From Hymenobacter nivis (GTDB lineage: Bacteria; Bacteroidota; Bacteroidia; Cytophagales; Hymenobacteraceae): DNA of 64,000 bases. Of the stretch, positions 1-64,000 are shown piece by piece. The stretch covers positions 1,736,001 through 1,800,000 of the forward strand of contig NZ_CP029145.1 of NCBI RefSeq assembly GCF_003149515.1. The letters are read 5' to 3'. Position numbers and translations under genes: made by a program. Within the stretch, counting starts at the first letter, position 1; each line of letters starts with the position of its first letter. The notes below the pieces were generated by a model. The model saw nothing but the letters and a program-made list of their open reading frames with translations, searched no databases and was not told the origin of the DNA.

Positions 1-607
1 CGACGGTGCGGGAGGATTCGAGGGCCATCACGAAGCCATGACCTAGCTCCAGGACGGCGTTCAAGTTCTCGGCCGAGGCGTACCAGCTGTCAGCCAGCAG
101 GTACGCCTCGGCCACTTGTCGCTGGGCCATGCGCAGCATGGCCCGCAGGTACTCGTTTTTGATGAACTTGCTTTTGGCTTTGGTTTTCTGCGCTTTGGCG
201 TCCCACACGGCCTCCGTTTTTTCGATAAGCTCCACCGCAATTGGCAGGGCCAGTGCGCCGGCCTGGTAGAGTAGGCTCACAAAGTTGAGCCCTTTGACAA
301 AGCGGCCCTGGCTATGGTCCCAGTGCGTACAAATCAGGGCACTGGGGTCGGTATGGGCCTTTTCCAGGATGGAATCGTCCACGATAAGTACGGCAAACTC
401 GTCGACCGGTCGCTGGTGCTCGGCCCGGCGAATCAGCGGTTTGGCGTGCGCCCAGACCTGCTCCGAGTCCAGATAGGACGTGCTGAGCTAGCGCGTAACT
501 TGGTCGTGGCTCAATGCCCCGCCAAAGAGCCGGGATAAGCCCGTGGCAGAAGTCGGGCCCGTCGAGCTAATCAAATAGTCCGTGTATAAATCTAGGGTGC
601 AGGTCAT
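1..607 (-). pseudogene. IS4-like transposase, N-terminal part, with premature stop; runs off the window edge
   Basis: Reading leftward from an ATG at 607, the frame encodes a DDE transposase N-terminal half with the motif VLIVDDSILEKAH (first catalytic Asp), HWDHSQGRFVKG, and ADSWYASAENL (second Asp region), ending at the window edge in FVMALESSRTV. An in-frame TAG sits at 488-490 (codon 40), so only a 39-residue peptide would be made from this ATG unless the stop is read through or a later start is used. The family is IS4-like, possibly IS701; this comes from motif resemblance, not a search. The C-terminal part lies outside the window. A related C-terminal fragment follows at 676-1176. Confidence 0.7.
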
Positions 608-675
608 CGCCGAAAATAATAACTACTAATTTAGCCGCGTAACATCAGGTATTAAATTGCCGGGACCCCGTGCAG

Positions 676-1176
676 CTACGCACTAAGTTGGCGGAGTTGC
701 TGGTACATGGCTTTTAGCCCGACGGTGTAGAGTTGGGCTTTGAGACGAAAATGGCCGATGCCGCACTTGAGCTTAAGCACTTCGAGTTTGGTGTAGGCCA
801 GCACGGCAGCGAAGAAGTGCGTGGCTTGCGTGGCCAGCGCCTTGGTGGGCGATTTGCCCATCGACGCGTTCTGTTTGAGCGACTTGTGGTACTCTTCCAC
901 TTTCCACCGTCTCTGGTAAATCGTGGTCAGTTGGGCTTGGTCCAGGTCGGTGTCGCTGCTGACCAGATACAGGATGCCTTGGCTACCGTCTTGGTTTGTA
1001 AAGACTTGCCTGGTTACAAGCACCGCTTCCTGGACGGCCCGCAAATAGACGTGCAAGGGTTGCGTACCGGCAAATACCAGCGACTGCACGGGCTGGAACT
1101 GCCCTTGGGCGCGCGCTGCTTCGCTCAGGGCCACGGCGCGGCTGCTTTCGAGGGCAAAAATAAAGTAGTGGCCCTG
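676..1176 (-). pseudogene. IS4-like transposase, C-terminal fragment
   Basis: This open frame encodes the C-terminal third of the same transposase family as 1-607. It begins around FIFALESSRAVALSEA, equivalent to the last residues visible at the window edge, and contains the IS4 signature Y-x2-R-x3-E-x6-K (YQRRWKVEEYHKSLK) that carries the catalytic Glu. Synonymous codons differ from the neighbouring copy at the shared ALESSR segment, so this is a diverged second element rather than a recent duplicate. The frame stays open to 1389, but upstream of about 1176 it no longer resembles a transposase, so the N-terminal two thirds are missing. It is probably non-functional. Confidence 0.65.
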
Positions 1177-1428
1177 CCCGGCGCGGCGACAAACAAGGAC
1201 GAAGGCGTGGTGGTGCCCGCCCGGGCGCACCGGCAGATTTGGGTGGCCGTGCCGTTGGTACCGGCCGATTCCTTGCGCCAGCTCCGGGGGGCCCTGGCCA
1301 CTGGCAGCCAAGGCAATAATTCGCTGCGGCTGGTTGTACAGGTAAGCTACGCGGGGAAGCACGATGCGGGCGCATCCAACCGCGTGCACCTGTACCGGTA
1401 CCTTCAGCGCCTGTCACCGCCAAAGTAG
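1176..1428 (+). other. Possible 3' remnant of a gene truncated by the transposase fragment
   Basis: An open frame on the + strand continues to a stop at 1428 and ends with a polar, strand-like sequence (LRLVVQVSYAGKHDAG, VHLYRYLQRL) that looks more protein-like than the opposite frame. I do not recognise the family. It lies exactly where the transposase similarity stops, so it could be the surviving 3' end of a gene disrupted by the element. A chance open frame in GC-rich DNA is the main alternative. Confidence 0.2.
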
Positions 1429-1487
1429 CCCGCCGCGGCCGGGCAATGGCCGCCTTCCCGCGCCGCTGCAAAGCGTGTATACTATTG

Positions 1488-1780
1488 AAGCTGTTTAGGA
1501 AGTCGCCAGGCCGTCATGCTGATCTGGCGTCCGCGCAGCCGAAGCATCTCTACTTGCGGCAGTAAATAATTATACTCGTCGCGCAATAGGGTGCGGGGCT
1601 TGCCCCCGCCCGTTGTTACACAATTGGCGCGCGGTTCACGCAACGGCAGGCGGGGGCAAGCCCCGCACCCTACTGCTTTTTCGCAAATCACTTCGCGACG
1701 AGTATACTTGCGCGGGAGAGATGCTTCGACTGCGCGGACGCCAGATCAGCATGACGGCCTGATAGCTTCCTAAACAGCTT
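1488..1780. repeat. Nested palindromic repeat (family A outside, GC-rich palindrome inside)
   Basis: The outer arms are 1488-1551 and 1718-1780. They begin with a perfect 15-bp pair (AAGCTGTTTAGGAAG / its complement at 1766-1780) and continue with arms containing GTCATGCTGATCTGGCGTCC and GAAGCATCTCT. A second palindrome sits in the centre. It is bounded by TATACTCGTCGCG (1571-1583) and its complement (1693-1705), and has a perfect 24-bp pair at 1587-1610 / 1649-1672 (core GTGCGGGGCTTGCCCCCGCC). This looks like one repeat inserted into the loop of another. No gene is seen between 1429 and 1821. Confidence 0.85.
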
Positions 1781-1821
1781 TATTTTCTGCGTTACAGGCT
1801 ATCCCGGTGCGAGGGCGAAAA

Positions 1822-2892
1822 CTATTCCTCGTTGTTGTCGCGCGCGGCTTTGCGGGTGAGGGCGGTGAGGGCCGAGCGGGTGATGGCCGACTCGCTTTCG
1901 TAGCCGCGGCGGCGCTCGTTAGCGGCGGCGCTCTCGCCGGTGGCGGGCAGGGCGCGGTTCATCCAGCCCAGCATATCGGTGGTGATGCCGGGCAGCAGGC
2001 CGTGGAAGCCCGCCAGGAGCTTGGCCGGCAGCGAGAGGATGATTTCGCCGTCGCCGCGCCGGGTGGCGTTCCAGATTTGGCGCGCGGCTTGCTCGGCACT
2101 CATCGTGAGGCCAGGCAAGGCGTCGGCGATGCTGAACCAGGCGAACTCTTTCTTGTGCTGGCCCTTCATTTGGGCCTGGCCGGCGCTACCGGTGCGCAAC
2201 AAGCCAGGGCATACCGTCGTCACGCGGATGCCTTCCTGCCGCAGTTCGGCCCGGAAGCCTTCCGACAGGCCCACGAGGGCAAACTTGCTGGCGCTATACG
2301 GGACCATGTGCGGAATGGCAACCTTACCGCCCAGGCTCGAAATATTGACGATGCGGCCCTCGCCGCGCCGGCGCATACTGGGCAGCACGGCCTGCATGGC
2401 GTGCAAAGGGGCCCAGAAGTGCGTGTCCATCGAGTCCTCAAAGTCGCGCAGCTCCATGTTGTCGAGCGGGCCGGCGGTGATGATGCCGGCGTTGTTCACC
2501 AGCACGTCCACGGGCCCCAGGCGGCGCTCTACCTCGGCCACCATCGTGCGCACCTCGTTGGCGTCGGTAAGGTCGCGGGGCAAAGCCAGCACATCGGCCG
2601 CGGCGGCACCGTAGGAAATCAGGTCCTGGCGGGCGCGCTCCAGCTCGGCCGCGTCGCGGGCGCAGATGGCTACCCGGGCCCCCTCCACCACCGCCTGGCG
2701 GGCCAGTACCAGGCCCAGCCCGCGCGAGCCGCCGGTGATGAGCACCACCCGACCAGTGAGCTCGTAGCTGCCGCGGCGGTTGGCCCACAGCGTGGCGGCC
2801 ACGGCGGCGGCCCCCAGGCCGGCGGCCAGCAGCCAGTGGCTCGAAGAAGACTTAGACGAATCGGGGGCGGGAGAGGAAGGCGCATAGTTCAT
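1822..2892 (-). CDS. SDR-family oxidoreductase with N-terminal membrane anchor
   Basis: This 356-residue short-chain dehydrogenase/reductase is predicted to be NAD(P)-dependent. Residues 19-36 form a hydrophobic N-terminal helix (HWLLAAGLGAAAVAATLW) that probably anchors it to the membrane. The Rossmann motif TGGSRGLG is at 53-60, NNAG at 133-136, and the catalytic Ser-Tyr-Lys set is S186, Y199 and K203 (YSASK). The 60-residue tail after the SDR core is low in recognisable motifs. Classical SDRs run to about 250 residues, so this is an extended, membrane-associated type. The substrate cannot be told. It reads away from the next gene with about 200 bp between. Confidence 0.88.
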   Translation of the reverse strand: MNYAPSSPAPDSSKSSSSHWLLAAGLGAAAVAATLWANRRGSYELTGRVVLITGGSRGLGLVLARQAVVEGARVAICARDAAELERARQDLISYGAAAADVLALPRDLTDANEVRTMVAEVERRLGPVDVLVNNAGIITAGPLDNMELRDFEDSMDTHFWAPLHAMQAVLPSMRRRGEGRIVNISSLGGKVAIPHMVPYSASKFALVGLSEGFRAELRQEGIRVTTVCPGLLRTGSAGQAQMKGQHKKEFAWFSIADALPGLTMSAEQAARQIWNATRRGDGEIILSLPAKLLAGFHGLLPGITTDMLGWMNRALPATGESAAANERRRGYESESAITRSALTALTRKAARDNNEE

Positions 2893-3093
2893 GCAGGTTA
2901 GTATGGAAAGCGGGGCCCAAAGGTTACGTCGGCTGCCGATTTAATGTACCCCCGGGGGCCCCGGCGGCCGGCTGTGGGGGCCGCTGGCCCAGCGGCCCGG
3001 GTCAGCGGCTGGTTTTTGGCCCGATATTTACACTTTCGGGCCAAGCCCTGGGTTTTCGCTGGCCCCCCCTTGGCCCATCTTAGTCTTGTTGTC

Positions 3094-3582
3094 ATGAAGT
3101 GTTTCTTATTACTGGCCTCGCTGGCGGCCCTGGCCACGCCAGCCGCCCAGGCCCAGGCCGTAGTCAAAACCAAAGCCAAGGCCGACGGCCAGCCCACCAC
3201 CAAAACCAAAACCCCGGTTCCCGCTGCCCCGGCGGCGGCGCCCGCGGGGGCCCCGGCCAGCACCGAGGCCCGCGCCAACGCCCTCACTACCAATATGCAG
3301 CAAAACCTAGGCCTCTCGCCCCAGCAAGTTGAAAAGGTGCGCGCCATCAACCAGCGCGGCGTGGCGGCGGTGGAAAACGCCCGCGCCCGCTACCGCACCG
3401 ACCCAGGTAAGCTCAAGGGCCTCATCGACGGCGTGGGCCAGTCGCGCCTCGAAGCATTGAAAGAAGTGCTCACGCCCGCGCAGTTCGACAAGTACCAGCG
3501 CAAGCGCGAGGAGAAAATGGGTGTGCCCAGCGCGCCGGCCACCCAAGGCAACGCGGCCCCCGGCCTGGGCGGCAACGAGTAG
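3094..3582 (+). CDS. Small secreted protein, Spy/CpxP-like character
   Basis: A 162-residue protein starts at the ATG at 3094, chosen because a clean signal peptide follows (MKCFLLLASLAALATPAAQAQA). The mature part has a Lys/Pro/Ala-rich linker, then a helical stretch with LGLSPQQVEKVRAINQRG and LTPAQFDKYQ, reminiscent of the LTPEQ-type repeats of Spy/CpxP-like periplasmic proteins. No enzymatic motif is visible. An earlier in-frame start would add 50 residues ahead of the signal peptide and is unlikely. A long-looped hairpin with a T tract follows the stop. Confidence 0.7.
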   Translation: MKCFLLLASLAALATPAAQAQAVVKTKAKADGQPTTKTKTPVPAAPAAAPAGAPASTEARANALTTNMQQNLGLSPQQVEKVRAINQRGVAAVENARARYRTDPGKLKGLIDGVGQSRLEALKEVLTPAQFDKYQRKREEKMGVPSAPATQGNAAPGLGGNE

Positions 3583-3647
3583 CGCCGGGCCCCGCACGGG
3601 TATTTTTTTGGAAAGCGTCGAGCCAGTTGGCCCGGCGCTTTTTCTTT
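3581..3647 (+). terminator. Hairpin with long loop and T tract after the small secreted protein
   Basis: AGCGCCGGGCC (3581-3591) pairs perfectly with GGCCCGGCGCT (3632-3642), followed by TTTTC. The loop is about 40 nt, so a simple intrinsic terminator is only one reading. The ATG at 3627 lies inside this structure, which argues that the next gene starts further downstream. Confidence 0.5.
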
Positions 3648-3731
3648 GGCAAAACCATTTCGGGCACCGCTACCATCCAGCCGAAGAAAGGTAGTGCACG
3701 GAACCTGCATTTAGGATCCCCAGGGGGTATA

Positions 3732-5789
3732 TTGCAATCGATTGCCCTTTCTAAACGCAGGATTTTGATTACTTCTTTACTACCGCGTTTGCCCTCGGGG
3801 CCCCGGCTTTGCGTGGCCTGGGCCTGCTGGCTACTGCTTGGGTTGGCCCGCACCAGCTACGGGGCCCCGGCCAGCGATACGCTGTGTACCCGCGCCGCCG
3901 TCGAAGATATAGTGGTGACGCCCAGCTTCTACAGCGTGCTGGAAGACCCCACCGGCACCCTGACGCTGGCCGACGTGCAACGCCCCGCCAACGCCCGCCG
4001 CTTCGTGCTGGGGGCCCGCACGGCCAGCAGCATGCAGCACGTGGGGGCAGTATACTGGGTGCGGCTGCCGGTGAGCAACCAGGATTCGACCGGCCGGCAC
4101 TGGTACCTGGAGCTGTTCGACTCGCACATCAACGACATCACCTTTTACGGCCCCGACGGCCAGTGGCACACGGGGGCCGACGTACCGTTTAACAACCGCC
4201 GCTTTCGCTACAAGAATTACCTGTTCCGGCTGCCGCTGATGCCGAGCCGCACCGAGGTATTTTACCTGCGGCTGCAATCCAACTCCAAAACCAGCTTCCT
4301 CAGCCAGCTGCGCACCGAAGAGTTGCTGGACGGCTACTTCCAAACTGTGTACGGCCTGCTGGGCAGTTTCTACGGGGTGCTGCTCATCATGGTGGTGTAC
4401 AACTTGTTCATCTACCTGCTGACCCAGGACCAGAACCACCTGCGGTACGTGCTGTACGTGCTGAGCTGCGGCCTGCTGTTCCTCTCCGAAGACGGCCTGG
4501 GCTTCCAGTACATCTGGCCCGAGCTGCCCTGGCTCAACCAGGCCGTTATTGCCGGGGCCCCCATCCTACTGCTGCTCACCTTCAGCTACTACGCCCGCTA
4601 CTTCCTCGACGCGCCCCAGCGCCTGCCGCGCTTTGATCCCGCGGTGCGGGCCGTGGTGCTGGGCAGCGCCGTCCTGCTGCTGGTCGACGCGGTGTGGGTG
4701 CGGTCGGGCCTGGGCTTTTGGCTGTATTTACTGCCCTACGGCCTCATTTATTACGAAGCCGTGCGCGCCTACCAGCTTGGGTTTCGGCCGGCCCGCTTAT
4801 TTCTACTGGCCCAGGCCCTGGTATCCGCCAGCCTGTTGTTCCTGATCCTGCGCAAGCTGGGCATCGACGCTTTGACCACTACGTTTACTGTGTACAGCCT
4901 CAACATGGCGTTTGTGGCTGAAGTCGTGGTGCTGTCCTACGCATTGGGTGAGAAGATCAAAGCCATTAAGGACGACACCATCGAGGCACAGAAGCAGCTG
5001 GTAGAACAGCTGCGCAGCAAGCAAGTGGACCAAGGCCTGCTTGTCGAACAGCTCCACCAAAACGAAATACTTAAAGATCAGCTCAATTTCGAGCTAGAAG
5101 CCCTGGTGGTGCAGCGTACCCAGGAAATAAAGCACAAGAGCGAAACCATCGCGGCGCAGAATCGGGGGTTGCTCGAAGCCAACGGCTTGCTCGCGTTGCA
5201 GTCGGCGGCCATAGCCAAGCTCAACACCGACCTGCAGGTAGACCTGCACAATGCACAGGCGGCACGGGTCACCGCCCAGGAAATGAACTTTGGCGAGTTC
5301 AGCCAGATCTACCCCGACAAAGACGCTTGCTTGGTGTACTTGGCCAACTTGAAATGGGCTGCTGGGTACCAGTGCCGTAAGTGCGGCCATGGCAAATACT
5401 GCGAGGGCCGCGAGCTGCACTCCCGGCGGTGTACCCGTTGCCGCTACGTGGAGTCAGCCACCGCCTATACCCTACTGCAAAAATGCAAGTTTTCCGCGGT
5501 AAAAGCTTTGTATGCCGTGTTCCTTTTGCATACCCACAAAGGCCAGTACGCCACTTCACAAATGAGCCAGTTACTGGACCTGCGACAGGCCACCTGCTGG
5601 AGTTTTAGCCAAAAAACAATCGATGCCATTAAACGCCGAAGTGCCGAGGCAGACTACAATGAGCAGGAGGATTGGACCCACGTTTTACTAGCTACCGCCA
5701 GCGAACATGACGATTCGGTTGCGCTTCAGCCCGTAGCTACCACCGCAACGGTGAAAAAGAAGGCGCCGCCAGATATGGAACGGGCATAA
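3732..5789 (+). CDS. 7TM-DISM receptor fused to an IS1595-type zinc-ribbon/HTH domain
   Basis: From a TTG at 3732 (after a GGGGG tract) this is a 685-residue membrane protein; an ATG at 3627 is possible but sits in the preceding hairpin. Order: signal peptide (AWACWLLLGLARTSYGAPA), an extracellular 7TMR-DISMED2-like domain (about 50-195), seven transmembrane helices (about 205-420), and a cytoplasmic coiled coil (about 425-515). The C-terminal domain starts near MNFGEFSQIYPDKDACLVYL. It has a zinc ribbon C548-x2-C551-x15-C567-x2-C570 and a helical segment ending in LDLRQATCWSFSQKTIDAI, the layout of the N-terminal DNA-binding part of IS1595/ISXO2 transposases. No DDE catalytic domain, histidine kinase or cyclase domain is present. 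It lies just upstream of the PUL on the same strand. A regulatory role is inference. Confidence 0.82.
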   Translation: MQSIALSKRRILITSLLPRLPSGPRLCVAWACWLLLGLARTSYGAPASDTLCTRAAVEDIVVTPSFYSVLEDPTGTLTLADVQRPANARRFVLGARTASSMQHVGAVYWVRLPVSNQDSTGRHWYLELFDSHINDITFYGPDGQWHTGADVPFNNRRFRYKNYLFRLPLMPSRTEVFYLRLQSNSKTSFLSQLRTEELLDGYFQTVYGLLGSFYGVLLIMVVYNLFIYLLTQDQNHLRYVLYVLSCGLLFLSEDGLGFQYIWPELPWLNQAVIAGAPILLLLTFSYYARYFLDAPQRLPRFDPAVRAVVLGSAVLLLVDAVWVRSGLGFWLYLLPYGLIYYEAVRAYQLGFRPARLFLLAQALVSASLLFLILRKLGIDALTTTFTVYSLNMAFVAEVVVLSYALGEKIKAIKDDTIEAQKQLVEQLRSKQVDQGLLVEQLHQNEILKDQLNFELEALVVQRTQEIKHKSETIAAQNRGLLEANGLLALQSAAIAKLNTDLQVDLHNAQAARVTAQEMNFGEFSQIYPDKDACLVYLANLKWAAGYQCRKCGHGKYCEGRELHSRRCTRCRYVESATAYTLLQKCKFSAVKALYAVFLLHTHKGQYATSQMSQLLDLRQATCWSFSQKTIDAIKRRSAEADYNEQEDWTHVLLATASEHDDSVALQPVATTATVKKKAPPDMERA

Positions 5790-5877
5790 ACTAGAAATTA
5801 CTACTTGCCTGCATTCCTTATTATATTGTTTTTTAATAATTTTTCATCAGTTGCTTTTGCCTGCTAATACTGAATCA

Positions 5878-5899
5878 AGCCGGAAAATCCGGCTTTTTC
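5878..5899 (+). terminator. Intrinsic terminator after the receptor gene
   Basis: AGCCGGA (5878-5884), a three-A loop, TCCGGCT (5888-5894), then a run of T. It separates the receptor transcript from the PUL. Confidence 0.8.
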
Positions 5900-6356
5900 T
5901 TGTGCTATAAGCGTATTCGCTGCTTGTTATTAAAGCTTAGAATAGCCTTGTGGAGCCATTCAGACGTATTTTTGAGATGGACATTTGCAACAACTCAAAA
6001 TACCTTTGGCGTTCCTAATAGATAAATACGCTATTCGTTCTCTCCTCTTTGTGTGATAGACAATCCTCTTGCTATCTACAAACTTTCTACCTGTGCGGCC
6101 TTGGCTTTACAGAACCGGACACTTGAAACGTGTACCGCTTATAAGCGCAGGTGCTTACCCAAATTTTTAGGCCCAGGACTTTTACCCGCGGCCATCCCAT
6201 CGGAGCAAGCCCGCTCACAAAAAATAGTAAAATTTAGAAGCAATCGTTTGTTCAAACCGATGGATCTCTACGTATTTTTGGCGCCCTGCTCTAAGTAGTT
6301 CTTGCTTCTCCTGCTCGTCTACGCTTTTCACTTTTCCATCCACACCTCGTTTTTTT
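5900..6356 (+). promoter_or_regulatory. AT-richer leader region upstream of susC, with a candidate -7 box at 6001-6008
   Basis: This 457-bp stretch has no convincing gene; the 81-codon frame at 6053-6298 lacks any recognisable feature. TACCTTTG at 6001-6008 fits the Bacteroidota -7 consensus TAnnTTTG. No TTTG lies at the expected 19-20 bp upstream; the nearest is 5984-5987. If used, the susC mRNA would have a leader of roughly 340 nt, long enough for post-transcriptional control. Confidence 0.35.
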
Positions 6357-9300
6357 ATGGATCCAACCCGTTACTTTTCCACTTTCCGCAAAGCCGCGCT
6401 GGTAGCCGCTTGCGGATTGCCAGCCTTGGCCAGCCTCGCTGCACCGGGGCCCCTGCCGGGCCAGAGCTATGCGCAGAAACTTGTATCAAAGCGCCCGCCC
6501 GTAACCGTTTCGGGTCGGGTAATCCAAGCCAACGGCGAAGCTCTCCCCGGGGTGACCGTGCTGGTCAAAGGCACTGCCCTGGGTGTCAGCACCGATGCCA
6601 ACGGTGGCTTTACGCTAAGTGCTCCGGAGGGCAGCACCCTGGTATTCAGCTACGTAGGTTATCTTCGACGGGAAGTTGCCGTTACCAGCGCCAGTACGCA
6701 GCTCAACATCACCCTGACGGCCGACGTGGCGGCGCTGAATGAAGTAGTAGTGGTCGGTTACGGCACCCAGGAGCGCGGCAGCGTAACGGGAGCCATTTCG
6801 TCCGTTAACGGAGCAGAGTTGGTGCGCCAGCCGGTGGCCGATGCTACCCAGGCTCTTCAGGGCAAAGTTTCGGGCGTAACCATTACTTCCAACGGCGGGG
6901 CCCCCGGCGGCGCCGCTGGTACTTCGGTGCGCATCCGCGGCATAACGTCGGCCGGCAACAACAACCCACTGTACGTAGTCGATGGCTTTCCGCTACCGGA
7001 TAATGGCGATAGCCAGCTCAGCAACATCAGCCCGAACGACATCGAGACGATTGACGTCTTGAAAGATGCCTCTGCTACCGCTATTTACGGGGTGCGGGCA
7101 GCCAACGGGGTCGTCCTCATTACCACCAAACGTGGCAAAGTCGGTAAGACCAGCGTCAACGTGGACGCTTACCGGGGAGTGCAGTCCGTGGCCCGTCGGC
7201 TGGACCTGCTTAATGCCGAACAGTATGCGGTAATCAACAACGAGGCCCGCATTGCGGCCGGCCAGCCCATCGCACTGGATAAGCTACGCAACCCGGCTGC
7301 GCTGGGTCAAGGCACCGACTGGCAGGACTTAATGTTCCGCCGGGCCAAGATTCAGAACTACTCGCTCTCGGCCACCGGGGGCAGCGAAAAGGCTCGCTAT
7401 GCGCTGTCGGGCACGTACTTCCAGCAGGACGGCGTCATCCTGGGCTCCAATTTCGAGCGCTTCACGCTCCGCGCTAACGGCGACGTGCAGCTAAGCCCTA
7501 TTTTTAAAATCGGCAACAGCATCTCGCTAACCCACTCGGAAGACCGCCAGATTACGAGCAACAATGGCGAGTACGGTGCCGTGCAGCAGCTATTGCGTAT
7601 GCCGCCCACCGTGCAGCCCTACCGGCCCGATGGCTACTGGTATCAGCCCAACAGTCCCATGGATAACTTCACGGAAGAGAACCCGTTGGCTACTTCCCTG
7701 CGGGCCAATCAAAAGTTCGTTCGCAACCGGGCCACCACTACGTTTTATGCCGAGCTGGAGCCAGTGAAAGGCCTACGCTTCCGGACTAACGTCGGGGCCG
7801 ACCTTGTTTTCGAGAACTTCAACCAATTTGCTCCCAAGGGCCCGGAGTTGGCCGGCTACACCCAGCGCTACATCACCGCCGGGGCGGGCGCTACCGCCGG
7901 CTATTCCCCAAGCTACCTGATTGAGAACACGGCCACCTACGACCGCACTTTCGCCGAAAAGCACCATGCCACGCTGTTGGTAGGGCAGTCGGCGCAGGAA
8001 TTTAACTACAGCAACGTAGAGGCTTACCGCACGGGCTACCTGCGCAACGACCTGCAAACCATCAACGTGGGGCCCATCAATACGCTGCTGGCCAACGCGG
8101 GCACCATCGACCCAGCCCGGCACCTATCCAGCTACTTCGGCCGCTTAAATTACGATTACGCCGGCAAATACATTTTCCAGGCCACTGCCCGCTACGACGG
8201 TTCCTCGCGCTTCGAGCCAGGCCACAAGTTTGGTTTCTTCCCCAGCGCGTCGGTGGGCTGGCGCATTTCGGAAGAGGAATTCCTGAAGGGCAACACCACC
8301 ATCAGCAACCTCAAGCTGCGCGCCGGCTACGGCCGCGTGGGCAACGAGCTGAACGCCGGACGTTTCGCTTACCTGTACTCTATCAACTTCGGCGCAGTTT
8401 ATCCCTTTGGATCGGACGGTACCATCAACACGGGGGGCGCGCCGACTCGCTTATCCAACCCCAATCTGCGCTGGGAGTACAACGACCAGGCCAACATTGG
8501 TCTGGAAATGGGTTTCCTGGATAACCGCATCGAGGCGACTATCGACCTCTACAACCGCAACTCGCCCAACCTGATTGCGCCCGTGCCGCAATCCCTCGTG
8601 TCGGGCACTTACGAGTCGGTGAACTCCAACGCCGCCAGCGCCTACAACCGGGGCATCGACTTCTCGCTGACTTCGCACAATTTCGTCGGTTCGAGCGGGG
8701 CCCTGACCTGGACAACCACCTTCAACATATCAGCCTACAAAACCCGCCTGGTGTCGTTGGGAGCCGGTATTCCCTACAACGGCCCACAGTATTTGAGTGG
8801 TAATATCGTGCGCTACGATGCCGGCCATGCCTTGGGGTCTTTCTACGGCTACGTGGCCGATGGTCTGATTCAGAGCAAGGAAGAGCTGAACGCCCTGAAC
8901 GCCGGGGCCCTGGCTGGCACGGCCAAGTCCGCCAATTACCAGAACGCGGGCACCGCTCCTGGCGACATTAAATTCCGGGACCTGAACGGCGACGGCGTCA
9001 TCACCGAAGCTGACCGCACTTTTATCGGTAATCCGAACCCGAACTTTACGTTTGGCCTCACCAACACCCTGGGCTTTAAGGGCTTTGATTTGAGCTTCTT
9101 TATCCAGGGCGTGCAGGGCAACGATATATACAACCTGAACCGCTACATCACGGAAAACGCTCTGTACGGCACCACCAACGGCACCACCAACGTACTGAAC
9201 CGCTGGACCGGTACCGGCACCAGCAACGATATGCCGCGCGCCATCGTGGGCGACCCCAACAACAACCTGCGGATATCGACCCACTACATCGAGAACGGCT

Positions 9301-9521
9301 CTTATGTGCGCCTCAAAAACCTGACGTTCGGCTACACACTTCCGCGCAACCTCATGGGCCGCGTCGGAGCTTCGCAGCTGCGCGTGTACGTCACGGCCCA
9401 AAACCTGGTGACGCTGACCAAATACACCGGCTACGACCCGGAAGTGAGCGCCAGCGGCATTGACTTAGGCATCTACCCGCAAACGCGCGTGTTCATGGGC
9501 GGTGTCAACATCGGGTTTTAA
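6357..9521 (+). CDS. SusC-like TonB-dependent outer-membrane transporter
   Basis: This 1054-residue protein has the full SusC architecture: signal peptide (about 1-38), a CarboxypepD_reg-like domain (about 48-122, VSGRVIQANGEALPGVTV), a TonB-box region at 128-138 (LNEVVVVGYGTQ), a plug domain with VRIRGI, PLYVVDGFPL and SAAIYG-like SATAIYG, and a C-terminal 22-strand barrel ending in aromatic GF. It would import oligosaccharides across the outer membrane using TonB energy, capped by the SusD-like lipoprotein encoded 27 bp downstream. The glycosidases that follow suggest beta-glucan fragments as the ligand (inference). It is the first gene of the PUL. Confidence 0.95.
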   Translation: MDPTRYFSTFRKAALVAACGLPALASLAAPGPLPGQSYAQKLVSKRPPVTVSGRVIQANGEALPGVTVLVKGTALGVSTDANGGFTLSAPEGSTLVFSYVGYLRREVAVTSASTQLNITLTADVAALNEVVVVGYGTQERGSVTGAISSVNGAELVRQPVADATQALQGKVSGVTITSNGGAPGGAAGTSVRIRGITSAGNNNPLYVVDGFPLPDNGDSQLSNISPNDIETIDVLKDASATAIYGVRAANGVVLITTKRGKVGKTSVNVDAYRGVQSVARRLDLLNAEQYAVINNEARIAAGQPIALDKLRNPAALGQGTDWQDLMFRRAKIQNYSLSATGGSEKARYALSGTYFQQDGVILGSNFERFTLRANGDVQLSPIFKIGNSISLTHSEDRQITSNNGEYGAVQQLLRMPPTVQPYRPDGYWYQPNSPMDNFTEENPLATSLRANQKFVRNRATTTFYAELEPVKGLRFRTNVGADLVFENFNQFAPKGPELAGYTQRYITAGAGATAGYSPSYLIENTATYDRTFAEKHHATLLVGQSAQEFNYSNVEAYRTGYLRNDLQTINVGPINTLLANAGTIDPARHLSSYFGRLNYDYAGKYIFQATARYDGSSRFEPGHKFGFFPSASVGWRISEEEFLKGNTTISNLKLRAGYGRVGNELNAGRFAYLYSINFGAVYPFGSDGTINTGGAPTRLSNPNLRWEYNDQANIGLEMGFLDNRIEATIDLYNRNSPNLIAPVPQSLVSGTYESVNSNAASAYNRGIDFSLTSHNFVGSSGALTWTTTFNISAYKTRLVSLGAGIPYNGPQYLSGNIVRYDAGHALGSFYGYVADGLIQSKEELNALNAGALAGTAKSANYQNAGTAPGDIKFRDLNGDGVITEADRTFIGNPNPNFTFGLTNTLGFKGFDLSFFIQGVQGNDIYNLNRYITENALYGTTNGTTNVLNRWTGTGTSNDMPRAIVGDPNNNLRISTHYIENGSYVRLKNLTFGYTLPRNLMGRVGASQLRVYVTAQNLVTLTKYTGYDPEVSASGIDLGIYPQTRVFMGGVNIGF

Positions 9522-9548
9522 TCCTTTCTAATTTCCACTTGTACAGTC

Positions 9549-11099
9549 ATGACTATCTCAAAATTTACGTGCGGGGCCTTTCTGCTATCGCTCGGGTTGC
9601 TGGGCGGCTGCACGGCTAAGTTTCTGGACGAGGCCCCGGCCGACCAGATAACCGACGCTAACTTTTACCAGACCCAGCAGGACGCCATCCAGGCCGTGAC
9701 GGCCGCGTACAGCGAGCTGACTAAGGAAGGCCAGTACAATGCCGCCATGTGGGCCTTCGACATATGGGCCGATATATCGAGTACGGGCGGCGACGACGGC
9801 AACGACGGCATCGAGTACAAGCAGCTCGAAGCCTTCAGTATTCCGACCACCAACTTTATAGCTACCCGGCTTTGGGGCGGCTCGTTCATCGCGCTTCAGC
9901 GGGCGAACATCGTCATCCAGAAAGTGCCGGGTATTGCCAACATGGACCCTGTTATTCAGAAGCGCTGCATCGGCGAAGCGCAGTTTCTACGGGCCAAAAT
10001 GTACTTCGACCTGGTGCGAGCCTACGGCGACGTGCCCCTGTTCAAGGCCCCGCCCACTAGCCCAACGGCGGTTAACATCCCCCGGACGCCCGCGGCCGAC
10101 GTGTACAAGCAGATTGAGCAGGACCTAACCGATGCCATCGGCAACCTACCGCTTTCGTACAGCGGCGATGATTTGGGCCGGGCTACTAAGTGGGCCGCTA
10201 CGGGGCTTTTGGCCAAGGTTTACATTACCGAAGGCAAGAAAACGGAGGCCGCCCAGCGGGCCCGCGAGGTCATTAACAACTCGGGCAAGACCATGTGGGC
10301 CAACTACGCCGACAACTTCAAGGTCGAGAACGGGAATAATAACGCCAAAGAGTCGCTGTTTGAAATACAGTACGTGAGCGGCCGCAACCAGTACGACCGT
10401 AACCAAGTGGGCTCAGCGATGAATGAGTTTTTTGGGCCCCGGGGCGCTAACCAAACGCCTGGCAGCGGCTACGGCTTCAACACCCCGGACCCAGACTTTG
10501 TGAGCGGCTACGAAGCGGGCGACACCCGCCGAGCCGCCACCGTATGGGCCCCCGGCGACACGTACCCCGACGGCAGCAAGGTGGCTTCCAAGGCCACCGG
10601 ATCGCCATTTGGCTATAGCTGCAGGAAGTGGTTCGTCGGCAAGGTGAACACCAACATCTGGGATTCGGGCCTGCACGTGCCCGTGTTGCGCCTGGCCGAA
10701 ATGTACCTGATTGTAGCCGAGGCCGTGGGCCCTACCACAGAGGGCCTGGAGGCCATTAATAAGGTGCGCCGCCGCTCGTTTGGCCTCGACTATACGGTGC
10801 CATCGGCGGCCCATGACCTCACGGCCGCTACCGGGAACTTCACCAACGCAGTGCTGCGGGAGCGTAAATACGAGCTAGCGTTTGAGTTTGACCGCTGGTT
10901 TGACATGAAGCGCGCTGGCACCCTTTACCCGACGCTGACGGACCACGCCTTTATTCCGCGCATGACGCAGCAGGCGGCAACGCTCAAGGGCATTGCCCCC
11001 AACGTGCACGGAATCCCGACCCAGAACAACTTGGTGCTACCCATCCCACAGACGGAAATCGACACCAACCCCGGCTTGGTGCAAAACCCTGGCTACTAG
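9549..11099 (+). CDS. SusD/RagB-like nutrient-binding surface lipoprotein
   Basis: This 516-residue lipoprotein has the lipobox LGGC (Cys21) and the typical SusD start FLDEAPADQITDANFYQTQQDA. TPR-like helices follow (FLRAKMYFDLVRAYGDVPL), and the C-terminus has the family sequence ERKYELAFEFDRWFDMKR and ends in an NPGLVQNPGY-type tail. It sits on the outer surface as the lid of the preceding SusC partner and binds glycan. The 27-bp gap to susC implies co-transcription. Confidence 0.95.
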   Translation: MTISKFTCGAFLLSLGLLGGCTAKFLDEAPADQITDANFYQTQQDAIQAVTAAYSELTKEGQYNAAMWAFDIWADISSTGGDDGNDGIEYKQLEAFSIPTTNFIATRLWGGSFIALQRANIVIQKVPGIANMDPVIQKRCIGEAQFLRAKMYFDLVRAYGDVPLFKAPPTSPTAVNIPRTPAADVYKQIEQDLTDAIGNLPLSYSGDDLGRATKWAATGLLAKVYITEGKKTEAAQRAREVINNSGKTMWANYADNFKVENGNNNAKESLFEIQYVSGRNQYDRNQVGSAMNEFFGPRGANQTPGSGYGFNTPDPDFVSGYEAGDTRRAATVWAPGDTYPDGSKVASKATGSPFGYSCRKWFVGKVNTNIWDSGLHVPVLRLAEMYLIVAEAVGPTTEGLEAINKVRRRSFGLDYTVPSAAHDLTAATGNFTNAVLRERKYELAFEFDRWFDMKRAGTLYPTLTDHAFIPRMTQQAATLKGIAPNVHGIPTQNNLVLPIPQTEIDTNPGLVQNPGY

Positions 11100-11132
11100 C
11101 CCTTCTTCACCGACTATTCAGCCTGATTTAAC

Positions 11133-11936
11133 ATGAAATATATTTGGAACAAGGCGGCTTGGGCACTATTGGCCGGCCCGCTACTTCTTACTGCCTGCGA
11201 CAAAAACGACAAAGGGCAGCTGAACGGCCCCGTGCCGACGGCCACCTTCACCACGTCCGCGCCCAAGTCTGTGGGGCTTACCACGTCGGTTACCTTCACC
11301 AGCACCGCCACCGATGCCGCTTTCTACGAGTGGAGCTTTGGGGATGGCACGCGCGGCACGGGCCAAACCGTGACCCACATTTACAAAACTGGTGGCACCC
11401 TCAAAACCGTGCTGCTTACCTCCGGCAAGGGGGGCACGGGCATCTCTGACACGGTGAAAGTGGTGTTACCTCCCATCACCGACGCGGTGAAGCAGTTCCT
11501 GACGGGCGGCTCTTCCAAAACCTGGAAGCTGGACAACAGCGTAGATTCCACCATTGTGGTGGGCCCCAGCGATAAAGACCCGTACAGCTACTACCACGAC
11601 GGCAAAGCGGGCAGCCTACCCGCTTGCCAGGCCGACGACGAGTTCACCTTCAGCACGGCCAATATGTACACTTACGACGCGAAGGCCCAAACCTTCGTAG
11701 CCGGTGGGGTGGGCTGCTCGGATCCGCGCTCGGGTACGTCCGACTACACGTTCGGGCCGGCCGTTGGGTCGGGCTACGCCATGCTTGAATTCAAAAAAGC
11801 CGGCACCTTCATTGGCGTGACGGACGCGCCTGATTTGATCTATCGCATCGTCAACATCGACGCCCAGCACATGCGGCTGCGCGCCGGCAAGGCGAGCGGC
11901 AACCTGGTGTTTGAAATGCGGCTGGTAGCGAAATAA
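11133..11936 (+). CDS. PKD-domain surface lipoprotein of the PUL (SusE-position glycan-binding protein)
   Basis: A 267-residue protein with lipobox LLTAC (Cys22). Residues about 36-110 form a PKD domain (YEWSFGDGTRGTGQTVTHIY). The rest begins with FLTGGSSKTWKLD and resembles the lipocalin-like C-terminal domain common in PUL-encoded surface proteins. Its place directly after susD is where SusE/SusF-type surface glycan-binding proteins are encoded. A role in holding glucan at the cell surface is inferred from position and domains. Confidence 0.75.
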   Translation: MKYIWNKAAWALLAGPLLLTACDKNDKGQLNGPVPTATFTTSAPKSVGLTTSVTFTSTATDAAFYEWSFGDGTRGTGQTVTHIYKTGGTLKTVLLTSGKGGTGISDTVKVVLPPITDAVKQFLTGGSSKTWKLDNSVDSTIVVGPSDKDPYSYYHDGKAGSLPACQADDEFTFSTANMYTYDAKAQTFVAGGVGCSDPRSGTSDYTFGPAVGSGYAMLEFKKAGTFIGVTDAPDLIYRIVNIDAQHMRLRAGKASGNLVFEMRLVAK

Positions 11937-11981
11937 CTACTGCGGCCGAACGACCGGCCGCGTCTATTACTTGAGCAGTAT

Positions 11982-12878
11982 ATGAAATTCTTCTTTTCCC
12001 GTTGCCAGAGGAACGGGGCCAGCATTATGCTGGCCCTGAGCCTGATGGCCTGCACCGAAACTAAATCGGGCCCCACTCCAACACCGGTGCCCCCAACGCC
12101 CGTTGCGCCAACGCCAACGCCGGTGGCCACCAATTCCGAGGCCCGGGACTACGCCCAGTACACGGAGCTTGTCTGGGGCGACGAGTTTGACGGTGCGGCG
12201 GTGGACCCGACTAAGTGGGGCTACGACCTCGGCAACAACAACGGCTGGGGCAACAACGAGTTGGAGTATTATACCAACTCGACCGAAAACGCTTCTCTGA
12301 GTGGGGGCAACCTCGTCATCCAGGCTAAAAAGCAAGCCCAAGGGGGCCGCGATTACACGTCGGCCCGGATGCTGACCAAGGGCAAGCAGGACTTTAAGTT
12401 TGGGCGCGTCGACGTGCGGGCTAAAATGCCCAAGGGCCAGGGCATCTGGCCCGCCATCTGGATGCTGGGCTCCGACATCGACCAGAACAACTGGCCGAAG
12501 TGCGGTGAGATTGACATGATGGAGCTGCGCGGCCAGGAACCCTCCAAGATCCTCTCTACCATGCACTACCCCGACGCCGCGGGGGCCCACCTCTACAAAG
12601 GTGTCAGCAATATCACGCTGCCCAACAGTGCCAGCTTCGCCGACGATTTCCACCTTTTCAGCGTGGTGCGTAGCCAGAACCAGATGCGGTTCTTTCTCGA
12701 TGGCACGCTGTACTACACGTTTTCGAGCAGCGACGCTTCCATCTACCCGTTCAACAACCCGTTCTTTTTGGTGCTGAACGTGGCCGTGGGCGGCGATTTC
12801 CTCGGCAGCCCCGACGCCAACACCGTATTTCCGCAGCAAATGACGGTGGACTACGTGCGCTACTACCAATACAAGTAG
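11982..12878 (+). CDS. GH16 family endo-beta-glucanase (laminarinase-like) lipoprotein
   Basis: A 298-residue protein with lipobox LMAC (Cys24), then a Pro/Thr-rich linker of PTP repeats (30-50) that would extend the enzyme from the membrane. The GH16 domain has WGDEFDG at 65-71 and the catalytic signature E-I-D-M-M-E, with nucleophile E176, D178 and acid/base E181 (GEIDMMELRG). WPAIWMLG and a C-terminal VDYVRYYQY strand also fit the family. The extra Met between D and E is typical of the laminarinase/lichenase branch. It is predicted to cut beta-1,3- or mixed-linked glucan at the cell surface. Confidence 0.92.
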   Translation: MKFFFSRCQRNGASIMLALSLMACTETKSGPTPTPVPPTPVAPTPTPVATNSEARDYAQYTELVWGDEFDGAAVDPTKWGYDLGNNNGWGNNELEYYTNSTENASLSGGNLVIQAKKQAQGGRDYTSARMLTKGKQDFKFGRVDVRAKMPKGQGIWPAIWMLGSDIDQNNWPKCGEIDMMELRGQEPSKILSTMHYPDAAGAHLYKGVSNITLPNSASFADDFHLFSVVRSQNQMRFFLDGTLYYTFSSSDASIYPFNNPFFLVLNVAVGGDFLGSPDANTVFPQQMTVDYVRYYQYK

Positions 12879-12894
12879 GTTTTTTTTCTGCGCT

Positions 12895-12941
12895 GGCCCA
12901 CCGCCTGCTGCTCCGGTTGGGAGGCGGCCGGGCGGTGGGCC
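12895..12941 (+). terminator. Strong GC hairpin after the GH16 gene
   Basis: GGCCCACCGCC (12895-12905) pairs with GGCGGTGGGCC (12931-12941). No T run follows, but a T8 tract precedes it at 12880-12888, so as a terminator it would work better on the minus strand. It may cap or attenuate the mRNA. The rest of 12942-13206 shows no gene. Confidence 0.4.
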
Positions 12942-13206
12942 TTGGCTTGCCGCCCCACGGCCAGCATCCTGGGGCCCTGCTTAAGTAGCTGCACAAAAGC
13001 AACCGAACTACGGGTTGTCAGCGGCTAGCCGCCAGTTACTAGTGAATTGCAAATCAACTAGCAGCTGATAGCTAATGCCTGATAATTCGGTGAGTACTGG
13101 GCTGTGCGCTTAAGCGCCGCAAGCTGCCGGGCCAGCAAGCTGCTGCTTCGCCGGGGCCCCGTCCTGAACGAAAACCGGCCGCTCTTTTAACCTGCTCTAT
13201 TTTCTT

Positions 13207-14766
13207 ATGAAAACGATCCTTTACCGGCAGCTCGCGGCCCGGTGGCTGCTTCGTTCGTGGGTGGTGGCGCTGGCTTTGGGGGGAGTGGCGCAGGCCCAAA
13301 CCAAAAGCCCCAAGCGCGGCCTGGCTTACGACTACAAATCTGCCGCCGACTTGCAGGCGCTGGCCCCCGGCACGAGCTGGTGGTACAACTACACCTCCGT
13401 ACCCAATGCCAGCGTGGCGGGCATGTACGGGGGCCTGGCCGTCGACTACGTGCCCATTCAGTGGGGCGCCCGCCTGGGCAATGGCCCGGTGACGGCCGAC
13501 CAGCTCGCCGCCAACATTCCGGCCGGCACGCAGTATTTGCTGGGGTTCAACGAACCTAATTTCCTTTCCCAGAGCAACCTGACGCCGACGCAGGCCGCGG
13601 CCATCTGGCCGGTGCTCCAGGAAGTGGCCCGCCGCAAAAAGCTCAAGCTGGTATCGCCCGCCCTGAACTACTGCGGAGGCTGCGTGCAGGAGAACGGCGT
13701 AACCTACTATTCCCCCACCCAGTACCTGGACGCCTTTTTTGCGGCCTGCCCCAACTGCCAGGTCGACTACATCGCCCTCCATACCTACGTGTGCGAAGAG
13801 CAGTACCTGCGCCAGAAAGTAGCGGAGGTCAAAAAGTACAACAAGCCCATCTGGCTCACGGAGTTTGCCTGCGGCGACGCGCCCACGGCCCAGATTACCC
13901 TGGCCGCGCAGAAAAAGTACATGCTGGATGCCGTGAACTACCTGGAAAACGAACCAGACATTTTTCGGTATTCGTGGTTTTCGGGACGTAATAACGAGAT
14001 TCCCAACATCAACCTGCTGGGCGCCGATGGCCAGCTCACCGCGCTGGGCCAGCAGTACGTGGGCCTGCCGTTCAACGGGCCGGCCAACGACTTGAACCGG
14101 CTCACGCCGGTGGCCACCACCGCCTCGTCGAGCGAAAGCGGCACCACGGGGGCCCCCAGCGCGACCGACCGCAACATCAACTCCCGGTGGTCGAGCACCT
14201 TTGCCGACCCGCAGTACCTCCAGCTGGATTTTGGCGAGGCAAAGCGGTTTACGCGGGTGAAAATTGCCTGGGAAGCGGCCTACGCCAAGGATTACCAAGT
14301 GCAAACTTCGCTCGACGGCACCACCTGGGGGCCCCTGCTGACGGTGCTGGACAGCGACGGCGGGGTAGATGACCTGACGGGCCTCGCCGGCCGCGGCCGC
14401 TACCTGCGAGTGTACGGCACCCGGCGCGCCACGGCTTTCGGCTATTCCATTTACGAAATAGATGCGTACGGCACCGCCGATACGGCGCTGGCCACGGCGC
14501 CGGCCACCGGCCCGCCGGACCCGGCGGCCGGGCTACGCCTCTACCCCAACCCAGCGGCCACGGAGCTGCACCTGGCCTTGCCCGCCGGGGCCCTGGCTCG
14601 GAGCCTGGCAGTGATGGACGCCTTGGGAAGAACGGTGCTCGCGGGCCGGGACCTGGGGCCAGGAGCTGGGGCCACCCTGAACATTGCGGCGCTGCCCGCG
14701 GGCCTGTACGTGGTGCGCGTGGCAACGGCCGGCGGGCAGCTCAGCCAACGCTTCCTAAAACCCTAG
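13207..14766 (+). CDS. GH128-like beta-1,3-glucanase with discoidin-type module and T9SS tail
   Basis: A 519-residue secreted enzyme. The signal peptide ends near AQAQ (30). Residues about 35-285 form a small TIM barrel of the GH128/Asl1-like glycosyl-hydrolase type, with acid/base E116 in LLGFNEPNFL and nucleophile E219 in IWLTEFACGD; SWWYNY is the usual aromatic platform. Residues about 295-425 resemble an F5/8 type C (CBM32-like) jelly roll (INSRWSS, YLQLDFG, YLRVYGTRRA). The last 75 residues (LRLYPNP...GLYVVRV) form a type A T9SS sorting domain, so export is through the type IX system. Family members act on beta-1,3-glucan, matching the GH16 gene upstream. Confidence 0.85.
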   Translation: MKTILYRQLAARWLLRSWVVALALGGVAQAQTKSPKRGLAYDYKSAADLQALAPGTSWWYNYTSVPNASVAGMYGGLAVDYVPIQWGARLGNGPVTADQLAANIPAGTQYLLGFNEPNFLSQSNLTPTQAAAIWPVLQEVARRKKLKLVSPALNYCGGCVQENGVTYYSPTQYLDAFFAACPNCQVDYIALHTYVCEEQYLRQKVAEVKKYNKPIWLTEFACGDAPTAQITLAAQKKYMLDAVNYLENEPDIFRYSWFSGRNNEIPNINLLGADGQLTALGQQYVGLPFNGPANDLNRLTPVATTASSSESGTTGAPSATDRNINSRWSSTFADPQYLQLDFGEAKRFTRVKIAWEAAYAKDYQVQTSLDGTTWGPLLTVLDSDGGVDDLTGLAGRGRYLRVYGTRRATAFGYSIYEIDAYGTADTALATAPATGPPDPAAGLRLYPNPAATELHLALPAGALARSLAVMDALGRTVLAGRDLGPGAGATLNIAALPAGLYVVRVATAGGQLSQRFLKP

Positions 14767-14853
14767 AAGCTGCTTATGAAGTCGTCAGAGCGTCATGCTC
14801 ATCTGGCGTCCACTTGCCGAAGCATCTCTACCGCGGCAGTGATTGTGATTAGT

Positions 14854-15902
14854 AGGACTTACGCAAAAAGTGTAACTTGAAAGGAAAAGCCATGAAAGTG
14901 ACGGCACAACTGTACGGGCAGTTTTTGGTGAGCAGCCAGGTCAACTACACGGGGACGTATCTGGCCGAGCATCTGGAGGGCCTCTCGCACGACAACGTGC
15001 GCTATTTTCTCAAAACCCGGCGTTTCACCCCCCGCCAGCTCTGGCAGCAAGTACGCCCACAGGTGATGCTCAGCGCGCGGGGCTACGTCCTGTTTGACGA
15101 CACGGTGCTCGACAAGCACCACAGCCGGCGCATCGAACTCGTACGCCGCCAGTACAGCGGCAACGCCCACGGCGTGATTGCCGGCATCGGCCTGGTGACG
15201 TGTGTGTACGTCAACCCCGAAACCGACCAGTTCTGGCTCATTGACTACCGCCTTTTCGCCCCCGACACCGACGGCAAGACCAAGCTCGACCATGTGGCCG
15301 ACATGCTCGGGCAATTGGCCCCGCGCAGTATCCCATACCGCACGGTGCTCATGGATAGCTGGTACGCCACCACGGCCCTGTTCAAGTGGCTGCTGGACGA
15401 AGGCAAAACATTTTACTGCCCGCTGAAAAGCAACCGGCTCGTCGATGATTCCGGCGGCCAGCAGCCCTACCAGCCCGTGGCCTGCCTGTGCTGGTCGGCC
15501 GCCGAAGTAGAAGCTGGCAAAATCCTGAAAGTGAAGGGCATGCCCAAAGATTTCAAACTGAAACTCTTCCGCGTACTGGTGTCCACCCACCGGACGGACT
15601 ACCTCCTCACCAACGAGGTTGAGCCCTTGCACACGGCCGCTGCCGAACACGAAAGCAGCGTCCGCTGGACGATTGAGCAGTTTCACCGCGAACTCAAGCA
15701 ACTCACCGGCGTGCAGGCCTGCCAGTGCCGGCTGGCCCGCAGTCAGCGCAATCATATTGCCCTGGCCGTGCGCGCTTGGACCTGCCTTAAACAAGCCGCC
15801 TACCAAACCAAACAAACCGTCTATCAGCTCAAACAAGGCTTTTTGGATGAGTATATGCGACATGAATTACGCCAGCCTTCGCTCGCGTTTGCGTAAGTCC
15901 TA
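14854..15902 (+). mobile_element. Complete IS4-like insertion sequence
   Basis: Terminal inverted repeats are AGGACTTACGCAAA (14854-14867) and its exact complement (15888-15901). The direct repeat ATTAGT at 14848-14853 and 15903-15908 is the probable target duplication. It carries one full transposase gene whose stop codon lies inside the right terminal repeat. It looks intact. Confidence 0.85.
14877..15896 (+). CDS. Transposase of the IS4-like element
   Basis: A 339-residue DDE transposase; a second ATG at 14892 (MKVTAQLYG) is an equally good start. Catalytic residues are in YVLFDDTVLDKHHS (D1), VLMDSWYATT (D2) and RWTIEQFHRELKQLTG (E within R-x3-E-x6-K). IELVRRQYSGNAHGVIAGIG is typical of a group common in Cyanobacteria and Bacteroidota, variously listed as IS4 or IS701. 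The reading frame is intact, with no stops or shifts, so the element may be active. It is not closely related to the fragments at 1-1176. Confidence 0.9.
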   Translation: MKGKAMKVTAQLYGQFLVSSQVNYTGTYLAEHLEGLSHDNVRYFLKTRRFTPRQLWQQVRPQVMLSARGYVLFDDTVLDKHHSRRIELVRRQYSGNAHGVIAGIGLVTCVYVNPETDQFWLIDYRLFAPDTDGKTKLDHVADMLGQLAPRSIPYRTVLMDSWYATTALFKWLLDEGKTFYCPLKSNRLVDDSGGQQPYQPVACLCWSAAEVEAGKILKVKGMPKDFKLKLFRVLVSTHRTDYLLTNEVEPLHTAAAEHESSVRWTIEQFHRELKQLTGVQACQCRLARSQRNHIALAVRAWTCLKQAAYQTKQTVYQLKQGFLDEYMRHELRQPSLAFA

Positions 15903-16047
15903 ATTAGTTCAGTAGTAGAAATGCTTCGGCAAGCGGACGCCAGATGAGCATGACGTTCAATTTTGATTTGAATTTCCAGACTTTCTGAACAGCTTCTATC
16001 CAAGCAACCACACCGTTCCATCCTTCTAACTTCAACCTTCTGCCGCC

Positions 16048-18105
16048 ATGCGCCAACCTGCTACCTATTTTCATTCGACCTCGCCGCTGGCTGATTTCCG
16101 CGGCGCGGTGCGCCTTTTGGTGTTGTGCCTGGCCCTGGTGGGCTGCCCGGCGCTGGCCATTGCCCAAAGTTTTTTGCACGCCGCGGGGCCCAAAATCGTG
16201 AACGCCAGCAACCAGGAAGTACTGCTGAACGGCGTGAACCTGGGCGGCTGGGCCTTGCAGGAAGGCTACATCATCAAGCCCGGCTGGCCGGGCATCAACG
16301 GCAAGCAAACCCAGGGCACGGTGAAGCAGACGCTCTATAATGCCGGGATGACGGACGCCGCCGTGGAGGCCTTTTACCAGGGCTACCGCGACAACTTCAT
16401 CACCAAGCCCGACATCGACTACCTGGCCGCCCGGGGCTTCAACTGCGTGCGCTTGCCGCTGCACTATGACCTGTTTCTGACGCCGGCCCAGCGGGCGGTG
16501 CGCAACAGCGTGCTGCGCGGCACTACGACGTATGCTTCCTACGTCAGCACCCTGACCGACTGGTACAACGGCAACCAGCTGTTCGCGGACCCGGCCAATA
16601 TGGAAGCCTTTCGGATGATTGACAACACGCTGGCCTGGTGCGCGGCCAACAACATGTACGTCATCCTCGATTTGCACGCCGCGCCCGGCTCACAGGGCAC
16701 CGACGTGAACATTGCCGATGCCCTCCAGCCCCTGGATTTGTGGAACCGGGCCGTGTACCGCGACATCACCGTGCGGCTGTGGGAGGCCGTGGCGGCGCGC
16801 TACAAAAACGACGCCCGCGTGGCCATGTACGACCTGATCAACGAGCCCAACAACGTGCCCAGCAACCCGCCGATTCACGACCTGTTCCAGCGCCTCATCA
16901 CCGCCGTGCGGGCCCAGGGCGACAACCACCTGCTGCTCATCGAGGGCAACGGCTTCGGCAACGACTTCAACTACATGGAGCCCTTCACCTTCGCTAACGC
17001 GCCCAACCTGGTGTACAACTCGCACCGCTACAGCAACACGGGTTACCTGATGGATAACGGCGTGAACTCGACTGGCGGGGGCCCCAACAGCCTGCGCTTC
17101 ATCGGCAACCTCCAGAACTTCCGCACCCAGTACAGCGTGCCCATCTGGGTGGGCGAAACCGGTGAGAACAGCCCTGGATGGATGCACGATGCGGCCACCA
17201 GCCTCAACTCGGTAGGCATTGGCTGGTGCAACTGGACGTACAAGCGCTTCGACGCGAACCCCAACGCGGCCTTGCTGCGCATCACCCCGCCCTTCATCGT
17301 GGACGGTCCCGGCGGCCTGCCGCAGGTGCTGGAAAACATCAAGTTTGCCAACTGCGTGCCCAACCCCGACGTAGTGAGCGCCATTGCGCCCAACCAGAAC
17401 GGCTTGGTGAACTACCCCGGCGGTGGCAGCTACAACGGCGGGCCGGCCGTGCCCGTGGGCCGCACCGTGTGGCTGCGCGGCGCCAACGGCAAGTACGTAT
17501 CCGGCGAAGACGGTACCCGGACCATGACCTGCAACCGGGCGGACTATGGCGCCTGGGAAGCGTTTTTGGTGGTGGCCAGCGGCTCCCGGGTGGCCCTGCA
17601 GAGCCAAGGCAAGTACGTGTCGTCGGAAAACGGCATGGCCCCCATGACCTGCGGCCGGTCGTACGCTTCGGCCAATGAGACGTTTGACTGGCTGGGCAAC
17701 GCGGACGGCACCGTTTCGCTGCGCGGCACCAACGGCAAATACGTGTCGAGCGGGGACGGCACCCAGCCCATGACCTGCACCAGCGCCACCGTTGCGGGCA
17801 CGGAAACCTTCAATTTTGGCCTGATACCGGCCGGCACAGTGCTAGCCGGCCGGGCGGCCGGCGCGGCTACCACCGGCTTCTACCCGAACCCGGTGGCCGG
17901 CCGCCTCACCTACCAGCTGCCCGCCGGCGGCAGAGCCCACCGCCTGACCGTGGTGGACACCGCGGGCCGCCAGGTATTCAGCCGCACCTTCGACAACACG
18001 GGGCCCCAAAACACCGTCGACTTATCGGGGCTGAAGAGCGGGTTTTACGTGGTCCGCCTGTCCGGCCCCGCCTTTGACACAAGCTTTAAAATCACCAAAC
18101 AATAG
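16048..18105 (+). CDS. GH5 glucanase with C-terminal beta-trefoil and T9SS domain
   Basis: A 685-residue secreted enzyme. The signal peptide ends near AIAQS (40). The GH5 barrel (about 45-450) has GVNLGGWALQEG, RLPLHYD, acid/base E266 in YDLINEPNN and nucleophile E370 in IWVGETGENSP. Residues about 478-600 hold three tandem beta-trefoil units of about 41 residues with the fascin-like pattern LRGxNGKYVSSxDGTxPMTC. A T9SS type A sorting domain closes the protein (about 610-685). By neighbours it probably acts on beta-1,3- or beta-1,6-glucan, and the trefoil probably binds the polymer (inference). The gene lies just after the IS-split repeat, which may have separated it from the upstream transcript. 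Confidence 0.87.
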   Translation: MRQPATYFHSTSPLADFRGAVRLLVLCLALVGCPALAIAQSFLHAAGPKIVNASNQEVLLNGVNLGGWALQEGYIIKPGWPGINGKQTQGTVKQTLYNAGMTDAAVEAFYQGYRDNFITKPDIDYLAARGFNCVRLPLHYDLFLTPAQRAVRNSVLRGTTTYASYVSTLTDWYNGNQLFADPANMEAFRMIDNTLAWCAANNMYVILDLHAAPGSQGTDVNIADALQPLDLWNRAVYRDITVRLWEAVAARYKNDARVAMYDLINEPNNVPSNPPIHDLFQRLITAVRAQGDNHLLLIEGNGFGNDFNYMEPFTFANAPNLVYNSHRYSNTGYLMDNGVNSTGGGPNSLRFIGNLQNFRTQYSVPIWVGETGENSPGWMHDAATSLNSVGIGWCNWTYKRFDANPNAALLRITPPFIVDGPGGLPQVLENIKFANCVPNPDVVSAIAPNQNGLVNYPGGGSYNGGPAVPVGRTVWLRGANGKYVSGEDGTRTMTCNRADYGAWEAFLVVASGSRVALQSQGKYVSSENGMAPMTCGRSYASANETFDWLGNADGTVSLRGTNGKYVSSGDGTQPMTCTSATVAGTETFNFGLIPAGTVLAGRAAGAATTGFYPNPVAGRLTYQLPAGGRAHRLTVVDTAGRQVFSRTFDNTGPQNTVDLSGLKSGFYVVRLSGPAFDTSFKITKQ

Positions 18106-18128
18106 CCCTCCTTCCCATCAGCCTGCCA

Positions 18129-19619
18129 ATGCCCCCATTGATGCCTCAAAAACTTCTTCCCCTGCTGCTGCTGCTGGCGTGCAGCGCGGGCCCCGCAGCG
18201 GCTCAGTCAGCTCCGAACGCTGGGGCCCCGGCCGCGCCGTACTCGGCCGCGGGCCGCAGTACCCGGGCCTTCACCACGGCCCAGGGCACCGATTTGCGCC
18301 TGACGGCCGCCCCGGCCCCGCTGGCGTTCCAGCCCGCCGGGCAGCCGCTCGAAACCCAGGTGTGCGTGTTCGTCGACCCCAACCACCGCTTCCAAACCCT
18401 ACTGGGCATTGGCGGGGCCCTGACGGACGCCTCAGCCGAAACCTTCTTCAAGCTGCCCAAGCCCCAGCAGCAGGAATTTCTGAAGGCCTACTACAGCCCC
18501 ACCGACGGCATCGGCTACACGCTGGCGCGCACCCACATCGGCAGCTGCGACTTTTCGAGCGGCAGCTACACCTACGTGGCCGACAACGACGAAGCGCTGA
18601 AAACCTTCAGCGTGCAGCACGACGAGCAGTTCCGCATCCCGTTCATCAAGCAGGCCCAGGCCGCAGCGGGCGGCAAGCTGACGATGTTCGTGAGCCCCTG
18701 GACGCCGCCGGCCTTCATGAAAACCAACCACGACCTGCTGCACGGCGGTAAGCTGCTGCCCCAGTTCCGCCAGGCCTGGGCCAACTACTACGTCAAGTTC
18801 ATCAAAGAATACGAGCGCCAGGGAATTCCAATCTGGGGCCTGTCGGTGCAGAACGAGGAAATGGCCACCCAAAAGTGGGAATCGTGCCTGTACACGGCCG
18901 AGGAGGAGCGCGACTTCATCAAGAATTTCCTGGGGCCCACGCTAGCCAAGGGCGGCCTGGGCGCTAAGAAGCTCATTGCCTGGGACCACAACCGCGACTT
19001 GCTGTTTCAGCGCGCCAGCACCGTGCTGGACGACCCCGCCGCCGCCAAGTACGTGTGGGGCATCGGCTACCACTGGTACGAAACCTGGACTACCAGCGGC
19101 ATGCTCTTCGACAACGAGCGGCGCGTTCACGAGGCTTTTCCCAACACCAACCTATTGTTCACCGAGGGCTGCGTGGAGAACTTCAAGTTCGATCACGTGA
19201 ACGACTGGGCCCTGGGCGAGCGCTATGGCCACTCGATGGTAAACGACTTCAACGCCGGCACCGTAGGCTGGACGGACTGGAACGTGCTGCTCGACGAAAC
19301 CGGGGGCCCCAACCACGTGGGCAACTTCTGCTTCGCGCCCATCATCGCCGACACCCGCACTGGCCAGCTCCTCTACACCAACGCTTATTACTACATCGGC
19401 CACTTCTCGAAGTTCGTGCGCCCCGGGGCCCAGCGCGTGGCCGCCACCGCCAACCGCGACTGGCTGCAAACCACGGCCTTCCGCAACCCCGACGGCAAGC
19501 TGGCCGTGGTGGTGCTGAACACCGGCGACAAAAAGCAGGACTTCCAGCTCTGGCTCAACGGCCAGGCGGCCCCCACCACCAGCCTGCCCCACTCCATCAT
19601 GACGTTCGTGGTGGACTGA
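18129..19619 (+). CDS. GH30 family glycosidase (beta-1,6-glucanase or glucosylceramidase type)
   Basis: A 496-residue secreted enzyme, 23 bp after the GH5 gene. The signal peptide is at 1-26. The GH30 fold is shown by GIGGALTDASAETF, RTHIGSCDFSSGSY, SPWTPPAFMKTN, acid/base E243 in LSVQNEEMATQKWESC, GYHWYETW, nucleophile E346 in LLFTEGCVE and WTDWNVLLDETGGPNH. The C-terminal beta domain holds VVVLNTGDKKQDFQL. Bacterial relatives include glucosylceramidase-like enzymes and beta-1,6-glucanases (subfamily 3); in this PUL the second is more likely (inference). No T9SS domain is seen, so it may be periplasmic. Confidence 0.9.
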   Translation: MPPLMPQKLLPLLLLLACSAGPAAAQSAPNAGAPAAPYSAAGRSTRAFTTAQGTDLRLTAAPAPLAFQPAGQPLETQVCVFVDPNHRFQTLLGIGGALTDASAETFFKLPKPQQQEFLKAYYSPTDGIGYTLARTHIGSCDFSSGSYTYVADNDEALKTFSVQHDEQFRIPFIKQAQAAAGGKLTMFVSPWTPPAFMKTNHDLLHGGKLLPQFRQAWANYYVKFIKEYERQGIPIWGLSVQNEEMATQKWESCLYTAEEERDFIKNFLGPTLAKGGLGAKKLIAWDHNRDLLFQRASTVLDDPAAAKYVWGIGYHWYETWTTSGMLFDNERRVHEAFPNTNLLFTEGCVENFKFDHVNDWALGERYGHSMVNDFNAGTVGWTDWNVLLDETGGPNHVGNFCFAPIIADTRTGQLLYTNAYYYIGHFSKFVRPGAQRVAATANRDWLQTTAFRNPDGKLAVVVLNTGDKKQDFQLWLNGQAAPTTSLPHSIMTFVVD

Positions 19620-19669
19620 GGGGCCCCTACCAAGTTGTTTGAGTCAGCTAAAAAGTATTCCCGAAGGTC

Positions 19670-19774
19670 ACGCTCATCTATTGTCCGCGCAGTCGAAGCA
19701 TCTCTCCCGCAGCAGTAATCAATAATTTAGTCAGCGGGAAAGATGCTTCGACTGCGTGGACAATAGATGAGCAT
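19670..19774. repeat. Family A palindromic repeat
   Basis: The arms 19670-19710 and 19734-19774 are nearly perfect complements containing GCTCATCTATTGTCCGCGCA and GTCGAAGCATCTCT, with a 23-nt AT-rich loop. It lies between two PUL genes and could end or stabilise the upstream mRNA. Confidence 0.85.
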
Positions 19775-19810
19775 AACGTTCTTTTTAATGCAAAACTTCA
19801 CCACTCACTT

Positions 19811-21115
19811 ATGAACAAACGCATCATGGGGGCCGGCCTGGCGCTGGCCTTTGCTACCCTCGCCGCAGGGCCCCGGGTTGTGCCCGGGGCCGGAAAGCCT
19901 GGGGCCGTGAAGGTCGAAATCCGCCTAGCCGGGGACCGCTACGAACTGCTGCGCGCGGGCAAGCCCTACTTCGTGCGGGGGGCTGGGGGCGGGCAGTTTC
20001 CGGAGCGCATCGCGGCGTACGGAGGCAACTCCATCCGCACCTGGGGCACGGGCGACGCGCCTCAGGTTTTGCGCGCCGCCCAGGCCAACGGCCTGACCGT
20101 GATGCTGGGGCTGGACGTGGCCCGCGAGCGGCACGGCTTCAACTATGCCGACCCGCGGGCCGTGGCGGCGCAGCTTCAGAAAATAAAGGCCGAAGTGCTC
20201 AAGTACAAAGACAACCCCGCGGTGCTGCTTTGGGGCATCGGCAACGAGTTGAACCTGGAGTACACCAACCCCCAGGTGTGGGACGCGGTGAACGACATCG
20301 CCAAAATGATCCACGAAGTGGACCCCAACCACCCGACTTCAACCGTTTTGGCCGGGGCGGCCCCGCGCGAAGTAGCGTTCGTTAAGGCCCGGTGCCCGGC
20401 CGTGGACGTGCTAGCCATCAACACCTACGCCGGCCTGGCCACCCTGCCCGAGCAAGTGCGCACCGCCGGCTGGACGGGGCCCTACTTGGTAACCGAATGG
20501 GGGCCCACCGGCCACTGGGAATCCCAGCAGCTGCCTTGGAAAGCGGCCGTTGAGGAAACCAGCAGCCAGAAAGCGGCCGTGTACCAGCACCGCTACGAAG
20601 CCTCGGTGCTGCAAGACCGGGCCCACTGCCTGGGTGCGTACGTGTTCTTGTGGGGCCAGAAACAAGAGCGCACGCCCACCTGGTACGGCCTCTTCACCGA
20701 GGACGGGCAGGAATCGGAGGTGGTGGACGTGATGCAGTACCTGTGGAGCGGGCACTGGCCCCGCAACCGCGCCCCGCACATCGCCAGCCTGCGCCTGAAC
20801 GGCCACGCCGCCGCCGATACCGTGTACCTGCGCGCGGGCCAGCGCTACCCGGCCGCAGCCGACGTGGCCGACCCTGACCACGACGCCCTGACCTACCGCT
20901 GGGAGCTGCTGCCCGAAGCCACCGACCTCAAAAACGGCGGCGATCGCGAAAGCCGCCCCGCGCCCCTGCCGGGCTTGCTCACCACCCCGGCCCCGGGCCA
21001 GGCGCAGGTGCAGGCCCCCGCGCAGGCCGGCGCCTACCGCCTGTTCGTCTACGCCACCGACGGCCACGGCAACGTGGCAACCGGCAACGTTCCCTTCTAC
21101 ATCAAAGCCCAGTAA
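19811..21115 (+). CDS. GH2-like TIM-barrel glycosidase
   Basis: A 434-residue protein with an N-terminal signal-like helix. Residues about 45-310 resemble the catalytic barrel of GH2 enzymes without the usual N-terminal sandwich domains: YFVRGAGGG, SIRTWGTGD, acid/base E146 in LLWGIGNELNLEY and nucleophile E229 in YLVTEWGPTGHWE. The C-terminal 110 residues (RNRAPHIASLRLNG, ADPDHDALTYRWEL, YATDGHGNVATGNVPF) look like a Cadherin/PKD-type domain. At 434 residues it is much shorter than classic beta-galactosidases. Similar proteins accompany laminarin PULs; exact specificity is unknown. Confidence 0.75.
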   Translation: MNKRIMGAGLALAFATLAAGPRVVPGAGKPGAVKVEIRLAGDRYELLRAGKPYFVRGAGGGQFPERIAAYGGNSIRTWGTGDAPQVLRAAQANGLTVMLGLDVARERHGFNYADPRAVAAQLQKIKAEVLKYKDNPAVLLWGIGNELNLEYTNPQVWDAVNDIAKMIHEVDPNHPTSTVLAGAAPREVAFVKARCPAVDVLAINTYAGLATLPEQVRTAGWTGPYLVTEWGPTGHWESQQLPWKAAVEETSSQKAAVYQHRYEASVLQDRAHCLGAYVFLWGQKQERTPTWYGLFTEDGQESEVVDVMQYLWSGHWPRNRAPHIASLRLNGHAAADTVYLRAGQRYPAAADVADPDHDALTYRWELLPEATDLKNGGDRESRPAPLPGLLTTPAPGQAQVQAPAQAGAYRLFVYATDGHGNVATGNVPFYIKAQ

Positions 21116-21250
21116 GACACTTCACCAGGCCGTGCCAGCCGGTTGGCGCGGGCTGGCGCTGCCTCTCCAGTGAAAAACTCTTGCTTTAAAAACCTAGGGT
21201 TACTTCCCAATTTATTGGAATAGTTATTCGCTTGTTATCAAAAGTTTATA

Positions 21251-21300
21251 GTCAGGATGTCCGGCTCATCTGGCGTCCGCTTGCCGAAACCTTTCTACTA
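21251..21300. repeat. Half copy of the family A repeat
   Basis: The stretch around CGGCTCATCTGGCGTCCGCT followed by GCCGAAAC matches one arm of family A, with no partner arm nearby. Confidence 0.55.
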
Positions 21301-21429
21301 CTTTGCCTGCATCATTCAACAGAGCAGGAGATCTATGATGAGCGGTTCCGCCCCTCAGCCGCGCTGGGGGCCCCAGCAGCCAACCTGACCGCGTTCACGC
21401 GCTACGCCGGTACCGAGGAAAGCCCAAGC

Positions 21430-21759
21430 GCTGCGCACCGCCATGCACTTGCGGTGGCGGCACTTCAATCGGAATGAGTGCTTTCCCTTTCCCACCGCTG
21501 ACGGACGCGCCTACCGCTTCACGGCCAGGGACGAACTCCAACTGGCCTAGAGCCGCGGCCGCATTGTGAGCGGCACGCCCGCGCAGAGGAAGGCTGGGTT
21601 CAAGCGCTTGGCCAACGTGGCATCGACAAAATCCCCGCCGTCACCATCACGGCTGACTTCTGGGACCAGCGGCACCCGTATGAGTTGCTGGCGGAGGCGT
21701 TTGCGCTGCCGGCCGCGCGGCGGCTGGTGGGGGCTGGAATGTCTCCCAGCCCAGCTTGA
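21430..21759 (+). pseudogene. Decayed gene remnant of unknown family
   Basis: Two protein-like stretches lie in different + strand frames. One (about 21430-21550) reads LRWRHFNRNECFPFPTADGR and YRFTARDELQL, then hits TAG at 21548. The other (about 21568-21759) reads EEGWVQALGQRGIDKIPAVT then ADFWDQRHPYELLAEAFALP, then TGA. Together they look like one gene broken by a frameshift. I do not recognise it. Its end overlaps the 3' end of the convergent TSUP gene. The rest of 21116-21646 has no gene. Confidence 0.3.
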
Positions 21760-22513
21760 GGATGAACGTGCTGACGATACCTAAAAACAGCACCCGCACG
21801 AAGCCTGTGCCGCGCCGCAGCGCCACCTGAATGCCCAGCGTGGCGCCCAGCACGTTGCACACGGCCATCGGCAGCGCCACTTGGTAGATGACCTGCTTCG
21901 TGTACACGAAGTAGGCCAGCCCGGCCACGTTGGTGGCCATGTTCACGAATTTGGCCGAGGCCGAGGCCGTCAGGAAATCGTAGCCAAACAGCCCCACGAA
22001 AGCAAACAGCAGCAAACTGCCCGTGCCGGGCCCAAAAAACCCGTCGTAAAACCCAATGGCGGCGCCCAGCACCACGCCCACCAGTACCTCGCGGCGGCCG
22101 TGCAGCCGCGGCGCGTGCGTGCTCCCGAAGTCCTTGCGCCACAGCGTGTATCCGGCCATTAGCACCAGCAAGGCCAATACGAGCGGCCGCACGGCTTCTT
22201 TGTGCAGCCCGCTCACCGTCCGGGCTCCCAGCAGCGCGAAGCCGCCCGCCACCAACGCCGTGAGAGCCACCGTGCGCCAGCGCAGCGGCACCGCCGTAGG
22301 GCCCGTGAGGTAGCGCCGCAGGGCCGCCACGGTGCCCGCCAGGCTGGCCACTTTACCAGTTCCCAGCAGCGTGGCCACCGGCGCGCCGGGCAGCAGCAGC
22401 AGCAGCGCCGGCAGCTGGATGAGGCCCCCACCGCCCACGATGGCATCAATAAAGCCGGCCACAAACGTAAAAAAGCACAGCAGGGCGATGGTCGCCACCG
22501 AAATTGTCTCCAC
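21647..22513 (-). CDS. TSUP (TauE/SafE) family membrane permease
   Basis: A 288-residue polytopic membrane protein with about eight helices. The family hallmark GFIDAIVGGGGLIQLPAL is near the N-terminus (19-36), and its internal repeat GFYDGFFGPGTGSLLLF is in the middle. The last 35 residues are Pro/Ala-rich and may be replaced sequence, because they overlap a decayed remnant on the other strand. TSUP proteins export or import sulfite, sulfonates or related organic anions; the substrate cannot be told here. Confidence 0.88.
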   Translation of the reverse strand: METISVATIALLCFFTFVAGFIDAIVGGGGLIQLPALLLLLPGAPVATLLGTGKVASLAGTVAALRRYLTGPTAVPLRWRTVALTALVAGGFALLGARTVSGLHKEAVRPLVLALLVLMAGYTLWRKDFGSTHAPRLHGRREVLVGVVLGAAIGFYDGFFGPGTGSLLLFAFVGLFGYDFLTASASAKFVNMATNVAGLAYFVYTKQVIYQVALPMAVCNVLGATLGIQVALRRGTGFVRVLFLGIVSTFILKLGWETFQPPPAAARPAAQTPPPATHTGAAGPRSQP

Positions 22514-22580
22514 GAATACTACGCTTAGCCACTTGCGCCAGGTACTCGGCTAGCCACCTGAATAAGCGAAAAGATACTTT

Positions 22581-22618
22581 AGGCGGTCATGCTCGTCTAG
22601 CGTCCACTTGTCGAAGCA
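22581..22618. repeat. Half copy of the family A repeat
   Basis: GGCGGTCATGCTCGTCTAGC followed by GTCCACTTGTCGAAGCA matches one family A arm; no complementary arm follows before dnaB ends. Confidence 0.55.
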
Positions 22619-22663
22619 GGACCGTTTTCATTGTCGCAAATAACTCTCAGTCAACTGCCCGAA

Positions 22664-24307
22664 TTAGAAGGGCGGCTCCTCGTACTTGTTCAGGTTACCC
22701 TTCGGGAATGGTACCGGCGACTCGTTAATCTTTGAGCCCAGCCGGATGGTGTTGGGCGCAAAATTGTTGCCGTTGCCCCCGCTCGGCTCGTCATCGAAGT
22801 TGCTTGCGGGCAGGCCCTGGGGCTGATAGCCGCCCGCGTCGCCGAAGCCCCCCCCGAACCCACCGGCCTCACTGTCAAGATCAGCAAATTTGGTGAAGCG
22901 GCCGATGAACTTGAGCTGCACGGTTTCGAGCGAGCCGTTGCGGTGCTTGGCGATGATGACCTCGCCCATGCCCTGCGTGGGGTTGCCCTCGGCATCCTGG
23001 TCGAGGCCGTAGTATTCGGGGCGGTACAGGAAAATTACCATGTCGGCGTCCTGCTCAATCGAGCCCGACTCGCGCAAATCGCTCAGCTGCGGTTTCTTGT
23101 CGCCGCCCCGCGTTTCCACCGAGCGCGAGAGCTGCGACAGCGCCAGCACGGGCACGTTCAGCTCCTTGGCAATACCCTTGAGGGCCCTGGAGATACTGGC
23201 AATTTCCTGCTCGCGATTGCCGCCGCGGCCGTCGGTGTTGCCGCTCATCAGCTGCAAGTAGTCCACGATGATGAGCTGCACGTCCTTCTGCGAGCGCAGG
23301 CGGCGGCACTTGGTGCGCAGCTCGCGGATGCTCAGGGCCGGCGTATCGTCGATGTAAATCGGGGCCGCCGAGAGGTCGGTAATCTTGTGGTTGAGCTGCT
23401 GCCACTCGTGGTCGGCCAGCGTGCCCTTCTTAATCTTGTCCGAATCCAACTCCGCCTCGGCCGAAATCAGACGGTTAACAAGCTGAAGCGACGACATTTC
23501 CAGCGAGAAAATGGCCACTGGCCGCTTGAATTCCACCGCCGCGTTGCGCATGGCCGACACCACGAACGCCGTTTTGCCCATGCCGGGGCGGGCCGCAATA
23601 ATCACCAGGTCAGAGGGTTGCCAGCCGCTGGTTACGCGGTCGAGGGCGGTGAAGCCGGAGGGCACGCCGGTGAGGCCATCCTTCTGGTTTTTCTTCTCTT
23701 CCAGCTCCTTGATGGCCTTGCCCATCAGGCTGCGCATATCGTCGAAGTTCTTGCGAATGTTCGATTCCGACACTTCGAACAGAGCCTGCTCGGTTTGGTC
23801 GAGTAAGGCAAATACGTCGGTCGTGTCCTCGAAAGCGTCGCGCTGGATTTCGCTGGCAATGCGGATCAGCTCGCGCTTGATGGCCGCCTCCGTGATGATG
23901 CGGGCGTGGAACTCGACGTTGGCCGCCGAGTTCACCTTCATCGTCAGGCCGGCCACGTAAAACGCACCGCCGCAGGCTTCCAGCTCGCCCAGCTCACGCA
24001 GCTCGTGCACCACGGTGAGCTGGTCGATGGGCTCCGACTTATCAAACAGGCTGATGATGGCCTTGAAAATGCGCTGGTGCGAATCCTTGTAGAAGCTTTC
24101 GGGGCGCAGAATGTCGATAACCGACGTGAGGGCATCTTTTTCAAGCATCAGGGCCCCCAGCACGGCCACCTCCAGCTCCAGGGCCTGGGGCGGCAGCTTG
24201 CCGGCGGCGCTGGCCTGGAACGGCTGTCCGCTGGTGCCGCGCCCCGCCCAAGCGGCTTTAGCACGGGCGGCGGATTGCTTGACGCGGTCGTCCATTTCGT
24301 CTGGCAT
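22664..24307 (-). CDS. dnaB: Replicative DNA helicase DnaB
   Basis: This hexameric helicase unwinds DNA at the replication fork. From the ATG at 24307 it is 547 residues; an upstream ATG at 24322 would add five. The N-terminal domain (LPPQALELEVAVLGALMLE, to about 180) binds primase. The RecA-like C-terminal domain has Walker A ARPGMGKT, the H2 region FSLEMSS, Walker B LIIVDYLQLMSG and LSQLSRSVETRGGDKKP with the arginine finger region. A Gly-rich tail of about 80 residues, with FGGGFGDAGG, is longer than in E. coli DnaB (471 residues) and fits Bacteroidota versions. The gene stands alone, divergent from the Mur ligase gene. Confidence 0.96.
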   Translation of the reverse strand: MPDEMDDRVKQSAARAKAAWAGRGTSGQPFQASAAGKLPPQALELEVAVLGALMLEKDALTSVIDILRPESFYKDSHQRIFKAIISLFDKSEPIDQLTVVHELRELGELEACGGAFYVAGLTMKVNSAANVEFHARIITEAAIKRELIRIASEIQRDAFEDTTDVFALLDQTEQALFEVSESNIRKNFDDMRSLMGKAIKELEEKKNQKDGLTGVPSGFTALDRVTSGWQPSDLVIIAARPGMGKTAFVVSAMRNAAVEFKRPVAIFSLEMSSLQLVNRLISAEAELDSDKIKKGTLADHEWQQLNHKITDLSAAPIYIDDTPALSIRELRTKCRRLRSQKDVQLIIVDYLQLMSGNTDGRGGNREQEIASISRALKGIAKELNVPVLALSQLSRSVETRGGDKKPQLSDLRESGSIEQDADMVIFLYRPEYYGLDQDAEGNPTQGMGEVIIAKHRNGSLETVQLKFIGRFTKFADLDSEAGGFGGGFGDAGGYQPQGLPASNFDDEPSGGNGNNFAPNTIRLGSKINESPVPFPKGNLNKYEEPPF

Positions 24308-24510
24308 GTGATAATGAAGCAATTGTAAATAAACGCCAGGAAATTGGCAAAAACTACGGCGGGCCCGAATAACAAAGCTAACCCCGGAAGGGGGTAAACC
24401 GGCTCATAAAATCGTGACCAGCCAGGGGCCCGGGCCCGGTTTGGCGGTCAGTTTTTGTACTTTCGCGGCCCCGAACGTGGCCACTGGCCTCGCACGCTTA
24501 TTTTCTTCGC

Positions 24511-25917
24511 ATGACCGATTTGACTTCTTCCGATTCCGCGCCGCAGCGCGTGCACCTCATCGCTGTGGGCGGCAGCATTATGCACAACCTGGCGCTGGCC
24601 CTGCATCGCCAGGGGGCCCACGTGACGGGCACCGACGACGAGATTTTTGAGCCCGCCCAGGGCCGCCTGGCCGCTGCCGGCCTGCTGCCCTCGCAGGAAG
24701 GCTGGAACCCGGCCCGCATCACCCCCGACCTCGACGCCGTGATTGTGGGGATGCACGCCCGCCCTGACAACCCGGAGCTGCTACGGGCCCAGGAGCTGGG
24801 CCTGAAAATCTACTCCTTTCCTGAGTACATCTACGAGGCCAGCCGCGACAAGCAGCGGGTGGTCATCGGCGGCTCGCACGGCAAAACCAGCATCACGGCC
24901 TGCATCCTGCACGTGCTGCGCTTTTACGGCCGCAAGTTCGACTACGCCGTGGGGGCCCAGCTGGCAGGCTTCGACCTAATGGTGCAACTGACGGACGACG
25001 CGCCGGTCATCATCATCGAGGGCGACGAGTACCTATCGTCACCGGTGGACCGGCGGCCGAAGTTCCACCTCTACCAGCACCACATCGGCGTGATTTCGGG
25101 TATCAGCTGGGACCACATCAACGTGTTTCCGACCGAGGAAATCTACCGCGAGCAGTTCCGTATTTTTGCCGGCATGACGCCTAAGTCGGGCGTGCTGATC
25201 TACGACCGGGACGATGAGCAGACCCAACTCATCGCCGTGCCCACCAACCCCAGCGTGACCTACATTGGCTACGGGCCCCACGAGAACGTGGTGCGCGACG
25301 GCCAGACGTTTTTGCTAACCAGGAAGGACGAGGAGGTGCCGATTCAGGTGTTTGGCGAGCACAACCTGCGCAACATTTCGGCGGCACGCGAGGTGTGCAA
25401 GCAGCTGGGCATCAAGGGCAAGGACTTCTACCGGGCGGTGGCCTCGTTCCCCGGCGCGGCGCGGCGGCTGGAGCTGCTGGCCCGCGGGGCCACGTCGGTG
25501 GTGTACAAGGATTTTGCCCACGCCCCCAGCAAGCTGCGCGCTACCGCGGGGGCCCTGAAGCAGCAGTTTCCACAGCGGCGGCTGGTGGCCTGCCTGGAGC
25601 TGCACACCTTCAGCTCGCTCAACCCCGATTTCCTCCCGCAGTACGCGCATTGCTTCGACGCGCCCGACGTGGCGGTGGTGTACTTCAACCCCCACGTGCT
25701 GGCGCACAAGCGCTTGCCCCCGCTGCCGCCTGCGGCCGTGGCCGCCGCCTTCCAGCGCCCCGACCTGCGCGTCATTACCGACAGCCACGAGTTGGCCGAG
25801 TTCCTCCACGCTCAACTCTGGGATAATACCAACCTGCTGCTGATGTCGTCAGGCACGTTCGACGGGCTGGATTTGGCCGTGCTGGCGGCCAAGGTAGTGG
25901 GGCTGGAGGCGCGGTAG
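24511..25917 (+). CDS. mpl: Mur-ligase family protein, Mpl type (UDP-MurNAc:peptide ligase)
   Basis: A 468-residue cytoplasmic ligase, close to the usual 450-460. It has the N-terminal Rossmann domain (VHLIAVGGSIMHNLA), the ATP loop GGSHGKTS at 120-127, EGDEYLSSPVDRRPKF and HINVFPTEEIYREQF in the central domain, and DFAHAPSKLRATAGALKQQF in the C-terminal domain. Mpl attaches recovered murein tripeptide to UDP-MurNAc in cell-wall recycling. The missing MurC-type hallmarks and the GD-EY-SS motif support Mpl over MurC. A TACTTTCG word at about 24458 could be part of its promoter. Confidence 0.88.
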   Translation: MTDLTSSDSAPQRVHLIAVGGSIMHNLALALHRQGAHVTGTDDEIFEPAQGRLAAAGLLPSQEGWNPARITPDLDAVIVGMHARPDNPELLRAQELGLKIYSFPEYIYEASRDKQRVVIGGSHGKTSITACILHVLRFYGRKFDYAVGAQLAGFDLMVQLTDDAPVIIIEGDEYLSSPVDRRPKFHLYQHHIGVISGISWDHINVFPTEEIYREQFRIFAGMTPKSGVLIYDRDDEQTQLIAVPTNPSVTYIGYGPHENVVRDGQTFLLTRKDEEVPIQVFGEHNLRNISAAREVCKQLGIKGKDFYRAVASFPGAARRLELLARGATSVVYKDFAHAPSKLRATAGALKQQFPQRRLVACLELHTFSSLNPDFLPQYAHCFDAPDVAVVYFNPHVLAHKRLPPLPPAAVAAAFQRPDLRVITDSHELAEFLHAQLWDNTNLLLMSSGTFDGLDLAVLAAKVVGLEAR

Positions 25918-26047
25918 CCATGGCCCCGGAGACACCATCAGTACAAGGCAAAAAATAGCTACCTTTAGCGGGCACCCAACGCCCTGGGGCCCAAGGCACC
26001 CGCCGTGGCTGTGGGCCGCGGATTAACCATTTCTTCCCGTCTCTCCC

Positions 26048-26797
26048 ATGCGCTTCGTTCTTTCGTTTTTGCACTTGTCTGCGGCAGTCGCTGGCAGCGC
26101 GCTACTACTGGGCTGCTCTGCTAAAAGTGCTGACCCCAAGGCCACGGCCGTGGCCGACCGCGTGCTGACCGCCATGGGCGGCGCCAACGCTTGGAACAGT
26201 ACCCGCTACCTGGCCTGGGATTTCTTCGGCGGCCAGTATCAGATTTGGGATAAGCAGACTAGCGATTTCCATTGGGAAAAGGATACGCTGGTAGCCAATT
26301 ACAACCTGAACACCAAGCAGGGCCACGTGTACAGCCGCGGAAAGGACATTTCGGCTTCGCCGGCCGGCCAAAAGGTACTCGAAACGCTCACGCCCACCTG
26401 GATCAACAATTCGTACTGGCTGGTGATGCCGTTTAAATTGAAAGATCCGGGCGTGAACCTCACGTACAAGGGCGAGGGCAAAACGATGGACGGGGCCCCG
26501 GCCGACGTGCTGGGCATGACCTTTAATAAAGTGGGCGTAACGCCCGAAAACCGCTACGAAGTGCTGGTGAACCGCGCCACCGGCCTCGTGGACGAGTGGG
26601 CGTATTTTCCCAAGGCCACCGACGCGCAGCCGGCCTTTCGCCGGCACTGGAACGAGTACTCCCGCCACGGCCAACTACTGCTGGCCGCCGGCCGTAGCGA
26701 GGCTGACAAGCCCGCCCGGTTCGACCACGTTGCCGCGGCCCAAACCGTGCCCGACGGCGTGATGACCAGCAAGGTACCCGTCACCAAAATTCTGTAG
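26048..26797 (+). CDS. Outer-membrane/periplasmic lipoprotein of unknown function, LolA-like fold suspected
   Basis: A 249-residue protein with a signal peptide and lipobox LLLGC. The mature part starts ATAVADRVLTAMGGANAWNS and continues with YLAWDFFGGQYQIWDKQTSD and NRATGLVDEWAYFPKA. This is the pattern of a Bacteroidota family of beta-rich lipoproteins resembling LolA/LppX-type lipid-binding folds; the exact family name is uncertain. No catalytic motif is visible. A terminator follows at 26836. Confidence 0.65.
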   Translation: MRFVLSFLHLSAAVAGSALLLGCSAKSADPKATAVADRVLTAMGGANAWNSTRYLAWDFFGGQYQIWDKQTSDFHWEKDTLVANYNLNTKQGHVYSRGKDISASPAGQKVLETLTPTWINNSYWLVMPFKLKDPGVNLTYKGEGKTMDGAPADVLGMTFNKVGVTPENRYEVLVNRATGLVDEWAYFPKATDAQPAFRRHWNEYSRHGQLLLAAGRSEADKPARFDHVAAAQTVPDGVMTSKVPVTKIL

Positions 26798-26835
26798 CGC
26801 CGCGGCTGCACACCGCCCCGGCGCATTCGCCAATA

Positions 26836-26868
26836 CGAAAAAGCCCACCTATTCGGCGGGCTTTTTCG
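26836..26868. terminator. Bidirectional intrinsic terminator
   Basis: CGAAAAAGCCC (26836-26846) pairs with GGGCTTTTTCG (26858-26868), with inner CACC/GGCG-type pairing. A runs on the left and T runs on the right serve the converging genes on both strands. Confidence 0.85.
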
Positions 26869-26971
26869 TGGGTAGGGGCCCCGGTTTGGGGCCCCGGCGG
26901 CGGTCGGTAGTCAGCAGCACGGCCAAGGCCGTGAGGGCGGCGCGGAGCAGCCATTTCTGGGCCGGTTTCAT
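26849..26971 (-). CDS. Candidate 40-residue basic-tailed membrane peptide
   Basis: A 40-codon frame starts at ATG 26971, only 8 nt after the stop of the upstream lipoprotein gene. It reads MKPAQKWLLRAALTALAVLL, then a short basic, Pro-rich tail (RRRGPKP). The hydrophobic stretch could be a single helix. Its stop codon lies inside the terminator hairpin. Coupling by position is suggestive, but a chance frame cannot be excluded. Confidence 0.35.
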   Translation of the reverse strand: MKPAQKWLLRAALTALAVLLTTDRRRGPKPGPLPTKKPAE

Positions 26972-26979
26972 GGCCGTCT

Positions 26980-27525
26980 TTATTTGGGGAAGAGCGTGTT
27001 GCCGGGTTCACGGCGCAGATCGCAACGGCCGCCGCCGGGGTTGCCTTCGCAGAGCGTGCCCACAATCCGGTCGCCCTCAAAGTTGAAGAAGCACGACGAG
27101 CAGCCCACGCCGGTGATGATGTAGCGGTTGGCGGCGGGGCTGAGGAACACGGTGTTGTCGCCGCCGCCGAGCAGCGGCAGGGCCATGGCCCGGAACATGC
27201 CGTTGCGCAGGCCCATACCTACCAGGTAGTAGGCGGCGGGCTCGTTGGGCTCAGCGGGGGCCTTGCGCACCATCACGCGGTCAATCACGGTGCCGTCGCC
27301 GAACTCGTGGATGAAGGCCGTGGCCAGCTCCGACTGCGACACCTTGAAATCTACTTTCTCGCCTGACGTTTGCGCAATCTGCTTGTTAGACACCGTCGGC
27401 TTGGTGTTGTACTCGGGCATGGTCAGCTCGTTGGTGCCACGGCGCGAGGTTTCGCAGGCCCCCAGCAGCAGGCCCACTAAAATAGTCAGTAGGCCCAGGC
27501 CCACCAAACGGGGAAGAAACGACAT
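26980..27525 (-). CDS. Small lipoprotein of unknown function
   Basis: A 181-residue lipoprotein. The start at ATG 27525 is preferred because a signal sequence with lipobox LLGAC follows directly. The mature part has no known motif; visible segments include ELATAFIHEFGDGTVIDRVM, AAYYLVGMGLRNG and four Cys in VGCSSCFF and LCEGNPGGGRC that may form disulfides. It follows the M48 peptidase gene by about 34 bp on the same strand, so the two are probably co-transcribed. Confidence 0.65.
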   Translation of the reverse strand: MSFLPRLVGLGLLTILVGLLLGACETSRRGTNELTMPEYNTKPTVSNKQIAQTSGEKVDFKVSQSELATAFIHEFGDGTVIDRVMVRKAPAEPNEPAAYYLVGMGLRNGMFRAMALPLLGGGDNTVFLSPAANRYIITGVGCSSCFFNFEGDRIVGTLCEGNPGGGRCDLRREPGNTLFPK

Positions 27526-27559
27526 AGCGCGAAGTACGGAAGAGGGCCAGAACGCCAGA

Positions 27560-28351
27560 CTAGCGGGGTTTGTAGTATTTCTGGGCCTCGGGCAGCAGGC
27601 GTTCGATGTCGGCAATTCGGGTAGCATCGGCGGGGTGGTCAGAAAAAAATTCGGGCGTATTGTTCTGGCTTTGAGCGGCCATGCGCTGCCAGAAAGGTAA
27701 GGCCCCGCGCGGGTCATAGCCCGCCATAGCCATAAAAATCAGGCCCAGGTGGTCGGCCTCGCTCTCCTGGGTGCGGCTGAATTTGAGCATGCCCACCTGG
27801 CTACCCACGCCTACGGCCTGCATGAACAGATTTTTGGTAGCCGTTGGGTTCTGCGAAAGGGCCGTGCTCAGGGCCGTGCTCAGGCCCTGAGCCACGAGCT
27901 GGTCGCTCATGCGCTCGGCGCCGTGGCGAGCCACGGCGTGCGAAATTTCGTGGCCTAGCACCACGGCCAGCCCGTTTTCGTCGCGCGTGAGGGGCAGGAT
28001 GCCGGTGTACACCACCACTTTGCCGCCGGGCATGCACCAGGCATTTACTTCCTTATTTTCCACCAGGTTGAACTCCCACTGGTAGCCGTCGAGCTGGCCC
28101 TGCATGTTGTTTTGGGCCACGTACCGCTCTACAGCATGCTGGATGCGCTGGCCCACGCGCTTCACCATGGCCGCGTTGGCGGCATCGGTGGAGAGCTTGT
28201 TTTCGGTGATGAACGTGCGGTACTGCGTGGTGGCCAGCGAGTTCATCTCGCTGCCGCTTACCAGGCTGAGCTGGCGGCGGCCAGTGATGGGCACCGTGGT
28301 GCACGAGGCCAGCAGGACGAGGCCGGCGAGAAGGGTGGTTTTGCGGAACAT
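27560..28351 (-). CDS. M48 family metalloprotease lipoprotein (BepA/LoiP-like)
   Basis: A 263-residue lipoprotein; the ATG at 28351 (MFRKTTLLAGLVLLASCTT) gives a lipobox LLASC. The zinc motif HEISH is in VVLGHEISHAVARHGAERMS, and the third ligand lies in RTQESEADHLGLIFMAMAGY. NAWCMPGGKVVVYTG and FSDHPADATRIADIERLL complete the M48B-type signature. Members clear misfolded outer-membrane proteins or help outer-membrane assembly in the periplasm. It is the first gene of a small operon with the downstream lipoprotein. Confidence 0.9.
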   Translation of the reverse strand: MFRKTTLLAGLVLLASCTTVPITGRRQLSLVSGSEMNSLATTQYRTFITENKLSTDAANAAMVKRVGQRIQHAVERYVAQNNMQGQLDGYQWEFNLVENKEVNAWCMPGGKVVVYTGILPLTRDENGLAVVLGHEISHAVARHGAERMSDQLVAQGLSTALSTALSQNPTATKNLFMQAVGVGSQVGMLKFSRTQESEADHLGLIFMAMAGYDPRGALPFWQRMAAQSQNNTPEFFSDHPADATRIADIERLLPEAQKYYKPR

Positions 28352-28474
28352 ACAGAAAGAATGATTGGGGAAAGGTAGAACGAGGCCCCCAGGCCCTGGC
28401 ATTTTTTAGGCCAAAGACGTGCCCGGGGCCCCCAGCATACGTAAACCGATCAACCAAGTGTTCGCTGGGAGCCG

Positions 28475-28482
28475 TAGTTTTG
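28475..28482 (+). promoter_or_regulatory. Candidate -7 promoter element of the FAH-family gene
   Basis: TAGTTTTG matches the Bacteroidota -7 consensus TAnnTTTG, 28 bp before the ATG at 28511. No good -33 TTTG is seen. Confidence 0.4.
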
Positions 28483-28510
28483 GGCTTTCCCCGGTTTCTT
28501 TTTTCGCGCT

Positions 28511-29125
28511 ATGAAAATTATCTGCATCGGCCGCAACTACGCCGACCACATCGCCGAGCTGCACAACGAAACGCCGGCCGCGCCCGTCATCTTCCTCAAG
28601 CCCGAAACCGCGCTGGTGCAGCGCGGCCAGCCGTTTTTTTACCCCGATTTCTCCACCGACATCCACTACGAGCTGGAACTGGTGCTGCGCATCAGCAAGA
28701 ACGGGCGCCACATCGACGCGGCCTTCGCCCACACTTACTTCGACGCCATCGGCCTGGGCCTCGATTTCACGGCCCGCGACTTGCAAAACGACCTAAAAAA
28801 GAAGGGCTTGCCCTGGGAGCTAGCCAAGGCCTTCGACGGCTCGGCGCCCATCTCCCCCACTTTCCGGCCGGTGGCCGACTTTGCGGATTTGGCCAACATT
28901 AATTTCCACCTCGAAGTGAACGGCGAAACCCGCCAGACCGGCAACTCCCGCCTGATGCTGCACCCGTTCGCCCAGATTATCAGCTTCGTATCGCGCTACA
29001 TCACCCTCAAGCAGGGCGACTTGCTGTTTACCGGCACGCCCGCCGGCGTGGGCCCCGTGCAGGTGGGCGACCAGCTAGTGGGCTTCCTCGAAGGCGAAAA
29101 GCTACTGGAAGTGGCGGTAAAATAA
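28511..29125 (+). CDS. Fumarylacetoacetate hydrolase (FAH) family protein
   Basis: A 204-residue cytoplasmic protein, the short FAH type. It has the N-terminal CIGRNYADHIAELHNETP, FLKPETALV, the metal-binding pair in DIHYELELVLRI, GLDFTARDLQ and the C-terminal FTGTPAGVGPVQVGD. Such enzymes hydrolyse acylpyruvates or decarboxylate oxaloacetate using Mg2+. The Mg-binding Glu-x-Glu and the Asp of LDFTARD are present, so activity is likely. The substrate is not evident from the neighbours. Confidence 0.88.
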   Translation: MKIICIGRNYADHIAELHNETPAAPVIFLKPETALVQRGQPFFYPDFSTDIHYELELVLRISKNGRHIDAAFAHTYFDAIGLGLDFTARDLQNDLKKKGLPWELAKAFDGSAPISPTFRPVADFADLANINFHLEVNGETRQTGNSRLMLHPFAQIISFVSRYITLKQGDLLFTGTPAGVGPVQVGDQLVGFLEGEKLLEVAVK

Positions 29126-29129
29126 GGAT

Positions 29130-29212
29130 GTAGCGCGGGCTTTGTGGTTCGCGTCGCTGCACGATTGCCAGCAGGACGAAGCGAGAGCTGCGGACTACAA
29201 AGTCCACGCTAC
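29130..29212. repeat. Family B palindromic repeat (long form)
   Basis: GTAGCGCGGGCTTTGTGGTT at the left end pairs with the right end around GCGGACTACAAAGTCCACGC, ending TAC at 29212. The centre holds GCAGGACGAAGCGAGAGCTG. It separates the FAH gene from the M23 gene. Confidence 0.75.
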
Positions 29213-29257
29213 AGTGCGCCGGCTGGATATTCAAGAAAAATAAGCGTTATAAACAAG

Positions 29258-31300
29258 TTGGTTTTGAGGGTATTGCAAATTAAGAAAATAGCTTTCCGAC
29301 GGTGGCGAGCCTGGGGCTTGGTAGTGGCAGGGGCCTTGGCTTTAGGCCTGCGGCCCGGGCCTGCCGGCGGTCAGGAAGCCGACACAGCGGAGGAGCGCAA
29401 AGCCGCCCGGCCGCTACCGGCGGGGGCCCGGCCGGCGGTGGCCCCGGGCTACTTTTTGTTCCCCATTGCGCCGGGCACGCCGAGCTTTCTGGCCGGCAGC
29501 ATGGGCGAGCTGCGACCCAACCACTTCCACGGCGGCATCGACATCAAGACCGCGGGCGGAGTGAACCGGCCCGTGTACGCGGCGGCCGACGGCTACGTGT
29601 CGCGGCTTAAGCAGTCGTCGTTCGGCTACGGCAACGTGCTCTACATCACCCACCCCAACGGGCTGACGACGGTGTACGGCCACCTCAACGAGTTCCGGGG
29701 CCCCGTGGCCGCCGAGCTGCTGCGCCGCCAGTACGAGAAGCAGGCCTACGAGGTGGAGCTATTCTTTGCGAAGGACCAGTACCCCGTGCGGCGCGGCGAA
29801 GTGGTGGCCCTCTCGGGCAATACCGGCGGCTCGGCGGGGCCCCACCTGCACTGGGAAGTGCGCGACGCCCAGGACCACCAGTATAATCCCTTGCAGTGGG
29901 GCGGTTTTGCCGAGCTGCAAGACCACGTGGCCCCCACCCTCCAGGCGTTCGCCGTGGAGCCGCTGAGCATTGAGGCGCGCGTGGCCAACCGCTACGACAA
30001 GAAGGTATTTGTGCCCCGCGTGCAGCCCGGCCCGGGCGTGGCTACCACCTGGCCCGACACCATCAACTGCTTCGGTACCATTGGGTTGCTGGTTCAGGGC
30101 TTTGACCGCTTCGACGGCGCATGGAACCGCAATGGCATCCAGCGGGTGGCGGTGCAGGTGAATGGCCAGCCCTATTACGAGCACAACATCGACGCCGTGC
30201 CCTTCCCGACGGGCACCCGGCAGGTGGCCAACTTCGTCGATTTTCAGTACCAGCACACCCAAGGCCGCCTGCTGCAAAAGCTATGGGTGGACGAGGGCAA
30301 CGACCTGGCCCTGTACAATGCCCCGGGGCCCCAGCGCGGCCGCCTGAATGTGGAAGCCGGCAAACTGTACCGCGTGGATGTGGTGCTGGCCGACTCCTAC
30401 AACAACCAGACGCCCTTGCACTTCGTGCTGCGCGGCCAGGTCCCGACCTACTTCAAAACCCGCGCCGCGGCGGTGAAGCGCCCGGCCCTGCGCTACGAAA
30501 TCGACCGCAACTTGCTGAAGGCCGTGGCTGCCGACCCCGACACGGCCGCCACGGGCGGTAACCTCGTGCTTTACAAAGGCAACCGCCAGCTCGAAGTGAA
30601 GCCCAGCTACACCGTGGCCAGCGAAAACGTGTACCTCTACGATCTGCGCGCCGGCCTACCCGACTCGCTGCAATTCGGCGGCGTGACGAAGGTGTTTGAT
30701 CGCCAGGCAATGATTCCCGCGGGCAAGGAAATAAGCTACTCAACGGCCCACATCAACCTGCTGTTTGGGCCCCAGACGCTGTTTACGAACCTGTACCTCG
30801 GCACCAGCTTCCGGCCCGAGGCCACCGGCAGCGGCTTCTGGACGGTGGGCAACCCCATCGCGCCGCTTTACTACCCGCTGCGCCTCACCCTGAAACCCGC
30901 CGCGCCACCTGCTGATTTGCGCCGCTCGGCCATCTACACAGCCACGCTGAAGGGCGGCCGCGCCTACCTGGGCGGGCAGTGGGACGACCAAGGCCAGATT
31001 TCGGCCGTGGTGAAGCAGTTCGCCTCCTACCGCATCCTCACCGACGAGAAAGCCCCCACCGGCAGCCTGGTGGGGCGGCCAGGCGGCCAAGTGCTATTCC
31101 GCGTCGGCGACGACCTTTCGGGCCTGGCCAGCTACAAGCTGCTGGTAGGCGGGCAGTTCCGGCTACTGCGCTACGAATACAAGAACGCGACGCTTTTCAG
31201 CGTATCCACCGACGCCCTGGGGCCCCGGCTGCGCGGCCCCGCCGAGCTGCACCTCACCGACCAGGCCGGCAACGAGCGGGTGATTCCGCTGAACTTGTAA
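29258..31300 (+). CDS. M23 family peptidase (LytM-type) with long C-terminal region
   Basis: About 680 residues from a TTG at 29258; TTG at 29264 or 29273 is equally possible. A GTG at 29144 lies in the repeat and is rejected. An N-terminal signal/anchor helix (RAWGLVVAGALALGL) is followed by the M23 domain: NHFHGGIDIKT (zinc ligands H and D), a YGHLNEF segment and PHLHWEVRD (HxH). About 430 further residues, probably beta-rich, have no clear name. It is predicted to cut peptidoglycan cross-links or regulate amidases in the periplasm. It ends close to a short palindrome at 31327-31363. Confidence 0.87.
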   Translation: MVLRVLQIKKIAFRRWRAWGLVVAGALALGLRPGPAGGQEADTAEERKAARPLPAGARPAVAPGYFLFPIAPGTPSFLAGSMGELRPNHFHGGIDIKTAGGVNRPVYAAADGYVSRLKQSSFGYGNVLYITHPNGLTTVYGHLNEFRGPVAAELLRRQYEKQAYEVELFFAKDQYPVRRGEVVALSGNTGGSAGPHLHWEVRDAQDHQYNPLQWGGFAELQDHVAPTLQAFAVEPLSIEARVANRYDKKVFVPRVQPGPGVATTWPDTINCFGTIGLLVQGFDRFDGAWNRNGIQRVAVQVNGQPYYEHNIDAVPFPTGTRQVANFVDFQYQHTQGRLLQKLWVDEGNDLALYNAPGPQRGRLNVEAGKLYRVDVVLADSYNNQTPLHFVLRGQVPTYFKTRAAAVKRPALRYEIDRNLLKAVAADPDTAATGGNLVLYKGNRQLEVKPSYTVASENVYLYDLRAGLPDSLQFGGVTKVFDRQAMIPAGKEISYSTAHINLLFGPQTLFTNLYLGTSFRPEATGSGFWTVGNPIAPLYYPLRLTLKPAAPPADLRRSAIYTATLKGGRAYLGGQWDDQGQISAVVKQFASYRILTDEKAPTGSLVGRPGGQVLFRVGDDLSGLASYKLLVGGQFRLLRYEYKNATLFSVSTDALGPRLRGPAELHLTDQAGNERVIPLNL

Positions 31301-31326
31301 CACTAGAGTACGTTGGGAAATTTAAA

Positions 31327-31363
31327 AGAACGTCATGCTTCGCTGCGCTTTGCATGACGTTCT
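31327..31363. repeat. Short family A-like palindrome
   Basis: AGAACGTCATGC (31327-31338) pairs with GCATGACGTTCT (31352-31363) around a 13-nt loop. It shares the GTCATGC core of family A and sits just after the M23 stop codon. Confidence 0.7.
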
Positions 31364-31402
31364 AAAAGCATTTCTATATTCTCCCATTCAACCATTCTTC
31401 CC

Positions 31403-31852
31403 ATGTCCCTCGCCGCTGGCCAACCCGCTCCCGATTTCTCCGCCCTCGACCAAGACGGCAACCCCGTTTCGCTCGCTGCCCTGCGCGGCCAGCGCGTGGC
31501 TTTATACTTCTACCCCAAGGATGATACGCCCGGCTGCACCGCCCAGGCCTGCAACCTGCGCGACCACCAGGAGGAACTGAATACGCACAATATCAAGGTT
31601 ATCGGGGTGAGCATCGACGGCGAATCGGCCCACAAAAAGTTCGCTATGAAGTACGACCTGCCCTTCCCGCTGCTGGTGGATACCGACAAGAAAATTGTGG
31701 AAGCCTACGGCGTATGGCAGGAAAAAAAGAACTACGGCAAGACTTACATGGGCACCGTCCGCACCACGTTTCTGATTGACGCCGAAGGCGTTATTGAGAA
31801 GGTCATTAAGAAGGTGGACACCCAGGACCACGCCGCGCAGCTACTGGCATAA
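31403..31852 (+). CDS. bcp: Thioredoxin-dependent peroxiredoxin, Bcp/PrxQ type
   Basis: A 149-residue cytoplasmic peroxidase that reduces hydrogen peroxide and organic peroxides. The thioredoxin fold is shown by GQPAPDFSALDQDGN and VALYFYPKDDTPGCTAQAC. The peroxidatic Cys is C45 and the resolving Cys is C50, the five-residue spacing of the PrxQ/Bcp class. The conserved Arg is in GTVRTTFLID. Length is normal for the family. It stands alone between two palindromic repeats. Confidence 0.95.
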   Translation: MSLAAGQPAPDFSALDQDGNPVSLAALRGQRVALYFYPKDDTPGCTAQACNLRDHQEELNTHNIKVIGVSIDGESAHKKFAMKYDLPFPLLVDTDKKIVEAYGVWQEKKNYGKTYMGTVRTTFLIDAEGVIEKVIKKVDTQDHAAQLLA

Positions 31853-31858
31853 GGCGCT

Positions 31859-31886
31859 GTAGCGCGGACTTTGTAGTCCACGCTAC
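31859..31886. repeat. Family B palindromic repeat (short form)
   Basis: GTAGCGCGGACTTTGTAGTC followed by CACGCTAC forms an almost perfect 28-bp palindrome between the peroxiredoxin and VWA genes. Confidence 0.8.
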
Positions 31887-31900
31887 ATTCGCGCGGCCCG

Positions 31901-31908
31901 TAGGTTTG
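31901..31908 (+). promoter_or_regulatory. Candidate -7 promoter element of the VWA gene
   Basis: TAGGTTTG fits TAnnTTTG, 23 bp before the ATG at 31932. The -33 position is occupied by the family B palindrome and has no TTTG. Confidence 0.4.
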
Positions 31909-31931
31909 CACTTTCCCAGCGGTTGGCCCCG

Positions 31932-33362
31932 ATGTTGTTCAAGAACCTATTTCTTCTTATTCGCAGAATCAGCGGTTTAGGGGCCCTGGGGCTGGGAATG
32001 TCGCTATTGGCTAGCCCGGGGGCCCCGGCCCAGAACGCTCCGCCTGAGAAGCCCAGAACCACCCGCATCCTCTTCCTGCTCGACGCCTCGGGCTCGATGC
32101 TGGCGCCCTGGGAAGGGCAGTCGCGCTGGGACGTGGCCAAGCGCATGCTGGGCAAAATGGTCGATTCGCTCAACGCCTACCCCAACCTGGAGCTGGGCCT
32201 GCGCGTGTACGGCCATCAGTTTCCAAACAGCGCCAAGAACTGCGAGGATTCGCGCCTCGAAGTGCCGTTTGCGCCGCGCAACGCCGCGGCCATCAAGGCC
32301 AGGCTCACCACGCTCAAGGCCCAGGGCAACACACCTATTACGTATGCGCTACGGCAATCGGCGGGCGATTTTCCGGCCGATAAAACGGCGCGCAACGTGC
32401 TGCTGCTCATCACCGACGGGCTGGAATCGTGCAACGCCGACCCCTGCGCCGCTTCGCTCGATTTGCAGCGCAAGCGCGTGTTTCTGAAGCCGTTTGTAAT
32501 TGGCATCGGGGCCGAGAAGGAGTTTGGCAAGCAGCTCGAATGCCTGGGCCAGTACTACAACGCGGCCGAGGTGAAAACCTTCCGCACGGTAATGAACGAC
32601 GTCATTGCCCAAACGCTGGCCAAAACTACCGTGGCTGTGAACCTGACCGACGCCGACGGCCGGCCGGTAGAAAGCAACGTCAACCTCACATTCATCAACA
32701 ACGTGACCGGCCAGCCCGAGTACAATTACGTCCACTACCGCGACGCCCAGGGCCGGGCCGACGTGCTGGCCATCGACGCTTTGCAGAGCTACGACCTGGT
32801 GATTAACACGGTGCCGGCCGTGCGCCAGGCCAACGTGCCCATCAAGGCCGGCAAGGCCAACGTGCTGACCTTCAAAACGCCCCAGGGCACGCTGTTTCTG
32901 CAACCGCCGCCGCTCACGCCCAACCCCTACGGCGTGGTGGCGGCCGTGGTGCGGGCCGCCGGGGCCCCCGGCACGGTAGCGTCCCTACCCTTCGGCACCC
33001 GCCAAAAGCTGCTGGCCGGCAACTACGAGGTAGAAGTGCTGACGCTGCCGCGCATCACGCGCCGCGTCAGCATCCGCCAGGGCCAGGAGGTGGCCGTGAC
33101 GTACCCGGCGCCCGGCACGCTCAACATCACCGCCGATTTGAAGGGCTACGGCAGCATTTACCAGCTCAACAACGACGAGTCGCAAACCTGGATTTATAGC
33201 CTGCCCGACGGCGGCAGCACCCGGCTCAACCTGCCCATGCAGCCGGGGGCCTACCGCCTCGTGTTCCGTACCAAAACTGCCCTCGGCAGCAAGTTCACCG
33301 ACGTGCGCAATTTCACCATCCGCTCGGGCCAAACGACTTCGGTGGGCCTTTTTGGCAAATAA
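31932..33362 (+). CDS. Secreted/periplasmic von Willebrand factor A domain protein
   Basis: A 476-residue protein with a signal peptide ending near APAQN (34). The VWA domain (about 44-215) has the MIDAS motif DASGSM at 51-56 (D-x-S-x-S), a Thr in GNTPITYAL and the Asp of LLITDGLESCNADPC; it would bind Mg2+ and a protein ligand. The rest forms beta-rich repeats with VAVNLTDADGRPVESNVNLT, GTLFLQPPPLTPNP and NITADLKGYGSIYQLN. Extracellular VWA proteins of this layout resemble TerY-like or surface-adhesion proteins; function is unknown. Its 3' end overlaps the next gene by 11 bp. Confidence 0.8.
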   Translation: MLFKNLFLLIRRISGLGALGLGMSLLASPGAPAQNAPPEKPRTTRILFLLDASGSMLAPWEGQSRWDVAKRMLGKMVDSLNAYPNLELGLRVYGHQFPNSAKNCEDSRLEVPFAPRNAAAIKARLTTLKAQGNTPITYALRQSAGDFPADKTARNVLLLITDGLESCNADPCAASLDLQRKRVFLKPFVIGIGAEKEFGKQLECLGQYYNAAEVKTFRTVMNDVIAQTLAKTTVAVNLTDADGRPVESNVNLTFINNVTGQPEYNYVHYRDAQGRADVLAIDALQSYDLVINTVPAVRQANVPIKAGKANVLTFKTPQGTLFLQPPPLTPNPYGVVAAVVRAAGAPGTVASLPFGTRQKLLAGNYEVEVLTLPRITRRVSIRQGQEVAVTYPAPGTLNITADLKGYGSIYQLNNDESQTWIYSLPDGGSTRLNLPMQPGAYRLVFRTKTALGSKFTDVRNFTIRSGQTTSVGLFGK

Positions 33363-33948
33363 CTTACTACCCTACAGGCTCTTGAAAAGACAACTAGACA
33401 CCGTTGAGAAAATCGCCTGGCCTGCGGCCCTCCTAGGCCTGGCGGCTAAGTGGGCCTTGGTGCCCGCCGGCAACTACTTGCTGCTGCTGGGGCTGGGAAC
33501 CCTGGGCGTGGTGTATTTTCTGCAGTCGTACTGGCCAGCCGCGTTCGCGGCGGGCGGGGAGCCACTCGACTCCTCCGCGCCCGCGCCGTTTCTGGACGAC
33601 TACCTGCGCAAGGTCACGAGCATCAGCGCCGCGGTTATGGTCATCGGCATCTTGTTCAAGCTGATGAACTGGAGCAACGGCAACACCATGCTCGTGGTGG
33701 GCGTGGCCACAATGGCGTTGGTGGTGGTGATAGCAGCATTTAGGCGACGCTTAAACCGGTTCGCCGTGGCCATTGCGGCGCTGGGTGGCTTAGCGCTGTA
33801 CGTACCTTCCGAAACCCTGATTCGGCAGTTTCACCGCGACGACCCAGGGCTCGTGGAAAAGCTGGTGTACCAGCTCCACCACCCGCGCGACCGCGCCGCG
33901 GCGGCCGACGTGCAGCAGTATTTGCAACAGAAACGGAGCCCCAGGTAG
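33352..33948 (+). CDS. Four-helix membrane protein with a GldL-like transmembrane motif
   Basis: Up to 198 residues from a TTG at 33352 that overlaps the VWA gene; a TTG at 33382 is an alternative. About four hydrophobic helices are seen. ISAAVMVIGILFKLMNWSNG followed by NTMLVVG closely resembles the paired-helix region of the gliding-motility/T9SS motor protein GldL (GALFKxxHWPGA type), but the GldL cytoplasmic tail is absent. The last 45 residues are polar. The translational overlap suggests it works with the VWA protein. Whether it is related to the T9SS motor is inference. Confidence 0.6.
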   Translation: MANNLLPYRLLKRQLDTVEKIAWPAALLGLAAKWALVPAGNYLLLLGLGTLGVVYFLQSYWPAAFAAGGEPLDSSAPAPFLDDYLRKVTSISAAVMVIGILFKLMNWSNGNTMLVVGVATMALVVVIAAFRRRLNRFAVAIAALGGLALYVPSETLIRQFHRDDPGLVEKLVYQLHHPRDRAAAADVQQYLQQKRSPR

Positions 33949-34016
33949 GGAATTCCGGGCCGCATTTTCGGGGCGGGCCCCACGCCCCAGCGGCTGCACT
34001 ACCCCGTTGCTTACCG

Positions 34017-34379
34017 TCATGCGGGCGCAACCGCTGTCTTCACCCCGGTCACCCACAGCTCGTTGCTTTCCAGCTGTTCGGTCATCATCGGCAGGAATAG
34101 CTTGAGGTTATTGGCGTACACCCCCGGCGAGTGCCAGAGCAACTGGAGCTTCTCGCGGGCCTGTTCGTTGATGAACAACTTCCCCTTGGCGGTGAGCAGC
34201 AGCATGGCCACGTCGCCGCTGTGCTCCGTCACCACGAACAGAAATTCATCCCGGTCCCGTATCATGCCGGCCCGCCAGTACGCCAAGTGTTCTTCCAGCT
34301 CGTATTTGTAGAGCGCGTAGCTCATGTCGCCGTTTAAGACCAGCGCTTTATGCAGCCTGCTTTGAATAACTTTTTTCAT
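34017..34379 (-). CDS. Hypothetical protein, 120 residues
   Basis: A compact, mostly soluble protein starting MKKVIQSRLHKALVLNGDMS, with LAYWRAGMIRDRDEFLFVVT and GKLFINEQAREKLQLLWHSP. No signal peptide or known motif is visible. Its length, amino-acid balance and own upstream region support a real gene. It is divergent from the sigma-factor gene across 354 bp. Confidence 0.6.
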   Translation of the reverse strand: MKKVIQSRLHKALVLNGDMSYALYKYELEEHLAYWRAGMIRDRDEFLFVVTEHSGDVAMLLLTAKGKLFINEQAREKLQLLWHSPGVYANNLKLFLPMMTEQLESNELWVTGVKTAVAPA

Positions 34380-34733
34380 TATTTGTCGCCTGCCAGTAGC
34401 GGTTGGTACTAATTATTTTGTAGCGTATAAATCTGTAAAAACAGCGCTTTATCAGCGGATTATCTCAGCTATCTTAGGCCGTTAACTTCAAAATCGGCTA
34501 GGGCTGCTCTTAAAGTGACGCATCAAAGTTTCCGGCTTACCTGTGGCGAATAATTTGAAGGATATCCTTTTGCTGAGCGCAAATTAGCTTGCTACCCGCT
34601 ACCAGTAAGCGAAAAACCGGGTAGCGGCCCGAATATAGCCGGTTATGCCAGCCAGGCCCCTTCGGCCCATTAAACCTCGTGGCCCCTCCGGCGTCCAACT
34701 ACCACTTTACCGCTCAGCCCCCGGCCTCCCCGT
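34380..34733. promoter_or_regulatory. Divergent intergenic region
   Basis: The region is AT-richer next to the hypothetical gene (34380-34560) and GC-rich towards the sigma gene. It must hold the promoters of both genes. I see no convincing -33/-7 pair and no RNA structure. Confidence 0.3.
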
Positions 34734-35279
34734 TTGGAAGACCACGAAATTCTCCTCAAGTTCCAGGACCCCGCCAGTCGCAATTTGGCGTTTAACCAGC
34801 TGGTGCTCAAGTACCAGCGGAAGGTGTATTGGCATGTGCGCAAGATGGTGGTGGACCATAACGACGCCGATGACCTCACCCAGGACGTGTTCGTGAAGGT
34901 GTGGAAGCACCTGGAAAATTTCCGCCAGGACGCCCAGCTCTTCACCTGGATTTACCGCATCGCCACCAACGAGTGCCTGGGTTTTTTGAGCAGCAAGCGC
35001 CGCAAGTTCCTGCTGCCGCTGAACGACGTGGGCGCCGAGCTGGCCGAAAAACTGGAGGCCGACCCAGCCCTGGCCGGCGACGAAATCGAGCTAACCTTAC
35101 AAAAAGCCATTCTGCAACTTCCTGATAAACAGCGCCTCGTGTTCAACCTGCGCTACTACGACGAAATGCCCTACGAGCAGATGGCCCAGGTGACCGGTAC
35201 CAGCGTGGGGGCCCTGAAAGCGAGCTACCACCACGCCGTGAAAAAGGTAGAGGATTACGTGACCCGCGCCAGTGGCTGA
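34734..35279 (+). CDS. RNA polymerase sigma factor, ECF subfamily
   Basis: A 181-residue sigma-70 family protein starting at TTG 34734. Region 2 (about 20-85) has YQRKVYWHVRKMV, DADDLTQDVFVKVWKHLENF and FTWIYRIATNECLGFL. Region 4 (about 120-175) has LQLPDKQRLVFNLRYYDEMP and the helix-turn-helix around QVTGTSVGALKASYHHAVKK. It directs transcription of a small regulon, probably including its own operon. The two downstream genes are a one-helix membrane protein and a Spy-like protein, a typical stress-response set-up. Confidence 0.93.
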   Translation: MEDHEILLKFQDPASRNLAFNQLVLKYQRKVYWHVRKMVVDHNDADDLTQDVFVKVWKHLENFRQDAQLFTWIYRIATNECLGFLSSKRRKFLLPLNDVGAELAEKLEADPALAGDEIELTLQKAILQLPDKQRLVFNLRYYDEMPYEQMAQVTGTSVGALKASYHHAVKKVEDYVTRASG

Positions 35280-35346
35280 GTGGCCACTACGCAAGATTTT
35301 TTCGGGACTAGATTAAACTTTGCTGAGCCTTGTTCATCCAACCGCC

Positions 35347-35823
35347 ATGAAAACTGCTTTCAAGCTTGACGCGCATCCCCGGCGGCCCCTGCCGCCGCTG
35401 AGCGCGCCGCCGGCGCACTACTTCGAACAGCTGCCCACCCGCGTGATGGCGCGCCGCTCGGTTCAGCCCCGCGCCCTGGCGGGCAGCGCGGCCTGGTGGG
35501 CGCTGCTACCCGGGGCCCTGCGCACCGGCCTGGCCGCGGTGGCCGTGCTGGGCGGGTTTGCGGGGTCGTTTTGGCTGAGCGGCCTGGGCAGTGTGGAGGC
35601 CCCGGCAGTGAGCACCCGCGCCGCCACGGCCGCCCTCGACGCCGTGCCCCAAACCGAGCTGGTAGCCTACCTGCTGCGCCCCAGCGCCCACTTGGATGCT
35701 ACCGATATGGCCCACTTGGTGGCGGCCCGGCCCGGCATGGCTGCCACCTTTTTACAGCCTTCCACGGCCGAACTCAACGAAGCCCTCGACGCGCAAGCGA
35801 CCGAAGACGTCCGATACTTATAG
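35347..35823 (+). CDS. Single-pass membrane protein, candidate anti-sigma factor
   Basis: A 158-residue protein starting at ATG 35347. The N-terminal 45 residues are cytoplasmic, Pro-rich and basic (PRRPLPPLSAPPAHYFEQLP), followed by one transmembrane helix (TGLAAVAVLGGFAGSFWL) and an 80-residue outer part. EQLPTRVMAR resembles the short helix found in many Bacteroidota anti-sigma-like proteins. It lacks the zinc HxxxCxxC motif. Position between an ECF sigma gene and a Spy-like gene suggests it holds the sigma factor at the membrane (inference). Confidence 0.6.
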   Translation: MKTAFKLDAHPRRPLPPLSAPPAHYFEQLPTRVMARRSVQPRALAGSAAWWALLPGALRTGLAAVAVLGGFAGSFWLSGLGSVEAPAVSTRAATAALDAVPQTELVAYLLRPSAHLDATDMAHLVAARPGMAATFLQPSTAELNEALDAQATEDVRYL

Positions 35824-35839
35824 CCTTTTGTTTTTGCTG

Positions 35840-36358
35840 ATGAACCTGCTTGCTTCCTTCTTTTCTGCCCTGCGCGCGCCGCGCCGGCTAGCTTTAGCCG
35901 GGGCCCTGCTGCTGGCCGCTGGCGGCCAAGCCCGGGCCCAGGCCCCCAGCCAGCAGCTGCGCGCCGCCAAAACCGAGCGCCTGAGCCAGCTAGACAACGC
36001 CCGCATCGCCTTCTTTACCAGCCGCTTGTCGCTGACGCAAGACCAGGCCCAGCGCTTCTGGCCGCTCTACACCGAATTTATTACCCGCCGCCGCGAGCTG
36101 AACCGCACCGGCCGGCCGCTCAAGCGTGAGCAGATTGAGGCCCTTACCGACCCGCAGATTCGCGAGCACCTGGCCCAAATCTACATCACCCGGCAGCAGG
36201 AGTTGAACCTGGAAAAGGAGTATTTCAACAGGTTCCAGAAGGTGCTTTCGCTGCGGCAGGTGGCTCAGCTACTGGCTGCCGAGCGCGACTTCACCAAGGA
36301 GGTTATCCGGCGCGTGGCAGCTACCCCCGGGGCCCCGGCGCCGGGCGCACCGGAGTAA
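35840..36358 (+). CDS. Periplasmic helical protein, Spy/CpxP/CnrX-like
   Basis: A 172-residue protein starting at ATG 35840, 17 bp after the previous stop. The signal peptide ends near ARAQA. The mature part is almost entirely helical, with RIAFFTSRLSLTQDQAQRFW and a long charged helix pair (RRELNRTGRPLKREQIEAL, QQELNLEKEYFNRFQKVLSL), the layout of the LTxxQ-containing periplasmic chaperone/sensor proteins. Likely roles are a periplasmic stress sensor or chaperone coupled to the sigma/anti-sigma pair. A Pro/Ala-rich tail ends the protein. Confidence 0.72.
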   Translation: MNLLASFFSALRAPRRLALAGALLLAAGGQARAQAPSQQLRAAKTERLSQLDNARIAFFTSRLSLTQDQAQRFWPLYTEFITRRRELNRTGRPLKREQIEALTDPQIREHLAQIYITRQQELNLEKEYFNRFQKVLSLRQVAQLLAAERDFTKEVIRRVAATPGAPAPGAPE

Positions 36359-36526
36359 GTTTTCCCGCACCACTTTGCTCTGAGACGCCCCTGCTTGCTG
36401 GGGCCGCTGCGCCCCGCAGTGGCCCCTTTATTTTTGCCAAATAATCTAAACGGGCCGGCGGCGGTTACCATGCTTGGCCGTTGCGAGAGCGCGGCGTCAA
36501 CCAGCTACCTACCCAGTGCGGAACCC

Positions 36527-36571
36527 CAAAAATCCGTTAAATCCGTCAATAATCCGTTAAATCTGTGGTCC
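36527..36571 (+). repeat. AATCCG-type repeat that supplies a start codon
   Basis: The stretch holds three AATCCG words and ends ATCCGTTAAATCTGTGGTCC. The same arrangement occurs at 62571-62596. The GTG within TCTGTGG is the start codon of the aminotransferase gene. Confidence 0.7.
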
Positions 36572-37764
36572 TTACTCCCCGCCAGCTTTTCCTGAAACAC
36601 CAGGCCCAAACCTCTGATTTCCCGCTGCTGCTGGAAATTGAGCGGGCTGAGGGCGTGTACATGTACACGCCCGAAGGCCGCCCGATTCTCGACCTGATTT
36701 CGGGCATTGGGGTGAGCAACGTGGGCCACCGCCACCCGCGGGTGCTGGCCGCCATCCACGCCCAGCTCGATAAATACCTGCACCTGATGGTGTATGGCGA
36801 GCTGGTGCAGGCCGTGCCCGCCCAACTGGCCGAGGCCCTGCACCGCACCCTGCCCGCGCACCTCGATTCGGTGTACTTCACCAACTCCGGCACCGAGGCC
36901 ATCGAAGGGGCCCTGAAGCTGGCCAAGCGCCACACCGGCCGCACCGAGTTGATTTCCTGCCTGAACGCCTACCACGGCTCCACGCACGGGGCGCTGTCCA
37001 TCACCGGCTCCGAAGATTTCAAGAACAGCTACCGCCCGCTGCTGCCCGACGTGCGCCACCTCCGCCACAACAATTTTACCGATTTGGCCCTGATTACCGG
37101 GCGCACAGCGGCCGTCGTCATCGAAACCGTGCAGGGCGAAGCTGGCGTGCGCCTGCCCACGCCCTACTACCTGCCAGCCCTGCGCCGCCGCTGCCGGGAA
37201 GTCGGGGCCCTGCTCATCCTCGACGAAATTCAGTGCGGCTACGGGCGCACGGGCACCATGTGGGCCTTCGAGCAGTACGGCATCGAGCCCGACATTCTGG
37301 TGTGTGCCAAGGGCATGGGCGGCGGCATGCCCATCGGGGCCTTTATTTCCACGACGGAAATTATGAGCGGCTTCAAAACCAACCCTATCCTGGGGCACTG
37401 CACTACCTTCGGGGGCCATCCTGTGAGTTGCGCGGCAGCCCTGGCCACGCTCCAAGTCATGCAGGACGAAAACCTGGCCGCCGGCGTCGCCGAAAAAGCG
37501 GCGCGGTTTCGGGCGCAGCTGCGGCACCCGTCAATCCGGGCGGTGCGCAGCAGCGGCCTACTGATGGCGGTGGAATTCGACTCCTTCGACGTGCTCAAGC
37601 CCATCATCGACAGGGCCCTGGCGCACGAGGGCATCCTCACCGACTGGTTCCTGTTCTGCGACAACTCGCTGCGCTTGGCTCCGCCCCTGGTCATCACCAA
37701 CGAGGAAATTGACGCTGCCTGCGCGGGCCTGCTGCGGGCCATTGACTACGTGGCGGGCGGGTAG
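36565..37764 (+). CDS. PLP-dependent class III aminotransferase
   Basis: A 399-residue cytoplasmic aminotransferase from GTG 36565; LTPRQLFLKHQAQTSDFPLL is the usual N-terminus of Bacteroidota homologues, so this start is favoured. PLP-binding features are SGTEAIEGALKLAKRH, the Asp of LLILDEIQCGYGRTG (D220) and the Schiff-base Lys K249 in LVCAKGMGGGMPIGAF. GHCTTFGGHPVSCAAALA is the family C-terminal motif. Relatives include acetylornithine/ornithine and 4-aminobutyrate aminotransferases; the exact substrate is not evident. Confidence 0.9.
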   Translation: MVLTPRQLFLKHQAQTSDFPLLLEIERAEGVYMYTPEGRPILDLISGIGVSNVGHRHPRVLAAIHAQLDKYLHLMVYGELVQAVPAQLAEALHRTLPAHLDSVYFTNSGTEAIEGALKLAKRHTGRTELISCLNAYHGSTHGALSITGSEDFKNSYRPLLPDVRHLRHNNFTDLALITGRTAAVVIETVQGEAGVRLPTPYYLPALRRRCREVGALLILDEIQCGYGRTGTMWAFEQYGIEPDILVCAKGMGGGMPIGAFISTTEIMSGFKTNPILGHCTTFGGHPVSCAAALATLQVMQDENLAAGVAEKAARFRAQLRHPSIRAVRSSGLLMAVEFDSFDVLKPIIDRALAHEGILTDWFLFCDNSLRLAPPLVITNEEIDAACAGLLRAIDYVAGG

Positions 37765-37781
37765 TGACCTACTAAAGGAAT

Positions 37782-37863
37782 GTCATGCTGAACGCAGTGA
37801 AGCATCTCTATCGCAGCAGTAATTAATTACGCGGGAGAGACGCTTCACTGCGTTCAGCATGAC
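37782..37863. repeat. Family A palindromic repeat
   Basis: The arms 37782-37809 and 37836-37863 are complementary over 28 bp (GTCATGCTGAACGCAGTGAA plus GCATCTCT) with one mismatch and an AT-rich loop (GCAGCAGTAATTAATTACGC). It separates the converging aminotransferase and response-regulator genes. Confidence 0.88.
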
Positions 37864-37879
37864 CGTTTTTCGAACTGTC

Positions 37880-38614
37880 CTACAGCACGCCCTTATCCGT
37901 CATTTGCCTAATAGTTTCGCGGTAATTAATGCCGACGGGCACTTCCATGCCATTCACAATTTCGATGGTGTTGCCGTGGATGGCTTTGATGGCCATTTTC
38001 TGCACGAGGTAGGAGCGGTTGACGCGCAGGAAATCGGCGGGGTCGAGCAGGGCGGCCATTTTGGTCATGGTCATGTGCGCGACGACGACCTCGGCTTTCG
38101 TATAGATTTTGAGGTAGTCCTTCATGCCCTCCACGAACAACACGTCGGCAACGGACACGCGCCGGAACTTCTTGTTTTCCTTGATGAGCAGCAAACGCTG
38201 GCGTTCGGGAGGGCCCGGCGGCGGCTCGGGGGCCCCGGCGGGCACCAGCTGCTTGCGCGCCTTGCCAATGGCCTTGGCGAACCGCTCGAAGGTGATGGGC
38301 TTGAGCAGGAAATCCACCGCGTCGTGCTCGAAGCCCTGCACGGCATACTCGGAGTAGGCGGTGGTGAAGATGACGGCCGGCCGCCAGCCCGTAAACGTGT
38401 TCAGGAACTCCAAGCCGTTCATTTCCGGCATGTTCACATCGAGCAGGATGAGGTCGGGGCGCAGGGCTTCTACCCGGCCCAGGGCCTCTACGGCGTTATC
38501 GAACGTTGCCAGCAGCTCCACGAAGCCGAGGCGGCTGAGGTACTTCTGGAGCAGCTCCTGGGCCAGGGGCTCGTCGTCGATGAGGACGCAGGTTAGCCGG
38601 TTTGCGGGGGCCAT
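37880..38614 (-). CDS. LytTR-family response regulator
   Basis: A 244-residue regulator with an N-terminal receiver domain (CVLIDDEPLAQELL; phosphorylated Asp D59 in LILLDVNMPEMNG; Thr in FTTAYSEYA; Lys in FLLKPITFERF). The C-terminal LytTR DNA-binding domain covers about 140-244 (FLRVNRSYLVQKMAIKAIHG). It overlaps the 3' end of the LytS-type kinase gene by 22 bp, so the pair was translated together. Because the kinase is now split, the regulator may be unphosphorylated or driven by another kinase. Confidence 0.93.
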   Translation of the reverse strand: MAPANRLTCVLIDDEPLAQELLQKYLSRLGFVELLATFDNAVEALGRVEALRPDLILLDVNMPEMNGLEFLNTFTGWRPAVIFTTAYSEYAVQGFEHDAVDFLLKPITFERFAKAIGKARKQLVPAGAPEPPPGPPERQRLLLIKENKKFRRVSVADVLFVEGMKDYLKIYTKAEVVVAHMTMTKMAALLDPADFLRVNRSYLVQKMAIKAIHGNTIEIVNGMEVPVGINYRETIRQMTDKGVL

Positions 38615-39247
38615 AGGCGGAGCAGGATGTCGAATTGGGTGGCGGTGTGGCTGGTTTGCAGCGCGTAGGCGCCGGGGTACAGGATGTCGAGCCGGCGGCG
38701 GGTGTTGCGCGTGCCGATGCCCTCGTGGATATCCGCGCCCGCCTGCGCCGGCCGGGCGTTGGCCACCGCGAAGCAGAACGCGCCCCGCTCGTCGCGGTAG
38801 GCCCGGATGCGCACCCAGGCGTCGTGGCGCAATTTATCGACGCCGTGCTTCACGGCGTTCTCCACGAAGTTGATGAGCAGCAGCGGCGGGATGCGCTGGG
38901 GCCCCAAATCGGGCGCAATGTCCAGCTCCACGGCCAGCCGCCGCCGGTGCCGAATCTGCTGGATTTCGATGTAGTTCTGGATGAATGCCAGTTCTTTAGC
39001 TACGTCTACTTCGGTGGTGGCGGCGTCGTACAGCGCGTAGCGCATCATGTCGGAGAGCGACACGACGATGAATGCCGCCGTCTTGTCCTTGTCCTCAATC
39101 AGCGAGTACACGCTGTTCAGGGTATTGAATAGAAAGTGCGGATTGATTTGCGCCCGTAGGAATTCCAGCTCCAGCTTGAGGTTGTCTTTTTCGAGGGCCA
39201 AACTGCGCAGGCGCGACTGGGCAGCCCAGCGCCCCAACTTGATAATA
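38593..39247 (-). pseudogene. LytS-type histidine kinase, C-terminal catalytic part (separated by IS)
   Basis: This frame encodes the His_kinase and ATPase part of a YpdA/LytS-family sensor: the phospho-acceptor region LRAQINPHFLFNTLNSVYSL, INFVENAVKHGVDK (N box) and EGIGTRNTRRRLDILYPG (G box). It could be translated from a TTG at 39237 as a soluble 214-residue protein. Upstream the frame runs into the IS terminal repeat. When the IS and one TA copy are removed, it joins in frame with the membrane part at 40260-40737, giving a kinase of about 376 residues. Confidence 0.88.
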
Positions 39248-39305
39248 AAGCTAATTCGGAAGTGTGTGTTAAGTTACTGCCCGTAGGCGAGGCGTAAATT
39301 TGGCT

Positions 39306-39809
39306 ATGGATTACCTGAGTTTGCGCGAGCGGCCCCGCCAGTTTCTGGCCCTGACCAGCCTGCGAGCGGCGGAGTTTGACGACTTGCTGACCGACTTTGC
39401 CCCGGCCTGGGAGCGCCACCACCGCTACCACACCCTGGAAGGAACCCAACGGGCGTTCCCCGCCCACCGCGAGCGGGCCAACGCCGTGCTGGCGGGCAGC
39501 GATATAAAGCTCTTTTTTCTGCTCACCTACCTCAAAAGCAACGCCTTGCAAGAGCACCAGGCCGCCAGCTTTGGCATTTCGCAAGCGCGCGTCAGCCACT
39601 TGGCTACCGCCCTGCTGGGCGTGCTCAACCAGGTGCTGGCCCGGCGCGGGCTGCTGCCCGTGCGCGACGGCGGCGAGTTGGCTCAGCGCCTGGCTAACCA
39701 CCCGGAGCCGGTCTTTGCCTACGACGGGGTCGAGCGGGGCGTACCACGTAACACGGACCGGGAGGCCCAGGCCGAGGAGTACAGCGCCAAAAAAAAGCGC
39801 ACCGCGTAA
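39306..39809 (+). CDS. IS5-like transposase, upstream frame (HTH and first Asp)
   Basis: A 167-residue product starting MDYLSLRERPRQFLALTSLR. It has a helix-turn-helix region (LQEHQAASFGISQARVSHLA) and the first catalytic Asp in FAYDGVERGV. It ends EEYSAKKKRTA just after a run of eight A (39789-39796). The heptamer A-AAA-AAG at 39791-39797 is in the correct frame for -1 slippage, which would join it to the next frame as YSAKKK-AHRVKNM, the expected continuous IS5-family sequence. Confidence 0.85.
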   Translation: MDYLSLRERPRQFLALTSLRAAEFDDLLTDFAPAWERHHRYHTLEGTQRAFPAHRERANAVLAGSDIKLFFLLTYLKSNALQEHQAASFGISQARVSHLATALLGVLNQVLARRGLLPVRDGGELAQRLANHPEPVFAYDGVERGVPRNTDREAQAEEYSAKKKRTA

Positions 39810-39814
39810 AAAAC

Positions 39815-40255
39815 ATGACCTTATGCGATTCCACGCAGTACGTGCATTTTCTCTCGGCTACGGAAAGCGGGCGAGCGCACGACAAAAAACTGGCCGACGA
39901 GTACGCGCTGCACCTACCGGCGGGCTGCGTGTTACGGCAGGATTTGGGCTTGCTGGGCCACGCCCCGACCGGGGTCGTGGTGGAGATGCCCCACAAGAAG
40001 CCGCCGAAGCGGGAGTTGACGTTTGCCCAAAAGCTGTATAACCAGTTGCTGAGTCCGTTGCGCGTCGTTATCGAACACGCGCACAGCGGTATCAAGCGCC
40101 TGCACATGGTGCAGGGCACTATCCGCTTGCGCGGCGAATGGGTGCGCGATACGGTCATGGTCGTGGCCTGTGGGCTGCACAACCTGCGCGTGCGCAGCCC
40201 GCACCGCGCCCATCGCGCACCTGTCCACGCGAAACTCGCTAACTACGCCGAATAA
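39815..40255 (+). CDS. IS5-like transposase, downstream frame (catalytic Asp/Glu part)
   Basis: The -1 frame relative to the upstream gene. The first ATG is at 39815, but the protein-like sequence begins earlier (KKAHRVKN), so it is probably made as a fusion by frameshifting. It carries ATESGRAHDKKLADEYALHL, the second catalytic Asp in LRQDLGLLG and the catalytic Glu in RVVIEHAHSGIKRLHMVQG. The fused product would be about 315 residues, a normal length for an IS5-group transposase. Confidence 0.82.
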   Translation: MTLCDSTQYVHFLSATESGRAHDKKLADEYALHLPAGCVLRQDLGLLGHAPTGVVVEMPHKKPPKRELTFAQKLYNQLLSPLRVVIEHAHSGIKRLHMVQGTIRLRGEWVRDTVMVVACGLHNLRVRSPHRAHRAPVHAKLANYAE

Positions 40256-40259
40256 GCTT

Positions 40260-40737
40260 TAATGACTGGAATAAACAAGCCAATGTTCAACTGTAAGAAG
40301 TGCAGGTAGAAGGCATTCTTGTTAAGCAGAAACGTCCAGGGGCCCCTCTCAGAAATACCTTTTACAATGTTGTGAAAATATACCGGTAAGCCCGGTACGG
40401 TATCGTTAATATAGTTATACAAATAATAAGAAACCAAGTCATAACTCACTATTGCGAGACCTAATGTCATGATTACTAGCAACAGTTTCAGCAGATGAGA
40501 GTACGCACGACGGATGAGGTGCAACGTAACGTAAAATGACCCGGCGATGACCCCCCATTTGCTTAGGGCGATTAGAAGTGTACTGCGGGGATGCTCGTCG
40601 CCGGTAAACCAACTGCTTTGGTAGAAAAACAAGCAGTACAGCGCTGCCCAGAAGGCAACATGCAACAGCACAGTGGTACGCCGGCTGGCATTAATGCCCA
40701 GTAGAAGGTTTGCAAAACCCGCCGATATTTTCGACAT
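40260..40737 (-). pseudogene. LytS-type histidine kinase, N-terminal membrane part (separated by IS)
   Basis: From ATG 40737 (MSKISAGFANLLLGINASRR) this encodes four hydrophobic helices, including TVLLHVAFWAALYCLFFYQS and LLLVIMTLGLAIVSYDLVSY, and ends FLQLNIGLFIPVIKA at the IS border. This is the usual sensor part of YpdA/LytS-family kinases in Bacteroidota. A few IS-encoded residues follow before a stop, so any product lacks the kinase domain. The outer-membrane receptor gene lies upstream on the same strand. Confidence 0.82.
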
Positions 40738-40873
40738 CGAGAATAAGCTAACGAAACGCCCAAACTGTTGCTGGCCGTGGCTATTCGTTGGAGAAATAAT
40801 ACTAGAGGGGCGGCGCGGGGCCTCCGCTAAAGTAATCCCATTTTCACCAGCCCCCCCAATCAGGGCCCCCAGC

Positions 40874-43297
40874 TTAATTGATGCGGCCTTCTTCATCGCC
40901 CGATACGTTGCGGTTTTTGTTGGCGGCCTTCACTTTCTGGTTGCCCAGCTGGTAGGTGAGCGTGGCCACGAAGTAGTTGGAATCCCAGCGGTAGGTGCTG
41001 TTGGTGCGCAGGTTGGCAAACTCGGTGCGCGTGACGGCGCGGGCCGAGCGGAAGATGTCGCTGTAGGTCACGCGCAAGGCGAGGCGGTCGTCCAGGAACT
41101 TCTTTTGGGCCCCCAGGTAGGCGGAGGCCTGGCCCCGGGCCTGTGCCACGCCCCGGGGCATGGGGCTCTGGAAGTAGCCCGAAGCGCTGAGCACCCAGCC
41201 GCCCTTCACGGCGAAGTCGTTGGAAATGCTGTACACGCCGCCGGCGCCCTGCACGGTGCGCGGCGCGTTGGCCACCGAATTCAGGAAGAACGTGGCGTAG
41301 CTGACGCCCAGGGCGTTGGTGATGGTCCACCACTTCCAGGGCGAATACGGGGCCGTCACGGACAGCGTCCACTCGCGCTGGCGGTCCAGGTTTTCGGCCC
41401 GCGACTGCGTGACGAGCGAGCCGGGGGCCTCGCGCTGCGTCACCCACGAAATCACGTCCGTGGTTTGCGAGTAGCCCAGCGCAAACACGTAGGCGCTGTT
41501 GGCGGTGTAGGTAAAATCGAGGGCGTGCGAATACTCAGGCCGCAAAAAGGGGTTACCCTGTGAGTAGGTGTACACGTCCTGGAAGTAGATGAACGGGTTG
41601 AGGCTCTGGTAGCTGGGCCGCTGGATGCGCCGGCCGTAGGCCAGGCTCACGAAGTCGTGCTTGCCCACCGCCCGGCTCAGCAGCGCCGATGGGAAGAGGC
41701 TGGTGTAGTGCCGCGCATTTTGCTGGCCAGTGGTGCGCAGCTCGCCCAGCGAATTGGTATTTTCGAGGCGCAGCCCGAAGCGGTAGTCCAGCCCGTAGCG
41801 CTTGCCGGCGAAGGTGGCGTAGGCCGCCGACACGTTTTCGCGGTACGTGAAGAAGTTGGTACGCAGGGCGTCGTTCTGCCAGTCGCCGGCTTGCAGCAGC
41901 TCGTAGCGGGCATCGTTTTCCGACGTTACGTAGCTGTGCTTCAGGCCCAGCTCCAGGGTGCCGGCGCGCAGCCGGCGCTCGTAATCGAGCTGGCCTGCCA
42001 CGATGCGGATGCCCGTGGGCAGGTAGTTGCGCAGCTGCACGCCCCGGTCGGGCACGGGGCCCTGGGCAGTGAAAAATGTGTTGGCAATCCGGTTTTCGCC
42101 CGCCGACTGGTAGCGCGAGTAGTCCAGGTCGGCGGTGAGCGTGCTGGCCGAATCCAGGGTGTGCTTAAGCCCCAGGTTGCCCGAGTACTGGGTGGATTGG
42201 TAGGTGGTGTTGGTCTGGCTGTCGAGCGTCGAATCGACGGGGGCCCCGGGGCCGCGCAGCAGCTGGGTGGCGGCGTTGGCGACGCTGGTGCGGTCGGTGC
42301 GCAGGCCGCGCAGGTACAGGTTGAGGCTGGTTTTGGGGCTTACCTGCCAGTCGAGGCCGGCCTTGGCGTTGTGCGCCAGCTGGCGGGTGGGCGTGGCCGA
42401 CGTGAGCAAGTGCGTGGCCGTCACGTCGCCGCCGGGGCCCCCCAGGTAATCAATCTGCGTCTGGTCACTCACGCTGGTTTGGCGGCCCGCCAGGTTGTAG
42501 CCACCGTACAGGGCTAGGGCCCCTTGCTTGTGGTTGAGGGAGAGGCCGGCGTTTTGGCGGCTGTTGGTGGTGCCGCCCGCGCCGAGCGTCAGGCTGCCCT
42601 TGGTGCCGTTTTGCAAGCTTTTTTTGGTGATGATGTTGACGATGCCGCCGGGGCCCTCGGCGTCGTACTTGGCGCCGGGGCTGGTAATCAGCTCAATCTT
42701 TTGCAGCTCCTGGCTGGGCAATCCCTTGAGGAACACCGCCAAATCGGCGGCCGCCAGGTACGTGCGCTTGCCGTCCACAATCACCAGCGTGCCTTTGCCG
42801 TTGAGCGACACGGTTTCCGTGCGCGGGTCGACGTACACGCCGGGGGCGCGGGCCAGCACCTCCAGGGCGGTGTAGCCGGTGGCGAGCGGCGTGCTGGCCA
42901 CGTCCATCACCAGGCGGTCGGGCAGTTGCGTGATGCGCGGGCGCAGGGCCGTCACCTGCACCTCGCCCAGCTGCTGGGGCGCCGGGCGCAGCAGCAGCTG
43001 CACGGGCGCCGGTGGGGCCCCGGCGGCCACCACCAGCCGCTGCGTGCCGGGCAGCCAGCCCACAAACGAGGCTCGCAGCCGGTAGGGCCCCGGCGCCACG
43101 CCGCGCAGCACAAAGGCGCCGCGGGCATCGGCCACGGTGGCCTGCACCCCACTCGAATCCGGGGCGCTGAGCAGCACCACGGTGGCAAATTCCACGGGCT
43201 GGCGGGCGGCGTTCAGCACGGTGCCGCGCACGTCCACGCCCTGGGCCCGGGCCCCGGCGGCCCACAGCAACAAAAGGGTAAAAATTCGGAGCCGCAT
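40874..43297 (-). CDS. TonB-dependent receptor / outer-membrane beta-barrel family protein
   Basis: An 807-residue outer-membrane protein. The signal peptide (1-18) is followed by a CarboxypepD_reg-like domain (GVDVRGTVLNAARQPVEFAT), a plug with LSRAPGVYVD-like VLARAPGVYVDPRTETVSLN, and a barrel of the OMP_b-brl_3 type ending near TYQLGNQKVKAANKN. No SusD gene accompanies it. Receptors of this type often precede a LytS/LytTR pair, as here, and the kinase start lies about 137 bp downstream on the same strand. The ligand is unknown; the three genes probably formed one sensing and uptake unit. Confidence 0.9.
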   Translation of the reverse strand: MRLRIFTLLLLWAAGARAQGVDVRGTVLNAARQPVEFATVVLLSAPDSSGVQATVADARGAFVLRGVAPGPYRLRASFVGWLPGTQRLVVAAGAPPAPVQLLLRPAPQQLGEVQVTALRPRITQLPDRLVMDVASTPLATGYTALEVLARAPGVYVDPRTETVSLNGKGTLVIVDGKRTYLAAADLAVFLKGLPSQELQKIELITSPGAKYDAEGPGGIVNIITKKSLQNGTKGSLTLGAGGTTNSRQNAGLSLNHKQGALALYGGYNLAGRQTSVSDQTQIDYLGGPGGDVTATHLLTSATPTRQLAHNAKAGLDWQVSPKTSLNLYLRGLRTDRTSVANAATQLLRGPGAPVDSTLDSQTNTTYQSTQYSGNLGLKHTLDSASTLTADLDYSRYQSAGENRIANTFFTAQGPVPDRGVQLRNYLPTGIRIVAGQLDYERRLRAGTLELGLKHSYVTSENDARYELLQAGDWQNDALRTNFFTYRENVSAAYATFAGKRYGLDYRFGLRLENTNSLGELRTTGQQNARHYTSLFPSALLSRAVGKHDFVSLAYGRRIQRPSYQSLNPFIYFQDVYTYSQGNPFLRPEYSHALDFTYTANSAYVFALGYSQTTDVISWVTQREAPGSLVTQSRAENLDRQREWTLSVTAPYSPWKWWTITNALGVSYATFFLNSVANAPRTVQGAGGVYSISNDFAVKGGWVLSASGYFQSPMPRGVAQARGQASAYLGAQKKFLDDRLALRVTYSDIFRSARAVTRTEFANLRTNSTYRWDSNYFVATLTYQLGNQKVKAANKNRNVSGDEEGRIN

Positions 43298-43632
43298 AAC
43301 GTCGCTGGATTGGTTAGCAGCGAAGTACCGGGGCCCCGGGGCCGGGCCGAAATTTTTTCGACCAGCTCACGCGGGCCGTAGACGTACTCAACGGTTCCGG
43401 CAATGATTGCAATGCCGCGCCTGGTGCCCAGGCCCTCAGCCACTGTCCCAATCAATGGCCCAAACCCGGCTCATGCTGCCAGAGCAGCAAAGTGCCCCCC
43501 ACCTACCGCCGGCCTAAATAGCAACTGCGGCTGCCCAGCGTAACGCCGAACAGCCGCAGCCGTTGAAAAGTAGTTGTGCCTGGGCACTGATAAAAAGCCT
43601 GAACACCAGCGTCTTAGCTGGCTGCCAAGTTT
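43298..43632. other. Intergenic region with one short hairpin
   Basis: No gene is seen. CTGCGGCTG (43525-43533) pairs with CAGCCGCAG (43551-43559) and may mark the end of the RND operon transcript on the minus strand. The right-hand part must hold nothing but the 3' region of that operon; the left-hand part holds the receptor promoter, which I could not locate. Confidence 0.35.
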
Positions 43633-45087
43633 TTATTCCCAGCCGCCGCCCAGGGCCCGGTACACGTTCACCGTGGCGTTAAGCTGCTTCATCTTGGTTT
43701 CGGTCAGGTCGAAGCGGGCGTTCAGGGCGTCGCGCTGGGTGAAGAGCACCTCGGTGTAGTCGGCCCGCACCGATCTGAACAGGCTGTTGGAGATGCGAAT
43801 GGACAAGCTCAGAGCCTGCACTTCCTTCAGCTTGGCCTCGTAGCCCTGCTCCAGGTTGTTGATGTTCGAGAGCTGGTTAGCCACCTCGATGTACGCGTTC
43901 AGCACCGTACGCTCGTAGTTGTACACGGCTTGCAGCTGCAAGGCGTTGGCCGTGGAATACAGGGCCTTGATGCCGTTGCGGTTGATGAGCGGGGCCGATA
44001 AATCGCCGGCTATCGAGTACAGCAGGGCACCCGGCGTGGTAAACAGCAAGCCGGGCTTGAACGCCCCGAAGCCTACCCCACCGGAAATACCCAGCGACGG
44101 GTAGAAATTGGCGCGCGCCACCTGCACGTCGAGTTTGGCGGCCACCAGCTGCTGCTCGGCCCGGCGGATATCGGGCCGGTTGCTCAGCAATTGCGCCGGA
44201 ATGCCGGCCTGGATGGTTTTCGGTACCAGGCCGTTAAATTCCTCGGCGTTGCGCACGATGGGCTGTGGAAACCGGCCCAGCAGAAAGTTGATGCGGTTCT
44301 CGGTTTCAGTGATGCGCTGCCGAGTGACGTATTGCAGGCTCGTGGTGTTCTGGATCTGGGCCTCGAAGCGCTTCACGGCCAATTCGGTGACGCGGGCGGC
44401 TTCTTTTTCCTGCCGCACTACTCGCAGGGCATTGTCTTGGATCTCAATACTCTGCTGTAAAATCAGCAGTTGGTTGTCAAGCGCAAGGAGCTCGTAATAC
44501 GACGTGGCAATCTCGGCAATCAGGTTAGTCACCATGAAGTTCCGGCCGTCTACCGACGCCAGGTAGCGGGTGGCGGCCGACTTGCGGGCGTTGCGCAGCT
44601 TGTGCCAGATGTCCACTTCCCAGCTCGCATAGGCCCCCAGCTGGAAGTTGCCCAGCGGGTCGGGCGTGCGGCGGTCGGGCTGGATGTTGATCTGGTCCTC
44701 CGTAGCCCCCTGAATAGTGTAGCGGCTCACGCGGTCGAGGGCCGCCTGGCCCCCCAGCGTTACCGAAGGCAGGTACTCGCCCTTGCGGGCCTGAATCTCG
44801 TTGCGGGCTATCTGCAGCTCCTGTTGCGTGATGTTCAGCTCCTGGTTACGTTGCAGAGCACTGTCAATCAGCGCTTTCAGGTTAGGGTCGGTAAAGAACT
44901 CCTGCCACTGCACTTTAGCCGTGCTGAGGGTATCCTGGGTGCTGTTGTTGTAAGTGGACGGCACGCTGCGGCGCACGTTGCGCCCCACTAACTGAGGCAG
45001 TTTACAACCCGCTACCGCTAGGGCCAGGCAGGCGGCGCTCAGGCCTTGGTAGATGCGTCGCTTAAGCATAAGGCTCTGTTTCTTCAA
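43633..45087 (-). CDS. RND efflux outer-membrane factor (NodT/TolC family lipoprotein)
   Basis: A 484-residue lipoprotein (lipobox AVAGC) of the OprM/NodT type. It has the family repeats WQEFFTDPNLKALIDSALQR, NQELNITQQELQIARNEIQA and SWEVDIWHKLRNARKSA. In the second half are LLSNRPDIRRAEQQLVAAKL and ARANFYPSLGISGGVGFG. It forms the trimeric outer-membrane channel of the efflux pump encoded with it. Its start overlaps the end of the permease gene by 26 bp, or 8 bp from an internal ATG at 45069. Confidence 0.95.
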   Translation of the reverse strand: MKKQSLMLKRRIYQGLSAACLALAVAGCKLPQLVGRNVRRSVPSTYNNSTQDTLSTAKVQWQEFFTDPNLKALIDSALQRNQELNITQQELQIARNEIQARKGEYLPSVTLGGQAALDRVSRYTIQGATEDQINIQPDRRTPDPLGNFQLGAYASWEVDIWHKLRNARKSAATRYLASVDGRNFMVTNLIAEIATSYYELLALDNQLLILQQSIEIQDNALRVVRQEKEAARVTELAVKRFEAQIQNTTSLQYVTRQRITETENRINFLLGRFPQPIVRNAEEFNGLVPKTIQAGIPAQLLSNRPDIRRAEQQLVAAKLDVQVARANFYPSLGISGGVGFGAFKPGLLFTTPGALLYSIAGDLSAPLINRNGIKALYSTANALQLQAVYNYERTVLNAYIEVANQLSNINNLEQGYEAKLKEVQALSLSIRISNSLFRSVRADYTEVLFTQRDALNARFDLTETKMKQLNATVNVYRALGGGWE

Positions 45088-48000
45088 TTAATACGCGAGG
45101 CTCAACTCCCTCGAACATGGGGGATTCGTTCTCGTCCCGGATAAGCTTGTTATCGCCAGCGAGGGTACCGAAGAAGTAGTACAAGCCCGGGATAATAATT
45201 ACCCCGAACACGGTGCCAAACAGCATGCCGCCGAGGGCCGACGAGCCGATGGTGCGGTTGCCGATGGCGCCCGCGCCGGTAGCAACCACCAGCGGAATCA
45301 GACCGGCGATGAAGGCGAACGAAGTCATCAGAATGGGGCGGAAACGCACTTTGGCCCCTTCAATGGCCGCATCGCGGACCGACATGCCTTGCTCGTGCTT
45401 CAGCGCCGCGAATTCGACGATAAGTACCGCGTTTTTACCCAGCAGACCGACCAGCATCACGAGGCCCACCTGCGCATAAATGTCGTTGGCCAAGCCAAAC
45501 ATCTTAATAAACAGGAACGACCCGAACACGCCCGCTACCAGGGAGAAAATAACGGCCAGCGGCAGCAGAAAGCTTTCGTACTGCGCGGCCAGCACCAAGT
45601 ATACGAAGAGGAGCACAATCGCGAAAATGATGGTCGATTCGTTGCCGCGGCTCACCTCGTCTTTCGACAAGCCACCCCAGTCGATATCGTAGCCGTGGGG
45701 CAGCCCTTTGGCCACTTCCTGCACCGCCTTAATAGCTTCGCCCGAGCTAAAGCCCTCGGCTGCGCCGCCCCGGATGGAGGCCGTGGTGTACATGTTGTAG
45801 CGGTTGATTTCGTTGGCGCCCTGGCTCTTCACGATTTTCATGAAGGCCGAGAACGGTACCATTTCGCCCTTGTCGTTCTTGGCCCACATGTTCAGGATGT
45901 CCTTTGGCAGGCGGCGGTATTCCGGCGAAGCCTGCACATACACCTTAAAGAAGCGCTGGTACTTGATGAAACCCAGCTCGTAGGTCGAGCCCACCATGAT
46001 GCTCAGCGTGTTCATGGCGTTGCCAATGCTCACGCCTTTCTGCATAGCCAGGTTGTTGTCAATCTTCAGCTCGTACTGCGGGTATTCGGCCGAGAAGAAG
46101 GTGAATAGGCCGGCCAGCTCCTTGCGCTTTTTCAGCTGGGCCATAAATTCGTTGTTCACTTTTTCCAGCGCTTTGTAGTCGCCCGAGTTGGTTTTATCCA
46201 GCAATTGCAGCTGGAAGCCGCCCGCCGCGCCGTAGCCCGGCACGGCCGGTGGCTCGAAGAATTCGATGGTCGCGCCCGGAATCTGCTTGGCTTTTTTCTC
46301 TAGGTTGCCCACAATCTCGGCAATGGATTCCTTGCGTTCCGACCACGGCTTCAGGTCAAGCAACAAGGTGCCGGCGTTCGAGCCGCGGCCTTCGGTAAGC
46401 ACTTCGTAGCCGGCCAGCGAGGAGATGTTGGCAACGCCGGGGATGTCTTTGGCCAGGCTGGCCAGGCGTTGCGATACGGCATTGGTTTGCTCCAGCGTGG
46501 TGCCGGGCGGCGTCTGCACAATGGCATAAATCAGGCCCTGGTCTTCGCTCGGAATGAAGCCGGCCGGCAGCTTGGCCGTGATGGCCCAGATGCCCAGCCC
46601 AAAGGCAATCAGCATGGCGAAGGTGATGAGGCGGTTGGCCACAATTCTCCCCAGCAGGCCGGTGTAGGCGTTGGTCAGCTTCTCAAACCCGCGGTTGAAC
46701 CAGTCGAAGAAGCGCTGCATGGGCGTTTTCTTCTTGGGCTGGCCGTGGTGGTTTTTCAGAATCATGGCGCAGAGCACCGGCGTCAGCGTGAGGGCTACCA
46801 AGCCCGAAATCACAATGGCGGTGGCCATGGTAATGGAGAACTGCCGGTAGAAAATACCCACCGGGCCGCTCATGAACGATACCGGAATAAACACGGCCGT
46901 CATCATAATGGTGATGGCGATGATGGCCCCGCTGATTTCGCCCACCACTTGCCTTACCGCATTATAGGGCGATAAATGCTGTTCGTCCATTTTAGCGTGC
47001 ACCGCCTCGATCACCACGATGGCGTTATCGACCACAATACCAATCGAAAGCACCAGCGCAAACAGGGTTATCATGTTGATGGTGAGCCCAAACGCCTGCA
47101 TGGCGATAAACGAGCCCACCAGCGACACCGGCACGGCCAGGGCCGGAATCAGCGTCGAGCGCCAATCGCCCAAGAACAGGTACACCACCAGCGCCACCAG
47201 AATAAAGGCGTCGCGCAGGGTATGGATTACGTTCTCAATCGAGGCGTCGAGGAAATTCGACACGTCGTAGGTGATTTTGTAGTCCATACCGGGCGGAAAG
47301 CTGCTTTTCTTCAGCTCTTCCAGTTTGGCTTTCACCTCTTTAATTACGTCGCTGGCATTCGAGCCGTAGGTCTGCTTCAGTACGATGGCCGCCGACGGGT
47401 ACTGGTTCAGGTTAGAGTAGATATCGTAGAATTCCGAGCCCAGCTCCACGCGGGCCACATCGCTCAGGTGCAGGCTTTCCCCATTTGGGTTAGCCCTGAG
47501 AATCACGTTTTTATACTCCTCCACGTTATTGAAGCGGCCCTTATAGCTGAGCACGTATTCCAGCGACTGCGCCTGCCCGCCGTCGGAGCGGCCGATACGA
47601 CCCGGCGAGCCAATCACACTCTGCTCATCCAGCGCCTTCATCACATCATCGACCGAAATACTATAGGCCCGCATGCGGTCGGGTTTCAGCCAGATGCGCA
47701 TGGCGTACTGCCGGCTACCCAGAATGGTGGCCCGGCCGATACCGCCCAGGCGTTGCAGCTCCGGCAGCATGTTCACCCCCGCAAAGTTGAAGAGGTACTT
47801 CATGTCCGTGTTCTTGTCTTTCGAGTACAAGTTCACGTACATCAGCATGTTGGGTACCACGCGGTTCACAATCACGCCCTCACGCTGCACTAGCACCGGC
47901 AGGCGGTTGAGCACCTGCGCGATGCGCGTGTTCACGTTTACCACGGCCTGGTCGGGGTTGGTGCCCAGGTTGAACACAATCTGGATATTGGCCTCGCCGG

Positions 48001-48253
48001 CACTTACGGCGTCGGAGGTCATGTACTTCATGCCCGGCACGCCGTTCACGGCCTGCTCCAGCGGAATTAGTACCGATTCGGTGAGCACCTTGGCGCTGGC
48101 ACCGGGGTAGGCCGCGCTCACCATCACCAAGGGCGGCGAAATCTCCGGAAACTGCGAAGTAGGCAGTTGCAGGATGGCCAGCCCGCCCATGAGCAGGATG
48201 ACCACCGAAATAACAATGGCAAATACTGGCCTGCGAATGAATTTACTAAACAT
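45062..48253 (-). CDS. RND family hydrophobe/amphiphile efflux permease (AcrB type)
   Basis: A 1063-residue inner-membrane transporter of normal HAE-1 length. The N-terminus MFSKFIRRPVFAIVISVVIL, the TM4 proton-relay motif IGIVVDNAIVVIEAVHAKMD (two Asp positions, DNAIVV with preceding V-D) and the periplasmic loop GAPGRIG-like VIGSPGRIG are typical. The C-terminal part holds the matching repeat VGLLGKNAVLIVEFA and the family motif RPILMTSFAFIAGLIPL. It exports drugs, dyes or bile-salt-like compounds using the proton gradient. It sits 28 bp after the adaptor gene. Confidence 0.97.
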   Translation of the reverse strand: MFSKFIRRPVFAIVISVVILLMGGLAILQLPTSQFPEISPPLVMVSAAYPGASAKVLTESVLIPLEQAVNGVPGMKYMTSDAVSAGEANIQIVFNLGTNPDQAVVNVNTRIAQVLNRLPVLVQREGVIVNRVVPNMLMYVNLYSKDKNTDMKYLFNFAGVNMLPELQRLGGIGRATILGSRQYAMRIWLKPDRMRAYSISVDDVMKALDEQSVIGSPGRIGRSDGGQAQSLEYVLSYKGRFNNVEEYKNVILRANPNGESLHLSDVARVELGSEFYDIYSNLNQYPSAAIVLKQTYGSNASDVIKEVKAKLEELKKSSFPPGMDYKITYDVSNFLDASIENVIHTLRDAFILVALVVYLFLGDWRSTLIPALAVPVSLVGSFIAMQAFGLTINMITLFALVLSIGIVVDNAIVVIEAVHAKMDEQHLSPYNAVRQVVGEISGAIIAITIMMTAVFIPVSFMSGPVGIFYRQFSITMATAIVISGLVALTLTPVLCAMILKNHHGQPKKKTPMQRFFDWFNRGFEKLTNAYTGLLGRIVANRLITFAMLIAFGLGIWAITAKLPAGFIPSEDQGLIYAIVQTPPGTTLEQTNAVSQRLASLAKDIPGVANISSLAGYEVLTEGRGSNAGTLLLDLKPWSERKESIAEIVGNLEKKAKQIPGATIEFFEPPAVPGYGAAGGFQLQLLDKTNSGDYKALEKVNNEFMAQLKKRKELAGLFTFFSAEYPQYELKIDNNLAMQKGVSIGNAMNTLSIMVGSTYELGFIKYQRFFKVYVQASPEYRRLPKDILNMWAKNDKGEMVPFSAFMKIVKSQGANEINRYNMYTTASIRGGAAEGFSSGEAIKAVQEVAKGLPHGYDIDWGGLSKDEVSRGNESTIIFAIVLLFVYLVLAAQYESFLLPLAVIFSLVAGVFGSFLFIKMFGLANDIYAQVGLVMLVGLLGKNAVLIVEFAALKHEQGMSVRDAAIEGAKVRFRPILMTSFAFIAGLIPLVVATGAGAIGNRTIGSSALGGMLFGTVFGVIIIPGLYYFFGTLAGDNKLIRDENESPMFEGVEPRVLIEETEPYA

Positions 48254-48281
48254 ATTCTGGCTGTAGTATGTGGAGGAACCC

Positions 48282-49364
48282 CTACTCGCTGTACACCTTC
48301 AGGTGCGAGATAACCGTCTTCGGGTCCTTGTATGTGTAGCTTATCTTATCGCCGTCCTTCACCTTACGCAGGCCCTCCAGCAGTATCTTGTCCTGGCTGG
48401 ATATACCGGATTTAATGACGTACAGGTCGGGCATTTCAGACGCGATATTTATTTCCCGCTGATGCACCACGTTGTTTTTGTCGACCACGTACACGTATTT
48501 CTTCTCCAGAATTTCGAACGTGGCTTTCTGCGGAATGAGCAGCACGTGCTTGAGCGGCACCGTCATGAGGATGCTGCCGGTTTCGCCGTTGCGCAGCAGC
48601 CCGCCGGGGTTGGGGAAGGTGGCCCGGAAGGCAATATTGCCGGTTTCGTTGTTGAAGTCGGCCTCGATGGTCTTCACTACGCCGGGGTATTTGAATACCT
48701 CGTTGTTGGCCATCAGCAGCTTCACATTCACCACGTTATCAGCCTTGGCCTGCTCTTTGTAAGCCAGGTATTCGGCCTCGGGCACGTTGAAGTAAACCCA
48801 CATTTTGCTGTTGTCGGAAAGCGTCGTCAGCAGGTCGCCCTCGTTCACCACGCTGCCCAACCGGCCTTGGAAGTGGTCCATAATGCCGTTAAAGGGCGCT
48901 TTAATGGACGTGAATTGCAGGTGGGTTTGGGCCAGGGAAACGTCGGCCCGGGCCTTGTTGAGCTTGGCCTTGGACAGGGCTAACTCGTTCTTCGACACAA
49001 TGTTGCTGTCGGCCAGGCTCTTCGTGTTCTTGTATTCGATGTTTACGTAGTTGGCCTCGGCCTGCGACTTTTGCAAGTCGGCTTGGTACACCAGCGGCAT
49101 AATCTGGAACATGGGCTGTCCCTTGGTCACGGCCTGGCCCTCATCGACGAATATTTTCTGTAAATAGCCTTTTTCCAGGGCCCGCAACTCAATATGCTGG
49201 TAGGCGTGGATCTGGGCCACATACTCCTTGGTAATAGTCGTATCCGTAGCCAGTGGGCTGGTGGTCAACAACTTGATTTGCTCTTCTTTTTCTTCTGGTT
49301 TGCTAGAACAGCTTGTGGTGCAGTACAACACCCCCAAGCTCATAAGCATGAATAATCTTTTCAT
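48282..49364 (-). CDS. RND efflux periplasmic adaptor lipoprotein
   Basis: About 360 residues from ATG 49364 (MKRLFMLMSLGVLYCTTSCS), a lipoprotein anchored by the Cys of TTSC. It shows the membrane-fusion layout: barrel-sandwich halves (IELRALEKGYLQKIFVDEGQAVTKG and FTSIKAPFNGIMDHFQGRLG) around a helical hairpin, then beta-barrel and membrane-proximal domains. It links the permease to the outer-membrane channel. It is the first gene of the three-gene operon; no regulator gene is next to it. Confidence 0.95.
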   Translation of the reverse strand: MKRLFMLMSLGVLYCTTSCSSKPEEKEEQIKLLTTSPLATDTTITKEYVAQIHAYQHIELRALEKGYLQKIFVDEGQAVTKGQPMFQIMPLVYQADLQKSQAEANYVNIEYKNTKSLADSNIVSKNELALSKAKLNKARADVSLAQTHLQFTSIKAPFNGIMDHFQGRLGSVVNEGDLLTTLSDNSKMWVYFNVPEAEYLAYKEQAKADNVVNVKLLMANNEVFKYPGVVKTIEADFNNETGNIAFRATFPNPGGLLRNGETGSILMTVPLKHVLLIPQKATFEILEKKYVYVVDKNNVVHQREINIASEMPDLYVIKSGISSQDKILLEGLRKVKDGDKISYTYKDPKTVISHLKVYSE

Positions 49365-50304
49365 AAAATCATTAAATACCATAGTAAACGGCTGATAATC
49401 CCGGAAGGTGTGGGGGTGGAGAAGTGTGCGGCACGTTGGAGGCCAGCCATTGCGCTAAAAGCCGTTGCGTGGGCAACACCTGGTTTGCGAGCGCTGGATT
49501 CTCAGCAACGACAGCTGTCGTTACTGAAAAAACGCATTCCATCTACTCGATGAAAATACCCAAATAGATGTTTTTACATGCTTCGCAATCAGTTTTTTTC
49601 CAGCGGCTACTAGTCGCTGAATGCCAGCTAAAACGCTGGTCTTAATCAAAATCTGTGAGAGCTAATCCATGGGAATACGCCAACGATATAGGGCTGCCAT
49701 CGGCGTGGTAGGTAATACAAAGCAAGCCTGACTGTATTAAAAACACATGAAGCGCTGCAGACTGATCAAGAAAACAATGCCCTGAAGCGCACTATGGCTC
49801 GTTTCAGCGTTAAGCCTGGATTTAGGGTTTGGTTTAAGCCAACGCCTGCGGCAGTCTTCCACAACGTTGCCCGAGGTGGCAAATAGCTTGGCAAACGGGC
49901 GTTAACCAGAGGTTGTGCCTTCGTTGACTGGCCTGGCTTGGGAACCAGGCTAGGGCCCCGGGAGCAAGCGTGGCTGTTCGTTGCCTTGGCAAGGCCTCGT
50001 TGGGGCCCCACTACTGGGCAAGCCGTTCTTTAGCGCGGTTTCCGGTTTGGTGTACAGCCTGGTTGCTGCCAGTTCGCCGGCTTTTTCAGCCGGCCGACCG
50101 ATTCTCGTCAGGAAAAATAAACGGCGGCGGGTCAACCCGTCGGCTGGCTAAGAAAGCCAGCATCCGCTTGCCGAAGTAGCTCAGGCACAGTTTTTTTGTC
50201 AAAGGTGGAACGTCCACCATTCCCCTAAGTGGCTTGCCCTGCGCTAGGGTCATTGCGGCGGCAGGGCAGCACATTATATTACTTAAAATAGCCAGCTTAC
50301 TCCA
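49365..50304. other. Long intergenic region without recognisable gene
   Basis: About 940 bp, less GC-rich than the surroundings. Open frames of up to 81 codons on both strands show no protein-like sequence that I recognise. GCATCCGCTTGCCGAAG at about 50160-50176 is a weak match to a family A arm. The region must contain the promoter of the RND operon near 49370-49500. It may be the site of a lost regulator gene (speculation). Confidence 0.4.
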
Positions 50305-50356
50305 CAAAAAAGCTTGGTTTGCACCGGCCAATTAATGGCCGGTGCAAACCAAGCTT
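50305..50356 (-). terminator. Perfect 21-bp hairpin terminator of the TerB-like gene
   Basis: A 21-bp stem (50310-50330 / 50336-50356, core GGTTTGCACCGGCCA) with a 5-nt loop. On the minus strand it is followed by a T6 run (the A run at 50306-50311), 20 bp after the stop codon at 50377. Confidence 0.85.
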
Positions 50357-50376
50357 CCCATTTAGCTGTGGCGCGC

Positions 50377-50823
50377 CTAGCGAGCGGGTAGATCGTTGTA
50401 ATTCAAAAAGCTCAAGCTCTCCTCTTTGATGCGGTCTTCGGGTAGGCCGTCCTTCACGCCCTGCGATATTTTGCGAACCAGCACACCCACTATTGCATTG
50501 CGGAAGCCCAGCTTCTCGGCCATCATGATACAGAAATCCATCTCGTTCTCGTCCACAATCCCGTCGGACAGCATCATGTCCACAAGGTCATAAATCTGGT
50601 CGAATCGCTCCGAGTCGGTGTTGGGTAGGTCGGAGAGGCAATTGGTGTTGCCGGCCACAATTTTGCGCACCTCGGTGGCCCCCATTCCATTTTTTTTGCC
50701 TACGGTGATGATGAAATTCATCTCGCGTTCGTCGATGTGGCCGTCGGCTTTAGCCAAGGCCGCGAGGTTGCAAAGGTGGCCTTTGATTTTTTTGGCCTGC
50801 TCATTTTCAAAAAAACCAAACAT
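50377..50823 (-). CDS. TerB-like (tellurite resistance/DjlA N-terminal domain) protein
   Basis: A 148-residue, mainly helical cytoplasmic protein: LCNLAALAKADGHIDEREMN and VDMMLSDGIVDENEMDFCIM are the two acidic D-G-x-[IV]-D-x-x-E motifs of the TerB fold, each probably binding a metal ion. The whole protein is one TerB domain with a short charged N-terminus. Members occur in stress and surface-associated systems, but the role is not established. It stands alone, with its own strong terminator. Confidence 0.8.
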   Translation of the reverse strand: MFGFFENEQAKKIKGHLCNLAALAKADGHIDEREMNFIITVGKKNGMGATEVRKIVAGNTNCLSDLPNTDSERFDQIYDLVDMMLSDGIVDENEMDFCIMMAEKLGFRNAIVGVLVRKISQGVKDGLPEDRIKEESLSFLNYNDLPAR

Positions 50824-50977
50824 GGGACGATGAATTAAGGGTAGGACGCGGGTGGGAAGCAGCCTTTGGTGGTAGTCGACGGTAAGTTACAGAAATTTAC
50901 CGGAATTTTATATCTCTTTTGGCAGAATCCATGGAACGACACACCTAAACCGGATGGGGTTGCTAACGGCAAAAAAC

Positions 50978-50985
50978 TAGGTTTG
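50978..50985 (+). promoter_or_regulatory. Candidate -7 promoter element of pfkA
   Basis: TAGGTTTG fits TAnnTTTG and lies 70 bp before the pfkA ATG. A GTTG at 50959-50962 is the nearest -33-like word, with a shorter than usual spacer. Confidence 0.35.
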
Positions 50986-51055
50986 TTCCGCCGAAAACCT
51001 CACCTTTGCGCGGTTTGCACTGAAAACGGCGCAAAATTGGATTTTTTGAATTACC

Positions 51056-52027
51056 ATGAAACGAATTGGAGTCTTTACGAGCGGCGGCGACGCACCGGGC
51101 ATGAATGCGGCCATCCGGGCGGTGGTGCGCACGGCCACGTACCACGGCATCGAAGTGTACGGCATCATGCGCGGCTATTCGGGCATGATCCGGGGCGAAT
51201 TTGTGAAACTGGACTCGGCCTCTGTGTCGAACACCGTGCAGAAGGGCGGCACCATCCTCAAGTCGGCCCGCAGCCACTCTTTCCGCAGCAAGGAAGGCCG
51301 CCAACAAGCGTTCGACCAACTTGTTAACAACGGTATCGAGGGTTTGGTAGCCATCGGTGGCAACGGCACCTTCGCCGGGGCCATGATTTTTGAGGAGGAG
51401 TTTGGCATCCCCACCGTGGGGGCCCCAGGCACCATTGACAACGACCTCTACGGCACGGATTACACCATCGGCTACGACACGGCCGTGAATACGGCCCTGG
51501 AATGCGTGGACAAGATCCGCGACACGGCCGACTCGCACGACCGCTGCTTTTTCATCGAAGTGATGGGCCGTGATTCGGGCTACATCGCCATTCCGTGCGC
51601 CATCGGCGGCGGGGCCGAAATCGTGATGGTGCCCGAAACGCAGATGAGCGTGGAGGCGGCCATCGAAACGCTGCGCAGCGGTTGGCAGCGCCACAAAACC
51701 TCGTTCATCGTCATTGTGGCCGAGGGCGACGTGGAAGGCAACGCCCACCACGTCGCGGCCCACATCAAGGCCGCCATCCCGCAGCTCGACACCCGCGTGA
51801 CCGTCATCGGCCACATCCAACGCGGGGGCTCGCCCACGGCCGCCGACCGCCTGCTGGGCTCGCAAATCGGCATTGCCGCCGTCGAGGGCCTCATGAACGG
51901 CATGCGCAACGTGATGGCCGGCATCATCGACCGCAAGCTGGTCTACACGCCTTTCATCGACACCATCAGCAAGAAGAAACCTATCAACCAGAGCTTTATG
52001 CGCATGGTGGAAATCCTGAGCACATAA
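51056..52027 (+). CDS. pfkA: 6-phosphofructokinase
   Basis: A 323-residue glycolytic enzyme that phosphorylates fructose 6-phosphate; length is typical of bacterial PfkA (about 320). Motifs: FTSGGDAPGMNAAIRAVVRT (ATP site), GAPGTIDNDLYGTD with the catalytic Asp pair, EVMGRDSGYIA and GHIQRGGSPTAADR. The loop normally written GGDGS reads IGGNGTFAGA, so Asn replaces the Asp that is residue 103 in E. coli and helps hold Mg-ATP. The Gly after it is kept, which still points to ATP rather than pyrophosphate as donor. The gene converges with miaA. Confidence 0.95.
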   Translation: MKRIGVFTSGGDAPGMNAAIRAVVRTATYHGIEVYGIMRGYSGMIRGEFVKLDSASVSNTVQKGGTILKSARSHSFRSKEGRQQAFDQLVNNGIEGLVAIGGNGTFAGAMIFEEEFGIPTVGAPGTIDNDLYGTDYTIGYDTAVNTALECVDKIRDTADSHDRCFFIEVMGRDSGYIAIPCAIGGGAEIVMVPETQMSVEAAIETLRSGWQRHKTSFIVIVAEGDVEGNAHHVAAHIKAAIPQLDTRVTVIGHIQRGGSPTAADRLLGSQIGIAAVEGLMNGMRNVMAGIIDRKLVYTPFIDTISKKKPINQSFMRMVEILST

Positions 52028-52029
52028 GT

Positions 52030-52115
52030 GAGTGGGTGTTTGAGTGGGTGTTTGAGTGGGAGAATAGAAGAATGCCATTGCTCATTCAAACATTCACCCA
52101 TTCAAACATTTACCC
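52030..52115. repeat. Tandem/inverted GTGGGTGTTTGA repeat between pfkA and miaA
   Basis: A 12-bp unit (GTGGGTGTTTGA) repeats at 52030-52060, and its rough complement (CATTCAAACATT, CACCCATTCAAA) repeats at 52081-52115. The two can pair as a long imperfect hairpin. The right arm includes the last codons of miaA. It probably acts as a shared terminator. Confidence 0.6.
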
Positions 52116-53040
52116 ATTGGTAGGCCGCATCGCGGCGTAGCCACGTGAGCTGGCGCTTGGCGTAGCGGCGCGTGTTGCGCTGAAGCAGGCGCACGGCCTC
52201 GGCCCAATCATACTCCCCGGCGAGGAAACCGAAGATTTCCTGGTAGCCTACAGTTTGCAGGGCGGGCCAGTCGCGCTGGGGCAGCAGGGCCCGTACTTCA
52301 TCAAGCAAGCCTTCAGCCAGCATATTTTCTACGCGCTGATTGATGCGTTCGTATAGCACGTCCCGTTCGCGGGTGAGGGCAACTTTGACGACCCGGAAGG
52401 GCCGCGCCGCGTCGCGCGCCGCGGTGTCCTGGGTATGGTAGCTCGAAAACGGCCGGCCCGTGCCGCGGGTGATTTCCAGGGCCCGGAGCACGCGCTGGGG
52501 GTTTTGCGGGTCGATGCGGGCATGGGCCACGGAATCGGTGGCGGCCAGCTCGGCCACCAAGGGCCCCAGGCCGTGCGTGGCCAACTCGGCTTGCAGCTGG
52601 GCGCGCACCTCGGGCAGCACGCCGGGCAGCTCGTCGAGGCCGTCGGTTACGGCCTGCACGTACAGTCCCGAGCCGCCGGTGAGGATGACCACGGGGTGCG
52701 TCCGGAATAGCTCGTCGAGCTTGGCCAGCGCATCGGCGGCGAACCGGCCGGCGCTGTATTCTTCGGCAATGCTATGGCTGTCAACGAAATGGTGCGGTAC
52801 GCCCTGCATCTCGGCGGGTGTGGGCTTGGCCGTACCGATGCACATCTCGCGGAAAAACTGGCGCGAGTCGGCCGACACGATTTCGGTACCGAAGTGTTGG
52901 GCCAGCCGCACACACAAGGCAGTTTTGCCCACCGCCGTGGGCCCGGCCACGACGAGCAGCACCGGGCGCCGGTCGTCGGGCCGGGGCCCTAATTGGGCCA
53001 GGATTTCCGGGGGCAGTAAGTCGGTCGGGACGTCGGGCAA
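52102..53040 (-). CDS. miaA: tRNA dimethylallyltransferase
   Basis: A 312-residue cytoplasmic enzyme that prenylates A37 of tRNAs reading UNN codons. The P-loop is at 33-40 (GPTAVGKT), followed by SADSRQFFREMCIGTAKPT, HHFVDSHSIAEEYSAGRF, TGGSGLYVQAVTDGLDELP and VGYQEIFGFLAGEYDWAEAV with RRYAKRQLTWLRRD at the end. Its ATG lies 3 bp after the amidase stop, so it is probably translated from the same mRNA. The last few residues (YQWVNV) come from repeat-like DNA. Confidence 0.96.
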   Translation of the reverse strand: MPDVPTDLLPPEILAQLGPRPDDRRPVLLVVAGPTAVGKTALCVRLAQHFGTEIVSADSRQFFREMCIGTAKPTPAEMQGVPHHFVDSHSIAEEYSAGRFAADALAKLDELFRTHPVVILTGGSGLYVQAVTDGLDELPGVLPEVRAQLQAELATHGLGPLVAELAATDSVAHARIDPQNPQRVLRALEITRGTGRPFSSYHTQDTAARDAARPFRVVKVALTRERDVLYERINQRVENMLAEGLLDEVRALLPQRDWPALQTVGYQEIFGFLAGEYDWAEAVRLLQRNTRRYAKRQLTWLRRDAAYQWVNV

Positions 53041-53043
53041 ACC

Positions 53044-54732
53044 TTAAAAATTCAGCGGTGGGTGTTTCTCGTCGAAGTCGGTGGCGTCCTGGTAGGCCTT
53101 GGCTAGGGCCAGCAGCTTGGCCTCGCCGTAAAGCTGCCCGGTGAAGGTGATAGTGGCGGGCAAGCCGTTGGGGCGCATGCCATTGGGCACTACCACGGCC
53201 GGGTGGCCGGTAAGATTGGTGATGACCAGGCTGGGGCTGTTGAACGAGGGGCCCACGTAGGCGTCGAGGCCCAGCAGGTGCTTGTCCACGTCTTCTATCA
53301 GCACGCGGCGGGCGCGCTGGGCCTGGAGGTACTCCACGGCCGGCACGAAGCGGGCGGCCCGGAACGTGGTGGGCCAGGCGTTGCGGCCTTGGTTCACCAG
53401 CAGCGCGTCGCGGCCCGAGCGGGTGAGGTCGTCGAACGCCGCCGCGCCCTCGGCGCTGAGCACGAAGGCCAGCTCACCGGCGGGCAGGTTGTGCAGGTCG
53501 AGCGGCACCAGCTCGACGCCCAGCTTGCGCAGCGCGTCGAGCGTGGCCTTATCGGTACCCTGCGAAGGGTACGGCGATTCAAAATCGGCCTTGAGGTAGC
53601 CCACGCGCATTTTTTTCACATCGGTATCGAAGGCGCAGCGGAAATCGGCGGCGGCGCGTGGGCGCAGCAGCGTGGCCACGTCGCGCGGGTCTTCGCCCTG
53701 AATGGCCCGGAATACCAGCGCGCAATCCTCGGCCGAACGGGCCAGGGGCCCTACTTTATCCATGCTCCAACTCAGGGCCATAGCGCCGGCGCGGCTCACC
53801 TGCCCGAAGGTGGGGCGCAGGCCGGTAGTGCCGCAGGCCGTGCTAGGGCTCACGATGGAGCCCAGCGTTTCGGTGCCCAGCGCAAAGGGTACGAGCCCCG
53901 CAGCCACGGCCGAGGCCGAGCCCGCCGACGAGCCGCTGGAACCCTGCTTAAGGTCCCACGGCGAGCGGGTTTGGCCGCCAAACCACACGTCGCCCATCGC
54001 CAGCTCGCCCAGCGTAAACTTGGCCACCAGCACGGCCCCGGCGTCGCGCAGGCGCGTCACCACGGCGGCGTCCTCGTCCAGCAGTTGGTCTTTGTAAGGC
54101 ACCGAGCCCCAGGTGGTTTTATAGGTTTTAGTACTGAATAAATCCTTCACGCCGAAGGGTACGCCGTGCAGGGGGCCCCGGTAGCGGCCGGCCTTGATTT
54201 CAGCGTCGGCGGCGCGGGCCTGCTGCATGGCCAGCTCCTCGGTGAGGGTGATAACGCACAGCAGTTGCGGCGAATATTTGCGCAGCCGCGCCAGGAAAAA
54301 CTCCGTCAGCTCTACCGACGATACCTGCTTGGTGCGCAGCAGCTCGCCCAGTTGCCGCACGGTGTAAAAGGCCAGATCGTCGCGGTTAGCGGGCAGCTTT
54401 ACTTTGCCGATGGGCGCCATCCGGTCGGGGCCCGGCTTGCCGGCGGGCGCGGCCAGGCGCAGGCGCAGCGGCACGGGGTCGAACACGAGCGCGGGGGCCA
54501 CGGCGTTGGGCAGGTTGATTTTGCGCAGCGCGTCGTAGCTGCTGCGGTTGCGCCCGATGGCGCCCTTGGCCGAGTCAAGCTGGGCATCGGTGAAGTGCAG
54601 GCCCAGCAGTTCCTGGGCGGCGCGCAGCAGCGGCACGGTCACGGGTTCGGCGGCGGTAGGGCGGGCCACCAGGGCCCCGGCGCCAAAGCCAGCGGCGCCC
54701 AGCAGTAAGGCAGGCAGTAGTTTTTTCAGCAT
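53044..54732 (-). CDS. Secreted amidase, amidase-signature family
   Basis: A 562-residue protein with a signal peptide (MLKKLLPALLLGAAGFGAGA). The Ser-cisSer-Lys triad is visible: Lys in GVPFGVKDLFSTKTY, cis-Ser in KQGSSGSSAGSASAVAAG and nucleophile Ser in LGTETLGSIVSPSTACGTTG. The motif around the nucleophile (GTETLGSI) differs from the common GTDTGGSIR. It hydrolyses a carboxamide, probably in the periplasm, and so is not the GatA subunit. The first 130 residues before the core are unusual and helical. It precedes miaA with a 3-bp gap. Confidence 0.9.
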   Translation of the reverse strand: MLKKLLPALLLGAAGFGAGALVARPTAAEPVTVPLLRAAQELLGLHFTDAQLDSAKGAIGRNRSSYDALRKINLPNAVAPALVFDPVPLRLRLAAPAGKPGPDRMAPIGKVKLPANRDDLAFYTVRQLGELLRTKQVSSVELTEFFLARLRKYSPQLLCVITLTEELAMQQARAADAEIKAGRYRGPLHGVPFGVKDLFSTKTYKTTWGSVPYKDQLLDEDAAVVTRLRDAGAVLVAKFTLGELAMGDVWFGGQTRSPWDLKQGSSGSSAGSASAVAAGLVPFALGTETLGSIVSPSTACGTTGLRPTFGQVSRAGAMALSWSMDKVGPLARSAEDCALVFRAIQGEDPRDVATLLRPRAAADFRCAFDTDVKKMRVGYLKADFESPYPSQGTDKATLDALRKLGVELVPLDLHNLPAGELAFVLSAEGAAAFDDLTRSGRDALLVNQGRNAWPTTFRAARFVPAVEYLQAQRARRVLIEDVDKHLLGLDAYVGPSFNSPSLVITNLTGHPAVVVPNGMRPNGLPATITFTGQLYGEAKLLALAKAYQDATDFDEKHPPLNF

Positions 54733-54865
54733 ATGAAATCAATGGCAAGTGCTACGGGCAAAGCTAGGATAGTTTGCCCGTAGCGCGCCCTGTTGCACAG
54801 AGTTTAGTTACGCTGACCTTTGGTTGCAGGTCTGCGCGGCTGAACGGTCGCCAAACGATTACCGG

Positions 54866-54906
54866 CAGGACGACGCGAGAGCTGCGGGTGTGCAGAGTCC
54901 GCGCTA
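54866..54906. repeat. Family B repeat, partial copy
   Basis: GCAGGACGACGCGAGAGCTG and the end AGTCCGCGCTAC match the right half of the 29130-29212 element. A degenerate left half may lie near TAGCGCGCCC at 54781. Confidence 0.6.
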
Positions 54907-56082
54907 CATTCCCGGGGCCCTGAACAAGCCGGCGTACAAGCCCACCAGCACTTTTTCCTCGCGCTCCCAGCTCAGGTGCGGGGCGGCGCGGCGGCAGTTG
55001 GCGGCCAGCTGCTGGGCGCGGGCGGCGTCGCCGCCGGGCAGCAGGCGGTTGAGGGCCGCGGCCAGGGCTCCGGGGTCGAGATCGGCCACGAGGTCGGCCA
55101 CGTCGTAGGTATCGTTCAGGGCCCGGTACTCGGGGAAGTCGATGAGCACCTGCGGAATGCCGGCGTGCACGTAGTCGAAGAACTTGTTGGCCAACGAGTA
55201 GTAATAGCTAAGGCCACGGTTTTCGAGCAGCATCACCCCCACCGCCGCCTGGGCCGTGACGGCCCGCAGCGCGTCGGGCCGCACGTAGCCCCGAAACTCC
55301 ACCTGCCCCGAGGCCAGCAGCCCTAGGCCCGCCGCCCGGGCCCGCAGCGCGGCCGAGCAGTCGCCCTCGCCGCACAGCACCAGGCGGCCGCACACCTGCG
55401 GCATGGCGTCGAGCAGGGCTTCCAGGCCGCGGCCCACGTTCAGTACGCCCTGATAGAGGACGTAGCCGCCGCCCCCCCCGGGCGCCGCTGCCGCCGCCGC
55501 TGCAACTGGGGGCCCCGGGCGGCTGGCGTTGCGCACCACGGCAAACGGCCGGCCGTGGCGCGCCTCAAACACCCGCGCCAGGGCCGGGCCCACGGTGTAG
55601 GCCAGCCGGGCGCGGGGCACCACGAAGCCCTCCACCCAGCGCCAGGTGCGCTGCACGGCGGGCCGGCCCACCACTTCGGGCGTTTCGGTGAACAGCTCGT
55701 GAGCGTCGTACACCAGCGGCTGGCCGCCCAGGCGAGCGCGCAGCCACATGGGCAGGGCCGTGTCAAGGTCGACGGCGCACCAGGCATCGGCGCGCCGGCG
55801 CAGCAGGTGCAGCAGCAGGCGCAGGTTGTATTCGAGATAGAACAGCTTACCCGTTTGGAACCAGCCGCGCAGGCGGTGCTGGCGGTAGCTTTGGGCCGGC
55901 AGGGCCCCCGAGGCGGGCCGCGCCCATCCTACCAATTCTACCTGGTAGCCAGCCGCTTGCAGGCTACCACAGATGCGCTGCATGCGCTGGTCGTGCACTA
56001 AATCAGTGGTGGCGGCGAAGAGCAGCCGGGGCCCGGCGGGAGGCCGCCGCGGCGGCAACTGATTTTTTCCCGGCGGCATCAT
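54904..56082 (-). CDS. Glycosyltransferase, GT4-like (GT-B fold)
   Basis: A 392-residue protein. The N-terminal half has RLLFAATTDLVHDQRMQRIC and the donor-domain linker LVYDAHELFTETPEVVG. The C-terminal half has VLYQGVLNVGRGLEALLDAM, LVLCGEGD and YYYSLANKFFDYVHAGIPQV, where the E-x7-E region of classic GT4 is replaced by ENRGLSYYYSLANK. It transfers a sugar from an activated donor, probably in envelope glycan or glycoprotein synthesis. A run of Ala and Gly (about 195-207) forms a linker. It is divergent from the hybrid kinase gene with a short shared promoter region. Confidence 0.85.
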   Translation of the reverse strand: MMPPGKNQLPPRRPPAGPRLLFAATTDLVHDQRMQRICGSLQAAGYQVELVGWARPASGALPAQSYRQHRLRGWFQTGKLFYLEYNLRLLLHLLRRRADAWCAVDLDTALPMWLRARLGGQPLVYDAHELFTETPEVVGRPAVQRTWRWVEGFVVPRARLAYTVGPALARVFEARHGRPFAVVRNASRPGPPVAAAAAAAPGGGGGYVLYQGVLNVGRGLEALLDAMPQVCGRLVLCGEGDCSAALRARAAGLGLLASGQVEFRGYVRPDALRAVTAQAAVGVMLLENRGLSYYYSLANKFFDYVHAGIPQVLIDFPEYRALNDTYDVADLVADLDPGALAAALNRLLPGGDAARAQQLAANCRRAAPHLSWEREEKVLVGLYAGLFRAPGM

Positions 56083-56161
56083 GTTTTTGGTGGTAATTTG
56101 GCCAAACTTACGTCTGCGTGGGCTGTGCCACGCGGGACCCTGTTTTTATTCGTTCGTGTTT

Positions 56162-59896
<3,735 letters not shown>

Positions 59897-59940
59897 CGCC
59901 GCCTTGGTTTTTGTTTTTCACTCTCTTTGCCCCGCCTGCC

Positions 59941-60327
59941 ATGCCCCCCGAAACCAGCACGAAAACTGTGCTCATCGCCGAAGACAGCTCCGTCATTCTC
60001 AACCTGACCCGCAAAATATTAGAGCTACAAAAATACAAAATTGTGCTGGCCCGCAACGGCGGCGAAGTAATTAAGCAACTGGAAGCCAACCCGGTAGACT
60101 GCGTGTTGATGGACATTAACATCCCCGTGATGGACGGCATGGAGTGCACCCGCGTCATCCGCCGCCACCCCGACCCGGCCATCAACCAACTGCCGGTCAT
60201 CGCCATTACCGGCAACGCCAACAACTACTCCATGGAGCAGTTCCGCGAAGCCGGCGTAACCGACTACTTGCCCAAGCCGCTGGATTTCGACGCCCTGGTA
60301 CGCGTGGTGAAACAGTACGTGAGCTAG
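59941..60327 (+). CDS. Single-domain response regulator
   Basis: A 128-residue receiver from ATG 59941 with no output domain. Acidic pocket in TVLIAEDSSVIL, phosphorylated Asp D58 in CVLMDINIPVMDGME, Thr in IAITGNANNY and Lys in TDYLPKPLDFDAL. It follows the hybrid kinase by 44 bp and probably receives phosphate from its HPt domain, passing it on or acting by protein contact (CheY- or Spo0F-like). Confidence 0.93.
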   Translation: MPPETSTKTVLIAEDSSVILNLTRKILELQKYKIVLARNGGEVIKQLEANPVDCVLMDINIPVMDGMECTRVIRRHPDPAINQLPVIAITGNANNYSMEQFREAGVTDYLPKPLDFDALVRVVKQYVS

Positions 60328-60333
60328 TATTTT

Positions 60334-60437
60334 ATAGTATGAATTTTAAATTATAAATTATAAATAAACGAATACCTTGCCTGCGTTCTCATCTAGGCGA
60401 AATGCAACTACCCGTTTATTTATAATTTATTAATTTG
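60334..60437. repeat. AT-rich inverted repeat
   Basis: AATTATAAATAAACG (about 60351-60371, preceded by further AAATTATA units) pairs with CGTTTATTTATAATTTATTA (60414-60433) around a loop of about 40 nt. The stretch stands out as nearly pure A/T in a GC-rich window and follows the response-regulator stop. Confidence 0.65.
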
Positions 60438-60452
60438 AAACCAACAATTGTG

Positions 60453-60494
60453 AACGGTGGGCCCCTGGCGCCACGAGGACAGGGGCCCACCGTT
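60453..60494 (+). promoter_or_regulatory. 15-bp GC-rich hairpin upstream of the MBL hydrolase gene
   Basis: AACGGTGGGCCCCTG (60453-60467) pairs perfectly with CAGGGGCCCACCGTT (60480-60494), 31 bp before the GTG start. There is no T tract, so it may be a leader structure rather than a terminator. Confidence 0.5.
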
Positions 60495-60525
60495 TGCCGA
60501 GCCCGAGCCCCCAATTCACCGCACC

Positions 60526-61293
60526 GTGACGATTACTTTTCTTGGCACCGGCACCTCGTCGGGCGTACCCATTATTGGGTGCACGTGCCCCGTGTGCCGC
60601 TCGCTCGACCACCGCGACCAGCGCCTGCGCACGGCCGTGCACGTGGCCGTGGACGGCCGCAGCCTGGTGGTGGACACGGGCCCCGATTTCCGGCAGCAGA
60701 TGCTGCGCGCCCGCATTACGCAGCTCGACGCGCTGCTCTTCACCCACGAGCACAAGGACCACACCGCGGGCCTCGACGACGTCCGCGCCTTCAACTTCCG
60801 CCAGCAGCATGAAATCCCCATTTTTGGCGAGCCCCGCGTGTTGGAGCAGCTGAAAAAGGAGTTTGCCTACGTGTTTGCTGAGCACAAGTACCCCGGCGTG
60901 CCTCAGGTCAGCCTGCACCCCATTATGGCCGACGACGCGCCGTTTGACGTGCACGGCGTGGCGGTGCAGCCTTTGCGGGCCCGCCACCACAAGCTGCCCG
61001 TGCTGGGCTTCCGCATCGGCGGCTTCTGCTACCTCACCGACGCCAACCACCTGCCCGCCGAAACCAGGGCCCTGATGCAGGGCGCCGACGTCATTGTGCT
61101 GAACGCGCTGCGGCGCGAGCAGCACGTGTCGCACTTCACCCTGGCCGAGGCCGTGGCCATTCTGGAAGAACTGCGGCCCCGGCGCGCCTATCTCACCCAC
61201 ATCAGCCACCAGCTGGGCCGCCACTTGGCCGTCGAAGCCGAGCTGCCCGACTGGATTCGGCTGGCGTACGACGGGCTAAAAGTGGAGGTATAG
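60526..61293 (+). CDS. MBL-fold metallo-hydrolase, PhnP/RNase Z-like
   Basis: A 255-residue enzyme from GTG 60526 (MTITFLGTGTSSGVPIIGCT). The metal motif HxHxDH is at 74-79 (LLFTHEHKDHTAGLDD). The N-terminal CTCPVCRS Cys cluster may bind zinc as in PhnP. Other ligands are in RIGGFCYLTDANHLP and AYLTHISHQLGRH. PhnP hydrolyses cyclic ribose phosphates; many Bacteroidota relatives of this type have no phn genes, and none is visible here. The exact substrate is uncertain. Confidence 0.9.
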   Translation: MTITFLGTGTSSGVPIIGCTCPVCRSLDHRDQRLRTAVHVAVDGRSLVVDTGPDFRQQMLRARITQLDALLFTHEHKDHTAGLDDVRAFNFRQQHEIPIFGEPRVLEQLKKEFAYVFAEHKYPGVPQVSLHPIMADDAPFDVHGVAVQPLRARHHKLPVLGFRIGGFCYLTDANHLPAETRALMQGADVIVLNALRREQHVSHFTLAEAVAILEELRPRRAYLTHISHQLGRHLAVEAELPDWIRLAYDGLKVEV

Positions 61294-61298
61294 CAACC

Positions 61299-61967
61299 GT
61301 GAGATTTTACCCGTTTTTTAGTGAGCAGTTTCTTTCACCGCTAACTCCGGCCGAAGTGCTGCGCTGTGTGCAGAACAGCACACTTACCACGCCGAACGAT
61401 AGCTGGCGCGACACTTTTGAAGTAAATCCTGCCCAGCCTTTTCAAGGCGTAATGGGCGCTGATTCGTTTCTAATCGAACGTATACTATTTTACGTATTCG
61501 CCACGCGCAGCCTCCACCAATCAGAGGTCATGTGGAGGCAGCTGTAAGTAGTCAAGGAAACACAATATTTGGCGGTGGTCCAAAGCAGGATGATACCGGA
61601 CCTTTAGTTTGTTAATTAAGTCAGCTTAAAAACACGTCAGGAAAGCTGGAAAGACGAATATTCAGACATCATAAATTGAGTGAAATACCGAAATCATCTC
61701 GCTTTGGACCACCGCCCAATATTTTTAGAGTATCGTCCGCAACCGGTGGCTTCCGTGGTAGTCGCTGGTGCATTGATACTGGCCACGATTATGGCCGGCC
61801 TGGGCATCGCTAAAGAATGGCTGAGTACCGGCACAAACAGCTTATTGTACCTGTTTTACTTTATACCGCCAACCGTTGCCTGGTTTTCTCTGTTAATAAA
61901 GCTCAAAGAGGAAGCTAATAAATCGCGGCCGTTTCTGACAGAGTTATTGAGGCTGGAGCCAAGGTAG
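61299..61967 (+). pseudogene. Small membrane-protein gene broken by an inverted duplication
   Basis: The first part (61299-61547, 82 codons) reads MRFYPFFSEQFLSPLTPAEV, TFEVNPAQPFQGVMGADSFL and IERIL, then turns into unrelated residues and stops. The second part (GTG 61680-61967) resumes KYRNHLALDHRPIFLEYRPQ with two transmembrane helices and a tail ending FLTELLRLEPR. Together they match the layout of a family common in Hymenobacter (a ...GxV...F.I.R...YRN... domain followed by two helices). The intervening 130 bp includes an inverted copy (61563-61586) of bases 61701-61725. I regard it as one broken gene; two small independent genes are less likely. Confidence 0.55.
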
Positions 61968-62004
61968 CTTCGGCTACGTAGCTTCACGGCCTCCTCAGCG
62001 CACC

Positions 62005-63708
62005 GTGCACACCAACTATTACTTCCTGCGCCAGTTGGCCCCGGCCCTCACTGCCCAGCTGCGGGGCTACCGGGTAGCCAGCTGTTTTTCGCAGGAAAAG
62101 GACGAGCTGGTGATTGGGCTGACGGATGGCGGGCGCGAGTTTTGGCTGAAGGCGCAGCTCGGGGCCACGTTCCCGGCCCTGGCCCTGCCCGAAACCTTCC
62201 AGCGCGCCCGCACCAACTCCGTCGATTTGTTCCCCGAGCTACTGGGCGAGCAGGTGGAAACCGTGGCCGCCTGGCCCCAGGACCGGGTGCTGCAAGTGAA
62301 CTTCCGCAGCGGGGCCCGGCTGGTGTTCAAGCTCTACGGCCCGCGGCCGAACGCCATTTTCCGCCTCACCCCCGACGCCCCGGCCCAACTGTTTCAGCAG
62401 CGCCTTCTGGCCGATGCGGACCTGCACCCACTGCCCACGCCGGGGGCCCCGGCAACGGCAGTTGTCAGCCCCGCCCCTGGGGCCCCAACTGCGGCAGATA
62501 CCCGCCCCGCCCCGCCGAGCCCGGCTAACAGCGGCCCACCTGCGCCGTCCCCAAAATCCGACCAATCCGCTGAATCCGATAAATCTGTGGTTCAGACAAA
62601 GGCGAAGCTGCCGCCCGCACTGGCCGACCTGCCGGCCCGCTATCTGCGCGCCCACGGCTACGATGGGGCCCCGGCCGAAACCCGGCCGCGTCTGGTGAAC
62701 CAAGTGCTGGCGCAACTCGAAACCCCGGCCTACTACTACCTCATCCGCCTCGACGGCCGCACGCGGCTGAGCCTGCTGCCGCTGGGCGAAATCCTGGAGA
62801 CGCTGCCCGGCACCGACCCCGTGGGGGCCCTGCGGCGCTTCGTGCCCATGGCGCTGTCCCGCCGGGCCCTCGAAACCGAAACCAAGCAGGTGCGCCAGGC
62901 CCTCACGCGCCGCGCCGACGAGGCCACCACCGGCGCCGCCCACGCCCGCCAGCGTCTGCACGCCCTGGCCCACGAGGCCGGCTACCGCCACGCCGCCGAC
63001 CTCATCATGGCGCACTTACACGAGATTCCAACGGGCGCGGCCGAGGTGGAGCTACTGGATTATTACACCAACCAGCCACGCCTCATCAAGCTCAAAACCG
63101 GCGAAAAGCCCCAGCGCACCGCCGAAAACCTCTACCGCAAGGCCAAAAACCAGCAGATTGAGGAACGCCAGCTCAGCCAGCGCATCGAGCGGCGCGAAAC
63201 GGAGGCCTTCGGGGCCTTGGAGCGGCTGGAGGAGCTGGACACCCAGCCCGCGCTGGCCGAACTGCGCGCCTTCCGCACCTGGCGTAAGCAGCACGGCCTG
63301 GAGCCCGCCGCGGCCGCCGGCAAGGGCCCCACGGAGCTGCCGTTCAAGGTATTCGAAGACCGGGGCTTTACTATTCTGGTGGGCCGCAACGCGGCTAATA
63401 ACGACCTGCTGACCCAGAAATACGCCCACAAGGACGACTACTGGCTGCACGCCAAGGATGTGAGCGGCTCGCACGTGGTGGTGCGCCACCGCGCCGGCCA
63501 GCCCGTGCCCGCGCCGGTACTGGAGCACGCCGCCCAACTGGCCGCCTGGTACTCGCGCCGCCAAAACGATTCGCTGTGCCCGGTCACCGTTACGCCCAAA
63601 AAGTTCGTGCGCAAGCCCAAGGGGGCCCGGCCCGGGCAAGTTATTGTGGAGCGCGAGCAGGTGCTGCTGGTGGTGCCCGCCAACCCCTTCGAGGCCCAGG
63701 AGCGGTAG
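62005..63708 (+). CDS. NFACT RNA-binding protein (RqcH/Rqc2/FbpA-like)
   Basis: A 567-residue protein from GTG 62005 (MHTNYYFLRQLAPALTAQLR). The NFACT-N domain has FPELLGEQVETVAAWPQDRV and RLVFKLYGPRPNAIF; a coiled-coil middle has RKAKNQQIEERQLSQRIERR; and the NFACT-R domain has FTILVGRNAANNDLLTQKYA, KDDYWLHAKDVSGSHVVVRH and a C-terminal GQVIVEREQVLLVVPA. RqcH-like proteins bind stalled 50S subunits and add C-terminal tails to failed peptides. Residues about 150-200 are a Pro/Ala-rich insert that includes KSDQSAESDKSVVQ, encoded by an AATCCG-type repeat. Confidence 0.9.
   Translation: MHTNYYFLRQLAPALTAQLRGYRVASCFSQEKDELVIGLTDGGREFWLKAQLGATFPALALPETFQRARTNSVDLFPELLGEQVETVAAWPQDRVLQVNFRSGARLVFKLYGPRPNAIFRLTPDAPAQLFQQRLLADADLHPLPTPGAPATAVVSPAPGAPTAADTRPAPPSPANSGPPAPSPKSDQSAESDKSVVQTKAKLPPALADLPARYLRAHGYDGAPAETRPRLVNQVLAQLETPAYYYLIRLDGRTRLSLLPLGEILETLPGTDPVGALRRFVPMALSRRALETETKQVRQALTRRADEATTGAAHARQRLHALAHEAGYRHAADLIMAHLHEIPTGAAEVELLDYYTNQPRLIKLKTGEKPQRTAENLYRKAKNQQIEERQLSQRIERRETEAFGALERLEELDTQPALAELRAFRTWRKQHGLEPAAAAGKGPTELPFKVFEDRGFTILVGRNAANNDLLTQKYAHKDDYWLHAKDVSGSHVVVRHRAGQPVPAPVLEHAAQLAAWYSRRQNDSLCPVTVTPKKFVRKPKGARPGQVIVEREQVLLVVPANPFEAQER
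62571..62596 (+). repeat. AATCCG-type repeat inside the NFACT gene
   Basis: AATCCGACCAATCCGCTGAA continuing to TCCGATAAATCTGTGG matches the repeat at 36527-36567 and is read in frame as KSDQSAESDKSVV, between two gene domains. Confidence 0.75.
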
Positions 63709-63728
63709 CTAGGGGCCCTAGCGGCCGT

Positions 63729-63760
63729 AAAAAAAGCCCGCTTTGCAGCGGGCTTTTTTT
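63729..63760. terminator. Bidirectional intrinsic terminator between the NFACT gene and tRNA-Leu
   Basis: AAAAAAAGCCCGCT (63729-63742), loop TTGC, AGCGGGCTTTTTTT (63747-63760). It can end transcription of both converging genes. Confidence 0.93.
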
Positions 63761-63766
63761 GTTCAG

Positions 63767-63848
63767 TGCGCGCGGGGAGATTCGAACTCCCACACCCGAA
63801 GGCACCACCCCCTCAAGATGGCGTGTCTACCAGTTTCACCACGTGCGC
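63767..63848 (-). tRNA. tRNA-Leu (anticodon GAG)
   Basis: On the minus strand the 82-nt sequence has the acceptor GCGCACG / CGCGCGC (one A-C mismatch), a D arm with GTGGTGAAACTGGTAGACA, an anticodon stem CCATC / GGTGG with loop TTGAGGG (anticodon GAG), a long class II variable arm (TGCCTTCGGGTGT) and a T arm GGGAG-TTCGAAT-CTCCC. CCA is not encoded. The long variable arm and the anticodon identify leucine. Confidence 0.93.
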
Positions 63849-63914
63849 AAACTTGGGGCACTGAACCGGACAACTTCGGCCGAAACCGGCTCCGCTGAGG
63901 CGGCGAAGCGGGTG

Positions 63915-63946
63915 CAAAGATAGGGTGGCGGGCCGGCCCCCGCAAC
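63915..63946 (-). promoter_or_regulatory. Promoter of tRNA-Leu, Bacteroidota consensus
   Basis: On the minus strand, GTTG (63943-63946), a 20-bp spacer, then TATCTTTG (63915-63922) closely fits the TTTG-N19-TAnnTTTG promoter of Bacteroidota. It lies about 66 bp before the tRNA 5' end. The remaining bases to 64000 show no further gene. Confidence 0.7.
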
Positions 63947-64000
63947 GATGAACGGCTTTTTTTGCTTGTACCAGAGCCTCGCTTCACCTTTTGCGAGGCA

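Follow-up and report, generated by a model that had tools for sequence, protein, structure and literature searches.

What does a membrane receptor do when its cytoplasmic end resembles the DNA-binding part of a transposase, and does it act on the sugar-uptake genes beside it? The question arises from one gene in the window, a 64,000-nucleotide stretch of Hymenobacter nivis contig NZ_CP029145.1 (Table 1). Other 7TMR-DISM members typically have kinase or cyclase outputs. An earlier note, made from the letters of this DNA, had instead described a fusion of a 7TM-DISM receptor, a coiled coil and an IS1595-type zinc ribbon next to a glucan polysaccharide utilisation locus (PUL).

Table 1. Features of the receptor gene, the following intergenic region and the adjoining PUL (window coordinates).
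Feature	Position	Strand	Basis
Receptor gene: DISMED2, 7TM-DISM, coiled coil, IS1595-type zinc ribbon, HTH-like helices	3732..5789	+	
7TMR-DISMED2 sensor domain, residues 68-189, periplasmic location expected	3933..4298	+	Pfam, RetS match
7TM-DISM membrane domain, residues 209-407	4356..4952	+	Pfam and model
Coiled coil / long helix, residues 411-515	4962..5276	+	Model
IS1595-type zinc ribbon, residues 529-572, Cys 548/551/567/570	5316..5447	+	Pfam, six-frame search, relatives
Three HTH-like helices after the ribbon, residues 589-638, aligning with the IS1595 transposase N-terminal part	5496..5645	+	
Conserved element M2, TTGTTTTTTA on the + strand, 77 bp before M1 here	5821..5837	-	
Terminator-like hairpin and T run between receptor gene and susC	5877..5895	+	
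Motif M1, proposed operator; core TGTGCTATAAGCGTA at 5901-5915	5898..5918	+	
Bacteroidota-type promoter candidate: degenerate -33 region, -7 box TACCTTTG (6001-6008)	5977..6008	+	Relatives' alignment
SusC-type TonB-dependent transporter	6357..9521	+	
SusD-type glycan-binding protein	9549..11099	+	
PKD-domain protein	11133..11936	+	
GH16 glycoside hydrolase	11982..12878	+	
Glycosyl hydrolase catalytic core (PF11790), F5/F8-type domain, sorting tail	13207..14766	+	

Receptor architecture and probable origin of the output domain

The receptor frame is open over 685 codons plus stop; it extends upstream to a TTG at 3627, and its start codon is uncertain. Pfam identified a 7TMR-DISMED2 sensor domain (PF07696, E 1e-26, 93.9 bits against a cut-off of 22) and a 7TMR-DISM_7TM membrane domain (PF07695, E 8e-36, 124.4 bits against a cut-off of 29). 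The sensor domain matched the periplasmic domain of RetS both by profile (E 3.4e-11) and in a comparison of the structure model (Z 15.0, rmsd 2.5 over 131 residues). This model was computed with AlphaFold2 from a 32-sequence alignment, as a prediction without alignment gave a pLDDT of 43 and was set aside. It contains a long helix at residues 384-487, a low-confidence stretch at 483-515, and a ribbon with three following helices at 531-640, where pLDDT is 81-88 by blocks of ten. No histidine kinase, receiver or AraC-type domain was found in the protein by the Pfam scan, and the NosR response-regulator model of NCBIfam matched the coiled coil at 12.8 bits (cut-off 400).

A zinc-ribbon match in the C terminus had been set beforehand as a check, and it was found. 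In the protein Pfam scan, Zn_ribbon_IS1595 (PF12760) covered residues 529-572 with an E-value of 1e-4 and 22.6 bits, below the cut-off of 25.4; in a six-frame search of the genome with the same profile, the ribbon reached 27.7 bits, above it. The cut-off was also passed by nine of ten scanned C-terminal domains of relatives, the exception being L093 with 22.5 bits. Beyond the ribbon, the NCBIfam IS1595 transposase model runs on weakly over residues 585-639 (18.1 bits, cut-off 75). Together, Pfam, six-frame search, NCBIfam and model confirm the fusion. All four zinc cysteines are present in the window protein, in 59 of 60 relatives of a first set and in all 61 of a second, and the only relative lacking them, L085, has a truncated receptor. 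A sequence search with the C-terminal domain returned no clear relative of solved structure.

The earlier note was also right that the catalytic domain is missing, because 120 relatives end 80-121 residues after the cysteine motif, with no DDE domain found there, and the alignment of the regulator domains with transposases stops short of the catalytic part. In a tree of 97 domains, 75 receptor copies, two copies from propeller proteins and one solo protein formed a single clade (support 100/98), and 19 transposase-like sequences fell apart from it. Most likely, a single capture from an IS1595-type transposase supplied the DNA-binding domain, which was afterwards transferred to other sensors; since the tree is unrooted, we infer the direction from transposase to regulator as the simpler of the two. 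Recent capture from the window genome's own IS1595-type transposase (L003) is ruled out by the tree, in which this protein groups with the transposases.

Recurrence and gene neighbourhood

Among 61 Hymenobacter genomes (the window genome and 60 others), the receptor is intact in 52, truncated in one (G003) and without a full-length match in eight. A later, partly overlapping sample of the order held 32 genomes of the genus, of which 30 had a match and two (G306, G314) did not. Among named relatives, Hymenobacter coccineus (88% identity) and H. nivis (82%) come nearest. The zinc cysteines, all four, are invariant in the 52 intact copies. Across these, conservation is highest in the ribbon/HTH part, with a mean pairwise identity of 79%, followed by the coiled coil (71%), the 7TM domain (67%) and DISMED2 (54%); the two ends of the protein show 27-28%. 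In G003, the truncated receptor (L085) runs into a partial GH16 gene, as judged by eye, SusC and SusD are missing from the locus, and a SusD relative was not found at 1e-60 in the genome. We regard this as one deletion or an assembly error and left it out as independent evidence. Six of the eight receptor-less genomes likewise have no SusD relative at 1e-60; the other two, G035 and G036, have one at 54 and 56% identity, a level like that of the second copy of G031 (57%).

The adjacent glucan PUL was confirmed as a SusC-SusD-PKD-GH16-glycosidase cluster at 6357-14766. Transposase-like frames of another type, named by eye, flank it at 676-1389 (-) and 14877-15896 (+). Throughout the genus, SusC lies downstream of the receptor in 51 of 52 loci, as the next gene in 31, after a GH3 gene in 16 and after another frame in four; SusD follows SusC in 50 of 52, and contig ends account for the missing SusC or SusD genes in L063 and L083. 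In relatives, GH3 may be part of the cluster, and the upstream side holds a GH5 gene with CBM6 or else a large GH16 gene, the latter recognised by eye.

Outside the genus, the distribution of the domain is patchy. With the C-terminal domain as query (1e-8), 122 of the 291 genomes searched in the order had a match, as did 44 of 296 in a phylum-wide sample that overlaps with the first, and of 13 listed Hymenobacteraceae genomes of other genera, 12 had no match and one a weak match. Phylum-sample matches outside the order were mostly frames of up to 370 residues, that is, transposase-like; receptor-sized frames with a domain match were seen in G579 and G470. All receptors in the order and phylum samples and among the best 80 of 565 matches came from Bacteroidota. 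The zinc ribbon as such was present in six of 14 control genomes, some far from Bacteroidota, and exceeded the cut-off in two. In three genomes (G172, G262 and G244, with 14, 14 and 12 matches, some of them maybe transposases), the domain family looks expanded.

We examined 60 loci of other genera, chosen among the best-scoring domain matches, which encode 61 domain-bearing proteins (48 at 70% identity). Our own profiles identified 7TM and DISMED2 domains in 58 of these and Pfam in one more (L202). The remaining two, L195 and L206, carry Reg_prop and Y_Y_Y domains, a propeller sensor of the kind found in hybrid two-component systems (HTCS), fused to the same zinc-ribbon domain and without 7TM-DISM; L206 sits directly before SusC-SusD. 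The fusion occurs in other families of the Cytophagales and in Chitinophaga. Recurrence of the fusion beside susC had also been set as a check beforehand, and it was found in many genomes, within the genus and beyond.

In the loci of other genera, SusC occupies position +1 in 19 of 58 and SusD position +2 in 19 of 56, and a co-directional SusC was seen at none of 641 other positions in the 60 loci (19/58 versus 0/641, Fisher p 1e-22, uncorrected for relatedness). Among eight further loci outside the genus, SusC was the next gene in two (L087, L092). Genes for PF10091 proteins, which we take to be GH144-type, GH3 enzymes and LamG proteins often follow, and a GH9 gene adjoins the receptor in L086, L089, L165 and L175, an assignment based on Pfam only for L086. 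Labels for SusC, SusD and GH genes in other genera were given by similarity to 14 chosen proteins, so the GH counts are lower bounds. SusC-SusD directly follows the receptor in six of 11 loci from outside Hymenobacteraceae (Chitinophaga japonensis, Chitinophaga sp. GbtcB8, Siphonobacter aquaeclarae, Dyadobacter luteus, Dyadobacter sp. CY312 and Flexithrix dorotheae), and in four of the remaining loci a GH9 or GH16 match lies no more than about 5.3 kb away. Scanned with Pfam, 48 of the 55 unlabelled neighbours outside the genus showed mixed functions with few carbohydrate families, and we therefore do not claim PUL regulation for all family members. Overall, the link between receptor and PUL is strong.

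A conserved motif at the locus promoters

An EM motif search on 51 intergenic regions, the training set, yielded the motif M1 with the consensus.CGTGTG..GTAAG.GTATA. and a log-likelihood of 549 versus 84 in shuffles (width 18), a comparison that flatters the motif, as the shuffles preserve nothing but base composition and were run from fewer starts. Best sites in the training regions scored 15.9-33.5 bits, the window's own site being weak at 18.9 bits. M1 precedes the SusC or GH3 gene in Hymenobacter. Outside the training regions, sites of at least 17 bits lie before GH5, or before a GH16 ahead of GH5, in 19 of 24 GH5 loci, with five lacking one; further matches at this threshold in about 1.0 Mb amounted to one stray site (L039) and a second copy beside the trained site in L050. 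The receptor gene has no M1 directly in front, and where GH5 is upstream, the site before GH5 also precedes the receptor. In a set of 80 named loci, which overlaps with those above, M1 lies within 1.2 kb after the receptor in 64, equal to 64 of the 69 Hymenobacteraceae loci; the five of these without it are L249, L270, L276, L278 and L282, three of which (L249, L278, L282) are short pieces.

The nine loci L085-L093 showed no M1 site. For two further groups with SusC at +1, f18 (seven loci) and f19 with GH144-type genes (nine loci), motif searches gave nothing firm: the motifs outscored shuffles, again composition-only and run from fewer starts, but at shifting places. M1 therefore rests on one genus. 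Terminal inverted repeats of related IS elements (few candidates, for example L135 and L146) showed no likeness to M1 by eye.

Around M1, a second conserved element, M2, keeps a spacing of about 79 bp in relatives. The -33/-7 positions of the promoter candidate are conserved in the relatives' alignment, and we take the Bacteroidota-type -7 consensus to be TAnnTTTG. Evidence for the hairpin before M1 is weak, because four terminator-like sites were found against 3.7 in shuffles.

Genome-wide, exact M1 cores numbered 155 in the 52 receptor-bearing genomes of the genus (reversed control, 37), 54 of them inside the 20-kb receptor loci, compared with two in the eight receptor-less genomes (reversed control, three; Mann-Whitney p 7e-6, uncorrected for relatedness). 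This contrast is weakened because the eight receptor-less genomes have either no such PUL or just a distant SusD, and because ten genomes of other genera hold 13 exact cores (control, seven). The window genome (5.03 Mb) contains a single exact match to the core pattern, and the reversed control also gave one, so only the place of this core is telling. In several genomes of the genus, TGTGCCGTAAGYGTA-type cores also occur outside the receptor locus, for example at G058:C4:432526 and G049:C144:40598, and such sites may mark further target genes.

Proposed function, alternatives and known systems

The protein couples a conserved sensor-to-ribbon architecture with a fixed place before SusC-SusD and with M1 at the promoters of the locus. 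We consider it likely that it is a transmembrane regulator of the one-component type, which controls a beta-glucan (laminarin-like) locus by binding M1 and activating from the membrane, and the receptor probably switches the adjoining sugar-uptake genes directly. The earlier reading as a membrane-bound one-component regulator with a mobile-element DNA-binding part is supported at the sequence level, by M1 at the promoters, the single clade of the domain and its second sensor type.

For the ligand, dimerisation, DNA binding and sign of control, we infer the following course. The RetS-like periplasmic domain would bind a glucan fragment released by the enzymes of the locus, presumably of beta-1,3-glucan, as suggested by the GH16, GH3, GH5 and PF11790 enzymes, whose specificities we take to point to this polymer. 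The 7TM bundle and coiled coil would relay the change to a pair of zinc-ribbon/HTH domains forming a dimer in the cytoplasm. Bound to M1, ahead of the -33/-7 promoter, this dimer would switch on SusC-SusD together with the GH16, GH3 and GH5 genes, with the regulator still in the membrane. More broadly, we lean towards the view that the IS1595 zinc-ribbon/HTH domain, captured once, became a portable output on at least two kinds of sensor (7TM-DISM and Reg_prop/Y_Y_Y), regulating glucan loci of Cytophagales and Chitinophaga from the membrane through a dedicated operator (M1 in Hymenobacter).

A variant of this reading, whose odds overlap with it, makes the protein a repressor, or has its C-terminal domain released by proteolysis. 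The linker at residues 483-515, a low-confidence part of the model, might be where cleavage takes place. However, the distance from M1 to the -7 box downstream of it is about 100 bp, which is usual for an activator, and known PUL regulators are mostly activators; we rate the variant as rather unlikely.

Slightly less probable still is that the receptor senses the glucan but another regulator binds M1, with the ribbon/HTH domain contacting RNA polymerase or a partner protein. Protein binding is common among zinc ribbons, M1 was seen in Hymenobacter alone whereas the receptor family extends further, and 12 of the 52 genus loci have a kinase/LytTR-like pair, named by eye, on their upstream side. 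Yet no neighbouring regulator-like gene is as constant as the receptor, since the genes upstream of it differ by clade. Moreover, conservation is not confined to the ribbon (81% identity among the 52 copies) but extends to the helices after it, which have a mean identity of 73% and hold invariant residues.

That the receptor gene merely adjoins the PUL and regulates something else could be argued from the 39 of 58 loci outside the genus without SusC at +1, but is very unlikely, given that SusC is kept downstream throughout the genus despite a rebuilt upstream side and that the same arrangement recurs in other families and in Chitinophaga. A recent chance fusion of an IS to the receptor gene, functionless and suggested by the sub-threshold ribbon score in the protein scan, is ruled out for practical purposes, because the fusion recurs in several families and is conserved down to its invariant cysteines, and the genome's own IS1595-type transposase stands with the transposases in the tree.

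Several known systems share parts of this design. In Bacteroides PULs, hybrid two-component systems combine a membrane sensor and a DNA-binding output in one chain beside SusC/SusD, the same plan as in the window protein, and their propeller and Y_Y_Y domains are those of the two relatives L195 and L206; the window protein differs in having no kinase, receiver or AraC domain. CadC and ToxR are membrane-bound one-component regulators with the sensor outside and the DNA-binding domain inside, again in one chain, whereas the window protein has its DNA-binding end at the C terminus, a 7TM domain instead of one helix, and a different DNA-binding domain. Eukaryotes have well-described transcription factors that derive from transposases, for example FHY3/FAR1. 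With IS1595-family transposases, the window protein shares the zinc ribbon and following helices, but it lacks their DDE catalytic domain and is fused to a receptor.

Among 7TMR-DISM receptors, RetS has a similar DISMED2 sensor and the 7TM-DISM domain, and the window protein departs from it by an output of DNA-binding type in place of a kinase or cyclase. The ChiS DNA-binding domain is carried by several architectures in Proteobacteria, 7TMR-DISM among them (PMC8092284), which likewise gives a 7TMR-DISM receptor with a C-terminal DNA-binding domain; that domain is a helix-sheet-helix variant from Proteobacteria, in contrast to the transposase zinc ribbon of the window protein, and the passages on it do not mention a PUL. 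The earlier note needs one correction here: 7TM-DISM with a DNA-binding domain has this precedent, and the new elements are the transposase-type domain and the PUL setting. The terms transposase and zinc ribbon were not found in the signalling-helix paper (PMC1592074), and open-access literature on 7TMR-DISM, IS1595, PF12760 and PUL regulators contained no such fusion among the matches listed. One-chain membrane regulators are known, and the transposase-type output and the PUL setting are what is new here. If the proposed function is true, it adds a regulator class for polysaccharide utilisation and provides a concrete candidate operator, promoter and protein domain, as well as a one-chain glucan-sensing switch for synthetic biology.

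Two observations concern relatives of the domain without a sensor. The solo protein of the regulator clade (L132, genome G491) has 137 residues and consists of the zinc-ribbon/HTH domain only, lacking both a sensor and a catalytic part. Among transposase-like sequences, those closest to the regulator domain are 14 matches in G493, in frames of 306-339 residues with differing scores; judged by eye, one of them, L130, seems to have lost its acidic catalytic residues, and these frames may therefore be a second domesticated family, in this case full-length.
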